From NCBI RefSeq assembly GCF_018622995.1, contig NZ_CP076022.1:3410001-3474000 (forward strand): a DNA stretch of 64,000 nucleotides. Direction: 5' to 3'. Origin of the DNA: Arthrobacter jiangjiafuii (GTDB taxonomy: Bacteria > Actinomycetota > Actinomycetes > Actinomycetales > Micrococcaceae). Position numbers and translations under genes: made by a program. The number at the start of each line of letters is the position of its first letter. Position 1 is the first letter of the stretch. The notes beneath the pieces are model-generated. The model saw nothing but the letters and a program-made list of their open reading frames with translations. It made no database searches and was not told the origin of the DNA. Shown here piece after piece: positions 1 through 64,000 of the stretch.

Positions 1-347
1 GCCCCGGCCACAATGGCGTGCTGGACATCCATGCCCCCGACCACGGCTGCCACGGTGGGGTCGGACTGGACGGCGTCCTCCGTGATTCCCAGGGGCGCCT
101 TTTCCAGCAGCTGGGCAATCATGATGGCCAGCATTTCAACGTGGCCCATTTCCTCGGCACCGATTCCGTACAACAGATCGCGGTACTTGCCCGGAACGTG
201 GGCGTTCCAGGCCTGGAACTCATACTGCAGGGCCACGGAGATCTCACCGTACTGGCCTCCGAGCACCTCCTGGAGCTTGCGGGCATAAACGGCATCGGGC
301 TGGTCCGGGGTGGATTTGAACTGGAGTTCCTGCTTGTGAAAGAACAC
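1..347 (-). CDS. Manganese (non-haem) catalase, N-terminal part, runs off the window start
   Basis: The first 115 residues of a dimanganese catalase, which converts hydrogen peroxide to water and oxygen in the cytoplasm. The gene reads out of the window, so only the N-terminal ferritin-like helices are visible. A GTG start (345-347) sits about 8 nt behind a GGAGG box. The start MFFHKQELQF is typical of the family. The metal ligands of the Lactobacillus enzyme (Glu35, Glu66, His69) fall at exactly the same residue numbers here, in GQYGEISVALQYEFQ and GAEEMGHVE. This family is unrelated to the haem catalase at 50110-52329. The rest of the active site (second Glu and His) lies outside the window. 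Confidence 0.93.
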   Translation of the reverse strand, partial: MFFHKQELQFKSTPDQPDAVYARKLQEVLGGQYGEISVALQYEFQAWNAHVPGKYRDLLYGIGAEEMGHVEMLAIMIAQLLEKAPLGITEDAVQSDPTVAAVVGGMDVQHAIVAG

Positions 348-706
348 TCTGCACACCTCCGCTGGCGTTCCCGTCTTACCGGTCCCGGAGGGGATCTGCG
401 GGTTGTCGCTTAGAAAGCTAGCCCAGGGCAAAGTCATCAGCAAGGTTTCTATTTATGTTTTTCCGTCTGGGGCTGCAGACACCGAGTAGGCCCTGCTGAT
501 TGTGGAGCGGCAGGCAAAGGGCTAGCGTTGAGAACGGCCCAGAAGTGCGCCACGCTTCCCACCTAGATGATCCGGTTTGGAATCAATATGGAACACCCGC
601 GCGCGCTCATCCGCACGGACAGCGGTCCGTGGACTCCCACATTTCCGCCGCACCGGGCCCTTGCGCCTGCTGCAGGTCCATCCGCTCCCGGAAACGGAAT
701 AAGCGG
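348..706. other. Intergenic region upstream of the Mn-catalase
   Basis: About 360 bases with no convincing gene. It must hold the promoter of the leftward Mn-catalase gene. The part next to the gene (430-470) is noticeably AT-richer than its surroundings. No clear operator or terminator was seen. A longer plus-strand reading frame from 500 runs into the gene at 707, but its first 69 codons show no protein-like composition. Confidence 0.5.
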
Positions 707-955
707 ATGAGGATCAGATACAAGCCCTTCTCCCCGGACCAGCTCCGCGTGCTGGGGCTGCCGGAGGATCCGGCCGACGCGAAAGGGCTGGCCGCCATCC
801 CCACACCCGAGCTACAGGTGCTCGTGGATCGTGCCTATGAACAGTTGGACTGCGAGTACCCCTCGCCGGACGCGGCCGAGTGGTACGAAGCCCTAGCCGG
901 ACTCCTGGACCGCCGCGAACTCGACGAGACGGCTGCACTGCGCCACCCGGCATAG
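707..955 (+). CDS. Small hypothetical protein, 82 aa
   Basis: Family not recognised. The predicted protein starts MRIRYKPFSPDQLRVLGLPE and is acidic and soluble, rich in Asp, Glu and Leu, with no membrane segment. The frame is open from 500, but the upstream portion looks non-coding, so the ATG at 707 was chosen; no strong Shine-Dalgarno is present. The gene ends 28 nt before the carboxypeptidase start on the same strand, so the two could share a transcript. Function unknown. Confidence 0.5.
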   Translation: MRIRYKPFSPDQLRVLGLPEDPADAKGLAAIPTPELQVLVDRAYEQLDCEYPSPDAAEWYEALAGLLDRRELDETAALRHPA

Positions 956-983
956 GGGCCGGCGGGGTCGTTAGACTTCACCA

Positions 984-2516
984 ATGCCCACCAGTGACGA
1001 CACCCAGCATCCTGAGACCAGCGCTTCACCGGACCAGTTGGCCACCGACGATTTCACGGTCCGCCACCATGCCCTGCCCTCCGGCCTGCGCTACACGACC
1101 ACAACCGGCCGGATGGTGCTGCGCCGGGAAGTGACCACGGACGGTAAATCCGACGGGTTCCAGCCGAAGGCAGAGATTTTCCTGGTGGCCTACACCGCCG
1201 ATCCGGACGACGCCGGGGACTCCGCAGCCCCGCGGGAAACGGCAGCACCGCGGGACCCTGCAGCCCCGGCGCCGGCCCCCGCCGCCAACCGCAGGCCGGT
1301 GGTCTTCGCCTTCAACGGCGGCCCGGGATCTTCCTCGGTGTGGCTGCACATGGGGCTGCTCGGTCCGCGGATAGTTGATTCCGGGGATGTCGGCTCGCTG
1401 ACGCCACCGCCCTTCGGACTGGTCGACAATCCGGAAACCCTGCTGCAGCACGCAGACCTGGTGATGATCGATCCGGTGAACACTGGCTTCTCCCGCGTGG
1501 TGGACGGCAACGAGGCCGGAGAATTCCACGGGTTCGAGGCGGACCGGGACCTGGTGGCCGAAGTGATCCGGCTCTGGACCACGCGCAACAACCGCTGGCT
1601 CAGCCCGAAATACCTGGTCGGCGAGTCGTACGGCACGCTGCGGGCCGTGGCCGTCGCCGGCAGGCTTTTCGACGCCTACGGGATGGCCGTCAACGGGCTG
1701 GGGCTGATTTCCACCGTCCTGAACCTGGCCACGCTGGATTTCGCCCCCGGCCGCGACACCCCCTACGCCCTGCACCTGCCCACCTACGCAGCCATCGCGC
1801 ATTTCCACGGGCGGTACGGGGACCGGGAGCTCGCCGAGGTGGTGCGCGAGGCAGAGGACTTTGCCGGGAAGGAGTTTGGCTACGCCCTGACGCAGGGCGC
1901 GCGGCTGAGCGCAGAAGAGTTCGACGACGTCGTCCGCCGGCTGGCCGATATCACCACCCTCGATCCGGGCTTTATCCGCCGCACCAATCTGCGCTGGGAC
2001 TACGCGCAGTTCTCCGCCGAGCTGCTGCGCGACGAGAACCTGGTGGTGGGCCGGATCGACGGCCGTTTCACCGCCCGTCCGGCCCGCCAGCAGGACTCCA
2101 TCAACTGGGACGATCCGTCCCTGGTGGCCATCAACGGGCCGTACTCGGCGGCCATCAACCACTATCTGCGGGCCGAGCTGGGTTATGAGAACGACCTGCC
2201 GTATGAAATCCTCACCGGCCGGGTCCAGCCCTGGAGCTACAAGAACTTCGAAGGGGTCCCGGTGGATGTCACCGACACCCTGGAACGGCTTCTGGTGCAC
2301 AATCCGGCGCTGCGGGTCCATGTGGACTATGGCTACCACGACGGCGCCACACCCCATTTCGCCGCCGAGTACGTCTGGGCGCACATGCGGCTGGATGATG
2401 CGGCGCGGGCCCGGTTCTGCCACCACTATTACGAGGCCGGGCACATGATGTACGTCAATCCCGAATGCCGGGTGGACCAGCTGGGCGCCTTGGCCGAGTT
2501 CGTCAGCGCCGGTTAG
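984..2516 (+). CDS. S10-family serine carboxypeptidase-like peptidase
   Basis: A 510-residue protein of the serine carboxypeptidase (S10) family, alpha/beta-hydrolase fold. Oxyanion-hole motif NGGPGSSSVW near residue 110; nucleophile in GESYG with Ser at about 215; likely catalytic Asp at about 453 (GYHDGATPHF) and His at about 487 (YEAGHMMYVN). These bacterial members are usually predicted C-terminal exopeptidases. No obvious signal peptide, so cytoplasmic location is inferred. Between residues about 70 and 100 there is an Ala/Pro-rich low-complexity insert (repeats of AAPR/PAAP), probably a disordered surface loop. The start ATG has only a weak RBS. Substrate unknown. Confidence 0.9.
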   Translation: MPTSDDTQHPETSASPDQLATDDFTVRHHALPSGLRYTTTTGRMVLRREVTTDGKSDGFQPKAEIFLVAYTADPDDAGDSAAPRETAAPRDPAAPAPAPAANRRPVVFAFNGGPGSSSVWLHMGLLGPRIVDSGDVGSLTPPPFGLVDNPETLLQHADLVMIDPVNTGFSRVVDGNEAGEFHGFEADRDLVAEVIRLWTTRNNRWLSPKYLVGESYGTLRAVAVAGRLFDAYGMAVNGLGLISTVLNLATLDFAPGRDTPYALHLPTYAAIAHFHGRYGDRELAEVVREAEDFAGKEFGYALTQGARLSAEEFDDVVRRLADITTLDPGFIRRTNLRWDYAQFSAELLRDENLVVGRIDGRFTARPARQQDSINWDDPSLVAINGPYSAAINHYLRAELGYENDLPYEILTGRVQPWSYKNFEGVPVDVTDTLERLLVHNPALRVHVDYGYHDGATPHFAAEYVWAHMRLDDAARARFCHHYYEAGHMMYVNPECRVDQLGALAEFVSAG

Positions 2517-2528
2517 GTTCGCCGGGAG

Positions 2529-3029
2529 TTACCGCGAGGCGAAGTGCCACCAGATGCCGCCGACAAACGCGGTGCCGGCGGCAAAGGCGAAGCCCAGCTC
2601 CAGCAGGATACCCAGGCCCATCGCCTTCAGTGCGGCGTAGCTGGCCGACCAGGCCTCGGGCAGGCTGCGACGGCGCAGGTATTCGCTGAGCAGGAGCCCC
2701 ACCGCAAACCCGACGATCAATCCCACCACGGGAATGACGAACATCCCGACGACACCCACCACCACTCCGGCCAGGATTGAGGTGTTGGGGACTTTACGCT
2801 GCTTGAGTTTCCGCCCGGTCAGCACCGCGCTGGACAACAACCCCGCCAGCGCCAGGGCTGCCCCCACCCCGAAGGCCCACCACGCGGCAGTGCTCTGCAT
2901 AGCCAGCGCCCAGCCCAGCAGGGCAGCGATAATCAGGATGCTCCCCGGCAGGACCGGGACAACTATGCCGGTCAGGCCAACAGCGATGGCAAGGGCGGCG
3001 ATGACGGTAATGAGAATGTCGGGGTCCAT
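2529..3029 (-). CDS. DUF456 family membrane protein
   Basis: A 166-residue integral membrane protein with glycine-rich hydrophobic segments, matching the DUF456 pattern: N-terminal helix pair with VGLTGIVVPVLPGS, a central charged loop (TGRKLKQRKV), then VVGVVGMFVIPVVGLIVGF. Four to five transmembrane helices expected. The frame is open to 3068, but the ATG at 3029 gives the usual family N-terminus (MDPDILITVIAALAIAVG). Convergent with the peptidase gene (12-nt gap). Function of the family is unknown. Confidence 0.8.
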   Translation of the reverse strand: MDPDILITVIAALAIAVGLTGIVVPVLPGSILIIAALLGWALAMQSTAAWWAFGVGAALALAGLLSSAVLTGRKLKQRKVPNTSILAGVVVGVVGMFVIPVVGLIVGFAVGLLLSEYLRRRSLPEAWSASYAALKAMGLGILLELGFAFAAGTAFVGGIWWHFASR

Positions 3030-3143
3030 TTCCCCAGTCTTCCATCCACATGAGCCGGGGCCGGACAAGCGGTCCAGGCCGGAACGGCGCCTGAACCGGC
3101 GCGCGGCGACAGTCCGGCAATCGCCAAGCAGTGACCGTGAATA

Positions 3144-3157
3144 CTAAGCTTGCTTAC
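3144..3157. promoter_or_regulatory. GTAAGC-type palindromic site upstream of a membrane-protein gene
   Basis: The 14-mer CTAAGCTTGCTTAC lies 69 nt before the start at 3226. It matches the pattern of two other sites in the window, GTAAGTATGCTTAC (5317-5330) and GTAAGCCTGCTTAC (52400-52413), all in front of stress-type genes. Probable operator or activator site; the cognate factor is unknown. Confidence 0.5.
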
Positions 3158-3225
3158 AGCACAGGCCAATCCGGCCGCACCATCGGCTGCACCCAGCCGC
3201 CACGCCACCGCACCAGGAGAAACAG

Positions 3226-4224
3226 ATGAGCACGGAATCAGGCAACACCGGCCGCCCCGGAGCCGCCAACAGCTCCGCCGACAATTCCAACCCGCTGGGC
3301 CCCGACGGCGGACCCATCCGGGACCGGTCAGACCGCCTGGCACCTGCCGACGAAACCCAGGTCCTCCCCGCCGGTGCAACATCCGCCGGTCCAGCCCGGG
3401 CCGGAGCAGCGGAATCGGAAGGCGGCACCGACGGAGCATCCGCACGCCGCATGGACGCCTCTCCGCACGACGACGGCACAACGCGTGCCATGCCGCTGAG
3501 CGCCACCAAGGATCCGCACCAGGATTACGCGGCAGACAACGGCAACCGCCCGGAGGTGGCCGACGACCGGACAGCCACCCCTGCCGGAACCACAGACACC
3601 ACCGCCGCCGGAGCCGCGCTTCCCAACACCGCGCTCCCCAACAGGGCCAACCGCGAGGCGCTGCTGGCCCTGGAAAAGGAACGCTTCGGCGGCATCAAGT
3701 TCGGTGCGGCCTTCTTCGGCTGGCTGACCGCCACCGGCATGGTGGTGCTCCTGTCCGCACTGGCCGCTGCCATTGGCGCCGCCGTCGGCTTCTCCACCGA
3801 CAATGACCTCGACCAGTCACTGGACCAGGCCATGGCCAACCAGAGCGCCGGAATTATCGGCGTCGTTGTCCTGCTGCTCGTCCTGCTGCTGGCCTATTAC
3901 GCCGGCGGCTACGTGGCAGGCCGGATGGCCCGGTTCAACGGCCTGAAGCAGGGCCTGGCCGTCTGGATCTGGGCCCTCATCGCCGGTGTTGTGGTGGTAG
4001 TGCTGGGACTGGTCTTTGACAACAACATCCGCAGCATCACCGCACTGAACACCGTGGCTCCGCTGCCCGAGGACCTTGACGGCGCCTCCGCAGTGACCTG
4101 GATTGCCATCGCGGCCACCCTGGCCGCGTCCCTGCTTGGAGCCCTGCTGGGCGGCCTGGCCGGGATGCGCTACCACCGCCGGATCGACCGGGCGGACTTC
4201 AGCGACGCCGACGTCCGCGCGTAA
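3226..4224 (+). CDS. Membrane protein with long disordered N-terminus (TIGR04086/YrzE-like)
   Basis: 332 residues. Residues 1 to about 145 are low-complexity, rich in Asp, Ala, Thr, Gly and Pro with no fold signal. The C-terminal half has four predicted transmembrane helices (about 160-185, 205-225, 240-265, 280-310), including AYYAGGYVAGRMARFNG and LGALLGGLAGMRYHRRID, an arrangement like TIGR04086/YrzE-type proteins. The start follows an AGGAG box (AGGAGAAACAG). A GTAAGC-type palindrome lies in the promoter region, suggesting co-regulation with the stress genes at 4329 and 50110. A strong terminator follows. Function unknown. Confidence 0.75.
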   Translation: MSTESGNTGRPGAANSSADNSNPLGPDGGPIRDRSDRLAPADETQVLPAGATSAGPARAGAAESEGGTDGASARRMDASPHDDGTTRAMPLSATKDPHQDYAADNGNRPEVADDRTATPAGTTDTTAAGAALPNTALPNRANREALLALEKERFGGIKFGAAFFGWLTATGMVVLLSALAAAIGAAVGFSTDNDLDQSLDQAMANQSAGIIGVVVLLLVLLLAYYAGGYVAGRMARFNGLKQGLAVWIWALIAGVVVVVLGLVFDNNIRSITALNTVAPLPEDLDGASAVTWIAIAATLAASLLGALLGGLAGMRYHRRIDRADFSDADVRA

Positions 4225-4263
4225 CCGACCCGCCGGCTGCCGGAAAAAACCACCGGCACAAAA

Positions 4264-4302
4264 AACCGGCCTGCACTCCATCCAAGGAGGGCAGGCCGGC
4301 TT
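4264..4302. terminator. Bidirectional rho-independent terminator
   Basis: Stem CCGGCCTGC (4266-4274) pairs with GCAGGCCGG (4291-4299), flanked by an A-run on the left (aaaaaa) and a T-run on the right (cttttt). It lies between the convergent genes ending at 4224 and 4329 and can terminate both. Confidence 0.85.
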
Positions 4303-4328
4303 TTTGCTGTCCGCGGGCTTTTTGCCCG

Positions 4329-5237
4329 CTACGGCGTGGGCATGCCGCCGTTGACGTTCAGCGTTTCGCCCACCACGAAGCTGGATTCCGGCGATGCCAG
4401 GAACACATAGGCCGGGGCCAGCTCGGTGGGCTGACCGGCGCGGCCGAGCGCGGTGTCCTTGCCGAACTCGGGCAGCTTGTCCTTGGGCTGGCCGTCGGAA
4501 ACCTGCAGCGGCGTCCAGAACGGTCCCGGCGCGACGGCATTCACGCGGATTCCCTTGGGTGCCAGCTGCTGGGACAGTCCCTTGGTGAAGTTGTTGATCG
4601 CCGCCTTGGTGCTGGCGTAGTCCAGCAGGTACGGCGAGGGGCTGTAGGCCTGGACCGAGGTGGTGTTAATGATGCTTGAGCCGGCAGGCAGGTGCGGCAG
4701 CGCCGCCTTGGTGATGCGGAAGAAGGCGTAGATGTTGGTCTTGAAGGTGTCATCCAGCTGCTCGTCGGAGAGGTCTTCAAGATTGTCCACGGCCACCTGC
4801 TTGCCCGCGTTGTTCACGAGGATGTCGAGGCCGCCCAGTGCCTCGACGGCGTCGGCGACCAGCTGCTTGCAGTACGCGGCGTCGCGCACATCGCCGGGGA
4901 GCGCTACCGCCTTGCGGCCGGCGGCTTCGACGAGCCGGATGATCTCCCGTGCGTCTTCTTCTTCCTCGGGCAGGTAGGCCAGTGCGACGTCGGCGCCTTC
5001 ACGGGCGTAGGCGATGGCCACTGCCGCTCCGATACCGGAGTCAGCGCCGGTGATCAGGGCCTTGCGCCCTTCGAGGCGGCCGGTTCCGCGGTAGGAATCC
5101 TCGCCGCGGTCGGTCTTCGGCTCCAGATCGGCGTCGAGACCGGGCTCCGGCTGGTCCTGGACGGGCGGGGTGATTTCCGGGAACCGGTCCACCGGGTTCT
5201 GGAACGTGTACTGGTCTTTCGTGCTGCCGTTGGTCAT
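4329..5237 (-). CDS. SDR family oxidoreductase (YghA/general-stress-39 type)
   Basis: 302-residue NAD(P)-dependent short-chain dehydrogenase. The N-terminal 50 residues hold the extension of the YghA/GSP39 subgroup (QNPVDRFPEITPPVQDQPEP). Then come the Rossmann motif TGADSGIGAAVAIAYAREGA, NNAGKQ, catalytic Ser followed by YxxxK (LLDYASTKAAI), and a C-terminal NVNGGMPTP. Homologues are often general-stress proteins; the substrate is unknown. The frame is open to 5312, but the ATG at 5237 matches family length and follows AAGTGGGAA. A GTAAGTATGCTTAC palindrome lies 80 nt upstream, like that before the haem catalase. Confidence 0.92.
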   Translation of the reverse strand: MTNGSTKDQYTFQNPVDRFPEITPPVQDQPEPGLDADLEPKTDRGEDSYRGTGRLEGRKALITGADSGIGAAVAIAYAREGADVALAYLPEEEEDAREIIRLVEAAGRKAVALPGDVRDAAYCKQLVADAVEALGGLDILVNNAGKQVAVDNLEDLSDEQLDDTFKTNIYAFFRITKAALPHLPAGSSIINTTSVQAYSPSPYLLDYASTKAAINNFTKGLSQQLAPKGIRVNAVAPGPFWTPLQVSDGQPKDKLPEFGKDTALGRAGQPTELAPAYVFLASPESSFVVGETLNVNGGMPTP

Positions 5238-5316
5238 AGAGTTTCCCACTTTCGGTAGGTCATTCTGCGTCGGTACGCCGGCCCGCGGCGGTGTTTTCAC
5301 CCTCCCGGCCAAAAGC

Positions 5317-5330
5317 GTAAGTATGCTTAC
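5317..5330. promoter_or_regulatory. GTAAGTATGCTTAC palindromic site upstream of the SDR gene
   Basis: Near-perfect inverted repeat (GTAAG-TATG-CTTAC) about 80 nt upstream of the SDR start on the minus strand. One of three similar sites in this window (also 3144-3157 and 52400-52413). Proposed shared stress operator; the binding protein is unknown. Confidence 0.55.
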
Positions 5331-5370
5331 TACCCTAGACCCGGCGGCCTGCCGGCCTCAACTTTTGAGC

Positions 5371-5469
5371 CTAGAAGAACAGGCCCAGGAAGCCGACGCC
5401 GACACTTCCCACCAGCGCGATGATCAGAAGCCAGACAATGACGGTGCGGTACTTATTCATGGTTCGCAT
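5371..5469 (-). CDS. Very small single-pass membrane protein, 32 aa
   Basis: A short frame reading MRTMNKYRTVIVWLLIIALV and ending in a Gly/Phe-rich tail: a short basic N-terminus followed by one hydrophobic helix of about 22 residues. It starts 11 nt after the stop of the upstream MFS gene on the same strand, so it is probably cotranscribed. An internal ATG at 5460 is an alternative start. The RBS is weak in both cases. Called on composition and position only; no family recognised. Confidence 0.45.
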   Translation of the reverse strand: MRTMNKYRTVIVWLLIIALVGSVGVGFLGLFF

Positions 5470-5480
5470 AGTCGCCAAGT

Positions 5481-6683
5481 CTACCGAGCCGGCCTGCGCC
5501 GCCTGGTTGCGGCCAGCGCTGCGACGGACAGCAGCGCGCAGACAGTCATCACCAGTGCCAGCGGGAGCGCGGATCCCCCGCCGGCCAGCCCGGTCAGCGG
5601 CGAGACGACAGCGCCCATGAAGAACTGTGCGCTGCCCAGCGCCGCGGAGCCGCTGCCGGCAGCCTGGCCTGCTTCGGCGAGCGCCAGGGACGTGGTGTTG
5701 CCCATGATGAAGCCAATGGAGCTGGCGGCACAGAAGATGGGGACCGCCAGAAGCAGCGGCGGAGAGGACAGCGCCACGAGCGCCAGAATGGCCAGGGACA
5801 TGGCCAGCAGCACGGAAACGGCCACGGTGACGGTTTTCCTCGGCGGCACCCGATGGGCCAGCCGGGCGGAGATAAACCCCGCACCCACCAGGCCCATCGC
5901 GTTGATGCCGAAGGCCAGGCCGTACATGGAGGCCGAAAGCCCCATCAGGTTCTGGTAGACGAAGGGTGATGCCGAGATGTAAGCCATCAGGACCCCGAAG
6001 CTGCTTGCGAAGAGCACCACATAGCCGGTGAATTTCCGGTTCCGGAGCACCTCTGCCAGACCGGCCAGCAACGGACCGCTGCTGCGGTGGACGCGGGGAT
6101 GGGTTTCGCCCGCCACTGCAGCCACGCAGGCGAACATCAGCAGTGCCAGCCCGGCCAGCACCCACAGCACCCCGCGCCAGCCCAGGCCCTCGGCCAGGAA
6201 ACCGCCCACCGTCGGGGCCAGGACCGGGGCCACACCGCCAATGGTCATGAGCAGGCTGAAGGTCCGGGCCGACGTCGCTCCCGTGGTCAGGTCCGAGACC
6301 ATGGCCCGCGCAATCACCACGCCCGCCGATGCGCTCAGCCCCTGGATGAGGCGTCCCGCCACCAGCACCTCCAGTGTCGGGGCCAGGGCGCAGAGCGCGG
6401 AGGCGAGGACAAAGCCCGCCGAGCCCAGCAGCAGCGGGCGGAAGCGTCCGTGCCGGTCGGAGAGCGGACCGAAGACCAGCTGGCCGGCGCCCATGCCGAG
6501 GAAAAAGGCGGTGAGGGTCAGCTGCACGCCGGTCGCAGAGGCCCCGAGCTCCCCGGTCATTGCAGGGAATGAGGGCAGATACAGGTCGGTGGCAAACGGT
6601 CCGGTGGCCGAGAGCAGGGCCAAGACCAGCAGCAGGCCGGTTGTCATGGTGGTTACGGGCCGGCGGCGATCGGGATAAAGCAT
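5481..6683 (-). CDS. Bcr/CflA-type multidrug efflux MFS transporter
   Basis: 400-residue major facilitator (DHA1, 12 transmembrane helices), exporting drugs by proton antiport. Diagnostic features are GPFATDLYLPSFPAM in helix 1 and the loop 2-3 motif GPLSDRHGRFRPLLLG (motif A). A later motif A-like loop reads SARLAHRVPPRK. The start used is the ATG at 6683; the later ATG at 6647 (MTTGLLLV) would trim 12 polar residues and cannot be excluded. Followed by the 32-residue membrane peptide. Substrate unknown. Confidence 0.9.
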   Translation of the reverse strand: MLYPDRRRPVTTMTTGLLLVLALLSATGPFATDLYLPSFPAMTGELGASATGVQLTLTAFFLGMGAGQLVFGPLSDRHGRFRPLLLGSAGFVLASALCALAPTLEVLVAGRLIQGLSASAGVVIARAMVSDLTTGATSARTFSLLMTIGGVAPVLAPTVGGFLAEGLGWRGVLWVLAGLALLMFACVAAVAGETHPRVHRSSGPLLAGLAEVLRNRKFTGYVVLFASSFGVLMAYISASPFVYQNLMGLSASMYGLAFGINAMGLVGAGFISARLAHRVPPRKTVTVAVSVLLAMSLAILALVALSSPPLLLAVPIFCAASSIGFIMGNTTSLALAEAGQAAGSGSAALGSAQFFMGAVVSPLTGLAGGGSALPLALVMTVCALLSVAALAATRRRRPAR

Positions 6684-6773
6684 GTCCTGATGCTATGGCT
6701 CCCCTCCCGCGCGGCCGTAATTTCCGACAGGATTGACACAGCAACGGCTGCTGCCTGAGAGGAACGGGACCAC

Positions 6774-7220
6774 ATGAGCACTCAAGGTGAAGACCGCAAG
6801 CGGATAGTCGCAGGGGTGGACGGTTCACAGCTGTCCCTGCAGGCCCTGCGGAAGGCGCGCCACCTGGCCGAGGCACTGGGCCGCCCGTTGGAGGTAGTGA
6901 CGGTCGGGGAGCACGCCATTTCCCTGACGCCCCCCGTCGCCACCGAGACCTGGTCCCCGCACACCGAGGCCGAGGAGGTCCTCCGCGACGCGGTCCGGGA
7001 CGCGTTCGGCGATGATGTCCCGCCGGGCCTGCAACGGACGGCGCTGGTGGGCAACCCGGCGAAAATGCTCATTGAAGCCAGCCGGGGCGCCGAGATGCTG
7101 GTGGTTGGCAACCGCGGCCGGGGCGGTTTCGCCGGGCTGCTGCTGGGGTCGGTCAGTTCGACCCTGGCCTCGCATGCCAACTGTCCGGTCCTGATCATCC
7201 ACCGCACCGAATCGGACTAA
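6774..7220 (+). CDS. Universal stress protein, UspA family
   Basis: 148-residue single-domain Usp. The N-terminus has the conserved VDGSQLSLQALRKA strand-turn-helix. The C-terminal ATP-binding signature G-2x-G-9x-G-S/T is present in GNRGRGGFAGLLLGSVSSTL, followed by CPVLIIH, so it belongs to the ATP-binding branch. Divergent from the Bcr-type exporter. Cytoplasmic stress protein; its specific role cannot be told from sequence. Confidence 0.92.
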   Translation: MSTQGEDRKRIVAGVDGSQLSLQALRKARHLAEALGRPLEVVTVGEHAISLTPPVATETWSPHTEAEEVLRDAVRDAFGDDVPPGLQRTALVGNPAKMLIEASRGAEMLVVGNRGRGGFAGLLLGSVSSTLASHANCPVLIIHRTESD

Positions 7221-7228
7221 TTCCGGTG

Positions 7229-7256
7229 CGCCCGGGAGTGGCGGGGAGCCCGGGCG
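7229..7256. terminator. GC-rich hairpin between convergent genes
   Basis: CGCCCGGG (7229-7236) pairs with CCCGGGCG (7249-7256) across a 12-nt loop, between the stop codons of the Usp gene (7220) and the leftward MFS gene (7261). There is no long T-run, so termination is inferred from position. Confidence 0.4.
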
Positions 7257-7260
7257 GCGT

Positions 7261-8781
7261 TTAGTCGGCGGTGGCGCGGCGCAGGATGACGACGGCGCCG
7301 GCTGCGGCAACCAGCATCAGCACCAGGCCGATCAGCGAGGTGGTGTCCACACCGGAATCAAAGGCGGCGCGGGCCGATTCGAGCAGCTGCTGCGCGGACT
7401 CGCCGGGCAGCCGCTGGGCCGCCTCAACGGCACCGCCGAGCGTCTCGGAGGCGGCGGCAGCGTCGTCCGGCGACAGCCCCTCGGGCACTGACACCCCGTT
7501 GCGGTAGTCCGCCGTCAGGATGCTGCCCAGGACGGCGGTGCCCAGCACGGAACCCACTTCATAGGCCGTCTCGGAGATCGCCGAGGCCGCACCTGCCTTG
7601 GTGGGCGGCACCGAGGACAGGATCAGGTCGTTGGAGATCGTTTCGGCCGCCCCCACGCCGAGCCCGAGGACCATGAACGCCACCATCAGCCCGCCCACTC
7701 CGCCGTCCCCGGCGGCCAGGATGATCGTGTAGCCCACGGCGTTCAGCAGCAGTCCGCCGGCCACCACGTATCCCGGGCGGATGTGCCGGACCACGCGGAC
7801 CACCGCCAGCCCGGCGATGATGGTCAGCAGCAGGCCCGGCAGCATGATCAGGCCGGCTTCCTGCGGTGACTTCTCCAGGACCAGCTGCAGGTGCTGGGAC
7901 AGGAAGAAGATGAACCCGACCAGTGAGAAGACGCTGAGCAGGTTGGCGCCGATGGAACCGCTGAAGGTGGGGTTGCGGAACAGCCGCACATCCAGCATGG
8001 GATGCAGGCGGCGGAGCTGGCGGCGGACAAAGAGCACCCCGAAGGCCAGCCCGACGGCGATGGGCAGCAGCGATTCGGCCCCTGCCCCCGAGGTCGAAAT
8101 CGCCTTGATGCCGTAGACAACCGGGAACATCGCTGCCATGACCAGCAGCACGCTCAACAGGTCCACCGGCCCCGGATTCGGGTCACGGGATTCGGGCAGC
8201 AGGATCGGGCCCAGGACCAGCAGCGGGATGAGCACCGGAACGGAGAGCAGGAACACCGATCCCCACCAGAAGTGCTCCAGCAGCACGCCGCCCACGATGG
8301 GGCCGAGCGCGGCGCCGCCGGAGAAGCCGGCGGCCCAGACGGCAATGGCGATGCGCCGCTGGGAGGGAACGGTGAAGATGTTCCGGATCAGGGACAGTGT
8401 GGCCGGCATCAGCATGGCGCCGAAGAGCCCGAGCAGCGCACGGGCGCCGATCAGGGCCTCGGCGCTGGGGACAAAGGCCGCGGCGGCGGAAACCAGGCCG
8501 AATCCGGCGCTGCCCACCAGCAGCAGCTTCCGCCGGCCGATCCGGTCACCCAGTGCTCCCATGGGGACCAGCAGGCCGGCCAGGACCAGTGCGTAGATGT
8601 CCACGATCCAGAGCAGTTCGGTGCCGGTGGGAGCCAGCGCGCGGGACAGCGACGGGATGGCGAAACTGAGCACGGTGTTGTCCACGGAAATCAGCAGCAC
8701 AGGCAGCATGAGCACTGCCAGTCCCAGCCATTCACGCCGTCCGGCTCGTTGAATGGGGTGCGCTTCCAGTACCGCGGGCAC
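7261..8781 (-). CDS. DHA2-family (14-TM) MFS drug exporter
   Basis: 506-residue transporter of the EmrB/QacA-SmvA type, predicted to have 14 transmembrane helices. Helix 1 carries SVDNTVLSFAIPSL, the loop after helix 2 MGALGDRIGRRK (motif A), and helix 5 GAALGPIVGGVLLE (motif C, antiporter signature). The same frame stays open far upstream to 10467 through antisense of other genes, but the start is the GTG at 8781 preceded by AAAGGAG six bases away. A TetR gene lies divergently across an operator at 8847-8868, so substrate-induced derepression is likely. Confidence 0.93.
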   Translation of the reverse strand: MPAVLEAHPIQRAGRREWLGLAVLMLPVLLISVDNTVLSFAIPSLSRALAPTGTELLWIVDIYALVLAGLLVPMGALGDRIGRRKLLLVGSAGFGLVSAAAAFVPSAEALIGARALLGLFGAMLMPATLSLIRNIFTVPSQRRIAIAVWAAGFSGGAALGPIVGGVLLEHFWWGSVFLLSVPVLIPLLVLGPILLPESRDPNPGPVDLLSVLLVMAAMFPVVYGIKAISTSGAGAESLLPIAVGLAFGVLFVRRQLRRLHPMLDVRLFRNPTFSGSIGANLLSVFSLVGFIFFLSQHLQLVLEKSPQEAGLIMLPGLLLTIIAGLAVVRVVRHIRPGYVVAGGLLLNAVGYTIILAAGDGGVGGLMVAFMVLGLGVGAAETISNDLILSSVPPTKAGAASAISETAYEVGSVLGTAVLGSILTADYRNGVSVPEGLSPDDAAAASETLGGAVEAAQRLPGESAQQLLESARAAFDSGVDTTSLIGLVLMLVAAAGAVVILRRATAD

Positions 8782-8846
8782 AGCTGTCTCCTTTAAGGAT
8801 CGTGGGGGTGTTCGCCAGCAGCCGGCGGCCGGGCCGCAGGCATTTA

Positions 8847-8868
8847 CTGTACCGTCTAGACTGTACAG
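8847..8868. promoter_or_regulatory. Probable TetR operator between exporter and regulator
   Basis: A 22-bp imperfect palindrome centred on GTCTAGAC with outer arms CTGTAC / GTACAG (two mismatched positions). It lies in the 111-bp gap between the divergent MFS gene (start 8781) and the TetR gene (start 8893), the usual position for an autoregulatory operator. Confidence 0.75.
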
Positions 8869-8892
8869 GAATTGATGGCGTAGCGTAAACGT

Positions 8893-9465
8893 ATGCCTGA
8901 GCACATATCCACCCGGGATCGCATCCTCTCCGCCTACGAGGAACTGCTGATCAATGAAGGTCCCCGGGGGGCCACAATGGACGCCGTCGTCGCGCTGGCC
9001 GGAGTTTCCAAGGGCGGGCTGCTGTACCACTTCAAGAACAAGGAAGCCCTGGCCGCCGCCCTGATAACCCGGCTCCAGGAGCTGGCCGCCGAGGATATCC
9101 GGACCATGGCCGCTGATCCCGAGGGCCCGTCCCGGTACCTGGTCCGGGAATCCGTCTACGTGGGCAGCGCGCTGGACCGCGCCCTGATCGGCGTCGTACG
9201 CCTGGCCCAGGCCTCCGACGCGGAAGCCTCGGCAGTGCTCGAACGCATCCACCGCGACTGGATGGACCTGGTGCTGGCTGAGGTCGGCAGCCCGGCCATC
9301 GCCCGTGCCATTGTGCTGCTCGGCGACGGGCTCTACTACAACGAGGGCCTGCCCGGCGGCTGGCCGCGGGAGAAAAGCTCCTCCACCGCCGAGTCGGTGG
9401 CCGAGCTGCTGGAAGTCGTGGAAGTCCTGAAGGCACACGCAGCGTCGCTCCAGCGCTCCCGCTAG
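8893..9465 (+). CDS. TetR/AcrR family repressor of the adjacent exporter
   Basis: 190 residues. The N-terminal DNA-binding domain has the TetR HTH (ATMDAVVALAGVSKGGLLYH, then FKNKEAL) at residues about 25-55; the C-terminal ligand-binding half is variable, as usual. Divergent to the DHA2 exporter with a palindrome in the gap, so it very likely represses that exporter and itself until a substrate binds. The ATG at 8893 has no strong RBS, so translation may be weak or leaderless. Confidence 0.9.
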   Translation: MPEHISTRDRILSAYEELLINEGPRGATMDAVVALAGVSKGGLLYHFKNKEALAAALITRLQELAAEDIRTMAADPEGPSRYLVRESVYVGSALDRALIGVVRLAQASDAEASAVLERIHRDWMDLVLAEVGSPAIARAIVLLGDGLYYNEGLPGGWPREKSSSTAESVAELLEVVEVLKAHAASLQRSR

Positions 9466-9486
9466 GCCCTGTGCCACAGTAGGTCC

Positions 9487-9963
9487 ATGGAATTCAGCAC
9501 AGCAGACCTCTACGACCAGCACGGCGATCTCCTGGCGTCCGTGACCCTTCAGTTCCAGGACCTGGGCGGACACACCAGCTTCACCGGGCCGATCCGCACC
9601 GTCCGCTGCCTGGAAGACAACGGCTTGGTGAAGTCCCTCCTGAACTCCCCCGGCGGCGGTGCCGTGCTGGTGGTCGACGGCGCCGGATCCTTCAACAGCG
9701 CGCTGATGGGCGACATGATTGCCGGCGCGGCCGTGGCGAACGGCTGGGCCGGAGTGGTCATCAACGGACCGATCCGGGACCGGGCCGCCGTGGCCAAGCT
9801 TCCGCTGGGCGTAAAGGCGCTGGGCTCGAATCCGCGCAAGAGCGCCAAGGAATCCGCCGGCGAGGTGGATGTACCGGTTGAATTCGGCGGCGTCACCTTC
9901 CACCCGGGCGCCGTGCTCTATGCCGATGAAGACGGCATCCTCGTCGAACGCCGGGACGCGTAG
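9487..9963 (+). CDS. rraA: RraA-family protein (ribonuclease E regulator/HMG-aldolase fold)
   Basis: 158 residues covering the whole RraA fold, starting STADLYDQHGD and containing MGDMIAGAAVANGWAGVVI and GPIRDRAAVAKLPLGVKALG. The Gly-x-x-x-Gly loop and Arg-Asp pair (PIRDR) are the metal/carboxylate-binding positions shared with HMG/CHA aldolases. In E. coli RraA inhibits RNase E; in actinobacteria the role may be that or a pyruvate aldolase. Followed after 18 nt by a hydrolase gene on the same strand. Confidence 0.88.
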   Translation: MEFSTADLYDQHGDLLASVTLQFQDLGGHTSFTGPIRTVRCLEDNGLVKSLLNSPGGGAVLVVDGAGSFNSALMGDMIAGAAVANGWAGVVINGPIRDRAAVAKLPLGVKALGSNPRKSAKESAGEVDVPVEFGGVTFHPGAVLYADEDGILVERRDA

Positions 9964-9981
9964 AACGCTAGGAGCACTCCC

Positions 9982-10566
9982 GTGGCCAATGTCCTGCTGT
10001 TCCACCACGCGCAGGGGCTGACCTCCGGCATGGACGCTTTTGCGGACGTGCTGCGCGGGGCCGGCCACACCGTGACCGTCCCGGACCTTTACGACGGCCA
10101 CACCTTCGCGCACCTCGACGACGGCGTGGCCTACGCGCAGGAACTCGGTCTGGAGGAGATCGAGGAAGCCGGGGTCAGGATCGCCGGCCGCTTTCCGCCC
10201 GAAATGGTCTATATCGGCTTCTCGCTGGGAGTGCTTTGCGCCCAGCGGCTGGCGCAGACCCGGCCCGGCGCCCGCGGCGCGGTGCTGGTCAGTGCGTGTA
10301 TGCCGCTGGGAACCTACGCGGACAGCTGGCCGGACGGAGTGCCGGTGCAGATCCACGGCATGGACGCGGATCCGATCTTTGTGGAGGAGGGCGATCTCAG
10401 CGCCGCCGAGAACCTGGTCGAAGCCACCGGCGAGGCGGAGCTGATCCTGTATCCGGGCATCTCGCACCTCTTTGCGGACATCGCCCTGGCGGACTATGAC
10501 GAGAGCGCAGCACCCGCACTTACGGCGCGGGTGCTGGAGTTGCTCACTGCGATTGACGCGGCTTAG
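9982..10566 (+). CDS. Dienelactone hydrolase family protein
   Basis: 194-residue alpha/beta-hydrolase of the DLH family. It starts ANVLLFHHAQGLTSGM with GTG at 9982 behind a GGAG box. The nucleophile elbow reads YIGFSLGVLCAQ, giving G-F-S-L-G rather than the classic Cys of dienelactone hydrolases. Later regions fit catalytic Asp (GMDADPIFVEEGD) and His (YPGISHLFAD). Actinobacterial members are uncharacterised hydrolases. Its link to the upstream RraA gene is positional only. Confidence 0.88.
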   Translation: MANVLLFHHAQGLTSGMDAFADVLRGAGHTVTVPDLYDGHTFAHLDDGVAYAQELGLEEIEEAGVRIAGRFPPEMVYIGFSLGVLCAQRLAQTRPGARGAVLVSACMPLGTYADSWPDGVPVQIHGMDADPIFVEEGDLSAAENLVEATGEAELILYPGISHLFADIALADYDESAAPALTARVLELLTAIDAA

Positions 10567-10593
10567 GCGGTCCCGCCAGGTAGTCCTTCAGGC

Positions 10594-11439
10594 CTAGGCG
10601 TTCCAGAGTCCGTAGGAATCGGCCAGCGAGGAGATCTTCTGGGCGCGGGCCAGGCGCGGCAGGTAGGAACCATCGCCCACCACGGCGCCGGCGGCGTGCG
10701 CTTCGAGCAGCTCGTGGGCCCACAGGACCTCCGATTCGCTCGGCGAGAGGCCGTGGTTGATGAAGTCGGCAGCTTCAGGCATCAGGCAGAGCTTGCCGGT
10801 CATGCCCATGGACTGGGTGACCTTGCATGCCTCCAGCAGTTTGTCGCCCAGGGCACCGACGGTGGGGCCGTCGATCGGGCCGGGCAGCTGGCCGACGCGG
10901 GAAGCGACCACCAGCTTGGAGCGGGCGTAGGCCAGGGCCATGGGATCGTCGGAGGCACCGGTGTCGCGGCGGAAGTCACCGACGCCGAAGGCCAGGCGGA
11001 ACGTGCCCGGTGCGGAGGCAATCGCCGTCGCGTTCTCAATACCGAGGGCCGATTCCACCAGGGCCAGCACCGGGGTTCCTGCCTGCAGCCGCATGGCGGT
11101 GTGGGTGACCTGCTCGGGCTTTTCGGTCATGGCGAGCATGACGCCGCGCAGTCCCGGGGCTTTGGACAGGGCCGCGAGGTCGTCGGCCCAGTAGTCGGTT
11201 TCGATGCCGTTGACGCGCACCCAGGCGGTCATGCCGGTGGAGAGAGCCTCCACCACGCGTTCGCGGGCTTCAGCCTTGCCGGGGGCGGGCACGGCGTCTT
11301 CCATGTCGAACACCACGGAGTCCGCTTCGGAGGCAAGCGCCGGTGCGAAGTTCGCTTCATCGGCTGCCGAGGCCAGCAGCCAGGAACGGGAGAGTTTAGC
11401 GGGCAGCGACGCGGCGCGGCTGTTTCGGAAGGGTGCCAT
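10594..11439 (-). CDS. HpcH/HpaI aldolase (CitE-like lyase)
   Basis: 281 residues, TIM-barrel lyase of the CitE-like group (malyl-, citramalyl- or citryl-CoA type). Visible elements: SWLLASAADE, the metal-site strand SVVFDMEDAVPAPGKAEAR, VRVNGIETDYWADDL, LALVESALGIENATAIA (metal-binding Glu), FGVGDFRRDTG and GKLCLMPEAADFIN. The likely reaction is cleavage or formation of a beta-hydroxyacyl-CoA using acetyl-CoA and glyoxylate or pyruvate. It lies 107 nt past the allantoinase start region on the same strand, so a role in glyoxylate use from purines is possible, but it has its own upstream gap. Start ATG at 11439, weak RBS. Confidence 0.88.
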   Translation of the reverse strand: MAPFRNSRAASLPAKLSRSWLLASAADEANFAPALASEADSVVFDMEDAVPAPGKAEARERVVEALSTGMTAWVRVNGIETDYWADDLAALSKAPGLRGVMLAMTEKPEQVTHTAMRLQAGTPVLALVESALGIENATAIASAPGTFRLAFGVGDFRRDTGASDDPMALAYARSKLVVASRVGQLPGPIDGPTVGALGDKLLEACKVTQSMGMTGKLCLMPEAADFINHGLSPSESEVLWAHELLEAHAAGAVVGDGSYLPRLARAQKISSLADSYGLWNA

Positions 11440-11546
11440 AGATAAGACACTACTTTCACCGTGCCGGTTCGCTTAAATGCGACGCCAACGTTTGTGTCCA
11501 CCATCACTGCCTGGTTCCGGAAGGGCGGTTCCGGGGCCCGCTTCGG

Positions 11547-12902
11547 CTACGATTCCCCCCGCCGCAGCAGCCGCCCGCGCGGAACCAGGGGGTCGACGTC
11601 GGCGCCGGCCAGGAGGGTGCGGCGGACGACGCCGGTCAGTTCGGAGCCGGCGTAGGGCGTGATCGGGTTCTTGTGCTGCAGGGCGGCCGGGTCAACGGTA
11701 AAGGTGTCCTCAGCGGCAAACACGGCGAAGTCCGCGTCACGTCCCGGAATGATGCCGCCCTTGGCTTCCAGCCCGGCCAGCCGCGCCGGTGCCGCTGACA
11801 TCCACTGCACTACCTGCTCCAGGGGCACGCCCCGGGTCCTGGCTTCGGTCCAGATCAGGGCCAGGCCCAGCTGCAGGGAGGACACCCCGCCCCAGGCCAG
11901 GCCGAAGTCTCCGCTGTCCAGCGCCTTCAGGTCCAACGTGCTCGGTGAGTGGTCGGAGACGATGCAGTCGATCGTTCCGTCCATCAGGCCCTGCCAGAGC
12001 CGTTCCCGGTTGTCGTCCCCGCGGATCGGCGGACAGCATTTAAAGGCGGTGGCGCCGTCGGGAATCTGCTCTGCCGCGAGGGTGAGGTAATGCGGGCAGG
12101 TTTCCACGGTGAGGCGGACGCCGTCGGCCTTGGCGTCGGCGATCAGCGGCAGCGCATCGGCCGAGGACAGGTGCAGGATGTGGGCGCGGGCCCCGGTGCG
12201 CCGGGCCGCATTGATCACCTGGGTTATGGCGGTGTCCTCCGCGGCCGCCGGCCGGGAGGCAAGGAAATCGGTGTACCGGGCACCGGCGGCCGCGGGAGCC
12301 TGCCCGAGCACGGCGGGGTTTTCCGCATGGACGATCAGCAGCCCGTCGAAGCGCTTCAGCTCGGCCAGGTCGGCTTCCATCTCGGCCGGCTCAAGGTGGG
12401 GAAATTCGTCCACGCCGGAGTGGACCAGGAAGCACTTGAAGCCAAACACCCCGGCCTCATGCAGCGGCTGCAGCTGTGCGGCATTTCCCGGCACGGCGCC
12501 GCCCCAGAAGCCGACGTCCACGTAGGCCTGGGAAGCGGCAGCAGCCCGTTTGGTGTCCAGCGCTGCAACATCCACCGTGGGCGGGATGCTGTTCAGCGGC
12601 ATGTCGATCAGGGTGGTGACGCCGCCGGCCGCCGCGGCCCGGGTGGCGGAGGCGAATCCCTCCCATTCGGTGCGGCCGGGCTCGTTCACGTGGACATGGG
12701 TGTCCACCAGTCCGGGAAGCAGGGTTTCGTCGTCGGCCAGTTCGATCAGGGTGCCCCCTTCCAGCCCGGCGCCCAGGGGCACGACGGCGGTGATCACGCC
12801 GTCGTTGATGCCTACCTCGGCCGGGGCCGGGCCGTCAGGGGTCAGGACTGCCCGGCCGCGGATCACGGTGTCATACGGCGCCGTGTCATACGCCGGCGCC
12901 AC
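11547..12902 (-). CDS. allB: Allantoinase
   Basis: 451-residue cyclic amidohydrolase that opens allantoin to allantoate. Metal-binding HxH in [18 protein letters not shown], the carboxylated lysine in FKCFLVHSG, and later metal ligands in [13 protein letters not shown] and [10 protein letters not shown]. The GTG start follows the stop of the allE gene without any spacer (TAA|GTG) with GGAGG seven bases upstream inside that gene, indicating translational coupling. Last gene of the tight uraD/H - uricase - DUF6986 - allE - allB block. Confidence 0.95.
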
Positions 12903-13745
12903 TTAACGGCCTCCGAGCAGGACCTGGCGGTTGACGTCCTTATAGAGCAGGTAGCGGAAGTTGGAGGGCCCGCCGGCATAACAGGCCTGCGGGCAGAACG
13001 CGCGCAGGGACATGTAGTCGCCTTCCTGCACCTCCACCCAGTCCTGGTTCAGCCGGTAGACGGCCTTGCCTTCGAGCACGTAGAGCCCGTGCTCCATCAC
13101 GTGGGTTTCGGCGAACGGAATCACCGCGCCCGGCTCGAAGGTCACCACGTTGACGTGCATGTCGTAGGCAATGTCATCGACCGGAATCATCCGGGTGGTC
13201 CGCCACTTGTTGTCCGTGCCCGGCATCGCGGCCGGTTCCAGGTCCGCCTCGTTGCCGAATACCGGTGCCGGCAGGTGCCCGGCCAGCGGCTGGTAGGCCT
13301 TGCGGATCCATTGGAACTTCGCCGGGTCCGCGCCGTCGTTGGACACCTCCCAGACCGTTTCCGGAGGCAGGTAGGCGAATCCGCCGGGGGTGAGCGTTTG
13401 CTCCCCGTCGGCCAGGGCAACGGTCAGCGTTCCTTCGAGCACAAACACGAAGGACTCCACCACGCCCTGTTCCGGCTCCGGAGTGCGGGACCCGCCGCCG
13501 GGCCCCACCTCCACCAGGTACTGGGCAAAGGTGGTGGCGCCGCCGGCCACCGGCCGGTTCAGGATCCAGGTGCGGGTGTCCCGCCAGCCGGGCAGCACGC
13601 TGACCACGATGTCCCGCAGCACTCCGCGCGGAATGACTGTGTACGCCTCGGTGACTACGGCGCGGGAGGTGAGCAGCTCGGTCTGGGCCGGCAGGCCTGC
13701 CTCGGGGGCGAAGTAGCGGGGGGCGTTGCGGTCTGGGGTGTTCAC
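12903..13745 (-). CDS. allE: (S)-ureidoglycine aminohydrolase
   Basis: 280-residue bicupin enzyme. It hydrolyses (S)-ureidoglycine to (S)-ureidoglycolate and ammonia, downstream of allantoate. N-terminal cupin: EPEQGVVESFVFVLEGTLTV, PGGFAYLPPETVWEV. C-terminal cupin: FEPGAVIPFAETHVMEHGLY and LEGKAVYRLNQDWVEVQEGD, with the metal-ligand Glu/His set. The GTG start directly abuts the stop of the upstream DUF6986 gene (TAA|GTG). Its substrate should be made by an allantoate amidohydrolase, which is not in this window. Confidence 0.93.
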   Translation of the reverse strand: MNTPDRNAPRYFAPEAGLPAQTELLTSRAVVTEAYTVIPRGVLRDIVVSVLPGWRDTRTWILNRPVAGGATTFAQYLVEVGPGGGSRTPEPEQGVVESFVFVLEGTLTVALADGEQTLTPGGFAYLPPETVWEVSNDGADPAKFQWIRKAYQPLAGHLPAPVFGNEADLEPAAMPGTDNKWRTTRMIPVDDIAYDMHVNVVTFEPGAVIPFAETHVMEHGLYVLEGKAVYRLNQDWVEVQEGDYMSLRAFCPQACYAGGPSNFRYLLYKDVNRQVLLGGR

Positions 13746-15131
13746 TTAGCGGACCTTCTCTGTGGGTGCGTTGGTGGCTGCGTTGGTGGTTGTGGCGGCG
13801 TCGGTGTTGGTGCCACTGGCTGGCTCCGTACCTGCCGCGGCGGCGTGGGGATGCGCGAGGGCAGCGAGGTCGGGGCCGGCCAGCCCGGTGTTCCTGACAA
13901 CCTCATCCCCGGTCAGCGCTCCGCAGAGCAAACCGCGGTGCACAAACCGGGCCAGGGCGCGCGCGGTGGCGGGCTCGTCGAGGACGCTGCCGGACCGTTT
14001 CTGCACATAATCGCGCAGCCGGCCCGCAGCGGCGTCGAACCCTTCCCGGTAGAAGGAGTAGGTGGCCAGATACCGGGTGGGCAGCTGCGCGGGGTGCAGG
14101 TCCCAGCCCTGGTAGAAGCCACGTTCCAGGGAACGGCGCACCAGCCGGGCGTGAAGCGCCCAGGCACTGCGGACCTCGCCGGGGGTGCCCAGCGGCAGGA
14201 TGTTCGTGGATCCGTCGGAGAGCCGGACGCCGGTTCCCGCGGCAGCCACCTGCATCACGGCCTTGGCGTAGTCGGCGGCCGGATGCTCCATGGACTGGTG
14301 CGCCGCGGCGATCTGCAGGGAGTCGCTGTAGTCATACGTGCCGTAATGCAGGCCGGAAACCCGCCCTTTGCCGCGGTGGATCAGCGGTGCCACCGGCACG
14401 GTGCCGTTGGCGGCCAGGATCAGCTGCGGGGTTTCCACCTGCACCTCGAACCGCAGCCGCCCCGGGGGAAGCCCGTGGGCCTCCTCCAGCCGCCCGCAGG
14501 TAAAGGCCATGGCTTCGACCTGATCCACCGTGGATACCTTGGGCAGCGTAAGCACCAGCCCGTCGGGCAGCGGACCGGACCCGAGCAGCCCGGACAGGAA
14601 CAGATCCAGTGTCCGGACGCCCCTGGCGCGGGTGGCTGCTTCGAAGGACTTGAACCTGATGCCGACAAACGGCGGCGCGGTGCCGGTGCGGACGGCGCCC
14701 GCCACCGCCGCCGCGGCGCGGACCGCATGGGCGTCCTCCTCAGCGTCGGGGCGCAGGCCGTAGCCGTCTTCGAAATCCAGCCGCAGGTCTTCGATGGGCT
14801 CGGTGCGCAGCTTGGCGTCGACCAGGGGCACGACGGCGGCGGCCAGGTCCGCGTCCAGGCCCAGCAGGGTGGCGAGCGCCGGCAATCCCCCGTGGTTTTC
14901 CACCGCGGACAGGCCGGCCGTGCCCCAGTCCGCGGGCAGCCCGGGAAGGCAGCGATCGGCCGGGATGTACACGGTATGCACGGGTTGCCGGGTGCCGGCG
15001 TCGCCGGGGTATGCGGCGGCGAGCAGCCGGTCGGTGTCGGCCAGCGCAGCGTCCAGGCGGAGCAGGTGCTCCCCGCCCAGGACGGTGGCCGGCGCCGGGT
15101 TTGGGTTCGGGTTCGGTGCCCTGCGGGGCAT
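13746..15131 (-). CDS. DUF6986 family, HpcH/HpaI aldolase-like protein in the purine operon
   Basis: 461 residues with a CitE/aldolase-like TIM-barrel pattern: RLDFEDGYGLRPDAEEDAHA resembles the acidic metal loop of CitE enzymes, FVGIRFKSFEA and FEVQVETPQLIL their later strands. It has extra DUF6986 segments (HYGTYDYSDSLQIAAAHQSM, LYQGWDLHPAQLPTRY-like). The family repeatedly travels with uricase in actinobacteria but has no established reaction. It overlaps the uricase stop by one base (TGATG), so translation is coupled. The tail after residue about 435 is low-complexity (Ala/Thr/Asn). The N-terminal PNPNPNPAP stretch may indicate a later start. Confidence 0.85.
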   Translation of the reverse strand: MPRRAPNPNPNPAPATVLGGEHLLRLDAALADTDRLLAAAYPGDAGTRQPVHTVYIPADRCLPGLPADWGTAGLSAVENHGGLPALATLLGLDADLAAAVVPLVDAKLRTEPIEDLRLDFEDGYGLRPDAEEDAHAVRAAAAVAGAVRTGTAPPFVGIRFKSFEAATRARGVRTLDLFLSGLLGSGPLPDGLVLTLPKVSTVDQVEAMAFTCGRLEEAHGLPPGRLRFEVQVETPQLILAANGTVPVAPLIHRGKGRVSGLHYGTYDYSDSLQIAAAHQSMEHPAADYAKAVMQVAAAGTGVRLSDGSTNILPLGTPGEVRSAWALHARLVRRSLERGFYQGWDLHPAQLPTRYLATYSFYREGFDAAAGRLRDYVQKRSGSVLDEPATARALARFVHRGLLCGALTGDEVVRNTGLAGPDLAALAHPHAAAAGTEPASGTNTDAATTTNAATNAPTEKVR

Positions 15132-16114
15132 CAGCAGAATCCGCCGATGGTGTTCCAGACCGGCGACTGGGGCTCCGTACCCTCCCGCAGCACGGCCGCC
15201 TCAATGAGTCCGTAGGGCCGGTCCGCGGCGAAGAAGACCTCGTTGGGGTTGTCGACCCCAAAGGGTGCCAGGTCCACCAGGAAGTGGTGGTTGTTCGGCA
15301 GTGACAGCCGGACCTCGTCGATTTCCGGATGGGCCTGGAGCACTGCCTTGCCCATTTCGAACATGCTCTGCTGCAGGGCCAGGGAATGGGTGGCAGCGAA
15401 GGCGTCCAGGAGCAGGTTCCGCACCGAAGCGTAGACGGCGTTGAAGTCCAGGCCGGAGAGGTCGGCGCCGTCGGCGTAGCGCCACTTGGCGGTGACGTCG
15501 GTGGCCAGGATCCGGTCGGTGGTCTCGGCCAGGGTGGTGTAGCGGTCCCGGGGGAAGCCGTGGAATTCGGAGCCGGTGGTTTTCAGGACGGTCAGGCCGG
15601 TGATCCCGGAGACCAGGTGGGTCCGGCCGTCCGCAGCGAGGAGCACCGCGGTCCGGATTTCGGACTTGTCCTTCGCGAAGGCGTGGTCGTGGTCGTTGAT
15701 CCGGTTCCAGAAGTACTGCTCCGCCGCCCAGCGTCCGCCGCTGACCCAGTCGAAACCGGTGGTGAAGTGGGCTGCCAGCCGGCCAAGGAACTCCTCCGGC
15801 GAGCCCACGCCGTCGCGCGCAAAGGCATAAATGGTGTTCTTCTGCGTATCGGTGGCCACCACATGCGAGTTGTCGCCCTGCGTGTGGGCCGCCTCAAAGT
15901 CGCCGTGCACCTGGGAGGTGACGCTGAGGTCCTCCAATTGATGCCGGGCGGTATCCCGCGTGACTTTGACCAGCCGGACCTCGGCCTTTCCATACTGGTT
16001 GCTGCCGAGCACAATCCGCGGCGCAGCGCCACTTTCCCCCGCTGCCGGTTCCGGATGTTGCGGTGCCTTTTCCGTGAAACTGTTCCCCATCGGGGCCTGC
16101 ATTGCTTCTGTCAT
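15131..16114 (-). CDS. Urate oxidase (uricase), factor-independent
   Basis: 327 residues. Oxidises urate with O2 to 5-hydroxyisourate and H2O2. Tunnelling-fold repeats are visible, with HTQGDNSHVVATDTQKNTIY carrying the catalytic Thr, HAFAKDKSEIRTAV, and the C-terminal EIDEVRLSLPNNHHFLVDLA that binds the purine. The 32 residues before GSNQYGKAEVRLVKV are an unusually long disordered extension, so a later start is possible, though no better RBS was seen. The start lies 5 nt after the fused OHCU decarboxylase/HIU hydrolase gene. H2O2 from this step may be handled by the catalases in the window. Confidence 0.95.
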   Translation of the reverse strand: MTEAMQAPMGNSFTEKAPQHPEPAAGESGAAPRIVLGSNQYGKAEVRLVKVTRDTARHQLEDLSVTSQVHGDFEAAHTQGDNSHVVATDTQKNTIYAFARDGVGSPEEFLGRLAAHFTTGFDWVSGGRWAAEQYFWNRINDHDHAFAKDKSEIRTAVLLAADGRTHLVSGITGLTVLKTTGSEFHGFPRDRYTTLAETTDRILATDVTAKWRYADGADLSGLDFNAVYASVRNLLLDAFAATHSLALQQSMFEMGKAVLQAHPEIDEVRLSLPNNHHFLVDLAPFGVDNPNEVFFAADRPYGLIEAAVLREGTEPQSPVWNTIGGFC

Positions 16115-16119
16115 GGTGG

Positions 16120-16971
16120 TCAGCTTCCTCGGTAGGTGGAGTAGGCGAAGGGACTGAGCAGCAGCGGCACGTGGTAGTGCTGCTCCGGGTTGGCGAGGGT
16201 GAAGGTCAGGGAGACGCTGGGGAAAAAGGTGTCGGTTGCCGTAGCGGCAAAGTAGTCGCCGGTGGCGAAGTCGATCCGGTAGGTACCCGGAAGCAGTTCT
16301 TCCGGGCCAAGGCTGCTGATCCGGCCGTCACCGTCCGTGGTGCCCTCTCCGACCTGGTCCCAACCGCCGTCGCGCAGGGACCAGAGGGAGGCGGCGACGC
16401 CGTCGGCCGGCTTTCCGGCAGCGGTATCCAGGACATGGGTGGTGATGTGGCTGCGCGCCACGCCCAGGAGTTTCCGGAGCCGGAGGATGGCGATGTCCCG
16501 CAGCTGGGCTGCGATGACGGGGAGTTCTTCGGCGGAGGTGTTGCCGAGCCGCTGGCGGAGATTATCCAGGATCTCCTCGCCGCTGCGCCCGGCCGCGCGG
16601 ATGAGGAAAACGCGGCCGAACTTGTCTTCATAGTCTCGGTTTCCGGCGAGCAGCCTCTCGGACAGGCCGTCGAGGCTGCTCACGGAGGCCTGCTCGCCGC
16701 GGGAGAACTGCGCCTCGGAGCCGGAACCGGCCGGACGCTCGCCGATTCGCGGATGATGGACCAGCGCAGCATCGATCTCTGCTTCGGTCCAGTCCGGGGC
16801 AGCGAGCTCAGCGAAGCTCAGCAGTTCCCCGGGGGTGGCAAACGGGCGGGCAGCTGCTACTTCTGAGGCCCAGCGCGGGATGTCGACGCAGGGGCGCAAC
16901 ATGGTTTCCGCCTCCGGCAGGGAGGCGGCGTTGAACGTGTCGAGAAAATTCCCGGAGAGCTCTGGTGCCAT
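16120..16971 (-). CDS. Bifunctional OHCU decarboxylase / 5-hydroxyisourate hydrolase
   Basis: 283 residues joining two consecutive steps after uricase. Residues about 1-165 are OHCU decarboxylase (UraD/PucL-N): HHPRIGERPAG with the catalytic His, SRGEQASV, NRDYEDKFGRVFLIRAAGRS. Residues about 170-283 are the transthyretin-like HIU hydrolase (UraH): SHITTHVLDTAAGKPADGV, YRIDFATGDYF and the signature C-terminus YSTYRGS. Product is (S)-allantoin. First gene of the leftward purine operon; direct TTTACG repeats lie upstream at 17055-17094. Confidence 0.95.
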   Translation of the reverse strand: MAPELSGNFLDTFNAASLPEAETMLRPCVDIPRWASEVAAARPFATPGELLSFAELAAPDWTEAEIDAALVHHPRIGERPAGSGSEAQFSRGEQASVSSLDGLSERLLAGNRDYEDKFGRVFLIRAAGRSGEEILDNLRQRLGNTSAEELPVIAAQLRDIAILRLRKLLGVARSHITTHVLDTAAGKPADGVAASLWSLRDGGWDQVGEGTTDGDGRISSLGPEELLPGTYRIDFATGDYFAATATDTFFPSVSLTFTLANPEQHYHVPLLLSPFAYSTYRGS

Positions 16972-17054
16972 GGGTGTCAGCTTTCAGATAGGCAGGACTG
17001 CAGTGTCGGCGCTGAACACCCTTGACCATCGGACAAGCCGACTTGATTCGATGT

Positions 17055-17094
17055 TTTACGACACTTCAGATGTTTACGGCGCTTTTTACGGCAC
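17055..17094. promoter_or_regulatory. Triple TTTACG direct repeats in the purine-operon promoter
   Basis: Three copies, TTTACGACAC (17055), TTTACGGCGC (17073) and TTTACGGCAC (17085), spaced 18 and 12 bp, lie about 85-115 bp upstream of the leftward purine operon. The surrounding gap 16972-17247 is strongly AT-rich for this genome. An inverted repeat CGGAA-N10-TTCCG (about 17160-17179) lies nearby. Likely binding sites of a purine-pathway regulator; none is encoded next door. Confidence 0.5.
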
Positions 17095-17247
17095 TGCAAT
17101 TGTTATTTGCGCCAGTCTGGGTGCCGCGGGCCCCGCCTGTCAAGAACGAATTGTTTGCGTCGGAATAAAACGAAGTTCCGTTTCCGGGGCGTTAATTCTC
17201 AGCCGCAGGCAGGTTAAATTCTTAGCGTTGAGTTGCCTCGGCGCCGC

Positions 17248-18525
17248 TTATCCGGCCATCATCTTCCGGGCCGCGGCGGTGTGCCGGGAGATGAGTTCCG
17301 GCAGGTCGCAGTCCGGAAGCGTGCCGTCGATGACGCGCCAGTTTCCGGCCACCATCACCCGGTCGGCCCGGTCCGCCCCGCAGAGCAACAATGCGGAGAG
17401 CGGGTCGTGGCTGCCGGAGAAGCGCAGGTCATCGAGCCGGAACAGGGCCAGATCGGCCTGCCGCCCAGGTGCCAGTTCACCAATGTCGGTCCTCCCCAGC
17501 GCCCGGGCCGACCCCTTGGTGGCCCAACCCAGCGCCCGTTCGGGAGTGATGGCCTCCGCGCCGTAGCGCAGCCGCTGCAGGTACAGGGCCTGCCGTGCTT
17601 CAAGGATCAGGTTGGAGGCATCGTTCGATGCGGAGCCGTCCACCCCCAGCCCCACCGGCGAACCCGCATCCTCCAGTTCGGCCATCCGGCCGATGCCGCT
17701 GGCCAGGCGCATGTTCGACGTCGGGCAGTGGGCCACCGCGGTGCCTGCCGCTCCGAGCCGGGCGATCTCCGCGTCGTTGAAGTGCACGCCGTGGGCCAGC
17801 CAGGTCCGGTCCCCGAGCCAGCCGACGCTTTCCAGGTAGTCCACCGTCCGCAGCCCGAACATGTCCAGGCAGAAGGCTTCCTCATCCATGGTTTCAGCCA
17901 AGTGGGTATGCAGGCGGACATCGTGCTCCTGTGCCATCGCGGCGCTGTCCCGCATGATCCCCTGGGTGACGGAAAACGGCGAGCAGGGGGCCAGGCCGAT
18001 CTGGATCACCGCGCCGTCGCCGCGTTCGTGATAGTTCCGGATCAGCCGTTCGCTGTCGGCCAGGATCACTGCGGCCGACTGGACGGTCTGCTGCGGAGGC
18101 AGGCCGCCGTCATCTTCTCCCAGGGTCATGGAGCCGCGGGTGAGCATGGCCCGCATCCCGAGCTTCCGGACCACTTCCACCTGCACGTCGATGCCCTGTT
18201 CCAGCCCGTCCGGGAACAGGTAGTGGTGGTCCGCCGCGGTGGTGCACCCGGACAGCAGCAGTTCCGACAGGGCCACGGTGGTGGCCAGTTCCAGATCCGC
18301 CGGAGTCAGCCGGGCCCAGACCGGATACAGGTTTTTCAGCCAGGGAAAGAGCGGCGTGTTCACCACCGGGGCCCAGGCCCGGGTCAGGGTTTGGTAGAAG
18401 TGGTGGTGCGTATTGATCAGCCCCGGCAGCAGCACGTGTGCGGAGGCGTCAAAGGTCTCCGCACAGGGCTCGGCGGGTGCCTGCCCCGCGGCCAGCACCT
18501 CGGCAATAACGCCGTTTTCGATCAC
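17248..18525 (-). CDS. 8-oxoguanine/guanine deaminase (amidohydrolase superfamily)
   Basis: 425 residues from the GTG at 18525. Metal site HxH in LINTHHHFYQTLTRAW, HTHLAETMDEE, a His in LAHGVHFNDAEI, and the Asp in GLGVDGSASNDASN; this pattern is characteristic of 8-oxoguanine deaminases of the atzB/SsnA-like group. Converts (8-oxo)guanine to urate or xanthine, feeding uricase or xanthine dehydrogenase. The start is doubtful: conserved N-terminal strand residues (SVRLWIRNPLAAF) continue in frame upstream to about 18580, but no ATG, GTG or TTG exists between 18525 and the in-frame stop at 18673-18675; CTG at 18654 is the only near-start there. Confidence 0.88.
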   Translation of the reverse strand: MIENGVIAEVLAAGQAPAEPCAETFDASAHVLLPGLINTHHHFYQTLTRAWAPVVNTPLFPWLKNLYPVWARLTPADLELATTVALSELLLSGCTTAADHHYLFPDGLEQGIDVQVEVVRKLGMRAMLTRGSMTLGEDDGGLPPQQTVQSAAVILADSERLIRNYHERGDGAVIQIGLAPCSPFSVTQGIMRDSAAMAQEHDVRLHTHLAETMDEEAFCLDMFGLRTVDYLESVGWLGDRTWLAHGVHFNDAEIARLGAAGTAVAHCPTSNMRLASGIGRMAELEDAGSPVGLGVDGSASNDASNLILEARQALYLQRLRYGAEAITPERALGWATKGSARALGRTDIGELAPGRQADLALFRLDDLRFSGSHDPLSALLLCGADRADRVMVAGNWRVIDGTLPDCDLPELISRHTAAARKMMAG

Positions 18526-18675
18526 CAGGCCGCCGCCGGCGTCGAGCCCGTTGGCGGTGAAAGCGGCCAGCGGGTTCCTGATCCAGAGGCGGACGGAGTC
18601 CGGGGAGGCAGAGTTCGCGGGATCGGGGTTGGGGGCAGAGTTCGCCGGAGACAGACCCCTTCCGGGGCCAGCTCA

Positions 18676-19085
18676 GTGAACTTGTCTGCTGATCCAAGAG
18701 GCTGCTCGGCTGACCGCGTCAGTCGACCGGCCGCCAAGTGCGGCGCGGATGCGGTGGTGCCTGCCGGCCGCACGTTGCCCAGCCTACGGCAACCCGTCAG
18801 GTGTCATATCCCGTAAAGCATCCCGCGTGGCGGATCAGCATGGTACGCTTCCGTGAAAATTATCGGAGCCAATACGGTTTTACCGCGGAACATTCGAAGG
18901 TGCTCAGAATTCGCATTCTTTCGGCTGCGTGGATATTAGCGTCATCCGTTATCCGACATCAGACTTTTGCTATTGTTCCGCGGATTTAAGGCCCCTGCCC
19001 TGCGGCAGGGGGAACTCACCGCTTTGGTTCCTTGGATGGCCGGCGGAGATAACCGCCGGCAGGCGTTGCTGGAGGGTTGGCCGCA
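18676..19085. other. Regulatory gap between the two arms of the purine island
   Basis: About 400 bases without a recognisable gene, separating the leftward deaminase from the rightward xdhC. The segment 18830-18980 is AT-rich (e.g. GAAAATTATCGGAGCCAATA) and probably holds divergent promoters. CCCGTAAAGC at 18808 is the reverse of the TTTACGGG form of the motif found at 17055-17094, and TTTTACCGCGG occurs near 18880. Minus-strand residue coding from the deaminase may extend to 18673. Confidence 0.5.
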
Positions 19086-20228
19086 GTGTTGGAGATATTG
19101 GATGCACTGGCTTCGGCCATGGAGGGCGGCTTGCCATGCGCTGCCGCCACCGTGGTCCGCGCCACCGGGTCCGTTCCGCGCCCGGTGGGGACATCCATGC
19201 TGATCAGCGGCAACGGGACCATAACCGGTTCCCTGTCCGGCGGCTGCGTGGAGGCTGCAGTGGTGGCCGTTGCCGAAGATGCCCTCGCCGATGGCCGGCC
19301 GCGGCTGGAGAGCTTCGGCTACAGCGACACCGATGCCTTCGCCGCCGGACTCACCTGCGGCGGGACACTGGACGTGATGATCCAGCCGTTTTCCCCCGTG
19401 ATGCTGCCGGACCTGCCCGCCGCCGGAACCCCCTGCGCGCTCCTCACCCGCATGGACGGACCGATGTCCGCGCCCCTCCTGGTGTCCGATCCGGCCGCCG
19501 CTGCTGCCACCCCGGCCGAGCTCCTGTCCCGCCATGGCGCCGGACTGCGCGCACTGCTGGACGCCGACCCGCTGCCGGCAGCCGCCCGCCTGGCACCACT
19601 GATCGCCGCTGGCCGGACCGGGCAGGTGGACCTGGGCGGGCCGGAGTGCGGCGGCGCCGTCCTGTTCCTGGAATCCCGGCTCGCGGCGCCGCGGCTGGTG
19701 CTGGTGGGTTCCAACGATTTCTCCGACGCCCTGGCCCGGCAGGGCCGGCTGCTGGGTTACCACGTCACGGTCTGCGATGCCCGGCCGGCTTTCACCACCC
19801 CGGACCGGTTTCCCGCCGCCCACCAGGTCACGGTGCAGTGGCCGGATCAGTACCTGCGCCAGCAGGACCAGTCCGGCGCACTGGATGCCCGGTCGGTGAT
19901 CTGCGTGCTCACGCATGACGCCAGGTTTGACGTCACGGTGCTGGCCGCGGCCCTGCAGCTGAACGTGGCCTATGTTGGAGCGATGGGATCGCGGCGCAGC
20001 CATGAGACACGGATGGCCGCACTGGCTGCCGCCGGCGTCACGCCGCTGCAGCTGCAGCGGCTGCACTCCCCCGTTGGCTTGGACATCGGCGCCGCCAGCC
20101 CCGAGGAAACCGCGCTTTCCGTCTTCGCTGAAATAGTGGCCGCCAGGTCCGGTGCGGCTGCCAGCGGGCTGCCGCTGCGGGATGGCACCGGCCCCATTCA
20201 TCCGTTCAACCGTTTGCACGTTAGCTAG
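19086..20228 (+). CDS. xdhC: XdhC/CoxI family molybdenum-cofactor maturation factor
   Basis: 380 residues. XdhC proteins bind and protect Moco, help sulfurate it and insert it into xanthine dehydrogenase. N-terminal XdhC_CoxI domain: CAAATVVRATGSVPRPVGTSM and TGSLSGGCVEAAVV, with GLTCGGTLDVMIQPF. C-terminal Rossmann-like domain: RLVLVGSNDFSDALARQGRLLGY, CVLTHDARFDVTVL, AYVGAMGSRRSHETRM, then GLDIGAASPEETALSVFAEI. GTG at 19086 sits 10 nt after GGAGG; the TTG at 19077 lies too close to that box. First of three tightly packed genes for the dehydrogenase. Confidence 0.93.
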   Translation: MLEILDALASAMEGGLPCAAATVVRATGSVPRPVGTSMLISGNGTITGSLSGGCVEAAVVAVAEDALADGRPRLESFGYSDTDAFAAGLTCGGTLDVMIQPFSPVMLPDLPAAGTPCALLTRMDGPMSAPLLVSDPAAAAATPAELLSRHGAGLRALLDADPLPAAARLAPLIAAGRTGQVDLGGPECGGAVLFLESRLAAPRLVLVGSNDFSDALARQGRLLGYHVTVCDARPAFTTPDRFPAAHQVTVQWPDQYLRQQDQSGALDARSVICVLTHDARFDVTVLAAALQLNVAYVGAMGSRRSHETRMAALAAAGVTPLQLQRLHSPVGLDIGAASPEETALSVFAEIVAARSGAAASGLPLRDGTGPIHPFNRLHVS

Positions 20229-20238
20229 GGGAAGCACC

Positions 20239-21111
20239 ATGGATCTGCCCACCGTCTCACATCTGGTGCACACGGCCGACCCCGGTCAATGGCGTCCCGG
20301 AGACGCCTGGCTGGCCGGCGGCACCGTGCTGTTCTCCTACGGCAGCGACACCCTGGAACGGCTGCTCGACATCACCACCGCCGGGTGGGAACCGCTGACG
20401 GCCTCCGCTGCCGGGCTGGAGATCGCCGCCACCTGCACCATCGCCGAGCTGTTCGCCTACCCCGGGGCGGCACCGGCTGACCTGCGCACCAGGTGGCGCG
20501 CCCTGGACCTGGTGGCGCTCTGCTGCGACTCCTTCGTGGCCTCCTTCAAGGTATGGAATGTCTCCACCGTCGGAGGGAACATCTGCACCGGACTGCCCGC
20601 CGGCCCCATGACCGCGCTCACCGCTTCCCTGGACGGCATCGCCCTGATCCACAGTCCCGATGGCTCCACCCGCCGGCTGCCGGTGACCGAGCTGGTCACC
20701 GGAGACTGCCGCACCGCACTGGCTCCGGGCGAACTGCTGCGCAGCGTAAGCGTTCCCGCAGCCGCACTGGAATCCCGCACCGCGTTCCGGCGGCAGTCGC
20801 TGACCAATCTGGGCCGGTCGGGGGCGCTGCTGATCGGCCGGCTGGATGCCGACGGCGGTTTTGTGCTGACCGTGACGGCGGCGACCAAGCGGCCGGTCCA
20901 GGTCCGCTTTGCCTCGGCACCGGATGCGGCGGAGCTGCGGGCGGCATTGGACGCCGCCGTCGAACCCGGCCTGTGGCATGACGACGTGCACGGGCTTCCG
21001 GAGTGGCGGCGCTACATGACCGGACGGCTGGCGGAGGAAATCCGGGCTGAGCTCGCCGCGCCGGTTCCCTCTCCCGGTTTCTCTCCCGACGGAAAGGACG
21101 GCGTCCAATGA
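20239..21111 (+). CDS. Xanthine dehydrogenase-type FAD-binding subunit (YgfM-like)
   Basis: 290 residues, FAD-binding PCMH-type subunit of a molybdenum hydroxylase. FAD loop GDAWLAGGTVLFSYG near residue 20 and VSTVGGNICTGLPAGPM near residue 110 match the pyrophosphate-binding segments. Electrons pass from Mo through two [2Fe-2S] centres to this FAD. ATG at 20239 is 10 nt after the xdhC stop behind GGGGAAGC. Its stop overlaps the next start by four bases (ATGA). It is unusually separate while the Fe-S and Mo domains are fused. Confidence 0.92.
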   Translation: MDLPTVSHLVHTADPGQWRPGDAWLAGGTVLFSYGSDTLERLLDITTAGWEPLTASAAGLEIAATCTIAELFAYPGAAPADLRTRWRALDLVALCCDSFVASFKVWNVSTVGGNICTGLPAGPMTALTASLDGIALIHSPDGSTRRLPVTELVTGDCRTALAPGELLRSVSVPAAALESRTAFRRQSLTNLGRSGALLIGRLDADGGFVLTVTAATKRPVQVRFASAPDAAELRAALDAAVEPGLWHDDVHGLPEWRRYMTGRLAEEIRAELAAPVPSPGFSPDGKDGVQ

Positions 21112-23894
21112 CTTACCGGATCAACAACACCGCGGTTGAGGCCATCCCCTTTCCCGGGCAGTGCCTGCGGACCTTCCTGCGCGAACAGGGCACCCTGGGT
21201 GTGAAAAAGGGCTGTGACGCCGGGGACTGCGGGGCCTGCACCGTCCATGTGGACGGCAAACCGGTGCACAGCTGCATTTATCCGGCGGTCCGGGCCGAGG
21301 GTCGGGAAATCACCACCATCGAGGGCCTGGCCGGGGAGGACGGCCTGCATCCGATGCAGCAGCAGTTCCTGGACGCCCAGGGGTTCCAATGCGGCTTCTG
21401 CACCGCCGGGATGATCATGACCGCCGCAACCTTCGATGAGGAACAGAAGCAGGACCTGCCGCGGAACCTGAAGGGCAACCTGTGCCGCTGCACCGGCTAC
21501 CGGGCGATCGAAGACGCCGTCTGCGGCGTGCGGCATACTGCCACACCCGGCACCGGCAGCATCGGCGCCAACATTCCTGCCCCGGCCGGGCCCGCCATCG
21601 TCACCGGTACCGCCCGCTACACCCTGGATCTGCCGGGCCCGGCACTGCCCGGACTACTGCATCTGAAAATCCTCCGCTCCCCCTATCCGCACGCGCGGAT
21701 CGTCTCCATTGATGCGTCCGAAGCGCTGGCTGTTCCCGGGGTCGAGGCGGTCTTCACCCACCACGACGCTCCGCTGCAGCGTTTTTCCAGCGCCCAGCAC
21801 GAACTGCACACCGACGACCCGGACGATACCCGGATCCTGGACGACGTGGTCCGTTTCAAGGGCCAGCGGGTGGCCGCAGTCGCCGCATCCTCGGTGGCTG
21901 CCGCCGCCGAGGGAACCCGGCGGATCAAGGTCGAATATGAGCTGCTGCCCGCCGTCTTCAACCCGGCCGCCGCCCTGGCCCCGGATGCCCCGCTGCTGCA
22001 TCCGGACGCGGATACCGGCTCCAACATCGTGGCCGAGCTGCACTCCGAAATCGGTGACCTCGCCGCGGGTTTCGCCGCCGCCGCCGTCGTTCATGAAAAC
22101 ACCTACGAAAGCCAGCGGCTGCAGCACGTGGCGTTGGAAACCCACGCCGCCGTTGCCTGGTTCGACGACGCCGGCCGGCTCACGGTGCGCACCTCCAGCC
22201 AGGTGCCGTTCCTGGTCCGGCGGACGCTGTGCCGGATTTTCGACCTGCAGCCGGAGTCGGTGCGGGTGGTAGCCGGGCGGGTGGGCGGCGGTTTCGGCGG
22301 CAAGCAGGAAGTGCTCACCGAGGACCTGGTGGCGCTGGCCGCGCTGCGCCTGAACCGGCCGGTCCAGCTGGAACTGACCCGCCAGGAACAGTTCACGGCC
22401 AGCACGGTCCGGCACCCGTTCGCCGTCCGCGTCCGGGCCGGCGCGGCGCGCGACGGGACGCTGACCGCCCTGGAGCTGGATGTCACCACGAACACGGGGG
22501 CGTACGGAAACCACGCGCCGGGAGTCATGTTCCATGGCTGCGGCGAATCGGTTGCGGTCTACCGCTGCCGCAATAAGAAGGTGGACGCCCGGGCGGTCTA
22601 CACCAACACGCTTCCTTCCGGGGCGTTCCGTGGCTACGGGCTGAGCCAGATGATTTTCGCGGTCGAATCCGCGCTGGATGAACTGGCGCGCGGGATCGGG
22701 ATGGAACCGCTGGAGTTCCGCCGCCGCAATGTCGTGGCGAAGGGGGACGCGATGCTCTCCACCGCAGCGGAGCCGGCGGAGGACGTGCACTACGGCAGCT
22801 ACGGACTGGACCAGTGCGTCGATCTGGTCCGGGACGCACTGGACCGCGGCCTGGTCTCCGCGGAGACATCCGGTGAGGGCCTGGATCCGCAGTGGCTGGT
22901 GGGCGCGGGAACCGCCGTCGCCATGATCGACACCGTGCCCCCGCGCGGTCACATCTCACACGCGAAAATCATGCTCCTTCCGGACGGGCGGTACGGGCTC
23001 GACGTCGGCACGGCGGAATTCGGCAACGGCACCACCACCGTCCACACGCAGCTGGCAGCCACCGCGCTGCACACGGATCCGGGCCAGGTGGTGATCCGGC
23101 AGTCGGACACCGATCTGGTGGACCATGACACCGGAGCCTACGGTTCCACCGGCACCGTGGTGGCAGGCAAGGCCACCCTGGCAGCAGCCGAGGAACTGGC
23201 GGTGCTGCTCAAGGGATTCGCGGCGTCGCTCTTCGCGAACACCTCCGCCCAGGTGGTGCTGGAAGCCGAGGCGGTGGAATGCGGCGGCGAGCGCCTGTCC
23301 CTGGCCGAGGTGGCCGCCCGGGCGCAGGAAGCCGGGATCAACCTGTCAGCGCAGGGACGCTGGGGCGGCACCCCGCGGTCGGTGGCGTTCAACGTGCAGG
23401 GCTTCCGGGTGGCGGTGAACAGCGGCACCGGCGAGATCCGGATCCTGCAAAGCGTGCATGCAGCCGACGCGGGAGTGGTGATGAACCCGATGCAGTGCCG
23501 GGGCCAGATTGAGGGCGGCATAGCCCAGGCGTTGGGGGCCGCGCTGTTCGAGAAGGTCCGGGTCAGCGAAACCGGAGAGGTGGAGACCAGGATCCTGCGC
23601 GAATATCACGTGCCCACCTTCGCAGACATACCCCGCACCGAGGTCCTCTTCGCCGACACGGACGACTCGCTGGGACCGAAAGGTGCCAAGTCCATGAGCG
23701 AAAGCCCCTTCAATCCGGTGGCCCCGGCACTGGCCAACGCTGTCCGCGATGCCACCGGCATCCGCTTTCCGTCCCTGCCGCTGGCCCGGGATACCGTGTT
23801 CCTGGCCCTGCAGGCCAGCCGGCCTACGCAGGCCGGCCCGCCGGGTGTCCAGGCCGGGGCCGCAGGAGTCCAGATCGGTCCGGTGGGCGTCTAG
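21108..23894 (+). CDS. Fused [2Fe-2S] / molybdopterin xanthine dehydrogenase subunit (XdhD-like)
   Basis: 928 residues. Residues 1-150 form the iron-sulfur module: Cys36, 41, 44, 56 for the plant-ferredoxin cluster and Cys95, 98, 126, 128 for the second cluster (QCGFC, GNLCRCTGY). From about 160 onward is the Mo domain, with GGGFGGKQEVLTED, the arginine motif PSGAFRGYGLSQMIF, and a C-terminal GAKSMSESPFNPVAPAL carrying the likely catalytic Glu. The layout matches E. coli XdhD rather than the usual three- or two-subunit XDH. Oxidises hypoxanthine/xanthine-type purines to urate; exact substrate not provable from sequence. The last 20 residues are low-complexity (AGPPGVQAGAAG). Confidence 0.93.
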   Translation: MTYRINNTAVEAIPFPGQCLRTFLREQGTLGVKKGCDAGDCGACTVHVDGKPVHSCIYPAVRAEGREITTIEGLAGEDGLHPMQQQFLDAQGFQCGFCTAGMIMTAATFDEEQKQDLPRNLKGNLCRCTGYRAIEDAVCGVRHTATPGTGSIGANIPAPAGPAIVTGTARYTLDLPGPALPGLLHLKILRSPYPHARIVSIDASEALAVPGVEAVFTHHDAPLQRFSSAQHELHTDDPDDTRILDDVVRFKGQRVAAVAASSVAAAAEGTRRIKVEYELLPAVFNPAAALAPDAPLLHPDADTGSNIVAELHSEIGDLAAGFAAAAVVHENTYESQRLQHVALETHAAVAWFDDAGRLTVRTSSQVPFLVRRTLCRIFDLQPESVRVVAGRVGGGFGGKQEVLTEDLVALAALRLNRPVQLELTRQEQFTASTVRHPFAVRVRAGAARDGTLTALELDVTTNTGAYGNHAPGVMFHGCGESVAVYRCRNKKVDARAVYTNTLPSGAFRGYGLSQMIFAVESALDELARGIGMEPLEFRRRNVVAKGDAMLSTAAEPAEDVHYGSYGLDQCVDLVRDALDRGLVSAETSGEGLDPQWLVGAGTAVAMIDTVPPRGHISHAKIMLLPDGRYGLDVGTAEFGNGTTTVHTQLAATALHTDPGQVVIRQSDTDLVDHDTGAYGSTGTVVAGKATLAAAEELAVLLKGFAASLFANTSAQVVLEAEAVECGGERLSLAEVAARAQEAGINLSAQGRWGGTPRSVAFNVQGFRVAVNSGTGEIRILQSVHAADAGVVMNPMQCRGQIEGGIAQALGAALFEKVRVSETGEVETRILREYHVPTFADIPRTEVLFADTDDSLGPKGAKSMSESPFNPVAPALANAVRDATGIRFPSLPLARDTVFLALQASRPTQAGPPGVQAGAAGVQIGPVGV

Positions 23895-23988
23895 GCCGGG
23901 CCGCTGCCCGGGACCGGGTCTCCGGCCGTCCCGGAAGCCGCGCGCAGTTCGGCGACCCGCAGGCGCATTCCACCGGGCCTACCCGGCG

Positions 23989-25386
23989 TCAAATGGCCTT
24001 GCCTGGATTCAGGATGCCCAGCGGGTCCAGGGCCCGGCGGATGGCGTGCTGCACGCCCACCGACACTGCCCCCAGCTCCTCCGCCACCCAGTCCCGTTTG
24101 AGCAGTCCAACCCCGTGCTCGCCGGTCAGGGTGCCGCCGAGCCGGTGGGCCAGATAGAACATCTGCCCCAGCGCCTCCTTGGCCGGCCCCTCCGTCACGG
24201 AGTCCTGCGGGTCCATCACGATCATCGGATGCAGGTTGCCGTCGGAGGCGTGCGCAATGGTGAAGATCCGCACTCCGGTGGCAGCAGAGATTTCCTCCAG
24301 CCCGGTCACGGCTTCCGCGAGCCTGCCGCGCGGTACCCCGATGTCGCCGATCGACACCCGGCCGATCTTCTCCAAGGACGGGATGGCCTCCCGCCGCGCC
24401 TTCACCAGGGCGGCTGCTTCGTCGTCGTCGGCCGCCTTGGTGCAGGAGGTGGCGTGCGGATTGATGGCGTCGAGCACCACCTCCTGTTCCAGGAACGCAC
24501 CGTAACCGTCGGTCTGCACCAGCAGGAACGAAGCCCCGCGGGACCGGTAATCGGTGCCCAGTGCGGCATCCACCGCTTCCAGGGTCGGACCGTCGATGAG
24601 TTCCATCATGGACGGCTGGATCCGTGCCGCCACCACGGCAGAAGCAGCCCGTGCGGCGCTTTCAACGTCCGGGAAGAAGGCCGCCACGGTGGCAGTAGCC
24701 ACCGGAAGCGGGCGCAGCCGCAGGGTGGCTTCGACCACGATGCCCAGCGTGCCTTCGGAACCGATGATCAGCGCATTGAGGTCATAGCCGGTGACACCCT
24801 TGATGGTTTCCCGGCCGGTGCGCAGTTCCCGCCCATCGGCCAGGATGACGCGCAGCGCCAGGACCGACTCGCGGGTGACTCCGTACTTGGCGCACCGCAT
24901 CCCGCCGGCATTGGTGGCAATGTTGCCGCCGATGGAGCAGATGGCGGTACTGGCAGGATCCGGGGCGTAAAACAGGCCGTACTCGGCAGCGGCGGCATTG
25001 ATTTCAGCATTCAGCACGCCGGGCTGCACCACGGCGAGCTGTTCCACCGGATCGATCCGCAGGATGTTATTCATCCGCGAGACGTCAAGCACCACCTCGC
25101 CGGACCGCGCGGACGAGCCGCCCGCCAGCCCGGTGCCCGCCCCGCGCGGCACCACCGGCACGCGGTGGTCGGTTGCCAGCTGCAGGGTGGCCACCACGTC
25201 TTCTGCGGATTCCGCGAAAACGACGCCGTCCGGATGCGTGTCGGCGACAAAACCCGAGCGGTCGGTGCTGGCCCGTTCCCGGTCCATGGGATCGGTGGAG
25301 GCGTGCGGGGCCGCGCCCAGCAGGTGATCCAGGGCCGCAGGTGCTGCGGTTCCCCAGACGGCATCGGGGTCGGAGAAAATACTCAC
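23989..25386 (-). CDS. FAD-linked oxidase, GlcD-type (D-lactate/glycolate dehydrogenase)
   Basis: 465 residues. PCMH FAD domain with VVPRGAGTGLAGGSSARSGE and GLFYAPDPASTAICSIGGNI near residues 85-150; C-terminal FAD-oxidase domain ending LTGEHGVGLLKRDWV and LDPLGILNPGKAI. Oxidises a 2-hydroxyacid (glycolate or lactate), passing electrons to the respiratory chain. The GTG start overlaps the permease stop by four bases (GTGA), so it is coupled to the lactate permease upstream, which supports a lactate or glycolate substrate. Confidence 0.93.
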   Translation of the reverse strand: MSIFSDPDAVWGTAAPAALDHLLGAAPHASTDPMDRERASTDRSGFVADTHPDGVVFAESAEDVVATLQLATDHRVPVVPRGAGTGLAGGSSARSGEVVLDVSRMNNILRIDPVEQLAVVQPGVLNAEINAAAAEYGLFYAPDPASTAICSIGGNIATNAGGMRCAKYGVTRESVLALRVILADGRELRTGRETIKGVTGYDLNALIIGSEGTLGIVVEATLRLRPLPVATATVAAFFPDVESAARAASAVVAARIQPSMMELIDGPTLEAVDAALGTDYRSRGASFLLVQTDGYGAFLEQEVVLDAINPHATSCTKAADDDEAAALVKARREAIPSLEKIGRVSIGDIGVPRGRLAEAVTGLEEISAATGVRIFTIAHASDGNLHPMIVMDPQDSVTEGPAKEALGQMFYLAHRLGGTLTGEHGVGLLKRDWVAEELGAVSVGVQHAIRRALDPLGILNPGKAI

Positions 25387-27182
25387 GGCACCATCCAGTC
25401 CAGGACCGGCGTGGACTGCAGCCAGATCAGCAGGGTCATCAGCACCAGCAGCCCCAGGCTCCAGCCGATGAGCTTACGGAACAGCGTGCTTTCCGAGCCT
25501 TCCAAACCCACGGCCGCCGCGGCAATGGCCAGGTTCTGCAGCGACAGCATCTTCCCGAGGACGCCGGCGGAGGAGTTCGATGCCGCCATCAGGGTGGCTG
25601 ACAGACCGGTTTCATTGGCGGCGGCAACCTGCAGCTGCCCGAACAGCGAGTTGGACGATGTGTCGGACCCGGTCAAGGCCACCCCGATCCAGCCCAGCAG
25701 CGGCGAGAGCAGGGCAAAGTATCCGCCGGCGGAGGCCAGCGCGACACCGAGCGTGGTGGTCTGTCCGGAGAGGTTCATGACAAAGGACAGTGCCAGCACC
25801 GCGCAGACCGTGACGATGGTCAGGCGCAGCTGCTTCAGGGTGTCCCCGTAGACCCTCACGCCCTGTCCCGGCCGGATCCGGTAAAGGAGCATCGTGAGGA
25901 TGCCGGCGAACAGGAGCAGGGTGCCGGTGGCCCGGATGTGATCGAAGCGCAGGGTCTGCGCGCTGACGGCCTTGCCGCCCGAATCCACCACGTCGAGCCC
26001 CGGCCAGCGGAAGGTCACGCTGCCGATTTCGGTCAGCCAGGTCTTGATGACCGGGACCTGGGCCAGCGAGAACACCACAATGATGATCAGGTAGGGGGCG
26101 GTTGCCATCCAGACGCTGCGTGCATCGGGGCGGGCGTTGTCCCTGTCCGCAGGTGCTGCGGCGGAGCGGCGTCCGCGGGCGCCCTTGCCGTTCGGTGGGG
26201 TGCCGGTTGCCTGCGCGTCTGCCTGGGCGTCCGGACCTGCAGCTGCGGCCGACACTCCTGAACTGCCGGCGTCCACCGACTGGCGGGCCTCATCCACCGG
26301 TTGGCGGGCCTCCGTGGACTCCTGTACCTGCCCGGACATCCCGATAATTTCAGCCGGCTGCCAGACCCGCAGCATGAGCAGGACGGCGATAACCGTGGCG
26401 ACGGCGGCCACGACGTCGGTCAGCTCCACCACGAAGAAGTTCGACGCGACGAACTGGGCCAGGCCAAACACGACTCCGGAGACCAGGGCCACCGGCCATG
26501 TCTGCCGCAGGCCGCGTTTCCCGTCTACCAGGAAGACCAGGATCAACGGGACCACCAGGGCAATAAACGGTGTCTGGCGCCCGGTCATCGAGGACAGTTC
26601 CTGGAGCGGAATCCCGGTCACCCCGTTCAGGGCGATAATCGGAGCGGCCATGGCTCCGAACGCAACCGGTGCGGTGTTGGCCAGCAGCGCCACGATGGCC
26701 GATTTCAGCGGCTTCATCCCGGCCGCCATCAACATGGCTGCGGCGATGGCCACCGGTGCGCCGAAGCCGGCCAGGGATTCCAGCAGCGCGCCGAAGCAGA
26801 AGGCAATCAGGATCGAGAGGATCCGCAGGTCATCCGAAATGGAACGGATGGTCCGGCCCAGGACCTCGAACCACGGCGTGGCGACGGTGAGTTTATAGAT
26901 CCACAGGGCATTGATCAGAATCCAGAGAATGGGGAAGATCGCGTAAAACGCACCGAGTCCGGTGGCCGCCGCCACCTGTCCCACCGGCATCCGCCAGGCA
27001 ATGGCGGCCAACAGGATGGACAGCACCAGGCTGATGATGCCGGCCTGCCAGGCCTTCATCCGGAATACGCCGAGCAGCACAAAAAGCACGAGCAGCGGGA
27101 GCGCGGCGAGGATCGCGGAAATGACCAGCGAGCCCCCTACCGGATCGATGATCTGTTGAAAGGCCTGCGTCTGGATATCCAC
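25383..27182 (-). CDS. lctP: L-lactate/glycolate permease (LctP family)
   Basis: About 600 residues with 12-14 membrane helices, proton-coupled lactate/glycolate uptake. Family landmarks: FGALLESLAGFGAPVAIAAAML, NTAPVAFGAMAAP, and LTGSDTSSNSLFGQLQ near the C-terminus. Residues about 310-380 are an unusual hydrophilic insert rich in Ala, Gln, Asp and Arg between helices. The frame is open to 27290, but GTG at 27182 (VDIQTQAFQQIIDP) sits five bases after AAAGGGG. Operonic with the GlcD-type oxidase downstream. Confidence 0.92.
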   Translation of the reverse strand: MDIQTQAFQQIIDPVGGSLVISAILAALPLLVLFVLLGVFRMKAWQAGIISLVLSILLAAIAWRMPVGQVAAATGLGAFYAIFPILWILINALWIYKLTVATPWFEVLGRTIRSISDDLRILSILIAFCFGALLESLAGFGAPVAIAAAMLMAAGMKPLKSAIVALLANTAPVAFGAMAAPIIALNGVTGIPLQELSSMTGRQTPFIALVVPLILVFLVDGKRGLRQTWPVALVSGVVFGLAQFVASNFFVVELTDVVAAVATVIAVLLMLRVWQPAEIIGMSGQVQESTEARQPVDEARQSVDAGSSGVSAAAAGPDAQADAQATGTPPNGKGARGRRSAAAPADRDNARPDARSVWMATAPYLIIIVVFSLAQVPVIKTWLTEIGSVTFRWPGLDVVDSGGKAVSAQTLRFDHIRATGTLLLFAGILTMLLYRIRPGQGVRVYGDTLKQLRLTIVTVCAVLALSFVMNLSGQTTTLGVALASAGGYFALLSPLLGWIGVALTGSDTSSNSLFGQLQVAAANETGLSATLMAASNSSAGVLGKMLSLQNLAIAAAAVGLEGSESTLFRKLIGWSLGLLVLMTLLIWLQSTPVLDWMVP

Positions 27183-27303
27183 AAAAACCCCTTTGTTTTT
27201 GCCGTGACTGGTGCCCACCCAGCACAGAGGGGCTCCCCCCGTTGCAGTGAACGTAGCGTTGACCCTAGGCTCCCCGGGTTCTCCGGTCAACGGGTGGCAA
27301 GCA

Positions 27304-27349
27304 AAAGAATCCTCCCCGGCAGCTGGCCCGCTGCCGGGGAGGATTCCTT
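27304..27349 (-). terminator. Strong rho-independent terminator
   Basis: AATCCTCCCCGGCAG (27308-27322) pairs perfectly with CTGCCGGGGAGGATT (27331-27345), followed on the minus strand by TTTTGCTT. It follows the stop of the sodium/alanine symporter (27371) by about 25 bases. Confidence 0.88.
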
Positions 27350-27370
27350 TGCCGGGACCGGGCCGGGCCG

Positions 27371-28945
27371 TTAGGCGCTGGCCGCGGCCTCCTTGATGTC
27401 CTCGTCTTCGATTCCGAGCATCTCCAGCTTGCCGCTCTTGCGGTCTGCCAGGTACTCCTTCATTTCCCGCTTGATCACGGGAAGCAGCAGATACACGCCG
27501 AGCAGGTTCACGAACGCGCAGACAAAGAGGGCGGCGTCGGTGAAGCTGATGACCTGGCTGAAGGAGAGGACGCAGCCGGCAACGGTGAAGGTCAGGAAAA
27601 TGACCTTGTAGGCGATTTCACGGCGGCGGCCGCGGCCGAAGAGGTATTCCCAGGATTTCAGGCCGTAGTAGGACCAGGTGATGAGGGTGGAGTAGGCGAA
27701 GAGGGCGACGGCGATGGAGAGCACCACGGGGAACCATGGCAGGACGGTGGCGAAGGCATCCGAGGTGAGGATGACGCCGTCGGGCGCATCCCCGCCGCCC
27801 TGCACCTGTTGGATCCCCGCCTGCAGGCTGGGCGCGCCGGCCATGATGATGGCCAGGGCGGTCATGGTGCAGATGAGGACGGTGTCCATGAGTGGCTCGA
27901 ACAGGGCCACGAAGCCCTCGCTGACCGGCCGGCGGGTCTTGACCGCAGAATGCGCAATGGCTGCGGACCCCACCCCTGCCTCGTTCGAGAAGGACGCCCG
28001 CTGGAAACCGACGATCATGACGCCCACAACCCCGCCGGCGAAGCCTTCGGGACGGAAGGCGCCGTCGATGATGGCACCGAAGGCGGCCGGAACATTCTCG
28101 AAGTTCACGATGATGACGAACAGGCAGGCCACAATGTAGACGGCGGCCATGGCCGGTACCAGCTTGGAGGTGGTGGCGCCGATGGATTTGATGCCGCCCA
28201 GGATCACCACGGCCACCAGGACAGCCAGGACGACGCCGAACAGCAGGGCCGCGCCGGCGCTGCCGAGGATGCCGTCGTCGCCGCCGGTGACGTTCTGGAT
28301 CTGGGCGAAGGTCTGGTTGGCCTGGAACATGTTGCCGCCGGCCACCCCGAACAGCAGGATCGCCACCGCGAAGGTTCCGGTGAGGATCTTGGCCGGCCAC
28401 CGGCCGAAGCGCTTGAAGGCGACCGGCAGGTATTTGAACGGCCCGCCGCTGATCGAGCCGTCTTCATGGACCTCCCGGTACTTCACCCCGAGGGTGCACT
28501 CGGCAAATTTCGAGGCCATGCCGAGCAGGCCGGCCAGGATCATCCAGAAGGTCGCACCGGGCCCGCCGAGGGCCATGGCCGCACCGACGCCGGCGATGTT
28601 GCCGAGGCCCACGGTTCCGGACAGGGCGGAAGTCAGGGCCTGGAAGTGCGGCACCTCCCCCGGATCGTCTTTCGACGAGAACTTTCCGCGGATCACCTCG
28701 GCGGCCACTTTCAGGCCGCGGAACTGGATGAAACCAAAGTAAAAGGTGAAGACGACGCCGGCCACGATCAGCCAGGCGACGACGGCGGGGAAGCTGAGGG
28801 CGCCGACGGTGATCGGGAAGAACACGATTCCGGAAAACACCGCGGTGATCGGTTCGAAGAAGGAGTTGATGGTCGCATCGACGGAGCCAAGCCACCCCAC
28901 CTCCGCGGATGCCGGGGCAAGCGGGACTGATCGGGCTGTGCTCAT
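27371..28945 (-). CDS. Sodium:alanine/glycine symporter (AGCS/AlsT family)
   Basis: 524 residues, about 11 membrane helices. Landmarks: SALSGTVGLGNIAGVGAAMALGG (the Na+/substrate site), GGPGATFWMILAGLLGMASKF, NEAGVGSAAIAHSAVKTRRP and PLMDTVLICTMTAL. Imports alanine or glycine with sodium. ATG at 28945 is preceded by a GAGG 11 nt upstream; the TTG at 28966 would overlap that box. The gap upstream has a half-site resembling the GTAAGC motif (GTAAGCATGC, 28967) and a larger imperfect inverted repeat (AAGTAAG ... CTTACTT). Fits the local glycine/serine/alanine theme. Confidence 0.93.
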   Translation of the reverse strand: MSTARSVPLAPASAEVGWLGSVDATINSFFEPITAVFSGIVFFPITVGALSFPAVVAWLIVAGVVFTFYFGFIQFRGLKVAAEVIRGKFSSKDDPGEVPHFQALTSALSGTVGLGNIAGVGAAMALGGPGATFWMILAGLLGMASKFAECTLGVKYREVHEDGSISGGPFKYLPVAFKRFGRWPAKILTGTFAVAILLFGVAGGNMFQANQTFAQIQNVTGGDDGILGSAGAALLFGVVLAVLVAVVILGGIKSIGATTSKLVPAMAAVYIVACLFVIIVNFENVPAAFGAIIDGAFRPEGFAGGVVGVMIVGFQRASFSNEAGVGSAAIAHSAVKTRRPVSEGFVALFEPLMDTVLICTMTALAIIMAGAPSLQAGIQQVQGGGDAPDGVILTSDAFATVLPWFPVVLSIAVALFAYSTLITWSYYGLKSWEYLFGRGRRREIAYKVIFLTFTVAGCVLSFSQVISFTDAALFVCAFVNLLGVYLLLPVIKREMKEYLADRKSGKLEMLGIEDEDIKEAAASA

Positions 28946-29068
28946 TCGTGTAAAACCTCGGTTCAAGTAAGCATGCTGTCGAATATGCCTACACAGCCTT
29001 ACTTAAACCACTGGTGTTGCACAAATCACACTGGAAGCATCAGCGCCGCGCACGCAGTGCTGTCAGCC

Positions 29069-29443
29069 CTACGCGTCCTTTCTGCGGTTGAGGAAACCGG
29101 CGGTGGCGGGAGTGGGAGCGGCGCCGGGAGCGGGAATGGTGCCGGGGCTGGCGGCCGTGCCGGGGCTGGGAATGGTGCCGGGGTCCGGGATGGGGTCCGG
29201 GATGGGGTCCGGGATCACGGCGGGATCCGGAATTATGGCCGAAAAAACCGGCGGAAAGCCGAACACGCCGTTTGGTTCCATCGCGTCGAGGACTTCCTGC
29301 GAATCGGTGTCATCCGGCATTGGTTCGGGCTGGCGCCATTCCTGGGCGCGGTCCGGCACCGCGTTCCGGGTCAGCCCGTCGGTTTCCAGTTTCATTTCCT
29401 CGTCGAGGCGGCGCCCGTGCGTGGTGTTTCCGCGTTCAGCCAT
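29069..29443 (-). CDS. Small acidic protein with proline-rich repeat tail
   Basis: 124 residues. The N-terminal half (MAERGNTTHGRRLDEEMKLE, later RAQEWRQPEP) resembles the short charged segment that precedes DUF2795 domains in actinobacteria, but no DUF2795 domain follows. Instead residues 70-115 are imperfect repeats of xPDP / SPGT / PAPG, then FLNRRKDA. DNA-level repeats give the tail (e.g. GGGTCCGGGATG repeated near 29180-29205). Disordered and soluble; function unknown. Confidence 0.6.
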   Translation of the reverse strand: MAERGNTTHGRRLDEEMKLETDGLTRNAVPDRAQEWRQPEPMPDDTDSQEVLDAMEPNGVFGFPPVFSAIIPDPAVIPDPIPDPIPDPGTIPSPGTAASPGTIPAPGAAPTPATAGFLNRRKDA

Positions 29444-29543
29444 GATGGATTCCTCCCGTTAATGGACAGCAGGTGCACTCACTAAGCGTCCTTACGGTCT
29501 ATCAAAGGAACCGGCAGTGCTCAACCTGCCACGGCCGCCCGGC

Positions 29544-30959
29544 TCAGCATTCCACCACATTCACGGCGAGGCCGCCGAGCGCGGTTTCCTTGTACTTCGA
29601 ACTCATGTCGCGTCCGGTTTCGCGCATCGTCACGATCACTTCGTCCAGCGAAACACGGTGGTCGCCATCACCCCAGAGCGCCATCTTGGCCGCGTTGACG
29701 GCCTTGGCCGCGCCGATGGCGTTGCGCTCGATGCACGGCACCTGCACCAGCCCGCCAATCGGATCGCAGGTCAGGCCCAGGTTGTGTTCCATCGCGATTT
29801 CGGCGGCGTTTTCCACCTGCTCCGGGCTGCCGCCAAGGATCTCGGCCAGCCCGGCAGCCGCCATGGACGACGCCGATCCCACCTCACCCTGGCAGCCCAC
29901 CTCGGCGCCGGAAATCGAGGCCTGCTCCTTGTAGAGGACGCCCACTGCTCCTGCTGTGAGCAGAAAACGCACGACGACGTCGTCGCGCTCCTCCTGCGTC
30001 GCGTTTTCCATGCCGGGGCCGTAGTGGGTGGCGTAGAACATCACCGCCGGGATGATCCCCGCCGCACCGTTGGTGGGTGCGGTGACCACGCGGCCGCCGG
30101 AGGCGTTTTCCTCGTTGACGGCCAGCGCCACCAGGTTCACCCATTCCTGCCAGAACCTGGGGTCCCGATCCGGATCCTCGGCGCGCAGCCGGGTGTGCCA
30201 GGCCGGGGCGCGGCGGCGGACCTTCAGTCCCCCGGGCAGCAGTCCGGTGCGGGAGATCGCGGAGTTCTTGCATTCCTCCATCACGTCGCGGATGTGCAGC
30301 AGTCCGGCGCGGATTTCGGCCTCGGAACGGGACACTTTTTCGTTGGCGAGCATGACCCCGCTGATGCTCAGCCCGTTGTCGGTGCAGTGCTGCAGCAGCC
30401 CGACGGCGGTGCGGAACGGAAACGGCAGCGCCGCCTTGGTGGATTCCAGCTCCAAGGCAGCTGCGCGCTCCTCGCCGTCGCGCACAATAAACCCGCCGCC
30501 CACGGAGAAGAACGTCGCCTCGTGCAGCACACCGCCGTCGGCCGCCATGGCGGCGAACTTCAAACCGTTGGTGTGCCGGGGCAGGACAGTGAGCGGATGC
30601 AGCACGATGTCCGCTTCCCCGTATTCCAGGATGCGGGAACCGGCACCGGGCACCTGCGAGCACAGCTGCAGTTTCCGGGTCGCTTCGATTGCGGCCAGGC
30701 GTTCTTCGACTTCGGCCGGCAGGATCTTCTCCGGCGCGAAGCCCTCCAGCCCCAGCAGCACCGCGGTCATGGTGCCGTGCCCGCGGCCGGTCGCCGCGAG
30801 CGACCCGTACAGGTCCACGCGGAGACCGGCCACGGACTCCAGGACGCCGGCGTCGGCCAGTTCCCCCGCGAAGACGGCAGCGGCACGCATCGGGCCCACG
30901 GTGTGTGAGCTCGAGGGGCCGATGCCCACGGAGAAGAGGTCAAAAACGCCGACAGCCAT
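29544..30959 (-). CDS. sdaA: L-serine ammonia-lyase, iron-sulfur type
   Basis: 471-residue single-chain enzyme converting L-serine to pyruvate and ammonia with a [4Fe-4S] cluster. N-terminal beta domain: [34 protein letters not shown]. Alpha domain: [47 protein letters not shown] and [12 protein letters not shown] with the cluster cysteines. Last gene of the glycine-riboswitch-controlled gcvPTH-glyA-sdaA run, so glycine surplus is drained through serine to pyruvate. Starts 10 nt after the glyA stop. Confidence 0.96.
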
Positions 30960-30969
30960 GGGGGGTTCC

Positions 30970-32271
30970 TTAGACGTGCGCCGGTGCAGTGGCCAGGTCG
31001 GCCACCTCGGTGTACAGCGGATGTGCCTTCGCCAGGGCGGTGACGCGGTCCTTCAGCGGCGAGAGGTCATCATCGGCACCGGCAATGAGTGCCAGCGCGA
31101 TGATGTCCGCGACTTCACGGAACGCGTCCTCGCCGAAGCCACGGGTGGCCAGGGCGGGGGTGCCGATCCGCAGGCCGGAGGTGACCATGGGCGGGCGCGG
31201 GTCGAACGGCACGGCATTGCGGTTCACGGTGATGTCGATCTGCGCCAGCCGGTCTTCGCCTTCCTGCCCGTTCAGGGCAGCGTTGCGCAGGTCCACCAGC
31301 ACCAGGTGCACGTCGGTGCCGCCGGAGATCACGGAGATGCCCTTGGCGGCGACGTCGTCGGCGAGCAGTCGCTCGGCGAGGATCCGGGCGCCGGCCAGGG
31401 TGCGTTCCTGGCGTTCCTTGAACTCCGGGGTGGCGGCGATCTTGAACGCGGTGGCCTTGCCGGCGATGACATGCTCCAGCGGGCCGCCCTGCTGTCCCGG
31501 GAAGACAGCGGAGTTGATCTTCTTGGCGATGTCGGCGTCGTTGGAGAGGATGATGCCGCCGCGCGGACCGGCCAGGGTCTTGTGCGTGGTGGAGGTGACC
31601 ACGTGGGCGTGCGGGACCGGGCTGGGGTGCAGCCCGGCGGCGACGAGGCCGGCGAAGTGGGCCATGTCCACCATCAGGTAGGCGCCCACGGAATCGGCGA
31701 TCCGGCGGAACTCGGCGAAGTCCAGCTGCCGGGCGTAGGCGGACCAGCCGGCGACGATCAGCTTCGGCTGGTGTTCCTGCGCCAGGCGCTGAACTTCGGC
31801 CATGTCGATCCGCTGCGTGTCCTCGGCAACGTTGTACGGCACCACGTTGTAGAGGCGGCCGGAGAAGTTGATCTTCATGCCGTGCGTGAGGTGTCCGCCG
31901 TGGGCCAGGGACAGACCCAGGATGGTGTCGCCCGGACGGATCAGGGCGTGCATCACCGAGGCGTTCGCCTGTGCGCCGGAGTGCGGCTGCACGTTCGCGA
32001 AGCCCGCGCCGAAGAGGTCCTTGGCCCGGTCGATGGCCAGCTGCTCGATGACGTCCACGTATTCGCAGCCGCCGTAGTAGCGCCGGCCCGGGTAGCCCTC
32101 GGCATACTTGTTGGTCAGCACGGAACCCTGGGATTCCATCACGGCCACGGAGGTGTGGTTCTCCGAAGCGATCATTTCCAGGCCGGACTGCTGGCGGCGG
32201 CGCTCGTTGTCGATCTGCTGCGCCACCTCCGGGTCGATCTGCGCGAGGTGCGCGTTCAGGTAATCGGTCAC
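30970..32271 (-). CDS. glyA: Serine hydroxymethyltransferase
   Basis: 433 residues, PLP enzyme interconverting glycine plus 5,10-methylene-THF and serine. PLP lysine in [16 protein letters not shown]; other landmarks [30 protein letters not shown] and [13 protein letters not shown]. The start overlaps the gcvH stop by four bases. This is a second link between the glycine cleavage complex, which supplies methylene-THF, and serine dehydratase downstream. Confidence 0.97.
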
Positions 32272-32645
32272 AGCTCGCCGCCGTTCTTCTCTGCGTACTC
32301 CTCGGCGCTGAGCAGCGCACCCTCGGAGGTGGTGTTGACGGTGAAGAGCCAGCCGGCACCGTACGGGTCCTCGTTCAGCAGGGCCGGGTTGTCGATGGCC
32401 TCCTGGTTGATCTCCACGATTTCGCCGGAGACCGGTGCGTACAGGTCCGAGACGGACTTGGTGGACTCCACTTCGCCGCAGGTCTCGCCCGCGGTGATGA
32501 CGGAACCGACCTCGGGCAGGTCAACGTACACCACGTCGCCCAGGGCGTCGGCGGCGACGGCGGAAATGCCGACCTTTACGGGGCTGGAACCGTCCACCCA
32601 CTCGTGTTCGGCCGAATAGCGGAGTCCTGCATCAACTTTGCTCAT
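32268..32645 (-). CDS. gcvH: Glycine cleavage system H protein
   Basis: 125 residues, lipoyl carrier of the glycine cleavage complex. Lipoylated lysine Lys63 in [21 protein letters not shown]-terminus [16 protein letters not shown]. Preceded by AAAGGCACATCCC. The gap of 93 nt from gcvT is the only sizeable one in the operon and contains a strong hairpin. Accepts the aminomethyl group from P protein and hands it to T protein. Confidence 0.97.
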
Positions 32646-32705
32646 GGGATGTGCCTTTCACTGCGTCTGCTGGTTCTGTACTAGTTCAAAGTCTAGGTCT
32701 GGGGG

Positions 32706-32736
32706 CCGTCCGGGCGGCATTTCGCCGCCCGGACGG
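32706..32736 (-). other. Intercistronic 13-bp hairpin between gcvT and gcvH
   Basis: CCGTCCGGGCGGC (32706-32718) pairs perfectly with GCCGCCCGGACGG (32724-32736) across a 5-nt loop, starting 2 nt after the gcvT stop codon. No T-run follows on the minus strand, so it more likely stabilises or processes the mRNA, or partly terminates, than ends the operon. Confidence 0.7.
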
Positions 32737-32738
32737 TG

Positions 32739-33872
32739 CTACTTCGCGCGCTTGTAGAACGGGAGGGCGACGACGGTGAAGGGCTCGGGCTTGCCGCGCA
32801 GGTCCACCTGGACTTCCGTGCCCGGCTCGGCGAAGGCCGTGTCGACGTAGGCCAGTGCAACCGGATAGCCAAGCGTGGGGCTCGGGGCGCCGGAGGTGAC
32901 TTCGCCGATCACGGCGCCATCGGAAAGGACCGGGTAGTGCGAGCGGCCGGCGCGGCGGCCGGCCCCTTTCAGGCCGACGAGGCGGCGGGCCGGAGCCTGC
33001 TCCTTCTTGGCTTCCAGGGCGGCGCGGCCCACGAAGTCGCCCTCCTTGGAGAGGGCGACGACCGGACCGAGGCCGGCGGCGTAGGGGTCCAGGTCCAGGG
33101 AGAGCTCGTTGCCGTACAGCGGCATGCCCGCTTCCAGGCGCAGCGAATCCCGGCAGGCCAGGCCGGCGGGAATCAGGCCCGACTCCGCACCCGCGGCGAG
33201 CAGCGCACCCCAGAGGGCCGCGGCGTCGTCGTTCGGGACGTAGATCTCGAAGCCGTCTTCACCGGTGTAACCGGTGCGTGCCAGCAGCAGGTTCAGGGTG
33301 CGCTCCCCCGCTTCCCCGCCCACGGCCAGGTCCACGGTGTCAGCGGCGTAGTACTTCATTCCGGTGACCTTTTCCGCCTGGCCGGCGGGTACCAGGGCCA
33401 GGACGATGGCCTCGGCGTTCGGGCCCTGCACGGCGACCAGGGATGTGTCGGCGGAGGCGTCGTGGACCCGGACGTCGAAGCCGTCGGCGCGGGCGGCCAG
33501 CTCGGCGGCCACCACCGGGGCGTTGCCGGCGTTGGGCACCACCAGGTAGGAGTCTTCGGCGAGCCGGTAGCTGATCAGGTCATCGATGATCCCGCCGGCC
33601 TCGTTGGTGATCAGCGAGTACTTGGCGCGCCCCACCTTCACGGCGGACAGCTTGCCGGTGAGCGCGTAGTCCAGGAAGGCGCCGGCGTCGGGGCCGGTGA
33701 CCTCCACTTCGCCCATGTGGGAGAGGTCAAAGAGGCCGGCGGCTTTGCGGACCGCGTGGTGCTCGGCCAGCTCCGAGCTGTACTTCAGGGGCATCTGCCA
33801 GCCGCCGAAGTCGGTGAAGGAGGCGCCGAGGCGTTTGTGCTCTTCGTAGAGGGCAGTGAATTTCTCAGTCAT
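32739..33872 (-). CDS. gcvT: Aminomethyltransferase (glycine cleavage T protein)
   Basis: 377 residues. Transfers the methylene group from H-protein-bound aminomethyl to tetrahydrofolate, releasing ammonia. Landmarks: LYEEHKRLGASFTDFGGWQM, FDLSHMGEVEVTG with the catalytic Asp region further on, TGYTGEDGFEIYV, GLACRDSLRLEAGMPLYGNE. Lies 12 nt after gcvP. Standard length for the family. Confidence 0.97.
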   Translation of the reverse strand: MTEKFTALYEEHKRLGASFTDFGGWQMPLKYSSELAEHHAVRKAAGLFDLSHMGEVEVTGPDAGAFLDYALTGKLSAVKVGRAKYSLITNEAGGIIDDLISYRLAEDSYLVVPNAGNAPVVAAELAARADGFDVRVHDASADTSLVAVQGPNAEAIVLALVPAGQAEKVTGMKYYAADTVDLAVGGEAGERTLNLLLARTGYTGEDGFEIYVPNDDAAALWGALLAAGAESGLIPAGLACRDSLRLEAGMPLYGNELSLDLDPYAAGLGPVVALSKEGDFVGRAALEAKKEQAPARRLVGLKGAGRRAGRSHYPVLSDGAVIGEVTSGAPSPTLGYPVALAYVDTAFAEPGTEVQVDLRGKPEPFTVVALPFYKRAK

Positions 33873-33884
33873 GATCGCGGTCCT

Positions 33885-36752
<2,868 letters not shown>

Positions 36753-36801
36753 CATGGGCTCCAGGAAAGGCAGACGGGGGTACGCCAACGAACGTTGGGT
36801 C

Positions 36802-37011
36802 CTCCCCGCTCTGTATCGGACCTGAGAGATTCCGCGGGGGTGGCCCCGCTTGCACCGTCGGTGAACTTCGCACCGGGGTGCGGAAGCTGCTTTCCAGAGT
36901 TGCCTCGCTGTGGCGGTACAGGGGCCTGAGAGATTCCCGGGGAGGGTTTGCTCCTACGGCGCCCGCCGGTGCAGTGGTTGGCTGCAAAAACGCGGGACTC
37001 TCCCGCCACGG
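36802..37011 (-). promoter_or_regulatory. Tandem glycine riboswitch (two aptamers) upstream of gcvP
   Basis: Reading the minus strand, two copies of the glycine aptamer core occur. The first has GCCGTAGGAGCAAACCCTCC followed by GGGAATCTCTCAGGCCCC (about 36908-37011). The second has CACCGACGGTGCAAGCGGGG followed by CGGAATCTCTCAGGTCCGAT (about 36802-36905). The CTCTCAGG segments and a GAGGCAACTCTGGA linker stem are diagnostic. It lies about 50 nt before gcvP and should activate gcvP-gcvT-gcvH-glyA-sdaA at high glycine. The remaining gap to 37302 holds the divergent promoter of the permease. Confidence 0.88.
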
Positions 37012-37302
37012 CTGATAAAGGCATATTCACTTGTGTATATCCACGTGCGACCCTACCCTGCGGCAGGTGCCCCATCAAGAGAGTGACGGCGGCCGCATTG
37101 TTGTTGACGCCGCCGCCACCGCGGCGAGGGGGTGTGTCCAGGGCCCCGGCGCCCCAAATTGACAGGGCCGGGGCGCTGATTCCAAACTTGAGTGTCGGCG
37201 GTGGCGCCAACAACCTCATGTGGTCTCTGAAAGAGATGCCGCTCCCCGAGTACGTAGCGGCGTCGCGTGCGCCGGCGGGTGCCAAATTCAGAAAAGAGCC
37301 CA

Positions 37303-38784
37303 ATGTCTGACCGCATGACCCGCCCCTCCCCTGCGGAGATCCTTCCCGGGGGAACGAGTTCCTCCTCCGAACCGGAACTCGCCCGCTCCCTCTCCAGCCG
37401 GCACATCCAGCTCCTGGCCATCGGCGGTGCCATCGGCACCGGCCTGTTCATGGGCTCCGGCAAGACAATTTCCGTGGCCGGACCGTCGGTGATCTTCGTC
37501 TACATGGTCATTGGCTTCATGCTTTTCTTCGTCATGCGCGCCATGGGCGAACTACTGCTCTCCAACCTCAAGTACAAGTCCTTCACCGACTTCTCCGCCG
37601 ATCTGCTGGGCCCGTGGGCAGGGTTCTTCACCGGCTGGACCTACTGGTTCTGCTGGGTGGTCACCGGCATTGCCGATGTGGTGGCCATTTCCCACTACGT
37701 CACCTTCTGGTGGGCCGACGCTCCGCTGTGGATTCCCGCACTGGCCTGCATCCTGGCGCTGGTGGCCCTGAACCTTCCCAGCGTCAAGGCGTTCGGCGAG
37801 GCCGAATTCTGGTTTGCGCTGGTCAAGATCCTGGCCATTGTCACCCTCATCGTGGTGGGCCTGGTCATGATCTTCACCCGCTTCGAATCCGGCGGCAATG
37901 ACGTTGCAGGCTTCAACAACCTCTGGGAGCACGGCGGGTTCTTCCCCACCGGACCCATGGGCTTCGTGGCCGGCTTCCAGATTGCCGTGTTCGCGTTTGT
38001 GGGCATTGAACTGGTGGGAACCGCGGCAGCGGAAACCAAGGATCCCGAGAAGAACCTTCCGCGGGCCATCAACTCCATTCCGCTGCGCATCATGCTCTTC
38101 TATGTAGGCGCCCTGGTGGTGCTGATTTCCGTGGTTCCGTGGGACAGGTTCAGCGCCGACGAAAGCCCCTTCGTGGGCATGTTCGCCCTCGCAGGGCTGG
38201 GCGCCGCATCCGCCGTCGTGAACTTCGTGGTCCTGACCTCGGCTGCTTCCTCCGCGAATTCAGGGATATATTCCACCTCGCGCATGGTTTTCGGCCTGGC
38301 GCACGACGGCGATGCCCCCAAGGCGTTCGGCCGCCTCTCACGGCGCAAGGTGCCGCAGAACGCCCTGTTCTTCTCCTGCACCTTCCTGCTGGCCGGGGTG
38401 GTGCTGCTGTACGCCGGCGAGTCGGTCAGCGCGGCCTTCACCCTGGTCAGCACCATCTCGGCGCTGTGCTTCATGTTTGTCTGGACGCTGATCCTGGTCA
38501 GCTACCTGGTGTACCGCCGCCGCCGGCCGCAGCTGCATGCGGCCTCCACCTTCAAACTGCCCGGCGGCGTCGTGATGGTCTATGTGGTGCTGGCGTTCTT
38601 CGGCTTCATTCTCTGGGCGCTGACCACCCAGGCCGACACGCTGCAGGCGCTGCTGGTCACCCCGGTCTGGTTTGCCCTGCTCGGCGTGGTCTACGCTTTC
38701 CTGCGCCGGACCCCGCTGCACCAGGCCCGTGTGGCTGAACACAAGGCGATGGTCGCCGCCGAGCAGGCCGCACTGGTTCGCTAG
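37303..38784 (+). CDS. cycA: Amino acid permease, D-serine/D-alanine/glycine type
   Basis: 493 residues, APC superfamily, 12 membrane helices. N-terminal ELARSLSSRHIQLLAIGGAIGTGLFMGSG contains the substrate-binding unwound helix. KSFTDFSADLLGPWAGFF and ELVGTAAAETKDPEKNLPRAI follow the AAT/CycA subgroup. Imports glycine, D-serine or D-alanine with protons. ATG at 37303 behind AAAAGAG; the frame is open to 37267. Divergent from the glycine-cleavage operon, so it supplies its substrate. The symbol is assigned by subgroup resemblance. Confidence 0.85.
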   Translation: MSDRMTRPSPAEILPGGTSSSSEPELARSLSSRHIQLLAIGGAIGTGLFMGSGKTISVAGPSVIFVYMVIGFMLFFVMRAMGELLLSNLKYKSFTDFSADLLGPWAGFFTGWTYWFCWVVTGIADVVAISHYVTFWWADAPLWIPALACILALVALNLPSVKAFGEAEFWFALVKILAIVTLIVVGLVMIFTRFESGGNDVAGFNNLWEHGGFFPTGPMGFVAGFQIAVFAFVGIELVGTAAAETKDPEKNLPRAINSIPLRIMLFYVGALVVLISVVPWDRFSADESPFVGMFALAGLGAASAVVNFVVLTSAASSANSGIYSTSRMVFGLAHDGDAPKAFGRLSRRKVPQNALFFSCTFLLAGVVLLYAGESVSAAFTLVSTISALCFMFVWTLILVSYLVYRRRRPQLHAASTFKLPGGVVMVYVVLAFFGFILWALTTQADTLQALLVTPVWFALLGVVYAFLRRTPLHQARVAEHKAMVAAEQAALVR

Positions 38785-38793
38785 CCGCGCTTC

Positions 38794-39660
38794 CTACCCG
38801 CGGGTGAAGGCCAGATAGCGGCGGGCGGACTCCTGCACAATGCGGTCGGCGCCGTGCGGGATGATCCGGTCCCACCAGCCCCCGTAGAGGCGCTCGTAAC
38901 GCAGCGGTTCGAGGGCCGCGGCGGCCGCCTTCACCGTTTCGGGCCGCTCGGGGATCTGGTTGGGATAGCTGTACAGGAACGAGACGTGGGTCCGGTCGGG
39001 GATGACGTTGATGATGTCGCCGGTGAACAACGCGCCACCCCCGTCCGGATCGTCCATCCAGTGCAGCACGGTGCCGCCGGCAAAGTGGATGCCGGCCCGG
39101 TACAGGGTCAGGGCGGGGGCCAAACTGTGGCGCTCACCCTTCCAGAACTGCAGATGGTCATCCGCCCGCCCCACCCACCGCCGGTCCGCGGCATGCAGGT
39201 AAACAGGCGCGTCGAATTCCCGGGCCCATTCGGCCATGGTGGTGTAAAAATGCGGGTGGCTGATGGCGATGGCGCTGATTCCGCCTTCGGCCCGGATCAG
39301 GGCCGCCAACTCATCGTCCAGATAGGCCTGGCAATCCCACAGGATGTTGCCGCCCGCCGCCTTGACCAGCAGCGCGCGCTGGCCGATGGCGAAGGAAGGC
39401 TCGCACCCGATGCCCAGCACGCCCGGACCCTGGGCATGGATGCTGCCCCGGTGCGAGGGCCCGCGCAGCTTCTCCAGCGTGGTCCAGGCCTGGCCGGTCA
39501 GCGGCACATACTGGCGCTCGTCGTCGCAGATCGGGCAATCGCTGCGGGAGGCGCCGTACTGGGTGCCGCAGGTGACGCACAGCGGCAGGTTCCCGGGGGC
39601 GTCGAAGGAAGGGGCTGCGGCGGGATCGGCCGCCGGTTCTGCGGAGGAGGGCGCTGGCAT
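38794..39660 (-). CDS. MBL-fold protein with N-terminal zinc-ribbon-like Cys cluster and degenerate metal motif
   Basis: 288 residues. Residues 25-50 have CVTCGTQYGASRSDCPIC, a possible zinc ribbon. The metallo-beta-lactamase fold follows, but the usual HxHxDH reads HPHFYT (SHPHFYTTMAEWAREF), lacking the second-metal Asp/His; a later GDII (LFTGDIINVIPDRTHVSF) and IPHGADR are kept. At most one metal site is likely. Uncharacterised subfamily in soil bacteria; whether it is a hydrolase is uncertain. Starts ATG at 39660 with a low-complexity Ala/Pro N-terminus. Convergent with the permease (9-nt gap). Confidence 0.8.
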   Translation of the reverse strand: MPAPSSAEPAADPAAAPSFDAPGNLPLCVTCGTQYGASRSDCPICDDERQYVPLTGQAWTTLEKLRGPSHRGSIHAQGPGVLGIGCEPSFAIGQRALLVKAAGGNILWDCQAYLDDELAALIRAEGGISAIAISHPHFYTTMAEWAREFDAPVYLHAADRRWVGRADDHLQFWKGERHSLAPALTLYRAGIHFAGGTVLHWMDDPDGGGALFTGDIINVIPDRTHVSFLYSYPNQIPERPETVKAAAAALEPLRYERLYGGWWDRIIPHGADRIVQESARRYLAFTRG

Positions 39661-39765
39661 GGGCCCTAGTAGAACACGCTTGCGTTTCAGCTGACAGGGT
39701 TGCCGCCAAACCCCGGCAAGCTGCTGGCATGAAGCCGTGCTTTCGGCCAGCAGCCGCCCGGGATA

Positions 39766-40269
39766 CTAGGCCTGCGGGTAGGGCAGGTACTGCTGCTGCT
39801 GGGCGCCGGCGTCGTACCGGGCACCCTCAGGCTTGCTGGGCAGGAGCGAGAAGACCAGGATCGCGATGCCGCCCACGAACGGGACGAGGCCGAGCAGGAT
39901 GAACCAGGCACTGAAACCGCCGTCGTGCAGGCGGCGGACCAGCAGTGCCACGCCCGGGACCAGAACAGCCAGCGAGTACAGCATCATCAGGCCGGCAGGA
40001 ACCATGAAGGCAGAGCCGGTCAGCTCGTTGGTCCACGGATCAATGCTGTTGGCCATCGACATCATCAGCCAGATGTACAGGACCGTGGTGACCACGGTGT
40101 TCAGGAGCATGACCCACCAGTACTCGCTGCGGCTGGCGCGGCCGGAGAACGTGGCGTACTTCTTGAAGTACCTCTTAACGGCCTGCCCGAAAGAGGCGCC
40201 GTACAGCGGCTGGGACAGGTCCTCAGGCTTCACGGGCGCGGAATCGAACTGGGCATTCTGGACAGACAT
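39766..40269 (-). CDS. DUF805 domain membrane protein
   Basis: 167 residues with four hydrophobic segments. The DUF805 signatures are present: YFKKYATFSGRASRSEYWWV, VALLVRRLHDGGFSAWF, LGLVPFVGGIAILVFSLLPS and a polar tail with AQQQQYLPYPQA. Function of the family is unknown. Preceded by a gap of about 80 nt with a clear GGGGGAAAACC box before the ATG. Not obviously part of a neighbouring operon. Confidence 0.85.
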   Translation of the reverse strand: MSVQNAQFDSAPVKPEDLSQPLYGASFGQAVKRYFKKYATFSGRASRSEYWWVMLLNTVVTTVLYIWLMMSMANSIDPWTNELTGSAFMVPAGLMMLYSLAVLVPGVALLVRRLHDGGFSAWFILLGLVPFVGGIAILVFSLLPSKPEGARYDAGAQQQQYLPYPQA

Positions 40270-40349
40270 TGGTTTTCCCCCAAAGGATTCGTGTTGAAAA
40301 AACCAATGCTAACCTTTCCGGGCGCCGCACCGCAGGCAACCGTTCCGGC

Positions 40350-40949
40350 CTAATACACCACGGTTCCGGTGGAGCTGACGGCACTGTCGGCCGATCCGGC
40401 CCTGGTGCTCACCTCCACCTGGATGCCCAGGCTGTGCAGGGGGTTGCCGAGGGCCAGAGCCAGGTCCGGAACCACCGCCTGCTGGATCCGGTCCACCACC
40501 GCCCTGATGTCGGCCCGGGCATCGACCGTCACTTTCAGGGTCAAGTCCGGTTCCTCCGGGGTGCCGCGGACCAGGGCTGTGGCACCCCGCACCCCGGGGA
40601 TCCGTTCGGTGGCGGTCTCCACGGCAGCGGCCAGTACGGGGGGATTGCAGACAGTAATGCCACGTGCGGGGTCCTCCTGCAGCCGGAACTCTCCGGCAGC
40701 ACGCCGCCGGGGAATCTGGGCCAGCAGCCACCACAGCCCCAGCAGGCCAAGCAGGAGACCGGCAACCAGTGCGGTGACGGGAGCATATTGGCTTCCGGTC
40801 AGCGTTTCCGGAGAGCCACCCAGCACCGGCTCCGCGGGACGGCCCACCACTCCCGAGGCCAGCAGCAGGACCCAGACCCCCGCCGCCAGGCACAGCAGGC
40901 CAAGGATGGTCAGCCAAACACGGTTGGTGGTCCCCGCGTGTGCCCGCAT
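40350..40949 (-). CDS. Alkaline-shock membrane anchor-like protein (AmaP-like)
   Basis: 199 residues. Two N-terminal helices (WLTILGLLCLAAGVWVLLLA and VTALVAGLLLGLLGLWWLLA) then a soluble domain with the Asp23-like pattern (VETATERIPGVRGATALVRG, PDLTLKVTVDARADIRAVVD). AmaP tethers Asp23 to the membrane in firmicutes; by analogy this would anchor the neighbouring Asp23 proteins. ATG at 40949 lies seven bases after GAGG; the TTG at 40994 lacks an RBS. Last gene of the leftward cluster starting at 42779. Confidence 0.75.
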   Translation of the reverse strand: MRAHAGTTNRVWLTILGLLCLAAGVWVLLLASGVVGRPAEPVLGGSPETLTGSQYAPVTALVAGLLLGLLGLWWLLAQIPRRRAAGEFRLQEDPARGITVCNPPVLAAAVETATERIPGVRGATALVRGTPEEPDLTLKVTVDARADIRAVVDRIQQAVVPDLALALGNPLHSLGIQVEVSTRAGSADSAVSSTGTVVY

Positions 40950-40999
40950 GGTGTTCCTCGTTCCTCTGGTGCTTTCCGTGGGAGGTTCCGCCAAGGCCT

Positions 41000-41563
41000 T
41001 CAGCTGCTGGACCTGATGGTGACGGTGATATGCGGAACCGGGTCCAGCCCGGAGGCCTGCAGCCGGGAGGAGACGCCGTCCGCCACCCAGTGCTGCAGGT
41101 CGGCGGTATTGCGCAGCGCCGTTGTCACGTTCACCCTCACTTCCCGGTCCGATGCCGTTGCCGAGGCTGAGGACACCCCGTCAATGTGTTCGCAGGTGGC
41201 TGCGGCCAGGCGGGCAGCGGCCCGGCGCGGCATGACTGCCTCGCTGGTGCCGGTTACCTCGGGGCTGGGTTCCAGATGCAGGGGCAGGGAGTGGAAGCGT
41301 CCCGGGATCAGCACGGTCAACAGCAGGAGAGCCCCGATCACCGCCAGGACAATACCCGCGATCCAGCTGCCGGGGCTGTTCCAGCTCAGTGAGGCCAGCC
41401 AATCGGGTACCGCTGTGAAGAAGCGGGGCCACTGTCCTTCGACGAGCCGGGCGATCGCCGCCCAGACCAGAAAGACTCCGGCCGCCAGCAGGACCAAGGA
41501 GCAAACGACCGCCGGCACCGCGCGGCTGGGCCGGGGACGCAGCCGGACCCGGGGCCCGTTCAC
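41000..41563 (-). CDS. DUF6286-type membrane protein, Asp23-associated
   Basis: 187 residues: two transmembrane helices (VVCSLVLLAAGVFLVWAAIA and AGIVLAVIGALLLLTVLIPG) and a C-terminal domain rich in DxxVxVNVTTAL-type strands, like DUF6286. Sequence and topology parallel the AmaP-like gene downstream, and both likely form a membrane anchoring layer. The GTG start overlaps the stop of the upstream asp23 gene by four bases. Function unknown. Confidence 0.7.
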   Translation of the reverse strand: MNGPRVRLRPRPSRAVPAVVCSLVLLAAGVFLVWAAIARLVEGQWPRFFTAVPDWLASLSWNSPGSWIAGIVLAVIGALLLLTVLIPGRFHSLPLHLEPSPEVTGTSEAVMPRRAAARLAAATCEHIDGVSSASATASDREVRVNVTTALRNTADLQHWVADGVSSRLQASGLDPVPHITVTIRSSS

Positions 41564-41979
41564 TGCAGCCTCCGCCGGACGTCGTCCGGAGGATCGAGCT
41601 CCAGCCAGGAAACAGTGACGTCCACTTGGCGCACCTCGACGCCGGTCAGCTCCGTCACCCGGGCGGATATGCGGTCCCGGAGCCGGTCCGCGGCCTGGCG
41701 GAGCGGGACCGGATAGGGCAGGCCTACCTCCACCCGCAGCGTGGCCACACTGCCCGACACCTCCACGGTTGCCTGCGGCCGTGCGGAGAGATCCGCCTGC
41801 GCGCCGATGCCGAGGAACCCGCCCGAGCTGCCGCCCGCGTCGGTTTCATCCTTCGCGACCTGTCCGGCGATTTTCTCCAGCACCTTCCGGGCCAGCACCG
41901 TGGTTCCGCGGTCCCCTACCTCCCGGCGGGGAGGCCTGCCGCCCGGTGCGCGTCCCTTTTCAATCCCGGGTGCGCTCAT
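41560..41979 (-). CDS. Asp23/Gls24 family envelope-stress protein (1)
   Basis: 139 residues. After a polar N-terminus, the Asp23 core runs through VLARKVLEKIAGQVAKDETD, PQATVEVSGSVATLRVEVGL and VELTGVEVRQVDVTVSWLEL-like strands. Soluble and membrane-proximal via AmaP-like partners. Its ATG overlaps the stop of the 59-residue membrane peptide (ATGA), and its own stop overlaps the next start, showing tight coupling. Confidence 0.85.
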   Translation of the reverse strand: MSAPGIEKGRAPGGRPPRREVGDRGTTVLARKVLEKIAGQVAKDETDAGGSSGGFLGIGAQADLSARPQATVEVSGSVATLRVEVGLPYPVPLRQAADRLRDRISARVTELTGVEVRQVDVTVSWLELDPPDDVRRRLQ

Positions 41980-42155
41980 CTGCTGGACGCTCTGCCAAAC
42001 AGCGACTGCACATCAAGCCTGCCGTCCGCGGCCAGGCCTATCAACAGCCCGATCAGGCCGAAGAGCAGCGTCAGCAGGAAGGCGTACCACCCTCCGAATG
42101 CCAACACGATCCCCAGGACCAGCCCGATCGCCAAGCACCATTTTGTTGCGGACAT
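41976..42155 (-). CDS. DUF2273-like small membrane protein, 59 aa
   Basis: A short gene reading MSATKWCLAIGLVLGIVLAF then GGWYAFLLTLLFGLIGLLIG and ending in LFGRASSR. Two hydrophobic helices joined by GGW, the topology and size of DUF2273 proteins that accompany Asp23 genes. ATG at 42155 is preceded by AGAAGGAGG, a strong RBS. Stop overlaps the Asp23 start by four bases. Probably part of the Asp23 membrane complex. Confidence 0.82.
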   Translation of the reverse strand: MSATKWCLAIGLVLGIVLAFGGWYAFLLTLLFGLIGLLIGLAADGRLDVQSLFGRASSR

Positions 42156-42230
42156 GTGGTCCTCCTTCTGTTGGCCGGCGGCACCAATGCACCGCCGGGC
42201 AAGAGTTGCTTAGCCCAGGCCTGCGGGTCC

Positions 42231-42779
42231 CTATTCCAACCGGCCCGCTGGCTGGTTCCCGGTATCGTCTCCGTCGCCGGAATCTTCGTTGGGGAGGTGC
42301 ACGTCGGTGACATCGACGTTGACTTCGAGCACTTCGAGTCCGGTGGCGTTTTCCACCGATCGGATGACATTGCGGCGGATCCCCTGGCTGACCTCCACTA
42401 TCGAGTAGCCGTACTCCACCACGATGCTCACGTCGATCGCCGCCTGCCGCTCCCCCTTTTCCACGCTCACGCCGTCGGCGGCATTGGTCTGGGCACCGGA
42501 GATGCGCCCCGACACCGAGCTCAGCGCCCGGCGTGCCGCGTTGCCCATGGCATAGACGCCCGGCACTTCCCGGGTGGCCAGGCCGGCGAGTTTCTGCACC
42601 ACGGTGTCCTCAATGGTGGTGTCCCCCTGTGGCGTGTGCAGGGGCCCGGATTGCCTTATCGGCTGGGTTCCACTGGGGCTGGGGACCGCACTCGCGGCCA
42701 CGCTCCCGGTGTGAACTGTGTGAGGTTCCGGCGGCCTCTCGGCGCCGGCGGATTGTCCTGGATTCCGGGCATCTGCCAT
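42231..42779 (-). CDS. Asp23/Gls24 family envelope-stress protein (2)
   Basis: 182 residues. The N-terminal 55 are disordered (Pro, Ser, Thr, Gln). The Asp23 core follows: EDTVVQKLAGLATREVPGVY, then VSVEKGERQAAIDVSIVVEY, GYSIVEVSQGIRRNVIRSVE and LEVLEVNVDVTDVHLPNED. This is the classic Gls24 pattern. ATG at 42779 lies nine bases behind GAGGAG; in-frame ATGs at 42788 and 42809 are less well placed. First gene of the leftward Asp23 arm, divergent from the ECF sigma gene, which may control it. Confidence 0.88.
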   Translation of the reverse strand: MADARNPGQSAGAERPPEPHTVHTGSVAASAVPSPSGTQPIRQSGPLHTPQGDTTIEDTVVQKLAGLATREVPGVYAMGNAARRALSSVSGRISGAQTNAADGVSVEKGERQAAIDVSIVVEYGYSIVEVSQGIRRNVIRSVENATGLEVLEVNVDVTDVHLPNEDSGDGDDTGNQPAGRLE

Positions 42780-42855
42780 GTATCTCATCTCCTCGGGACT
42801 GGCCCGCACTAAATGCTCTTCCCGGTTAAGGACGGGCCTTAGTGCCTATCGTCAC

Positions 42856-42897
42856 GGGCCCGCGGAAATTTCTTTTCGGGCGGCTGCACGCGGGCCC
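42856..42897. repeat. Inverted repeat in the divergent Asp23/sigma promoter region
   Basis: GGGCCCGCG (42856-42864) and CGCGGGCCC (42889-42897) form 9-bp perfect arms, 24 nt apart. It is between the divergent starts at 42779 and 42974. The reading frame of the sigma gene is technically open here, but this sequence lies upstream of the chosen start. Could be a regulatory fold; unproven. Confidence 0.35.
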
Positions 42898-42973
42898 GGG
42901 CTGTTCCCCGGCCGTGACGCATCTGCGATATTTGAGGAGGCCCGGCGGTCCGCCGGACCGGACAGGGGCACCC

Positions 42974-43642
42974 ATGGCCACGGCTGATTCGCCGGAAGAG
43001 TCCGGCATCTTCCCAGAGGCCCGCACTGTTACGCGGTCCCGCGGTCCCGGCACTCCGGACCGGACCTCCAGAGGCGCCCTGCACGCGTTGGAGGGCCTGG
43101 ACGAGCCAACAATCGTGGCCCGCGCCCAGGACGGTGACCTGTTCGCCTTTGAACATCTGGTGGCGACATATCAAGGACGCCTGTTCCGACTCGCCTACCG
43201 GATGCTCAATGACCGCGGCGACGCCGAAGACGTTGTCCAGGAAACACTGACGGCCGGGTGGCGGGCGTTGCCTGCGCTGGTGGACTCGCGAGCCTTCGGC
43301 GGCTGGGTGTACCGGACGGCCACCAACCGCTGCCTGGACCTCCTGCGCCGTCGGACGGCACGCCCGGAGGACGCGGTGGATTCGGCCGGGCTGTGGCCGT
43401 CACTGGAACCCCGCACGGGGGATCCGCATCGAAGCGCGGAGCTCGCCGCTGAACTGGAGTGTCTCTCCCGTGCCCTGGCCGACCTCCCGCCGGGCCAGCG
43501 TGCCTGTTGGGTCCTGCGCGAACTTCACGACCAGAGTTATGCCGAGATAGGCGCCGCACTGCAGATCAGTCCCGACTCGGTGCGTGGACGCCTTGCCCGC
43601 GCCCGGGAAAAGCTCGCGGAGGCAATGATCCAATGGCACTGA
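42974..43642 (+). CDS. RNA polymerase ECF-type sigma factor
   Basis: 222 residues. Region 2: AFEHLVATYQGRLFRLAYRM and LNDRGDAEDVVQETLTAGWR, WVYRTATNRCLDLLRRR. Region 4: LSRALADLPPGQRACWVLRE, LHDQSYAEIGAALQISPDSV, RGRLARAREKLAEAM, a complete HTH. The frame opens at 42842, but ATG at 42974 has AGGGG five bases upstream. No anti-sigma gene follows; instead its stop overlaps an Asp23-like gene, and a whole Asp23 operon lies divergently. Likely a dedicated envelope-stress sigma factor. Confidence 0.9.
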   Translation: MATADSPEESGIFPEARTVTRSRGPGTPDRTSRGALHALEGLDEPTIVARAQDGDLFAFEHLVATYQGRLFRLAYRMLNDRGDAEDVVQETLTAGWRALPALVDSRAFGGWVYRTATNRCLDLLRRRTARPEDAVDSAGLWPSLEPRTGDPHRSAELAAELECLSRALADLPPGQRACWVLRELHDQSYAEIGAALQISPDSVRGRLARAREKLAEAMIQWH

Positions 43643-44082
43643 CCCCTTCCCTGCCCGTGCTCGCCGCGGCCACTGCTTCGCTGCGGGAGCATGACCTGCG
43701 GCACCCCGCCCTGCGCCCGCCCCGCCGTCTGGTGCAGGCGGTGCTTGCTGCCGCCGCATCACATGCCCGGGGAGCAGACCGCGTGCCGTTGGCCGCCACG
43801 CTGCACGGGAGGGTGGACATCAGCGAACAGGCGGTGGCCGCCGTCGTGCACGACGCCGCCCGGGATGTTGCCGGTGTCCGCTCCCGCCGCTGCCGCATCG
43901 ACCGGCCTGCCGGCGCCGGCTCCGGACTGCGCATCCAGCTGCGCACCGCGGTGGCGCCGGGCGTGGATATCCGCCGGGCAATGGACCTGGTGCGGCGCAA
44001 CATCCGGGAGGCGGTGGCTGCCTCCGTAGGGGTGGTTCCGGGTACCGTCCACCTGACCGTAGAGGACCTTTACGATGACTGA
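43633..44082 (+). CDS. Asp23/Gls24-like protein, 149 aa
   Basis: Overlaps the sigma-factor stop by 10 bases in another frame, so it is translationally coupled. Contains DISEQAVAAVVHDAARDVAGV followed by CRIDRPAGAG, then LRIQLRTAVAPGVDIRRAMD and VRRNIREAVAASVGVVPGTV with VHLTVEDLYDD. These strands and helices match the Asp23 core although family identity is weaker than in the leftward genes. Positively charged N-terminus. Coupled next gene overlaps by eight bases. Confidence 0.7.
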   Translation: MALTPSLPVLAAATASLREHDLRHPALRPPRRLVQAVLAAAASHARGADRVPLAATLHGRVDISEQAVAAVVHDAARDVAGVRSRRCRIDRPAGAGSGLRIQLRTAVAPGVDIRRAMDLVRRNIREAVAASVGVVPGTVHLTVEDLYDD

Positions 44083-44386
44083 CCGGCCAGGCCATTCGGG
44101 GGCGGCCCACGGCGCAGTCGCGGCGCTGGCTGCAACGGCGGTGCAGCAGACTCCGGGAGTCCGGACCAGCCACACCGGGATCGCCGCGGCCATGGCCGGG
44201 CGCCGGGCTGTCATTAACCTGGACATCACCACGGACGCCCGGTTCAGTGCACTTGAGGTGGCGGCCCAGCTGCAGGAGCGGCTTTACGCGGCGCTGTATC
44301 GGGCCGGGGTTCCCCGGGCCTCCATCAACGTGAGCATCCTTGCCATCGAATCGTCTCCGCCGGCCTCTCTCGGTCCGGAGCGGTAA
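44075..44386 (+). CDS. Small Asp23-like protein, 103 aa
   Basis: ATG at 44075 overlaps the previous stop. The strand-helix order resembles a truncated Asp23 core: AAVAALAATAVQQTPGVRTS-like helix, RRAVINLDITTDARFSALEV, LQERLYAALYRAGVPRASIN, VSILAIESSPPAS. No membrane segment. Interpreted as another, shorter Asp23 homologue; identity is from pattern only. Followed by a 3-nt gap and the next gene. Confidence 0.55.
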   Translation: MTDRPGHSGAAHGAVAALAATAVQQTPGVRTSHTGIAAAMAGRRAVINLDITTDARFSALEVAAQLQERLYAALYRAGVPRASINVSILAIESSPPASLGPER

Positions 44387-44389
44387 CCC

Positions 44390-45037
44390 GTGGGACCGTG
44401 GCAGGGCAACTTTCCGCAGTGGGCTCCGGTGTGGGCGGCAGTGCGCGGGCTGCACAGCACTGCTTTCGGGGATGCTGTGGTGATGGTGCCGGCCGGAGCA
44501 TCCGTTCCGCCGCAGTACGTTGCAACATGGCCCGGCGGGGACACGCCCCGGGCTGCCGCCGCCGTCGCCGACCGGAGCGGCGCCCTCCTCACGCTGGTGA
44601 CCGGCGACGAGGAGACCGCCGGCACCTTCGCCGCCGGATACGGACTGGCCCCGTTGTCCCGGCTCGCGCTGCTGGCCGCAGACCCGGCCGACGTCCCGCA
44701 GGTGCCGCAGCTGCCCGACGGCGCCGAGCTCACCCTCATCTCGGAGCCGGCGTGGCGGAGCGTGGAGATCACTGCCTCCGGCGGGCCGGTGGCGCGCGGG
44801 AAACTGGCGCTGGGCGAGGGTTTTGCCCTGCTCGGCGGCATCGACATCCGGCGGGCGGATCCGGACCACACCATGGAAGCCGCCATACTCGCCTCGCTGG
44901 CCGCCGAAGCAGCGGACAGCGACGCCGCCCTGGTCCTTCTGCCTGCGCTGCCCAAGTCCGCGCTCTGGTACGGCCGTCACGGCTGGAGTGCGGCGGCGCA
45001 GATCCTTACCTTCATGCGCTCCCGGGACGCGGCCTAG
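44390..45037 (+). CDS. Hypothetical protein with GNAT-like C-terminus, 215 aa
   Basis: GTG start 3 nt after the preceding stop. Residues 160-205 (MEAAILASLAAEAADSDAAL, LLPALPKSALWYGRHGWSAA) resemble the C-terminal helix-strand of GNAT acetyltransferases (YGRHGW). The N-terminal 110 residues show no recognised domain. Last gene of the ECF-Asp23 rightward arm; whether it modifies envelope components is unknown. Confidence is in the coding call, not the function. Confidence 0.65.
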   Translation: MGPWQGNFPQWAPVWAAVRGLHSTAFGDAVVMVPAGASVPPQYVATWPGGDTPRAAAAVADRSGALLTLVTGDEETAGTFAAGYGLAPLSRLALLAADPADVPQVPQLPDGAELTLISEPAWRSVEITASGGPVARGKLALGEGFALLGGIDIRRADPDHTMEAAILASLAAEAADSDAALVLLPALPKSALWYGRHGWSAAAQILTFMRSRDAA

Positions 45038-45120
45038 GCACGCCCCGCGTGTAAACTCCGACTCACGCTGCAACGCCGCAGGCGGCAGCCCTGAGAGACC
45101 GAACTGTAGGGAGATCAAAC

Positions 45121-46719
45121 ATGGCCATTGAAGTCAGCGACCTGTCCCCAGCGGAGGGTGCCGAAAAGATCCTGACACCGGACGCCCTGGCGTTCATCGA
45201 AGAGCTGCACCGCCGTTTCCAGCCGGAGCGGAAGGCACGGCTGGACGCCCGGGTGGAGCGCCGCAACCGCATTGCCGCCGGCGAGAGCCTGGATTTCCTG
45301 CCGGAAACCGCGCAGGTCCGCGAGGGGAACTGGACCGTGGCCCCGGCACCCGCCGCCCTGTCGGACCGCAGGGTCGAGATGACCGGCCCCGCCTCGCCCG
45401 CGAAGATGGCGATCAACGCCCTGAACTCCGGAGCCAAGGTCTGGCTGGCCGATCTGGAGGATGCCCACACCCCCACCTGGCACAACGTGGTGGACGCCCA
45501 GGTCAACCTCTACGGGGCGAGCCGCGGCGAGCTGTCCTTCACCAGCCCCGAGGGCAAGGAGTACGCCCTGCGCACCGACGCGCCACTGGCCGTGATGGTG
45601 ACGCGCCCGCGCGGCTGGCACCTGCCGGAGAAGCATGTAGTGGTCGACGGCGAGCCCGTTGCCGGCGCCCTGGTGGACTTCGGCCTGCACTTCTTCCACA
45701 ATGCCGCCACCCTGCTGGAGAACGGCGCCGGCCCCTACTACTACCTGCCCAAAATGGAGAGCCACCTCGAGGCCCGGCTCTGGAACGACATCTTCACCTT
45801 CGCCGAGGACTACGTCGGAGTCCCGGCCGGCAGCATCCGCGCCACCGTGCTGATCGAGACCATCCCCGCCGCCTTCGAAATGGACGAGATTCTCTACGAA
45901 CTGCGGGACCACGCGTCCGGGCTGAACGCCGGCCGCTGGGACTACCTGTTCAGCATGATCAAGGTCTTCCGTGACGCCGGGAAGGCCTTCCTGCTGCCGG
46001 ACCGGGCCGATGTCTCCATGACCGCGCCGTTCATGCGCGCCTACACCGAGCTGCTGGTCAAGACCTGCCACCGCCGCGGCGCCTTCGCCATGGGCGGCAT
46101 GGCGGCCTTCATCCCGAACCGCAGGGAGCCCGAGACCACCGCCCGCGCCTTCGAGAAGGTCACGGCAGACAAGACGCGGGAAGCCAACGACGGCTTCGAC
46201 GGCTCCTGGGTGGCGCATCCGGACATGGTGGCAACCTGCCGCGAGGTCTTCGACTCCGTCCTTGGCGACAAGCCCAACCAGGTGGACAAGCAGCGCGACG
46301 ACGTCGCCGTCACAGCCACGGACCTGCTGGACGTCACCACGGCCGGCGGCTCGATCACCGAGGCCGGCCTGCGGTCCAACCTGTATGTCGCCGTCGCCTA
46401 TACCGCCGTCTGGCTCTCCGGCAATGGTGCCGTGGCCATCCACAACCTGATGGAGGATGCGGCAACGGCAGAAATTTCCCGCTCCCAGGTCTGGCAGCAG
46501 GTGCGTAACGCGGTGGTCCTGGAGGATACCGGCGCCACCGTGACCGAGGCCCTGGTGACGCGCCTGCTGAACGAGGAAACCGAGCGCCTGCGCAGCGAGG
46601 TCCCGGAGGAAATGTTCACCCGTTACTACGCTCCGGCCAGCGCACTGATTGCCGACATCAGCCTCGCCAAGGAGTACGTGGACTTCCTGACGCTGCCGGC
46701 CTACGAGCTGATCGACTAA
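45121..46719 (+). CDS. aceB: Malate synthase A
   Basis: 532 residues. Condenses glyoxylate with acetyl-CoA to malate. Landmarks: FLPETAQVREGNWTVAPAPA, KVWLADLEDAHTPTWHNVVD, VMVTRPRGWHLPEKHV, SMTAPFMRAYTELLVKTCHR, catalytic loop FAMGGMAAFIPNR. Preceded by GGGAG 9 nt before the ATG. No isocitrate lyase is next to it. Glyoxylate from ureidoglycolate (purine arm), glycolate oxidation or glycine would enter here, which ties it to the earlier clusters. Confidence 0.95.
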   Translation: MAIEVSDLSPAEGAEKILTPDALAFIEELHRRFQPERKARLDARVERRNRIAAGESLDFLPETAQVREGNWTVAPAPAALSDRRVEMTGPASPAKMAINALNSGAKVWLADLEDAHTPTWHNVVDAQVNLYGASRGELSFTSPEGKEYALRTDAPLAVMVTRPRGWHLPEKHVVVDGEPVAGALVDFGLHFFHNAATLLENGAGPYYYLPKMESHLEARLWNDIFTFAEDYVGVPAGSIRATVLIETIPAAFEMDEILYELRDHASGLNAGRWDYLFSMIKVFRDAGKAFLLPDRADVSMTAPFMRAYTELLVKTCHRRGAFAMGGMAAFIPNRREPETTARAFEKVTADKTREANDGFDGSWVAHPDMVATCREVFDSVLGDKPNQVDKQRDDVAVTATDLLDVTTAGGSITEAGLRSNLYVAVAYTAVWLSGNGAVAIHNLMEDAATAEISRSQVWQQVRNAVVLEDTGATVTEALVTRLLNEETERLRSEVPEEMFTRYYAPASALIADISLAKEYVDFLTLPAYELID

Positions 46720-46759
46720 AGGTCCCGCGCACGGGACGGATCTTTGGCAAGATGGCAGC

Positions 46760-47245
46760 ATGACCCAGAGCCCCCTGAAGACTCCAGCGCTGCCGGCCGC
46801 CGAAGTGCGCGCCCTGTCCCGTGCCCTCTCCGCAGGGGATGTGACCGTCTTTGTGGACGGCACTGCCCTGCGGCTGCCGGCGGCGGCCCGTGATGCGGTA
46901 CTGGATCTGCTGGCCCGGCTCGCCCGCGGGGAAGCGGTGTCCGTTGCTTCCGCGGCCGGCGATGATGCCGGGGCCTCTGCCGCCCCGGCACCATCGAGCT
47001 CCCCGGCGGCGTCCCGCCCGGCGCCCGGCGCATCGAAGATTCCGCTGCTGACGACGTCGCAGGCTGCCGCAGCCGCAGGGATTTCCCACACCTACCTGCG
47101 CAACCTCACCGATGCCGGGATCATCCCCGTGGAGTACCGCGGCACCCACCGCCGGATCCGGCTCTCCGACGTCGAGGCATGGCTGGAACAGCAGGCCGCC
47201 AAGGGGACCCGGACCGGCGGAGTGCAGGGCCCGGGCGACTCCTGA
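46760..47245 (+). CDS. Excisionase/MerR-type helix-turn-helix protein, 161 aa
   Basis: N-terminal half (residues 1-65: LSRALSAGDVTVFVDGTALR, LPAAARDAVLDLLARLARGE) resembles an antitoxin-like N-terminal fold. An Ala/Ser/Pro linker follows, then residues 93-150 form a HTH_17-like winged helix: LLTTSQAAAAAGISHTYLRN, LTDAGIIPVEYRGTHRRIRL, SDVEAWLEQQ. Such proteins are DNA-binding antitoxins or regulators. No partner toxin is adjacent. It follows malate synthase by 40 nt and precedes ald, so a regulatory role there is possible but untested. Confidence 0.75.
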   Translation: MTQSPLKTPALPAAEVRALSRALSAGDVTVFVDGTALRLPAAARDAVLDLLARLARGEAVSVASAAGDDAGASAAPAPSSSPAASRPAPGASKIPLLTTSQAAAAAGISHTYLRNLTDAGIIPVEYRGTHRRIRLSDVEAWLEQQAAKGTRTGGVQGPGDS

Positions 47246-47314
47246 CCCGCCCTCCCCTATGCTGGTGGGAATCCGGCGGTTCGCCGCCGCACCTGCGATG
47301 CAATGGAGCAAGTT

Positions 47315-48433
47315 GTGATTATCGGTGTCCCCAAGGAAATTAAGAACAACGAGTTCCGCGTAGCCATCACGGCTTCCGGAGTTCATGAGTTTACGACGCG
47401 CGGGCACGCCGTCCTGGTGCAGGCCGGCGCCGGTGCCGGGTCCAATATCAGCGACACGGAATACGCCGCTGCAGGCGCACAGATCCTCGACTCCGCCGAC
47501 GATGTGTGGAGCCGGGCGGGGCTGGTCCTGAAGGTCAAGGAACCCATCGCCTCCGAATACCGGCATTTCCGTCCGGACCTGGTGCTGTTCACCTACCTGC
47601 ATTTGGCCGCCGAGCCGGAACTGACGCGGGCCCTGATGGACTCCGGCATGACGGCCATCGCCTATGAGACCGTGCAGGAAGGCCGCCTGCTGCCCCTGCT
47701 GGCACCGATGTCGGAGGTTGCCGGCCGGCTGTCGGTACAGGTCGGCGCGCAGTGCCTGACCTCTCCGGCCGGCGGGCCGGGCCTGCTGCTCGGAGGCGTG
47801 CCCGGGGTCCGGCCGGCGAAGGTAGTGGTGCTGGGTGCCGGGGTGGCCGGCACCAACGCGGTGGCAGGCGCCGTCGGCTCGCATGCCGACGTGTCGGTCC
47901 TGGACATCAACATCGACCGGCTGCGGGAGCTGGATGCGATGTACGCGGGCCGGATCCGGACCGTCGCCTCAAACGCATTCGAGATTGAGCGTGCCCTGTT
48001 GGATGCCGACCTGGTGATCGGCTCCGTGCTGATTCCCGGCGCCCGGGCCCCGAAGCTGGTCAGCAATGACATGGTCTCGCGGATGAAGCGTGGCAGCGTG
48101 CTCGTGGACATCGCTGTGGACCAGGGCGGGTGCTTCGAGGACACCCGCCCCACCACCCATGCGAACCCGACCTACCAAGTGCATGGTTCCCTGTTCTACT
48201 GCGTGGCAAACATGCCCGGCGCGGTCCCCAACACGTCCACTTATGCGCTGACCAACGTCACGCTGCGGTACGCGGCGGCATTGGCGGACCACGGCGTGCG
48301 GGGCGCCTTTGCGGCATCGCCGGCCCTGGCCCGCGGGCTGAACATCGCCGCCGGCCAGGTGGCCCATGCCTCCGTGTCCCAGGCCCACGGACTGGACCTG
48401 GCTCCGGACTGGACGGAACTGGTTCCCGCCTGA
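47315..48433 (+). CDS. ald: Alanine dehydrogenase
   Basis: 372 residues. Reversible NAD-dependent deamination of L-alanine to pyruvate and ammonia. Start IIGVPKEIKNNEFRVAITAS from GTG at 47315, six bases behind GGAG; the ATG at 47303 overlaps that box and was rejected. Other landmarks: KVKEPIASEYRHFRPDLVLF (substrate Lys), FTYLHLAAEPELTRA (catalytic His), nucleotide fold VLGAGVAGTNAVAGAVGSHA, DVSVLDINIDRL and VLVDIAVDQGGCFEDTRPTT. Works with the alanine symporter to feed pyruvate. Confidence 0.97.
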   Translation: MIIGVPKEIKNNEFRVAITASGVHEFTTRGHAVLVQAGAGAGSNISDTEYAAAGAQILDSADDVWSRAGLVLKVKEPIASEYRHFRPDLVLFTYLHLAAEPELTRALMDSGMTAIAYETVQEGRLLPLLAPMSEVAGRLSVQVGAQCLTSPAGGPGLLLGGVPGVRPAKVVVLGAGVAGTNAVAGAVGSHADVSVLDINIDRLRELDAMYAGRIRTVASNAFEIERALLDADLVIGSVLIPGARAPKLVSNDMVSRMKRGSVLVDIAVDQGGCFEDTRPTTHANPTYQVHGSLFYCVANMPGAVPNTSTYALTNVTLRYAAALADHGVRGAFAASPALARGLNIAAGQVAHASVSQAHGLDLAPDWTELVPA

Positions 48434-48446
48434 GTCCCCGTGCCGG

Positions 48447-49778
48447 CTAGTGCGGCGCGGGGACCTTGGCTGCTTCGGCCCCGCGCAGCACCGGCGCACC
48501 CAGCATCGAAATGACGACGGCGCCCAGCGCCATCGGGATCACGAAGAGGAAGTACAGGTCGCCGGGAGTCCAGCCGCCGTCGATCAGCGTGCCGGCCAGG
48601 ATCGGGGAGACGATCGCCCCGACCCGGCCCATGCCGATGACCAGGCCAAGCGCCGTGCCGCGCACGTTGGAGTCGTAGTAGGTGGGGCTGATCGCGAGCA
48701 TCCCGGCGATCGGCGCGTTGGAGCCGAACCCCACAAGCGCAGCGGCAAAGAGTGCCAGTGACAGCGAGCCGTTGGTGGAGTTGGCGAAGACCACGAAGGT
48801 GGCAGCGCCGATGACGAAGAAGACCGCCAGGACCTTCCGCATGTTGTAGCGGGCGCCGAAGATGCCCAGGGCCACTGCTCCGGTGATTGCGCCGACGCTG
48901 AAGAGCACACCGGCGGTAATGCCGTCCTGCGCGCTGAAGCCCGAAGCGGTGATGAGCTTCGGGGTCCACGAGTTGGCGAAGTAGAAGCTGGCCATCAGGA
49001 TGAAGTAGGCGAGCGAGAGCAGGATGGTGCGGCGGGCGTTGACGCCGGTAAGGACCTCGGCGAACCGGGACTTCCCGGCCCGGGCCACCGGCTCAGGCAG
49101 TGCCGATACCGGCTCCTGGCCGATGCTGCGGAGGGTGTTGTTGATGCGCTCCAAGGCATTGGGCGGGCGGCGTTCGGAGAGGTAGTCGATGGATTCCGGC
49201 AGCACCTTCAGTACCAGCGGAATCATGCACAGGGTTGCCACGGCCCCGAACAGGAAGGCGTACCGCCACCCGAAGGACGCGATCAGCAGGCCCGTGACAA
49301 GCCCGCCGAGGACGCCGCCGACCGGCTGCCCGATGCTCACGATGGACAGGGCCGTGGACCGGCGCTTGGCGTTGGAGAACTCCGAGGCAAAGACATTGAT
49401 GGTTGCCTGCAGCGTGCCGATGGCCACGCCGGTGATCAGGCGCAGGATCAGCAGGACGGTGTAGGACGGAGCGAAGACCGAGCCGAGCATGCCCAGGGCG
49501 ACAATGCAGACGCCGATCAGCAGTGTTTTTTGCCGGCCGATGACATCGGCAACCGTCGAGACGAAGATCGAACCGACCGCCATCCCCACCAGCGCCGCGC
49601 TGAGCAGGAATCCGAGTTCGGCGCCGTTGAGGTCCCATTCCTTGGAGACGTCTGCGGCACTGAACGCCATGACCAGGACGTCGAAACCGTCGATCATATA
49701 CAGCGCGGTACAAATGGCGATGATGCCGACTTGCCGTCGGCTCAGGGGAGATTCTTCGATCCGGTCTTTGAGGTGCAT
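48447..49778 (-). CDS. MFS transporter, aromatic acid:H+ symporter (AAHS) type
   Basis: 443 residues, 12 membrane helices. AAHS features: helix 1 YMIDGFDVLVMAFSAADVSK with the D-G-x-D motif, loop 2-3 STVADVIGRQKTLLIG, helix 5 region SIGQPVGGVLGGLV, and loop between halves with ARTFA-like polar segment. Family members import benzoate-type aromatic acids with protons. No aromatic degradation genes are nearby, so the substrate is open. Convergent with ald (13-nt gap). Confidence 0.88.
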   Translation of the reverse strand: MHLKDRIEESPLSRRQVGIIAICTALYMIDGFDVLVMAFSAADVSKEWDLNGAELGFLLSAALVGMAVGSIFVSTVADVIGRQKTLLIGVCIVALGMLGSVFAPSYTVLLILRLITGVAIGTLQATINVFASEFSNAKRRSTALSIVSIGQPVGGVLGGLVTGLLIASFGWRYAFLFGAVATLCMIPLVLKVLPESIDYLSERRPPNALERINNTLRSIGQEPVSALPEPVARAGKSRFAEVLTGVNARRTILLSLAYFILMASFYFANSWTPKLITASGFSAQDGITAGVLFSVGAITGAVALGIFGARYNMRKVLAVFFVIGAATFVVFANSTNGSLSLALFAAALVGFGSNAPIAGMLAISPTYYDSNVRGTALGLVIGMGRVGAIVSPILAGTLIDGGWTPGDLYFLFVIPMALGAVVISMLGAPVLRGAEAAKVPAPH

Positions 49779-50109
49779 TCCTCAAATGTTAGGGGAGACG
49801 AATGACACACCGTGATTTGCATCCCGTCCGTGTAGCTCCATGACGTGGTGCCGCGGCGTTGATTAGGAGGGCAGCGGCCGGGCGGCGTAAAATTGCCGGC
49901 CGCTCTCCGCCTTCCTGACCCGTCGGGCACGGATGAATCGCTGACCGAACTCCGCCTCAGCCGCGAACGCACGGCAATCCTGGGGGTTCTGGCCCGCGCT
50001 CAGGCCGACGCGGCAGCCACGGAAAAGGGGAGCCCGGTGGCGGTCGCCGCCGGGCTCCCCTGAGCGTCCTGCCGCCCCGTCCTTGCCGGAGTCAGCTGGT
50101 GCAGACCGC
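49779..50109. other. Gap with possible gene remnant
   Basis: About 330 bases with no clear gene. A plus-strand stretch from TTG near 49891 to TGA at 50061 reads LPDPSGTDESLTELRLSRER followed by TAILGVLARAQADAAATEKG, which looks protein-like but has no upstream portion or RBS, so it may be the tail of a decayed gene. The last third is the catalase terminator. The left part is the promoter region of the leftward MFS gene. Confidence 0.4.
50027..50060 (-). terminator. Rho-independent terminator of the catalase gene
   Basis: GGGGAGCCCGG (50027-50037) pairs with CCGGGCTCCCC (50050-50060), 12-nt loop, followed on the minus strand by TTTTCC. It lies 50 bases past the catalase stop (50110). Confidence 0.8.
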
Positions 50110-52329
<2,220 letters not shown>

Positions 52330-52399
52330 GAAGCCTCCATCATTGTTCGGACCAGTCAGCCGCCCGAGTGCGACGGCCAATAACCACCCTACTAAATTA

Positions 52400-52413
52400 G
52401 TAAGCCTGCTTAC
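52400..52413. promoter_or_regulatory. GTAAGCCTGCTTAC palindromic site upstream of katE
   Basis: 14-bp inverted repeat 71 nt upstream of the catalase ATG and overlapping the last codon of the tetR gene. Same pattern as at 3144-3157 and 5317-5330. Proposed binding site of a common stress regulator. Confidence 0.55.
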
Positions 52414-53039
52414 ACATTTATCCTTCGAGGCGGGTCGTCCCCAGCAGCACCGACCACCGATGACACCAGCCCCACCCAGCCGTCGATGATCCTCTCGAGC
52501 GACATGCCTGCGCCGCGGTGCAGGTGCAGCAGCAGTCCGGCTTCCAAAAAGGCCTCCAACTGGTACGCGGACAGTTCGGGATCGCGGACTTCCGGCACCG
52601 CGGACAGGAGCATGGTGAGGTGGGCCAGCTCCAGCCGGCGGACGGGATGCCGATAGCTGCCCGGACCGGCGACGTCGGCGGCCCGCCGCAGTTCACCGGT
52701 GATTTCCACTGCCTGGATCCGGGCCATACCGAAGGCATGAAGCCGCTCCAGCGGCGGCGCCCCCGGACCCAGCGGCGCGGGGCCACTCATGTAACTCTCC
52801 TGGAAGTCACGCTGGGCGTGGTCCAGCAGGGCCTGCATCAGCCCGGCCCGGCTGCCGAAGCGGCGAAAGACCGTTCCCTTACCCACGCCGGCCCGGCGGG
52901 CAAGATCGTCCATGGTCAGGGCGTCGGCGCCCTGTTCGGCGACGATGCCAAGGGCCGTTCCCAGCAGCAGCCGGCGGTTGCGGGCCGCGTCGAGGCGTTC
53001 GCAGCCGCCACCCTGGTTCTCGCCTCCGCTCTCATGCAT
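52410..53039 (-). CDS. TetR/AcrR family regulator
   Basis: 209 residues. HTH near residues 30-60: ADALTMDDLARRAGVGKGTV followed by FRRFGSRAGLMQALL. The C-terminal ligand-binding domain includes LELAHLTMLLSAVPEVRDPE and a helix-rich LEAGLLLHLHRGAGM. ATG at 53039 (MHESGGENQGG); the frame continues to 53102. Divergent from the FMN-reductase gene with an operator-like palindrome in the gap (53068-53087), so it probably represses that reductase. Ligand unknown. Confidence 0.9.
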   Translation of the reverse strand: MHESGGENQGGGCERLDAARNRRLLLGTALGIVAEQGADALTMDDLARRAGVGKGTVFRRFGSRAGLMQALLDHAQRDFQESYMSGPAPLGPGAPPLERLHAFGMARIQAVEITGELRRAADVAGPGSYRHPVRRLELAHLTMLLSAVPEVRDPELSAYQLEAFLEAGLLLHLHRGAGMSLERIIDGWVGLVSSVVGAAGDDPPRRINV

Positions 53040-53067
53040 GCGGGCAAGTCTAACCTGCCGGGAATAG

Positions 53068-53087
53068 AAGCGGACTACGGTCCGTTT
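53068..53087. promoter_or_regulatory. Probable TetR operator before the FMN reductase
   Basis: AAGCGGACTACGGTCCGTTT, a 20-bp near-palindrome with perfect CGGAC-TACG-GTCCG core, in the 105-bp gap between divergent tetR and the reductase. It overlaps the likely promoter of the reductase; TATAGT follows at 53087. Confidence 0.8.
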
Positions 53088-53144
53088 ATAGTGGAAGAAC
53101 AAACGACTCTGCCGTCACCGGCAGCGTCCCGGATAGGAGTTTCA

Positions 53145-53705
53145 TTGAGTACCAAAGTACTGACCTTGGTCGGCAGCCTGCGGGCGGGCTCGGTTAACCG
53201 CCAGCTGGCCGAAACAGCGGCCCTGATTGCCCCGGAAGGTGTCGAGGTCGAGATTTTCGAGGGTCTCGGCAGGATTCCGTTCTACAACGAGGACATCGAC
53301 GTTGAGGGCTCGGTTCCCGAAGCCGCCGTCGCCCTGCGTGCCGCCGCGGCCGGCGCCGACGCCGTCCTGCTCGTGTGCCCGGAGTACAACGGGACCATGC
53401 CCGCCGTCCTGAAGAACGCCATTGACTGGCTCTCCCGCCCGTTCGGCACCAGCGCCATTTCCGGCACCCCCGCCGCCGTTATCGGCTCGGCCTTCGGCCA
53501 GTTCGGCGGAGTGTGGGCGCACGACGACGCGCGCAAGTCCCTGGGTATTGCCGGAGCCAGCGTGGTCGAGGACGTGCGGCTCTCCATCGGCGCCTCGGTG
53601 ACCCGCTTCGCCGAGATCCACCCGAAGGATGACGCCGAGGTCGTGGAACAGATCCGCACCGTGCTCGAGACGCTCGCCGACAGCTCGGCCGTCGCTGCGG
53701 CTTAG
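53145..53705 (+). CDS. NADPH-dependent FMN reductase family protein
   Basis: 186-residue flavodoxin-fold oxidoreductase. TTG start with AGGAG 6-7 nt upstream; reads TKVLTLVGSLRAGSVNRQLA (FMN-binding SLRAGSVNRQL), then LLVCPEYNGTMPAVLKNAID with the P-E-Y-N-G motif, and SAFGQFGGVWAHDDARKSL. Catalyses NAD(P)H-dependent reduction of flavins, quinones or azo compounds. Likely under control of the divergent TetR; homologous arrangements are typical of quinone/electrophile-responsive operons. Confidence 0.9.
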   Translation: MSTKVLTLVGSLRAGSVNRQLAETAALIAPEGVEVEIFEGLGRIPFYNEDIDVEGSVPEAAVALRAAAAGADAVLLVCPEYNGTMPAVLKNAIDWLSRPFGTSAISGTPAAVIGSAFGQFGGVWAHDDARKSLGIAGASVVEDVRLSIGASVTRFAEIHPKDDAEVVEQIRTVLETLADSSAVAAA

Positions 53706-53715
53706 CCTGCCCTGC

Positions 53716-53750
53716 ACTCTATTACTGCAGTGTCACTGCAGTAATAGAGT
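53716..53750. repeat. Perfect 35-bp palindrome with two ACTGCAGT cores
   Basis: Arms of 17 bp are exact reverse complements around a single T (left arm ACTCTATTACTGCAGTG, right arm CACTGCAGTAATAGAGT). Each arm contains the self-palindrome ACTGCAGT. It lies 10 nt after the reductase stop and 30 nt before a second hairpin terminator. May be a tandem operator or a termination hairpin with no T-run. Confidence 0.7.
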
Positions 53751-53779
53751 CAAGACAGTAAAGAAGGCCCAAACACAGC

Positions 53780-53825
53780 AAAGAGGGCGGACCCGCCTGC
53801 CGAGGCAACCGGGTCCGTCCTCTTT
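53780..53825. terminator. Bidirectional rho-independent terminator
   Basis: AAAGAGGGCGGACCCG (53780-53795) pairs with CGGGTCCGTCCTCTTT (53810-53825) except for one G-T position, with A/T-rich flanks on both sides. Ends the reductase transcript and the leftward 63-residue gene. Confidence 0.88.
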
Positions 53826-53895
53826 GTCGTTGTCTTCGGTTTGATGTTGTCTTCGGGCTGGTTCCGGGTCTGCGGCTAGCGCCAAGGCTCGGCAG

Positions 53896-54087
53896 CTAAT
53901 GCCAAAAGCCTCCGGCCCAGGCGGCATCCCGCAGGTAATCGCGGGCCGGGCCAACATTCCACAGCTCTCCGCGCGACTCGACGATGCCCATGTCCCGCAG
54001 GTCTTCCACCACATCCTCGGAGCACCCCAGGACTTCCGAAAGGTCCCGGGAGCTGGCTGCTACAACTACTTCGTCGCGGCTTGCCAC
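53896..54087 (-). CDS. 63-residue protein downstream of the thiopeptide-type enzyme
   Basis: GTG start 8 nt after AAAGGAGG, one of the strongest RBSs in the window, so translation is very likely. Acidic: MASRDEVVVAASSRDLSEVL, GCSEDVVEDLRDMGIVESRG, ELWNVGPARDYLRDAAWAGG and FWH. The middle (LSEVLGCSEDVVEDLRDMGI then VESRGELWNVGPARDYL) resembles a small excisionase-like HTH; alternatively the acidic body plus Trp/Gly-rich tail (AAWAGGFWH) looks like a leader-core peptide. It follows the SpaB_C gene by 73 nt on the same strand. Function not assigned. Confidence 0.7.
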   Translation of the reverse strand: MASRDEVVVAASSRDLSEVLGCSEDVVEDLRDMGIVESRGELWNVGPARDYLRDAAWAGGFWH

Positions 54088-54160
54088 AACGGCAGCCTCC
54101 TTTCAGTGGGTCCTGGGAATGTCATGCGGGTTCAGTATTTGGGTGCGTCCCAATGTGGCG

Positions 54161-55120
54161 TCAACGCCTGTCCAGGAGGAGGGCCTCCCGATCCGTACTC
54201 CAACTCCGCGCGTAGAGGCCCAGTGCCGCCTCTTCGCGCAGTGATAGTCCAAGCCGGTTCAGCAGCATGTGGGCCTGGTAGACCGTCAGGTGTTGTGCAC
54301 TGCGGCTTAGCCGCGCCTTGTCTGCCCGGTACAGGTAGGTGTCTATGGTCCGGAACCAGCGGCGGCGCCAGTTTTCCACCGCCGATTCTGCAGCCGTGGC
54401 CGCCATCAGCCGTTGGGTGGGTGCCACTTTGGCCGCAACCTGGACCGTCATGGCCTGCCGGACGCTTTCTGCCCGCGGACCGAAGCCCGCCGTGCAGCTG
54501 CGCAGGTGGCTGTCCCAGTAGTAATCCCAGGACACGCGCCGGCGGTCGGGCCAGCTGGCAGAGCGGGGCCCCCTCATCATGCTGCGCGCAGCGTCAAAAA
54601 GGAGCAGGGAACCCAGTGCCCACCGGTTTTGGACCTTGGGGAAGCGCGCCGTCGCCCAGGCCCCCAGTTCAGAGGAAAGCTCAAATACTTCCTCGGCCAG
54701 CGCGAGTCCCTCAACACCCCCGTACTTGGCCAGATCCGCTTCAACGCGGGAGCTGTGCTGCTCCATGCCTCCGGGTCCCATCCGGTCCGCGACCGGCTGG
54801 CTGAACTGATGCGTCACCTCCAGATGGCCGATGACGCCGGAGGCCTGCTCTTGCAGGGCCCCCAAGAGGGACTGGAGCCTCTCGATGATGTCGGGGGCGG
54901 CAAGCAGCCGCAGGCGCACGTGGGCATTTGCCGGCTCCGAGCACCGTGTGTAAAACCAGCGCTGGGCTCCCAACGCCTGGGCTTGTGCTGCCAGCGGGGT
55001 AACCAGCTCTCCAATGATGCCGTCCGCTACATCGAAGCCGCCCGTATATATCGAGAGTGTCCACCACTGTCCTGTTGAGTGAGTCCGCGAGGCGTTTCGA
55101 ACTGCTGTCAACTGACTCAT
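54161..55120 (-). CDS. Stand-alone thiopeptide-type (SpaB_C/Lant_dehydr_C) biosynthesis protein
   Basis: 319 residues. Begins near residue 18 with the family motif QWWTLSIYTGGFDVADGIIG followed by AQRWFYTRCSEPANAHVRLR, matching the TIGR03891/PF14028 domain normally found as the C-terminal elimination domain of lanthipeptide dehydratases, or as stand-alone pyridine synthases in thiopeptides. Later: DYYWDSHLRSCTAGFGPRAE, LSREEAALG-like end. No LanB N-terminal glutamylation domain or cyclase is in the window. Start ATG 55120 follows GGAGGGG. Likely acts on a tRNA- or peptide-bound substrate; partner peptide uncertain (see 55269 and 53896). Confidence 0.8.
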   Translation of the reverse strand: MSQLTAVRNASRTHSTGQWWTLSIYTGGFDVADGIIGELVTPLAAQAQALGAQRWFYTRCSEPANAHVRLRLLAAPDIIERLQSLLGALQEQASGVIGHLEVTHQFSQPVADRMGPGGMEQHSSRVEADLAKYGGVEGLALAEEVFELSSELGAWATARFPKVQNRWALGSLLLFDAARSMMRGPRSASWPDRRRVSWDYYWDSHLRSCTAGFGPRAESVRQAMTVQVAAKVAPTQRLMAATAAESAVENWRRRWFRTIDTYLYRADKARLSRSAQHLTVYQAHMLLNRLGLSLREEAALGLYARSWSTDREALLLDRR

Positions 55121-55195
55121 GGCGTGCTTCCCCTCCGGGGTCCGTGCTTGGTTACCGCCGCTGGCGGGACTAACTGTGTGTTCATCAATGCTGTT

Positions 55196-55245
55196 GACTT
55201 GTGTAGCTCGTCTGACTTGTGTAGCTCGTCTGACTGTGCAGCTCG
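55196..55245. repeat. 18-bp tandem repeat downstream of the 9-codon ORF
   Basis: GACTTGTGTAGCTCGTCT occurs twice without change (55196-55213, 55214-55231), then a degenerate third copy (55232-55245). On the minus strand it continues the frame of the short ORF beyond its TAG, encoding SYTSQT repeats. Confidence 0.75.
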
Positions 55246-55268
55246 CCGTTCCCCCTGCGGGGCGGTGG

Positions 55269-55298
55269 CTAGATCCAGTCCCAAACCTTGGTGGTCAT
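55269..55298 (-). CDS. Nine-codon ORF MTTKVWDWI with strong RBS (candidate peptide)
   Basis: ATG at 55298, TAG at 55269-55271; GAGGAGGGGGACTGAAC precedes the ATG, giving AGGAGG at a 10-nt spacer. It is 148 nt upstream of the SpaB_C gene on the same strand and divergent from the LuxR-type regulator. Two Trp codons in nine: either an ultra-short ribosomal peptide substrate, or a Trp-sensing leader followed by a GCCCCGCAGGGGG hairpin (55247-55262). The longer in-frame ORF to 55526 lacks composition typical of protein, so only the short version is proposed. Confidence 0.45.
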   Translation of the reverse strand: MTTKVWDWI

Positions 55299-55622
55299 GT
55301 TCAGTCCCCCTCCTCTGCCTGCGGCCCTGAAGCCTGGTGCGATTGATTGACTCCGAAAGCTTCCCCCGCTGCGCAAGCCTTCGTCTACCCTTTCGGATGC
55401 CCTGTTGCTGACATGGCCTGTTCCGCCCCCGGGGGGCGCGCCGGGCAAGGGCCCGGGTTCCGCGGAACTGCCCGGATCCCCGCGAAATATGGCGTGCGCA
55501 TGGCCTGATGGCGGCGGCTGGGGCATAGTGTCATTAAGCGGCCATGTCAGCTAGTCCCGGGCCGCCGGTTCCGGCTGATGCCGGCAGCAGAAGTTCCTGC
55601 TTAAGTCTCGAAAGGAGCGGTG

Positions 55623-56591
55623 GTGTTGGACCAGTCCTCCCTGGCCGTTTACCGGTACGCAGTCAGCCATCCCGGATGGACGGTCTCCGACGCGTCCGAG
55701 GCACTTGGCCTCACCACCCGGTCCCTTCAAAAAGCTATTGCCCAGTTGACCGAACGCTGCTTATTGGTTCCGGCCGGCGGGGATCTGGCGGGCTACACCG
55801 CGGTGTCCCCCGACGTCGCCCTCGCCGAGCTCGTCGACCCGGATGAGCGTGCCCTCCTGGATCTGCGCTCCCGCATCGGCGCCAAGAGACGTGAACTGGC
55901 CGGCCTGATTCCGACCTTTGCCGCAGCCAGCCGGCAGGCCTCCACGGATTCGGCGGTGGAGGTGCTGGAGGACCCTGACCGGGTGATGCGGGTCCTGATT
56001 GAATACGCACGCTCTGCTTCCGAATGCGTCCTGATGTCCCGTCCCGGCCCCGGGGCGAACGCTGACACCCAGGAGGAAAGCGTCCAGAAGGACATCGACC
56101 TGCTGCGGCAGGGGGTCCAGCGCCGCACCCTCTACCACGCCAGCATCCGGGACCATGTGCCCACCCGCCGGGCCGTGGAGGCCGTCACCGCCGCCGGCGG
56201 TGAATTCCGCACGCTGCCCCATATGCCCCTGCGCACCGTGATCTTCGACGGCAAGGTTGCGGTTATCCCGCGGGGGCGCACCCCTGACGACCGGGCCGGG
56301 CTGGTCATCCGCGATCCCAACCTGGTCCAGATCTTCGTGCGCATGTTCGACTTTGCCTGGGAGCTCGGGGAGCCCTTCCTGGCCGAGGAACCGCAGTCCA
56401 ACCAGTTGACCAGCACGCAGCGGTCCATCCTGCGCGCCCTGGCCGCCGGAAATCCGGACGACGTCATTGCCCGCCGGCTGGGAATCAGCGTGCGGACCTG
56501 CCGCCGGCACATCGCCAAGATGCTGGAGGACCTGGGGGCCGAGAGCCGGTTCCAGGCCGGTATCAAGGCTCACCGCGCCGGGTGGATTTAG
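55623..56591 (+). CDS. TrmB-like/LuxR-type transcriptional regulator
   Basis: 322 residues. N-terminal winged helix (residues 1-50: LAVYRYAVSHPGWTVSDASE, ALGLTTRSLQKAIAQL), central PLD/TrmB-like effector region (LRQGVQRRTLYHASIRDHVP, FDGKVAVIPRGRTPDDRAGL) and C-terminal LuxR HTH near 265-315 (TSTQRSILRALAAGNPDDVI then ARRLGISVRTCRRHIAKMLE). This design regulates many actinobacterial peptide loci. Start is ambiguous: GTG 55620, GTG 55623 or TTG 55626 after AAAGGAG; GTG 55623 gives a 5-nt spacer. Divergent from the short ORF and the SpaB_C gene, the likely targets. Confidence 0.85.
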   Translation: MLDQSSLAVYRYAVSHPGWTVSDASEALGLTTRSLQKAIAQLTERCLLVPAGGDLAGYTAVSPDVALAELVDPDERALLDLRSRIGAKRRELAGLIPTFAAASRQASTDSAVEVLEDPDRVMRVLIEYARSASECVLMSRPGPGANADTQEESVQKDIDLLRQGVQRRTLYHASIRDHVPTRRAVEAVTAAGGEFRTLPHMPLRTVIFDGKVAVIPRGRTPDDRAGLVIRDPNLVQIFVRMFDFAWELGEPFLAEEPQSNQLTSTQRSILRALAAGNPDDVIARRLGISVRTCRRHIAKMLEDLGAESRFQAGIKAHRAGWI

Positions 56592-56638
56592 ACAACATTC
56601 GTTGCCTACTGGTGAATACACCGGGCTAGGATGTGGAC

Positions 56639-57931
56639 ATGACTTTCGAGGAGAACTCCGCTGACATCCTGCACGCGGACACCCAGACCGCGCTTGACCG
56701 GGCTGCTGCCTCCACGCACCGGCACGAGGCCCTGTTCTCGGACCGGGCCTTCCACATCAAGCAGTCGGCCGTGCGGGACGTCTTCGACATTTCCATCCGG
56801 CCGGGGCTGGTGTCCCTCGCCGGGGGCAGCCCCTACCTGCGGTCCCTTCCGCTGGCGGACCTGGGCGAGACGGTGCGGCGGATCGTGGCGGAGCAGGGGC
56901 TGGAATCCCTGCAGTACGGAGCCGGCCAGGGCACTGAGGAGCTGCGGCGCCAGGCGTGCGAGGTCATGGCTGCGGAGGGAATCACCGACGCCGATCCGGC
57001 CGACATTGTCATCACCACCGGCTCGCAGTCAGCCCAGGACGTCGCGGCCAAGGTGTTCTGCAACCCCGGCGACGTGGTGCTGTGCGAGGACCCCACCTAC
57101 GTGGGGGCGCTGAACGCCTTTGAGGCCTACGAAGTGGAACTCCAGCCGGTGCCGATGGACGCAGACGGGCTGGTTCCCGAGGCGTTGGAAGCATGCATCG
57201 CCACCCTGCGGGAGCAGGGCAAGTCCATCAAGATGCTCTATACGATCCCCAGCTTCAACAACCCCAGCGGCATCACCCTCGCTGCCGGGCGCCGGCAGCG
57301 GATCGTGGATATCTGCAAGGCTGCCAACATCCTGATCCTGGAGGACAACCCCTACGGGATGCTGCGCTTTGACGGCATGCCGCTGACGCCGCTGCGCGCC
57401 GGGAATCCGGACGACGTGCTGTACCTGGGCTCCTTCTCCAAGATCTTCGCTCCCGGCGTCCGTGTGGGCTGGGCACTGGTGCCCCGGCACCTGCACCGGC
57501 GCTTTTACCTGGCCTGCGAAGCGGTGGTGCTCTGCCCATCCCCGCTGTCCCAGATGCTGGTCTCCGCCTACCTGCGCGACTATGACTGGATGGAGCACAT
57601 CCGCGCCTCGCGCCTGTTGTACGCCGCGCGCTGCGCTTCGATGCTGGCCGCGCTCACCGAGCACCTGCCCGACGGCGTGAGCTGGACGGTGCCCGACGGC
57701 GGCTTTTTTGTCTGGCTCAGCCTGCCCGAGGGCCTCGATACCTATCCGCTGCTGTACGAGGCAATCGACGCCGGAGTGGTGTTCATCCCGGGCGCCGCCT
57801 TCACGCCGTCGGACGAGCCGTCAAACAAGCTGCGCCTGGCGTTCAGTGCCGTCCCCGAAGAGGACATCACCGAAGGGGTGCGCAGGCTCGCTCCCGTGCT
57901 GCGCCGGGCCGTGGACGCCGCCGGACACTGA
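56639..57931 (+). CDS. PLP-dependent aminotransferase (LysN/2-aminoadipate type)
   Basis: 430 residues, fold type I class I/II. Landmarks: LVSLAGGSPYLRSLPLADLG, LQYGAGQGTEELRRQACEVM, VITTGSQSAQDVAAKVFCNP, YTIPSFNNPSGITLAAGRRQ, PLP lysine in YLGSFSKIFAPGVRVGW. ATG at 56639; the GTG at 56633 is an alternative. No DNA-binding MocR domain is attached. Substrate probably a branched or alpha-amino acid. Starts 48 nt after the LuxR-type gene and may share regulation, but its enzymatic role need not involve the peptide locus. Confidence 0.9.
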   Translation: MTFEENSADILHADTQTALDRAAASTHRHEALFSDRAFHIKQSAVRDVFDISIRPGLVSLAGGSPYLRSLPLADLGETVRRIVAEQGLESLQYGAGQGTEELRRQACEVMAAEGITDADPADIVITTGSQSAQDVAAKVFCNPGDVVLCEDPTYVGALNAFEAYEVELQPVPMDADGLVPEALEACIATLREQGKSIKMLYTIPSFNNPSGITLAAGRRQRIVDICKAANILILEDNPYGMLRFDGMPLTPLRAGNPDDVLYLGSFSKIFAPGVRVGWALVPRHLHRRFYLACEAVVLCPSPLSQMLVSAYLRDYDWMEHIRASRLLYAARCASMLAALTEHLPDGVSWTVPDGGFFVWLSLPEGLDTYPLLYEAIDAGVVFIPGAAFTPSDEPSNKLRLAFSAVPEEDITEGVRRLAPVLRRAVDAAGH

Positions 57932-57953
57932 TCCGACGGCCGTCGGTCCTGAG

Positions 57954-58175
57954 CTAGCGGTTCCGCCGGTTCCGGCGGCGCCGTTCAAGGAGCGGGAAAA
58001 CCACGGCAAACAGGCCGATGATGATCAGCAGCCGCCAGATGGTCCCCAGGCCCGGGAACAGGATGATCAGCAGGCTGGAGATGATGAACGCCACCGCCAG
58101 CAGCATGAGGGTGCGTTTGATATCGATCTGCGGGGCGCCGGAGCCCTGGCCCTGAAGGCCGCGTGGAGTTCTCAT
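57954..58175 (-). CDS. Small membrane protein, 73 aa
   Basis: Polar N-terminus (MRTPRGLQGQGSGAPQIDIK) then two hydrophobic helices (LMLLAVAFIISSLLIILFPG; WRLLIIIGLFAVVFPL) and a basic tail LLERRRRNRRNR. Family not recognised. Convergent with the aminotransferase; its start is 33 nt past the E2 gene stop (58209) on the same strand, so it could be the last gene of the 2-oxoacid dehydrogenase operon. Confidence 0.7.
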   Translation of the reverse strand: MRTPRGLQGQGSGAPQIDIKRTLMLLAVAFIISSLLIILFPGLGTIWRLLIIIGLFAVVFPLLERRRRNRRNR

Positions 58176-58208
58176 AGTCCCTGATCGTATCCGGCGCCCG
58201 CCCGTCCG

Positions 58209-59687
58209 TCAGTCCAGGAGCAGCGCCGGCTCCTCCAGAATGGAGGCAACGTCGGCCATGAACCGCGCGGAGAGATCGCCGTCGACCACACGGTGGTCGA
58301 AGGAACCGCCGAGCGTGGTCACCCAGCGGGGAACAACGGCGCCGCCCACAACCCACGGCTTTTGCTTGATGGTTCCGAACGCCACAATCGCCACTTCGCC
58401 GGGATTGATGATCGGGGTGCCGGTGTCAATGCCGAGCGCACCGATATTGGTGACCGTCAGGGTGCCGCCCTGCATGTCGGCCGGCGGCGTCTTGCCGGCG
58501 CGTGCGGTGGTGGCCAGGGAATTGAGCGCAACCGCCAGTTCCTTCAGGGACAGGTCCTGGGCGTCCTTGATATTGGGCACCATCAGTCCGCGCGGCGTCG
58601 CGGCCGCAATGCCGAGGTTCATGAAGTGCTTGACCAGGATTTCCTCGCCCGCCCAGGTGGCGTTGACGGACGGGTTGCGGGCCGCGGCCCAGATCACTGC
58701 CTTGGCCAGGATCAGCAGCGGGGAGACCTTGATGCCCTCGAAGTCGCGGGACGCCTTCAGCCGCTGCACGAATTCCATCGTCCGGGAGGCATCCACGTCC
58801 ACGAAGATGCTCACATGCGGGGCCGTAAAGGCACTCTCCACCATGGCCTTGGCGGTGGCACGGCGCACTCCCTTCACCGGGATGCGCTCGATCCGCATCT
58901 CCTGGGGCTTGCGTGCCGGCTTCCAGAACGTATCCGCGGCGGCCTGCTCCGACTCCCGCTGCGCCTGGTAACTGATCAGGTCCTGTTTGGTCACTTCGCC
59001 GTCGACGCCGGTGGCCGGGACATCGGCGAGGTTGATGCCCAGGTCCTTGGCGGCCTTGCGGACCGGCGGCTTGGCCAGCACGCGCTGCAGCAGCCGGTTC
59101 AAGGATTCCTGCACCGCAGCGCCGGCAGCGGCTACTCCGGGGACGCGGGATTCAGAGGCTGCGGCGCCCGGAACAGTGGTGTCCGGAACAGTGGCCGCCG
59201 CTGAGGCAGGTTCGGCCGCCGTCCGGGGCAGCGGGCCGGGGCGCGGAACGTTGGTTTCCGGGACCGCCGCCGGCGCTTCCCTGCCCGGCGACGGCCGCTG
59301 AACCCGCGGGCGGCGCTTGACGGCGTCGGCCTTGGGTCCGGTGCCCGTGAGCGAGGCACTGGGCTGCTCATCGTCTGCAGCCGGCGCCGGCACCGGAGCC
59401 GGAGTCATCGGGGCGCCGGGCTGCGCGATGCCCGGTTCGGCCTGCGCACCGGCCGAAACGCTGATAATCGGCGCTCCCACCTCCACGGTCTGGCCTTCCT
59501 GCACGAGCAGGGCGGAGACCGTGCCGGCGTACGGGGAAGGGAGTTCGACCAGCGACTTTGCCGTTTCAATTTCGACAATCACGTCATTGACGGCAACCGT
59601 GTCTCCGGTCTTGACCTTCCAGGAGACGATGTCGGCCTCGGTCAGGCCTTCTCCAACGTCGGGGAGGTGGAACGTTCTCAAAGTCAT
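58209..59687 (-). CDS. 2-oxoacid dehydrogenase E2 (dihydrolipoyl acyltransferase)
   Basis: 492 residues. Lipoyl domain 1-75 with lipoylated Lys44 ([17 protein letters not shown]); long Ala/Pro-rich linker 80-190; E3-binding domain near 210-245 ([20 protein letters not shown]); catalytic domain ending [20 protein letters not shown] with the His-Asp of the acyltransferase. Second tier of the complex encoded with E1alpha and E1beta upstream. Single lipoyl domain fits branched-chain or pyruvate complexes of actinobacteria; substrate is not decided by sequence. Confidence 0.93.
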
Positions 59688-59742
59688 GGTTTCTCAATCT
59701 TCGTGTGCAGCGCGGCGTGGACGGGGCCTTCGGCGAGCCCGG

Positions 59743-60717
59743 TCAGTAGGCGAAGGACCGGTCCAGGGCGTCCATCAGCTTGTCGATGTCGGGCAGGTAG
59801 TGCTCTTCGACCTTGGCGACGGGATAGGGCATGTGGAATCCGCCGACCCGGATAACCGGGGCTTCGAGCGAGAGGAAGGCACGCTCGCCGACGCGGGCCG
59901 CGATCTCGCCGCCGATGCCGCCGAAGGTCGGCGCCTCGTGGGTGACGATGAGCCGGCCGGTCTTCCGGACCGATTCGGTGATGGTGTCGAAATCGATCGG
60001 CGAGATGGACCGCAGGTCCACCACCTCGATGCTGCGGCCGTCTTCCTCTGCCGCCTTGGCCGCGGCCAGGGCCACCGGGACCAGCGGCCCGTAGGCGACG
60101 ATGGTGGCGTCAGTGCCTTCGCGCAGCACGTGGGCGCGGAACGGATCGCCGCTGGGCTGCTCAGTGTCGACGTCGCCCTTGAGCCAGTAGCGGCGCTTCG
60201 GTTCGAAGATGATCACCGGGTCCTGGCACGTCATGGCCTGCTGGATCATCCAGTAGGCGTCCTGTGGATTGGACGGAGCGAGAATGCGCAGGCCGGCGGT
60301 ATGGGCAAACAGCGCTTCCGGGGATTCCGAATGGTGTTCGATGGAACCGATGCCGCCGCCGTAGGGGATGCGGATGACCACGGGGGAACGAAGCGTCCCT
60401 TCACTGCGGGAGTGCATCTTGGCCAGCTGCGTGGTGATCTGGTTGAACCCGGGGAACACGAAGCCGTCGAACTGGATTTCACAGACGGGCCGGTAGCCGC
60501 GCAGCGCCAGTCCGATGGCGGTCCCGATAATGCCCGATTCGGCCAGCGGGGTGTCCACGACACGGCTGGCGCCGAACTCAGCCTTCAGTCCTTCCGTGAC
60601 GCGGTAGACGCCGCCGAGGTCGCCGATGTCCTCCCCCATCAGCAGGGCCTTGGGGTTATCCGCCAGCCCGGCGCGGAGACCGGCGTTGATGGCCTTGGCC
60701 AGGGTCATGGTGCTCAT
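59743..60717 (-). CDS. 2-oxoacid dehydrogenase E1 beta subunit
   Basis: 324 residues. Landmarks: MTLAKAINAGLRAGLADNPK, LLMGEDIGDLGGVYRVTEGL, PLAESGIIGTAIGLALRGYR, VIRIPYGGGIGSIEHHSESP and THEAPTFGGIGGEIAARV. Supplies the second half of the TPP site. The ATG overlaps the E1alpha stop by four bases. 55 nt before E2. Confidence 0.95.
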   Translation of the reverse strand: MSTMTLAKAINAGLRAGLADNPKALLMGEDIGDLGGVYRVTEGLKAEFGASRVVDTPLAESGIIGTAIGLALRGYRPVCEIQFDGFVFPGFNQITTQLAKMHSRSEGTLRSPVVIRIPYGGGIGSIEHHSESPEALFAHTAGLRILAPSNPQDAYWMIQQAMTCQDPVIIFEPKRRYWLKGDVDTEQPSGDPFRAHVLREGTDATIVAYGPLVPVALAAAKAAEEDGRSIEVVDLRSISPIDFDTITESVRKTGRLIVTHEAPTFGGIGGEIAARVGERAFLSLEAPVIRVGGFHMPYPVAKVEEHYLPDIDKLMDALDRSFAY

Positions 60718-61910
60718 GCTGTGGGCTCCTGGGAGTCGGCGAAGCCGGCCTCGTAGCGGCGGTGGAAGTCCAATTCCTCTTGGATCAGCGGGTGGGCCTC
60801 GGCGTAGACATCGGTGAAGGCGTCCTCAAACCCGGGAGCCTTCATGGCCAGCACGTCTTCGCGGAGTTTCTCCGCCATGGCCTGTCCGTCCGTGACGAGC
60901 GTTTCGAAGAACGCGTCATCGGCCAGGCCGGCTGCCCGCAGGTGTTTCTCCAGCCGGATCAGGGGATCGCGCGGAAGCCAGGCCTCCTCGTCGGAGCTGA
61001 GGCGGTACTTGGTGGGATCATCCGCCGTGGTGTGCGCGCTCATCCGATAGGTGAACGCTTCGATCAGTACCGGGCCCTTGCCGGAACGGGCATGTTCCAG
61101 CGCCCAGCGGGTGACCGCATGCACGGCGATGACGTCATTGCCGTCTACGCGGATGCCGGGGAAGCCGTAGCCCTTGGCCCGGTTGGCCAGCGGAATCCGT
61201 GACTGCACTTCGGTGGGAACGGAGATGGCCCAATGGTTGTTCTGGCAGAAGAAGACCACCGGCGCGTTGTACGAGGCGGCGAAAACCATAGCCTCATGGA
61301 TGTCGCCCTCTGAGCTGGCGCCGTCGCCGAAATAGGCCACGGTGGCGGCCTCGGGAAGCGACGGATCCAGCACCCGGTCCCGGGCCATTCCCATGGCATA
61401 GCCGACGGCGTGGGGAACCTGTGCGGCCAGGACCAGCGTGTAGAGGTGGAAATTCGCCTCGCTCGGGTTCCAGCCGCCGTGCGAGATGCCGCGGAAGCGG
61501 CGCAGCAGGTGGGCCAGTTCCAGGCCGCGGGTCAGTGCGACGCCGTGCTCGCGGTAGGTGGGGAAGACGTAGTCCTGGGCCGCCAGTGCCCGGCCGGAGC
61601 CGATCTGCGCGCCTTCCTGCCCCGTGAGCGGAACCCACATGACGAGTTCGCCCTGGCGCTGCAGCGCGGTGGCCTCTTGATCGAACCGGCGGATGGTGAA
61701 CATGTCGCGGTACAGTCCGCGCAGCTCATCGGGACCCAGTTCCGCCGCGTATGCACCGTAGGCCGCATCCTGAAGCAGCTCCCCCTCGGGGCTGAGCAAC
61801 GACACCATGTCGACTCCGCTGCCGGAGCCGGCACCGCCGTCGTGTTGGTGGCCGGGCAGAGCGGAAGCATCGGCGGCCTTGGTAGGGGCCGGCAGGTGCT
61901 TGAGGTCCAT
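60714..61910 (-). CDS. 2-oxoacid dehydrogenase E1 alpha subunit
   Basis: 398 residues. TPP/Mg motif AYFGDGASSEGDIHEAMVFA through VVFFCQNNHWAISVPT; PLTGQEGAQIGSGRALAAQD; phosphorylation-loop region EAFTYRMSAHTTADDPTKYR. Decarboxylates pyruvate or branched 2-oxoacids and acylates the lipoyl arm. First gene of the operon; an AT-rich inverted repeat lies 43-84 nt upstream. Starts ATG 61910. Confidence 0.95.
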   Translation of the reverse strand: MDLKHLPAPTKAADASALPGHQHDGGAGSGSGVDMVSLLSPEGELLQDAAYGAYAAELGPDELRGLYRDMFTIRRFDQEATALQRQGELVMWVPLTGQEGAQIGSGRALAAQDYVFPTYREHGVALTRGLELAHLLRRFRGISHGGWNPSEANFHLYTLVLAAQVPHAVGYAMGMARDRVLDPSLPEAATVAYFGDGASSEGDIHEAMVFAASYNAPVVFFCQNNHWAISVPTEVQSRIPLANRAKGYGFPGIRVDGNDVIAVHAVTRWALEHARSGKGPVLIEAFTYRMSAHTTADDPTKYRLSSDEEAWLPRDPLIRLEKHLRAAGLADDAFFETLVTDGQAMAEKLREDVLAMKAPGFEDAFTDVYAEAHPLIQEELDFHRRYEAGFADSQEPTA

Positions 61911-61952
61911 GCGTACTCCTCGCCGGGCAGTCAGCAGACGGGCCCGCGCTAG

Positions 61953-61994
61953 ATATATGCCGAAGGGGGAATAGATCGTCGATCGGGCATATAT
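61953..61994. promoter_or_regulatory. AT-rich inverted repeat upstream of the E1alpha gene
   Basis: ATATATGCC (61953-61961) and GGCATATAT (61986-61994), 24 nt apart, in the 143-bp gap before the E1-E2 operon. Such spaced AT-rich arms fit an Lrp/AsnC or GntR operator. No regulator gene is adjacent. Confidence 0.55.
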
Positions 61995-62053
61995 GTGGAA
62001 CTTACTCCACCCAGCCTAACGAGGGTCCGGCCGCTGCCCGCACTTAGGACCCG

Positions 62054-63193
62054 CTAGGAAACGAGGGGACCCTTTGTATAAGTTGCACATATTGCCAGGA
62101 ACCTGGAGTTGGCCTCCGGCTCGCCGATGGTGACCCTGACACCTTCGGCACCGAACGCCCTGACGGCCAGCCCCTGCCCTGCCGCAAGGGCCGCAAACCC
62201 GGGGGAATGCTCCCCCAGGGCGAGCCATACAAAGTTCCCCTGCGCCTCCGGAATCCGCCATCCGAGCTCTCTCAGGCCCTCGACGACGCGTGTCCGCTCG
62301 GCAACGATTCCTTGTATTCTTTCCACAAGTTCGCCGTGGTGCTGCAGTGATGCCACAGCGGCTGTTTCCGCGAGTTGGGAGACCGCAAACGGGACGGCTG
62401 CCACGCGCAGGTAGTCGGTAACCGGAGGATGTGAAATGGAGTACCCCACCCGCAGGCCGGCGAGCCCCGCCCCCTTCGAGAACGTGCGCAGGACCACAAC
62501 GTTTGGATACTTGCGGTACATCCCGATGCCGTTGACCACCTCCGGGTCGCGGACGAAATCCTCATAGGCCTCATCAATCACCACAATGACGTCGGCGGGA
62601 ACCTTGGCGAGGAAGGCCTCAACCTCGGCGGTTTTCAAGGCCGGTCCGGTCGGGTTGTTGGGCGTGCAGAGCAGGATGATGCTGGTCCGCTCGGTCACTG
62701 CGGCCGCCATGGCCTCCAGATCGTGGGTCCCGTCCCCGCGCAGCGGCACCTGGACGCTCGCTGCCCCCGCCAGGCCGACGCTGATCGGGTACGCCTCGAA
62801 GGACCGCCACGGGTAGATGACCTCGTCCGGGACGCCGTCGTCGTTTTGCCCGGCGAACGCCGCAAGCAGCTGGTTAAGGGCCCCCAGGCTCCCGCCGCCG
62901 GTGACGATGTCCTCGGCCGGGACGTCCAGGAATGTGGACAGCTCGTTGCGCAGGGTGGTGGACAGCGGATCCGGATACCGGTTGATGTCCTGGAAGGCGC
63001 TGATCACTTCCAGCACCGAGGGAAGCGGCGGAAGGGGGTTTTCGTTGGACGACAGCTTGTAGCCCTGCAGTCCGTCGATGGCTGCCGGCGGCTTGCCTGC
63101 CACATAGCGGGGCAGTTTCGCCAGGGCGCTGCGGGGGCGGATGTGCGGGGCCGGATCGGCAGCTGCCGCGGTGTCCTTCTCGGTGGTGGTCAT
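62054..63193 (-). CDS. Histidinol-phosphate/aromatic aminotransferase (HisC/Pat)
   Basis: 379 residues, class II PLP aminotransferase. Landmarks: LQGYKLSSNENPLPPLPSVL, YPDPLSTTLRNELSTFLDVP, VTGGGSLGALNQLLAAFAGQ, LCTPNNPTGPALKTAEVEAF, DEAYEDFV, and PLP lysine in RTFSKGAGLAGLRVGY. Second-copy actinobacterial HisC homologues often act as aromatic amino-acid (phenylalanine/tyrosine) transaminases, so the gene is not named. No histidine genes are nearby. Confidence 0.9.
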   Translation of the reverse strand: MTTTEKDTAAAADPAPHIRPRSALAKLPRYVAGKPPAAIDGLQGYKLSSNENPLPPLPSVLEVISAFQDINRYPDPLSTTLRNELSTFLDVPAEDIVTGGGSLGALNQLLAAFAGQNDDGVPDEVIYPWRSFEAYPISVGLAGAASVQVPLRGDGTHDLEAMAAAVTERTSIILLCTPNNPTGPALKTAEVEAFLAKVPADVIVVIDEAYEDFVRDPEVVNGIGMYRKYPNVVVLRTFSKGAGLAGLRVGYSISHPPVTDYLRVAAVPFAVSQLAETAAVASLQHHGELVERIQGIVAERTRVVEGLRELGWRIPEAQGNFVWLALGEHSPGFAALAAGQGLAVRAFGAEGVRVTIGEPEANSRFLAICATYTKGPLVS

Positions 63194-63303
63194 GCCTTAA
63201 CACTAATATCCTTCCCCGCGTCAGTGATCTGTGACACCGGCACGGTACCCGCCTCGCCCGCGCCACGCTTGGGGCCGGTGGGCGGGTGTGCCAGCATGGG
63301 GGC

Positions 63304-63702
63304 ATGCGCTTTCTGGTTCGGATCCTCATCAATGCCCTGGCTGTCTGGGTGGCAGGCCTGCTGCTGCCCGGGATCGCAATCACCGAAACCGCCGGTGACG
63401 TCACCGGTGACCCCACGTTCGATTTGGTGCTCGCCTATCTCTTCATCGGCCTGGTCTTCGGACTCGTCAACGCGCTGATCCGGCCTGTCGTCAAGTTGTT
63501 GTCACTGCCGCTGACCATCCTGACCCTCGGCCTGTTCACGATTATCATCAATGCGGCCATGCTCATGCTCACCTCCTGGCTGAGCAGCTTCACGCCGGTG
63601 CATCTGGTGGTGGACTCCTTCTTCTGGACCGGAATCCTGGCGTCGATCATCATCTCCCTGGTCTCGCTGGTGGCCGGATCATTGACCGGGACCCGAAAGT
63701 AA
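63304..63702 (+). CDS. Phage-holin-family/DUF-type membrane protein (putative housekeeping)
   Basis: 132 residues, four helices: MRFLVRILINALAVWVAGLL, LVLAYLFIGLVFGLVNALIR, PVVKLLSLPLTILTLGLFTI and a C-terminal helix IISLVSLVAGSLTGTRK. Typical of the widespread family IV holin-like proteins of actinobacterial chromosomes, with no lytic gene partners. ATG at 63304 (frame open to 63286). Divergent from the aminotransferase. Confidence 0.85.
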   Translation: MRFLVRILINALAVWVAGLLLPGIAITETAGDVTGDPTFDLVLAYLFIGLVFGLVNALIRPVVKLLSLPLTILTLGLFTIIINAAMLMLTSWLSSFTPVHLVVDSFFWTGILASIIISLVSLVAGSLTGTRK

Positions 63703-64000
63703 CGGCCGCTCCCCTGGGACACCGGCTCCCTTCCGGGCCGGCGCACAAACACCCGCCGGCGGTACAGGAACTGCTGGTGCAGGAACTGCTGGTGCAGGAA
63801 CTGCTGGAAGAAGCCTGGCCAGCCCCGGCGGCCGGGACCGGGAGAGCTGGAAAAGACTCCGGGACGCCACAGCCCCCGGCCCCACCAGCTGCCCCAGCTG
63901 CCCCAGCTGATCCGTCAGCGACGGATCGGTGCTGGCATCGGCCGCCGCTGCCAGATCGAGGTAGCTGTCCAGGGAATGCGCAGGCCCCAGGCCGGGATCG
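63679..64000 (-). CDS. 3' end of an unidentified gene running off the window
   Basis: Open from the window edge (frame starts at base 63999) to the stop at 63679. Coding-looking start: DPGLGPAHSLDSYLDLAAAA then DASTDPSLTDQLGQLGQLVG. The tail is low-complexity, with three PAVPA repeats encoded by 15-bp tandem repeats, and overlaps the holin gene end by 24 bases. Product cannot be recognised from this fragment. Confidence 0.5.
   Translation of the reverse strand, partial: DPGLGPAHSLDSYLDLAAAADASTDPSLTDQLGQLGQLVGPGAVASRSLFQLSRSRPPGLARLLPAVPAPAVPAPAVPVPPAGVCAPARKGAGVPGERPLLSGPGQ
63765..63809. repeat. 15-bp tandem repeat, three copies
   Basis: CAGGAACTGCTGGTG at 63765 and 63780, with a third copy differing in the last two bases at 63795. 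In the minus-strand frame it encodes PAVPA units of the partial gene at the window end. Copy number may vary between strains. Confidence 0.75.

Follow-up and report, generated by a model that had tools for sequence, protein, structure and literature searches.

Four genes in the window, a 64,000 nucleotide stretch of the Arthrobacter jiangjiafuii genome, are conserved jointly and thereby pass the refutation test set by the initial annotation: a nine-codon gene, the gene of a stand-alone SpaB_C enzyme, a gene for a 63 amino acid protein and a divergent regulator gene. Selection on the tiny reading frame and the integrity of the unit are both shown. The best reading is a self-contained peptide-signal circuit whose precursor is reduced to a few codons, which we propose with belief and doubt about evenly balanced. 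A small-peptide product or signal, as suggested before, would still be the most suitable role for this conserved unit. All four parts are found where they had been placed, among the following features:

53716–53750: perfect inverted repeat of 17 nt, 3' of the 63 amino acid protein gene and common to the convergent FMN-reductase gene
53779–53826: second inverted repeat of 23 nt, 87 % complementary, 3' of the 63 amino acid protein gene
53896–54087, minus strand: gene for the 63 amino acid acidic protein, with C-terminal end YLRDAAWAGGFWH
54161–55120, minus strand: enzyme gene, stand-alone SpaB_C / Lant_dehydr_C, 319 amino acids
55150–55173, minus strand: conserved element of CCCGCC(CC)AGCGG(C/G)GGTAACC type before the enzyme start
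55247–55264, minus strand: small, weak G+C hairpin directly after the stop of the tiny gene
55269–55298, minus strand: ultra-short gene MTTKVWDWI-stop, nine codons, putative precursor
55306–55315, minus strand: Shine-Dalgarno-like sequence GAGGAGGGGG of the tiny gene
55395–55418, minus strand: second operator-like motif, motif B, GGCCATGTCAGCAACAGGGCATCC
55529–55549, minus strand: operator-like motif A, TGACATGGCCGCTTAATGACA
55620–56591, plus strand: divergent regulator gene, with a TrmB-type winged helix, a PLD-like middle domain and a LuxR HTH

The tiny gene stops 148 nt upstream of the enzyme start, and the 63 amino acid reading frame starts 73 nt past the enzyme stop, preceded by AGGAGG. 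The pattern K[VS]W[DE]W[FIL]-stop is found behind an ATG in all 29 orthologous loci of the genus, the shortest peptide being MKSWDWF. These frames lie 88–148 nt 5' of the enzyme, and a G-rich ribosome-site motif with similar spacing is also present in the genus orthologues. Conservation is limited to the codons of the tiny frame: In 27 distinct sequences the last nine codons have 1.51 bits per column, while the flanks reach 0.53 (upstream) and 0.51 (downstream). Two longer readings were considered, one of 85 amino acids from the ATG at 55526 and one of 35 amino acids from a TTG 26 codons upstream, which a start-choosing rule takes in the window only. Both were rejected, since the upstream sequence is not conserved and the start shared by the orthologues is the ATG that follows the ribosome site. 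The ultra-short frame is itself a precursor-like gene, so the absence of a recognisable precursor, as first stated, does not hold. In the clade of the window the short form has 7–17 codons, or 22 if L014 starts at its upstream ATG. The window peptide contains two Thr and MKSWDWF one Ser; Cys is absent from the genus peptides, which have Thr or Ser. No export signal is found in the window peptide or across its short-form clade. Seven peptides, five of them precursor-like, gave no NCBIfam match except a sub-threshold one (E 0.11).

The locus is also more than a chance arrangement, as follows from this codon-confined conservation and from the distribution of WxW frames: One is found within 300 nt upstream of the enzyme in all 80 unit rows (L001–L027, L030, L038 and L073–L123), but in only 3 of 32 orphan enzyme copies. 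Twelve named short-form loci duplicate genus genomes, which leaves 68 distinct records; L099 carries the label Vibrio cholerae and must be Arthrobacter DNA. The regulator and the enzyme are divergent in L073–L123 (51 of 51, a count that excludes L071 and L072, where the 6 kb around the regulator contain no enzyme). Other genes separate the enzyme from the regulator in five genus genomes, at a distance of about 9 kb. By eye, the intervening genes in L180–L183 and L185 resemble a carbohydrate operon. Many genus genomes contain extra enzyme copies without peptide or regulator, so the SpaB_C fold serves other uses too. We discarded these orphan copies as additional peptide units: Besides their few WxW frames, upstream alignments of four groups, judged by eye, have no common tiny reading frame.

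Motif A is found with up to four mismatches in each of the 80 unit rows, which represent 68 distinct records, while the best matches in the 32 orphan copies have at least six. Its exact site occurs once in the window and once in the genome, and a regulon search with this motif gave no site outside its own locus. Motif B was counted within the fetched loci, whereas motif A was searched genome-wide. With up to two mismatches, its pattern CATGTCMNSAAYNGGNCA is present in 59 of the 80 unit rows and in none of the 32 orphans; with up to four it appears in all 80 unit rows and in 12 orphans, a specificity below that of motif A. A 9-mer of the conserved element before the enzyme start, CCCCAGCGG, occurs in 34 of 52 intergenic regions when both strands are counted, and the window carries a variant. 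No sigma-70-like promoter was found at the locus. The description of the unit as bounded by terminators is at most half right: The two inverted repeats may provide one after the 63 amino acid protein gene, and none was found after the regulator (56560–56660). A terminator scan of 53600–56800 gives a single site, within the regulator gene, which is no more than expected by chance.

The tiny gene has longer relatives. In 39 other Micrococcaceae-type loci (L083–L121), a longer gene at the same place ends in one to four W-x-W cores: one in 19 loci, two in 16, three in 2 and four in 1. A simple hydrophobicity rule classes 38 of the 39 as secretory-looking. The L032 precursor has six core copies. 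Some cores, such as VWDWPQQ, AAWDW and NWEWPK, contain no Ser, Thr or Cys. In the enzyme tree the short form is a single clade with support 95/92, for which one change suffices; the tree was built from 108 hand-picked enzyme rows (the 51 rows of A4 were likewise hand-picked) and rooted at its midpoint, with a program warning that long branches meet. To judge from these sequences, the tiny gene looks like the last, shrunken stage of a tryptophan peptide that was once exported, and the unit, initially described as a minimal self-contained locus, looks like a reduced member of a wider family.

The enzyme belongs to a known family. It scores 79.1 bits against PF14028 (cut-off 24.4) and 60 bits against TIGR03891 (cut-off 48.45). 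The folds closest to its structure model (pLDDT 90.5, pTM 0.88) are LanB elimination domains and pyridine synthases: Foldseek gives 19 matches at E<=0.001, among them MibB, MadB, NisB, TbtD, PbtD, TsrL and aza-cyclase chains. In a profile search of the PDB the best match is MibB (2.9e-06), and NisB is not significant. As the initial annotation stated, the enzyme stands without a LanB N-terminal (glutamylation) domain: A search of 29 genus genomes found none, and G059 and G053, which have the long-precursor unit, gave none either. The same search was positive in four of seven chosen genomes, two of them above the cut-off, and all 14 named control genomes were silent, so the 0/29 result by itself proves no absence. 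The HxRxR motif is complete in nine of nine relatives grouped as LanB-partnered, a grouping based on Pfam for four loci (L045, L046/L131, L125 and L186 = L152), on a sub-threshold match in the L156 genome and, for L048 and L153–L155, on an assumption drawn from the neighbourhood. In unit enzymes the motif is eroded (H 12/31, first R 17/31, second R 11/31). On the other hand, all 31 unit rows agree at H205, E127, E147, R252, D260, Y262 and R273. A chemistry modelled on substrates that are dehydrated or tRNA-activated, as first suggested, is not supported, given the cores that have no Ser, Thr or Cys, the eroded HxRxR and the failure to find a LanB N-terminal domain.

The regulator combines a LuxR HTH, recognised by Pfam, with a TrmB/PLD-like fold. 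In the circuit that we prefer, the nine-codon gene would encode a Trp-Asp-Trp peptide. The SpaB_C-fold protein would bind this peptide and probably alter it, and the regulator would sense the product and use the conserved operator to control both divergent promoters. The 63 amino acid protein, with its fixed C-terminus, may be an accessory or a second substrate. A secretory signal would have carried the ancestral peptide out of the cell, to be released like a pheromone as a single core or as several copies of it; the clade of the window would have lost the signal peptide, leaving the start codon and the core. We infer translation, export, signalling, sensing, DNA binding and enzymatic alteration at this locus. 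No transporter is present among the six genes profiled in and beside the unit; as the export signal is also missing, cell-to-cell signalling is least secure at this very locus.

Outside Arthrobacter, the regulator family is linked with secretory-looking Trp peptides. Secretory-looking reading frames with a late [TVWD][DEG]W are found by distant regulators in 10 of 27 loci (118 kb), compared with two in 372 kb of background, one of which (L156) is a peptide beside a SpaB_C gene. Secretory-looking D-x(0-2)-W frames are found in 9 of 28 training loci and in 12 of 40 fresh loci (164 kb), and are absent from the other 19 and 28 regulator loci, respectively. None is found in 20 control stretches of 12 kb (243 kb), drawn from part of the same genomes, which hold fewer secretory-looking frames overall: 11 in 243 kb, compared with 25 in the 164 kb of fresh loci. 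The motif was settled before the fresh loci, without a written record. These are the next 40 regulator matches in list order (G417:C19, which adjoins a training locus, was dropped), and many come from genomes that had also supplied training loci. According to our reading of the coordinates, 10 of the 12 fresh-locus peptide genes are divergent from the regulator. The core is repeated in eight of the 12 peptides; L252 and L258 show five copies of DSGW. The arrangement differs in Winogradskya, Saccharopolyspora and Goodfellowiella, where the gene for the peptide is downstream of the regulator, not divergent. The enzymes next to these pairs are of different types (SpaB_C, ThiF, SHMT-type), and the link between peptide and regulator is also found at loci without a SpaB_C gene. 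The regulator profile matches ordinary LuxR proteins too, in 363 of 394 genomes.

The main alternative is a RiPP pathway, where the modified peptide would be a metabolite (an antibiotic, a metallophore or a toxin to rivals) and the regulator merely pathway-specific. We consider it rather unlikely. The SpaB_C fold, the order from precursor to enzyme, an operator-like motif unique in the genome and the split-LanB clusters among enzyme relatives outside the units all agree with it, as do L186–L190, where the same enzyme type is near secretory-looking peptides ending in DMWG, NDKWI or DEWI. Nevertheless, the core is almost invariant across the genus, transporter, protease and immunity genes are absent among the profiled genes, and the peptide and the regulator remain linked where there is no SpaB_C gene.

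Another reading, which we find improbable, makes the 63 amino acid protein the real substrate of the enzyme, while the WDW peptide acts on the regulator alone. This protein has no Pfam or NCBIfam match. It retains a C-terminal RDA(A/V)WAxxxW while its N-terminus varies among sub-lineages, and its gene follows the enzyme: In a pattern search it turns up after 90 of 131 enzyme rows, and no orphan row, of 32, is followed by it. Against this reading, orphan enzymes occur without the gene, and LanB-type relatives only show a look-alike, AWASQLW, in L125.

It is quite improbable that the tiny frame is a regulatory leader which sets the expression of the enzyme, either as an arrest peptide or through ribosomes that pause at its Trp codons. 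Its location 5' of the enzyme, its very small size and two Trp codons one codon apart would suit a leader, and a small hairpin follows the stop in many loci. The hairpin signal is weak, however: In 73 loci the median z is -1.46 against mononucleotide shuffles, with 27 of 73 below -1.65 and a z of -0.2 in the window. The scan of 53600–56800 gives no terminator-like site between the tiny gene and the enzyme. Orthologues in other Arthrobacter are secretory-looking precursors with up to six cores, and the Asp/Glu and Ile/Leu/Phe exchanges suggest a constraint on amino acids rather than on codons. An RNA element at this place was also rejected (whole-leader fold z -0.65, no Rfam family in 53600–56700). 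Finally, a SpaB_C protein that has ceased to be an enzyme and only binds the peptide, as a carrier or as an antagonist within the circuit, would explain why HxRxR is eroded in the 31 unit enzymes and intact in the LanB-partnered ones, but is highly improbable given seven invariant residues, beyond apparent scaffold needs.

The unit resembles several known systems and differs from each. It has the Pfam family and the fold of the LanB elimination domain (SpaB_C, the C-terminal domains of NisB, MibB and MadB) in common with class I lanthipeptide systems, from which it differs in the three features noted above for its chemistry. The pyridine synthases TbtD and PbtD, the [4+2] aza-cyclases and TsrL are also stand-alone proteins of the same fold, with about 300–370 amino acids. 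Thiopeptide systems have azole-forming enzymes and a Cys/Ser-rich core, while the core of the unit has no Cys and, in the genus, few residues. The split-LanB clusters (L045, L046/L131, L125 and L186–L190, from Paeniglutamicibacter, Zimmermannella and a further family) have enzyme relatives in the same tree, and L125 and L131 have a TrmB/LuxR-type regulator, as in the unit. Unlike the unit, L045, L046, L125 and L186 contain Lant_dehydr_N, and a WDW peptide was not seen in these clusters. L045 and L186 also contain PqqD-M50. The regulator has the winged helix and PLD-like domain of TrmB and TrmBL2 (Foldseek E 1.8e-14 to TrmBL2), but adds a C-terminal LuxR HTH and adjoins a peptide gene. RRNPP receptors are TPR proteins, and the unit has a TrmB-PLD-LuxR regulator and no TPR receptor. 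In its proposed logic the unit resembles RRNPP and Rgg-SHP systems: a small peptide that is exported, and a transcription regulator in the cytoplasm. According to PMC13417212, biarylitide precursor genes encode five residues in 18 bp and are missed by annotation. The unit also has such an annotation-evading tiny gene, but the biarylitide partner described there is a P450, while that of the unit is a SpaB_C protein and none of the six profiled proteins is a P450.

Peptide-based signalling is familiar from Firmicutes, but accounts of it in actinobacteria are few; butyrolactones are the best-known signals there. Tentatively, and with doubt somewhat outweighing belief, we suggest a widespread, unrecognised actinobacterial peptide signalling: a TrmB/PLD/LuxR receptor gene, a mostly divergent gene that encodes an exported peptide with between one and six short Trp cores (DSGW, DTGW, GFDWG, DLPWT, VIGWD, WDW) and a tailoring enzyme that differs among lineages (SpaB_C, ThiF or PLP type). 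In the clade of the window the pheromone gene would have shrunk to 7–17 codons, hardly more than the start codon and the core. A literature search, with subscription papers mostly outside its scope, gave no recognisable account of such a pairing or of such cores. A regulator family with a recurring secretory-looking Trp-core neighbour would provide many testable ligand-receptor pairs. It would add a SpaB_C protein with a substrate for which the known dehydration chemistry is impossible in several lineages, and it would show a precursor gene shrinking below the size that gene finders report. The pairing is found again in other actinobacteria and may be an overlooked form of bacterial signalling.

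The putative peptide gene at this locus is a nine-codon ORF. It belongs to a unit which also includes a SpaB_C enzyme gene, a gene for a 63-amino-acid protein and a divergent TrmB/PLD/LuxR regulator. The tiny ORF is conserved in a way that shows selection, and in this sense it is real.

Features of the locus, read along the minus strand from the regulator, with the gene beyond the regulator last
55620-56591, plus strand: divergent regulator
55529-55549, minus strand: operator-like motif A, between regulator and tiny ORF
55395-55418, minus strand: second operator-like motif B, after motif A
55269-55298, minus strand: nine-codon ORF MTTKVWDWI, with a strong ribosome site in front
55150-55173: conserved CCCGCCCCAGCGGGGGTAACC-like element near the enzyme start
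54161-55120, minus strand: SpaB_C enzyme gene, 148 nt beyond the tiny ORF
53896-54087, minus strand: gene for the 63-aa acidic protein, 73 nt beyond the enzyme gene
3' of the 63-aa gene: two inverted repeats
56633-57931, same strand as the regulator: PLP aminotransferase gene, about 42 nt 3' of the regulator

An orthologous unit is found in all 29 genomes of our genus set (the window's genome and 28 others, including the named A. gandavensis, A. citreus, A. koreensis and A. luteolus). Each contains an ATG ORF that ends in KVWDWI, KVWDWL, KSWDWF or KSWEWF. From the stop of this ORF to the enzyme gene the distance is 88-148 nt; MKSWDWF is the whole encoded peptide in 11 of the 29. When the 27 distinct sequences are compared, conservation is 1.51 bits per column over the final nine codons, compared with 0.53 before and 0.51 after them. 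Changes inside the motif are synonymous, Asp to Glu, Val to Ser ahead of the first Trp, or Ile/Leu/Phe at the end. WxW frames are present in 80/80 unit rows, but only in 3 of the 32 orphan enzyme copies, which are SpaB_C genes outside units in the same genomes.

All 80 unit rows have motif A, TGMCATGDCMNSTTAATGMCA, 5' of the enzyme gene with four mismatches or fewer, while the best match in the 32 orphan copies has six. The genome has one exact site, at the window's unit; at three mismatches there are two further sites, against one for a reversed control. Motif B is the less specific of the two, with two mismatches or fewer in 59/80 unit rows and 0/32 orphans. The regulator model (pLDDT 90.2, pTM 0.52) gives matches to TrmBL2, to PLD proteins and to proteins of the LuxR type, and we infer that the regulator binds both motifs. 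Other genes stand between regulator and enzyme in five genus genomes (L180-L183, L185), where the tiny ORF stays beside the enzyme; by eye, this block consists of carbohydrate-type genes. The PLP aminotransferase gene, which may be cotranscribed with the regulator, also adjoins it in these five loci.

In other Arthrobacter, a longer gene occupies the position of the tiny ORF. An example is MKKVLGATAGLLILVGAVVPAGQSVSAASWDWPKSQPTASSWDWPK in L100. L031 has four copies of VWDWPQQ and L032 has six; copies of NWEWPK are found in L086, L088 and L091, single AAWDW or AIWDWKN ends in L110-L113 and L116, and a WGW core in L114. Of the loci L073-L123, 51 have both regulator and enzyme, and every one of these 51 has a W-x-W peptide: 12 short and 39 longer. 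A hydrophobicity rule classes 38 of these 39 as secretory-looking; the exception, L085, has a short MNKIVGA start followed by three cores. On the enzyme tree (108 rows, midpoint root, some long branches), a single change accounts for the short form (support 95/92, found in 96 % of bootstrap trees). A derived short form would fit this tree, since the LanB-type relatives lie within its long-precursor half, a position which is compatible with such an origin but no proof of it.

The C-terminus of the 63-aa protein, RDA(A/V)WAxxxW, is kept, and the remainder differs between sub-lineages. A pattern search finds its gene 3' of the enzyme in 90 of the 131 enzyme rows and in 0 of the 32 orphan rows; the pattern missed L010 (matched by BLAST), L089 and L109.

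By family and fold, the enzyme is a SpaB_C protein. Relatives outside units stand in split-LanB clusters: Lant_dehydr_N is found in L045, L046, L125 and L186, and PqqD-M50 in L186 and L045, the latter with a PqqD match under its cut-off. The Lant_dehydr_N search was positive in 4/7 chosen genomes, two above cut-off, and in 0/14 named controls; a genome search did not find this domain in the 29 genus genomes. The HxRxR motif aligns with MibB, while the NisB alignment is not significant. Arginines of this kind serve glutamate elimination in NisB. HxRxR is intact in 9/9 relatives grouped as LanB-partnered; the 31 unit rows retain its H in 12 cases, its first Arg in 17 and its second in 11. R252, Y262 and R273 are invariant in these 31 rows and variable in the LanB group. 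Several cores contain no Ser, Thr or Cys, which makes it improbable that the unit enzymes share one of the known dehydration or cycloaddition reactions. They may catalyse a new reaction or simply bind the peptide.

Genus genomes contain up to six further SpaB_C matches (about 42-64 % identical, some fragments only), with none in 4/29. The peptide, regulator and 63-aa genes are absent at the further copies that were fetched (L037, L049-L070). One group of orphan genes shares a TTTTTGGGGATGANATG start context. The orphan genes amount to an expansion of SpaB_C. A frame change splits the enzyme gene in L030, L038/L077, L084, L088 and L099, with the peptide ORF kept; this may be real decay or a sequencing error. 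L099 is an Arthrobacter unit on a contig labelled Vibrio cholerae 35D, surely through contamination of that assembly.

Candidate Trp peptides are also found near distant regulators. We scanned 27 such loci (L124-L150, with a SpaB_C gene present too in L125, L130 and L131) for secretory-looking ORFs of 35-110 aa with a late [TVWD][DEG]W: 10 matched, versus two matches in 372 kb of background. Three GGVDW copies (L128, L129) or GGGGTDW (L133, L135) precede an SHMT-type gene, and DTGW copies are near a ThiF protein in L136. In a second sample, from 394 genomes, D-x(0-2)-W is found in 9/28 regulator loci. Fresh regulator loci give 12/40 (164 kb), compared with 0/20 control stretches (243 kb). In ten of these 12 loci, peptide gene and regulator are divergent; eight of the 12 have more than one copy of the core (L233, L236, L244, L252, L253, L258, L259, L263). 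The rule found no peptide in the other 28/40, so either many escape it or the pairing does not hold everywhere; similar Trp-ended ORFs are found outside the rule in L231, L237, L239, L242, L247 and L249.

In Streptomyces (L132, L137, L143, L149, L150), a DTEW peptide gene is near one or two genes for secretory-looking proteins of about 175 aa, some with a Trp-rich tail. An actinobacterial family (L186-L190) combines SpaB_C with a secretory-looking peptide ending in DMWG, NDKWI or DEWI. L186 and L188 have a SARP-like regulator by eye, and L186, the sole locus profiled, has PqqD-M50 and Lant_dehydr_N. This family seems to be a RiPP cluster type of its own.

A full-text literature search, with most subscription literature outside its scope, did not find this peptide-regulator pairing. 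Biarylitides have ultra-short precursor genes of five residues (PMC13417212), so the size of the tiny gene alone is not new. Compared with biarylitides, our unit differs in partner enzyme, regulator type and breadth.

The tiny peptide would be translated and act as a signal which the regulator senses and the enzyme alters. Export of a leaderless peptide is the weakest joint of this mechanism: It may exit via an unlinked transporter or, alternatively, work within the cell, the outside step having been lost. The peptide is under selection in one conserved unit with one conserved operator-like motif, relatives have a longer form, and the link between regulator and peptide reaches beyond Arthrobacter.
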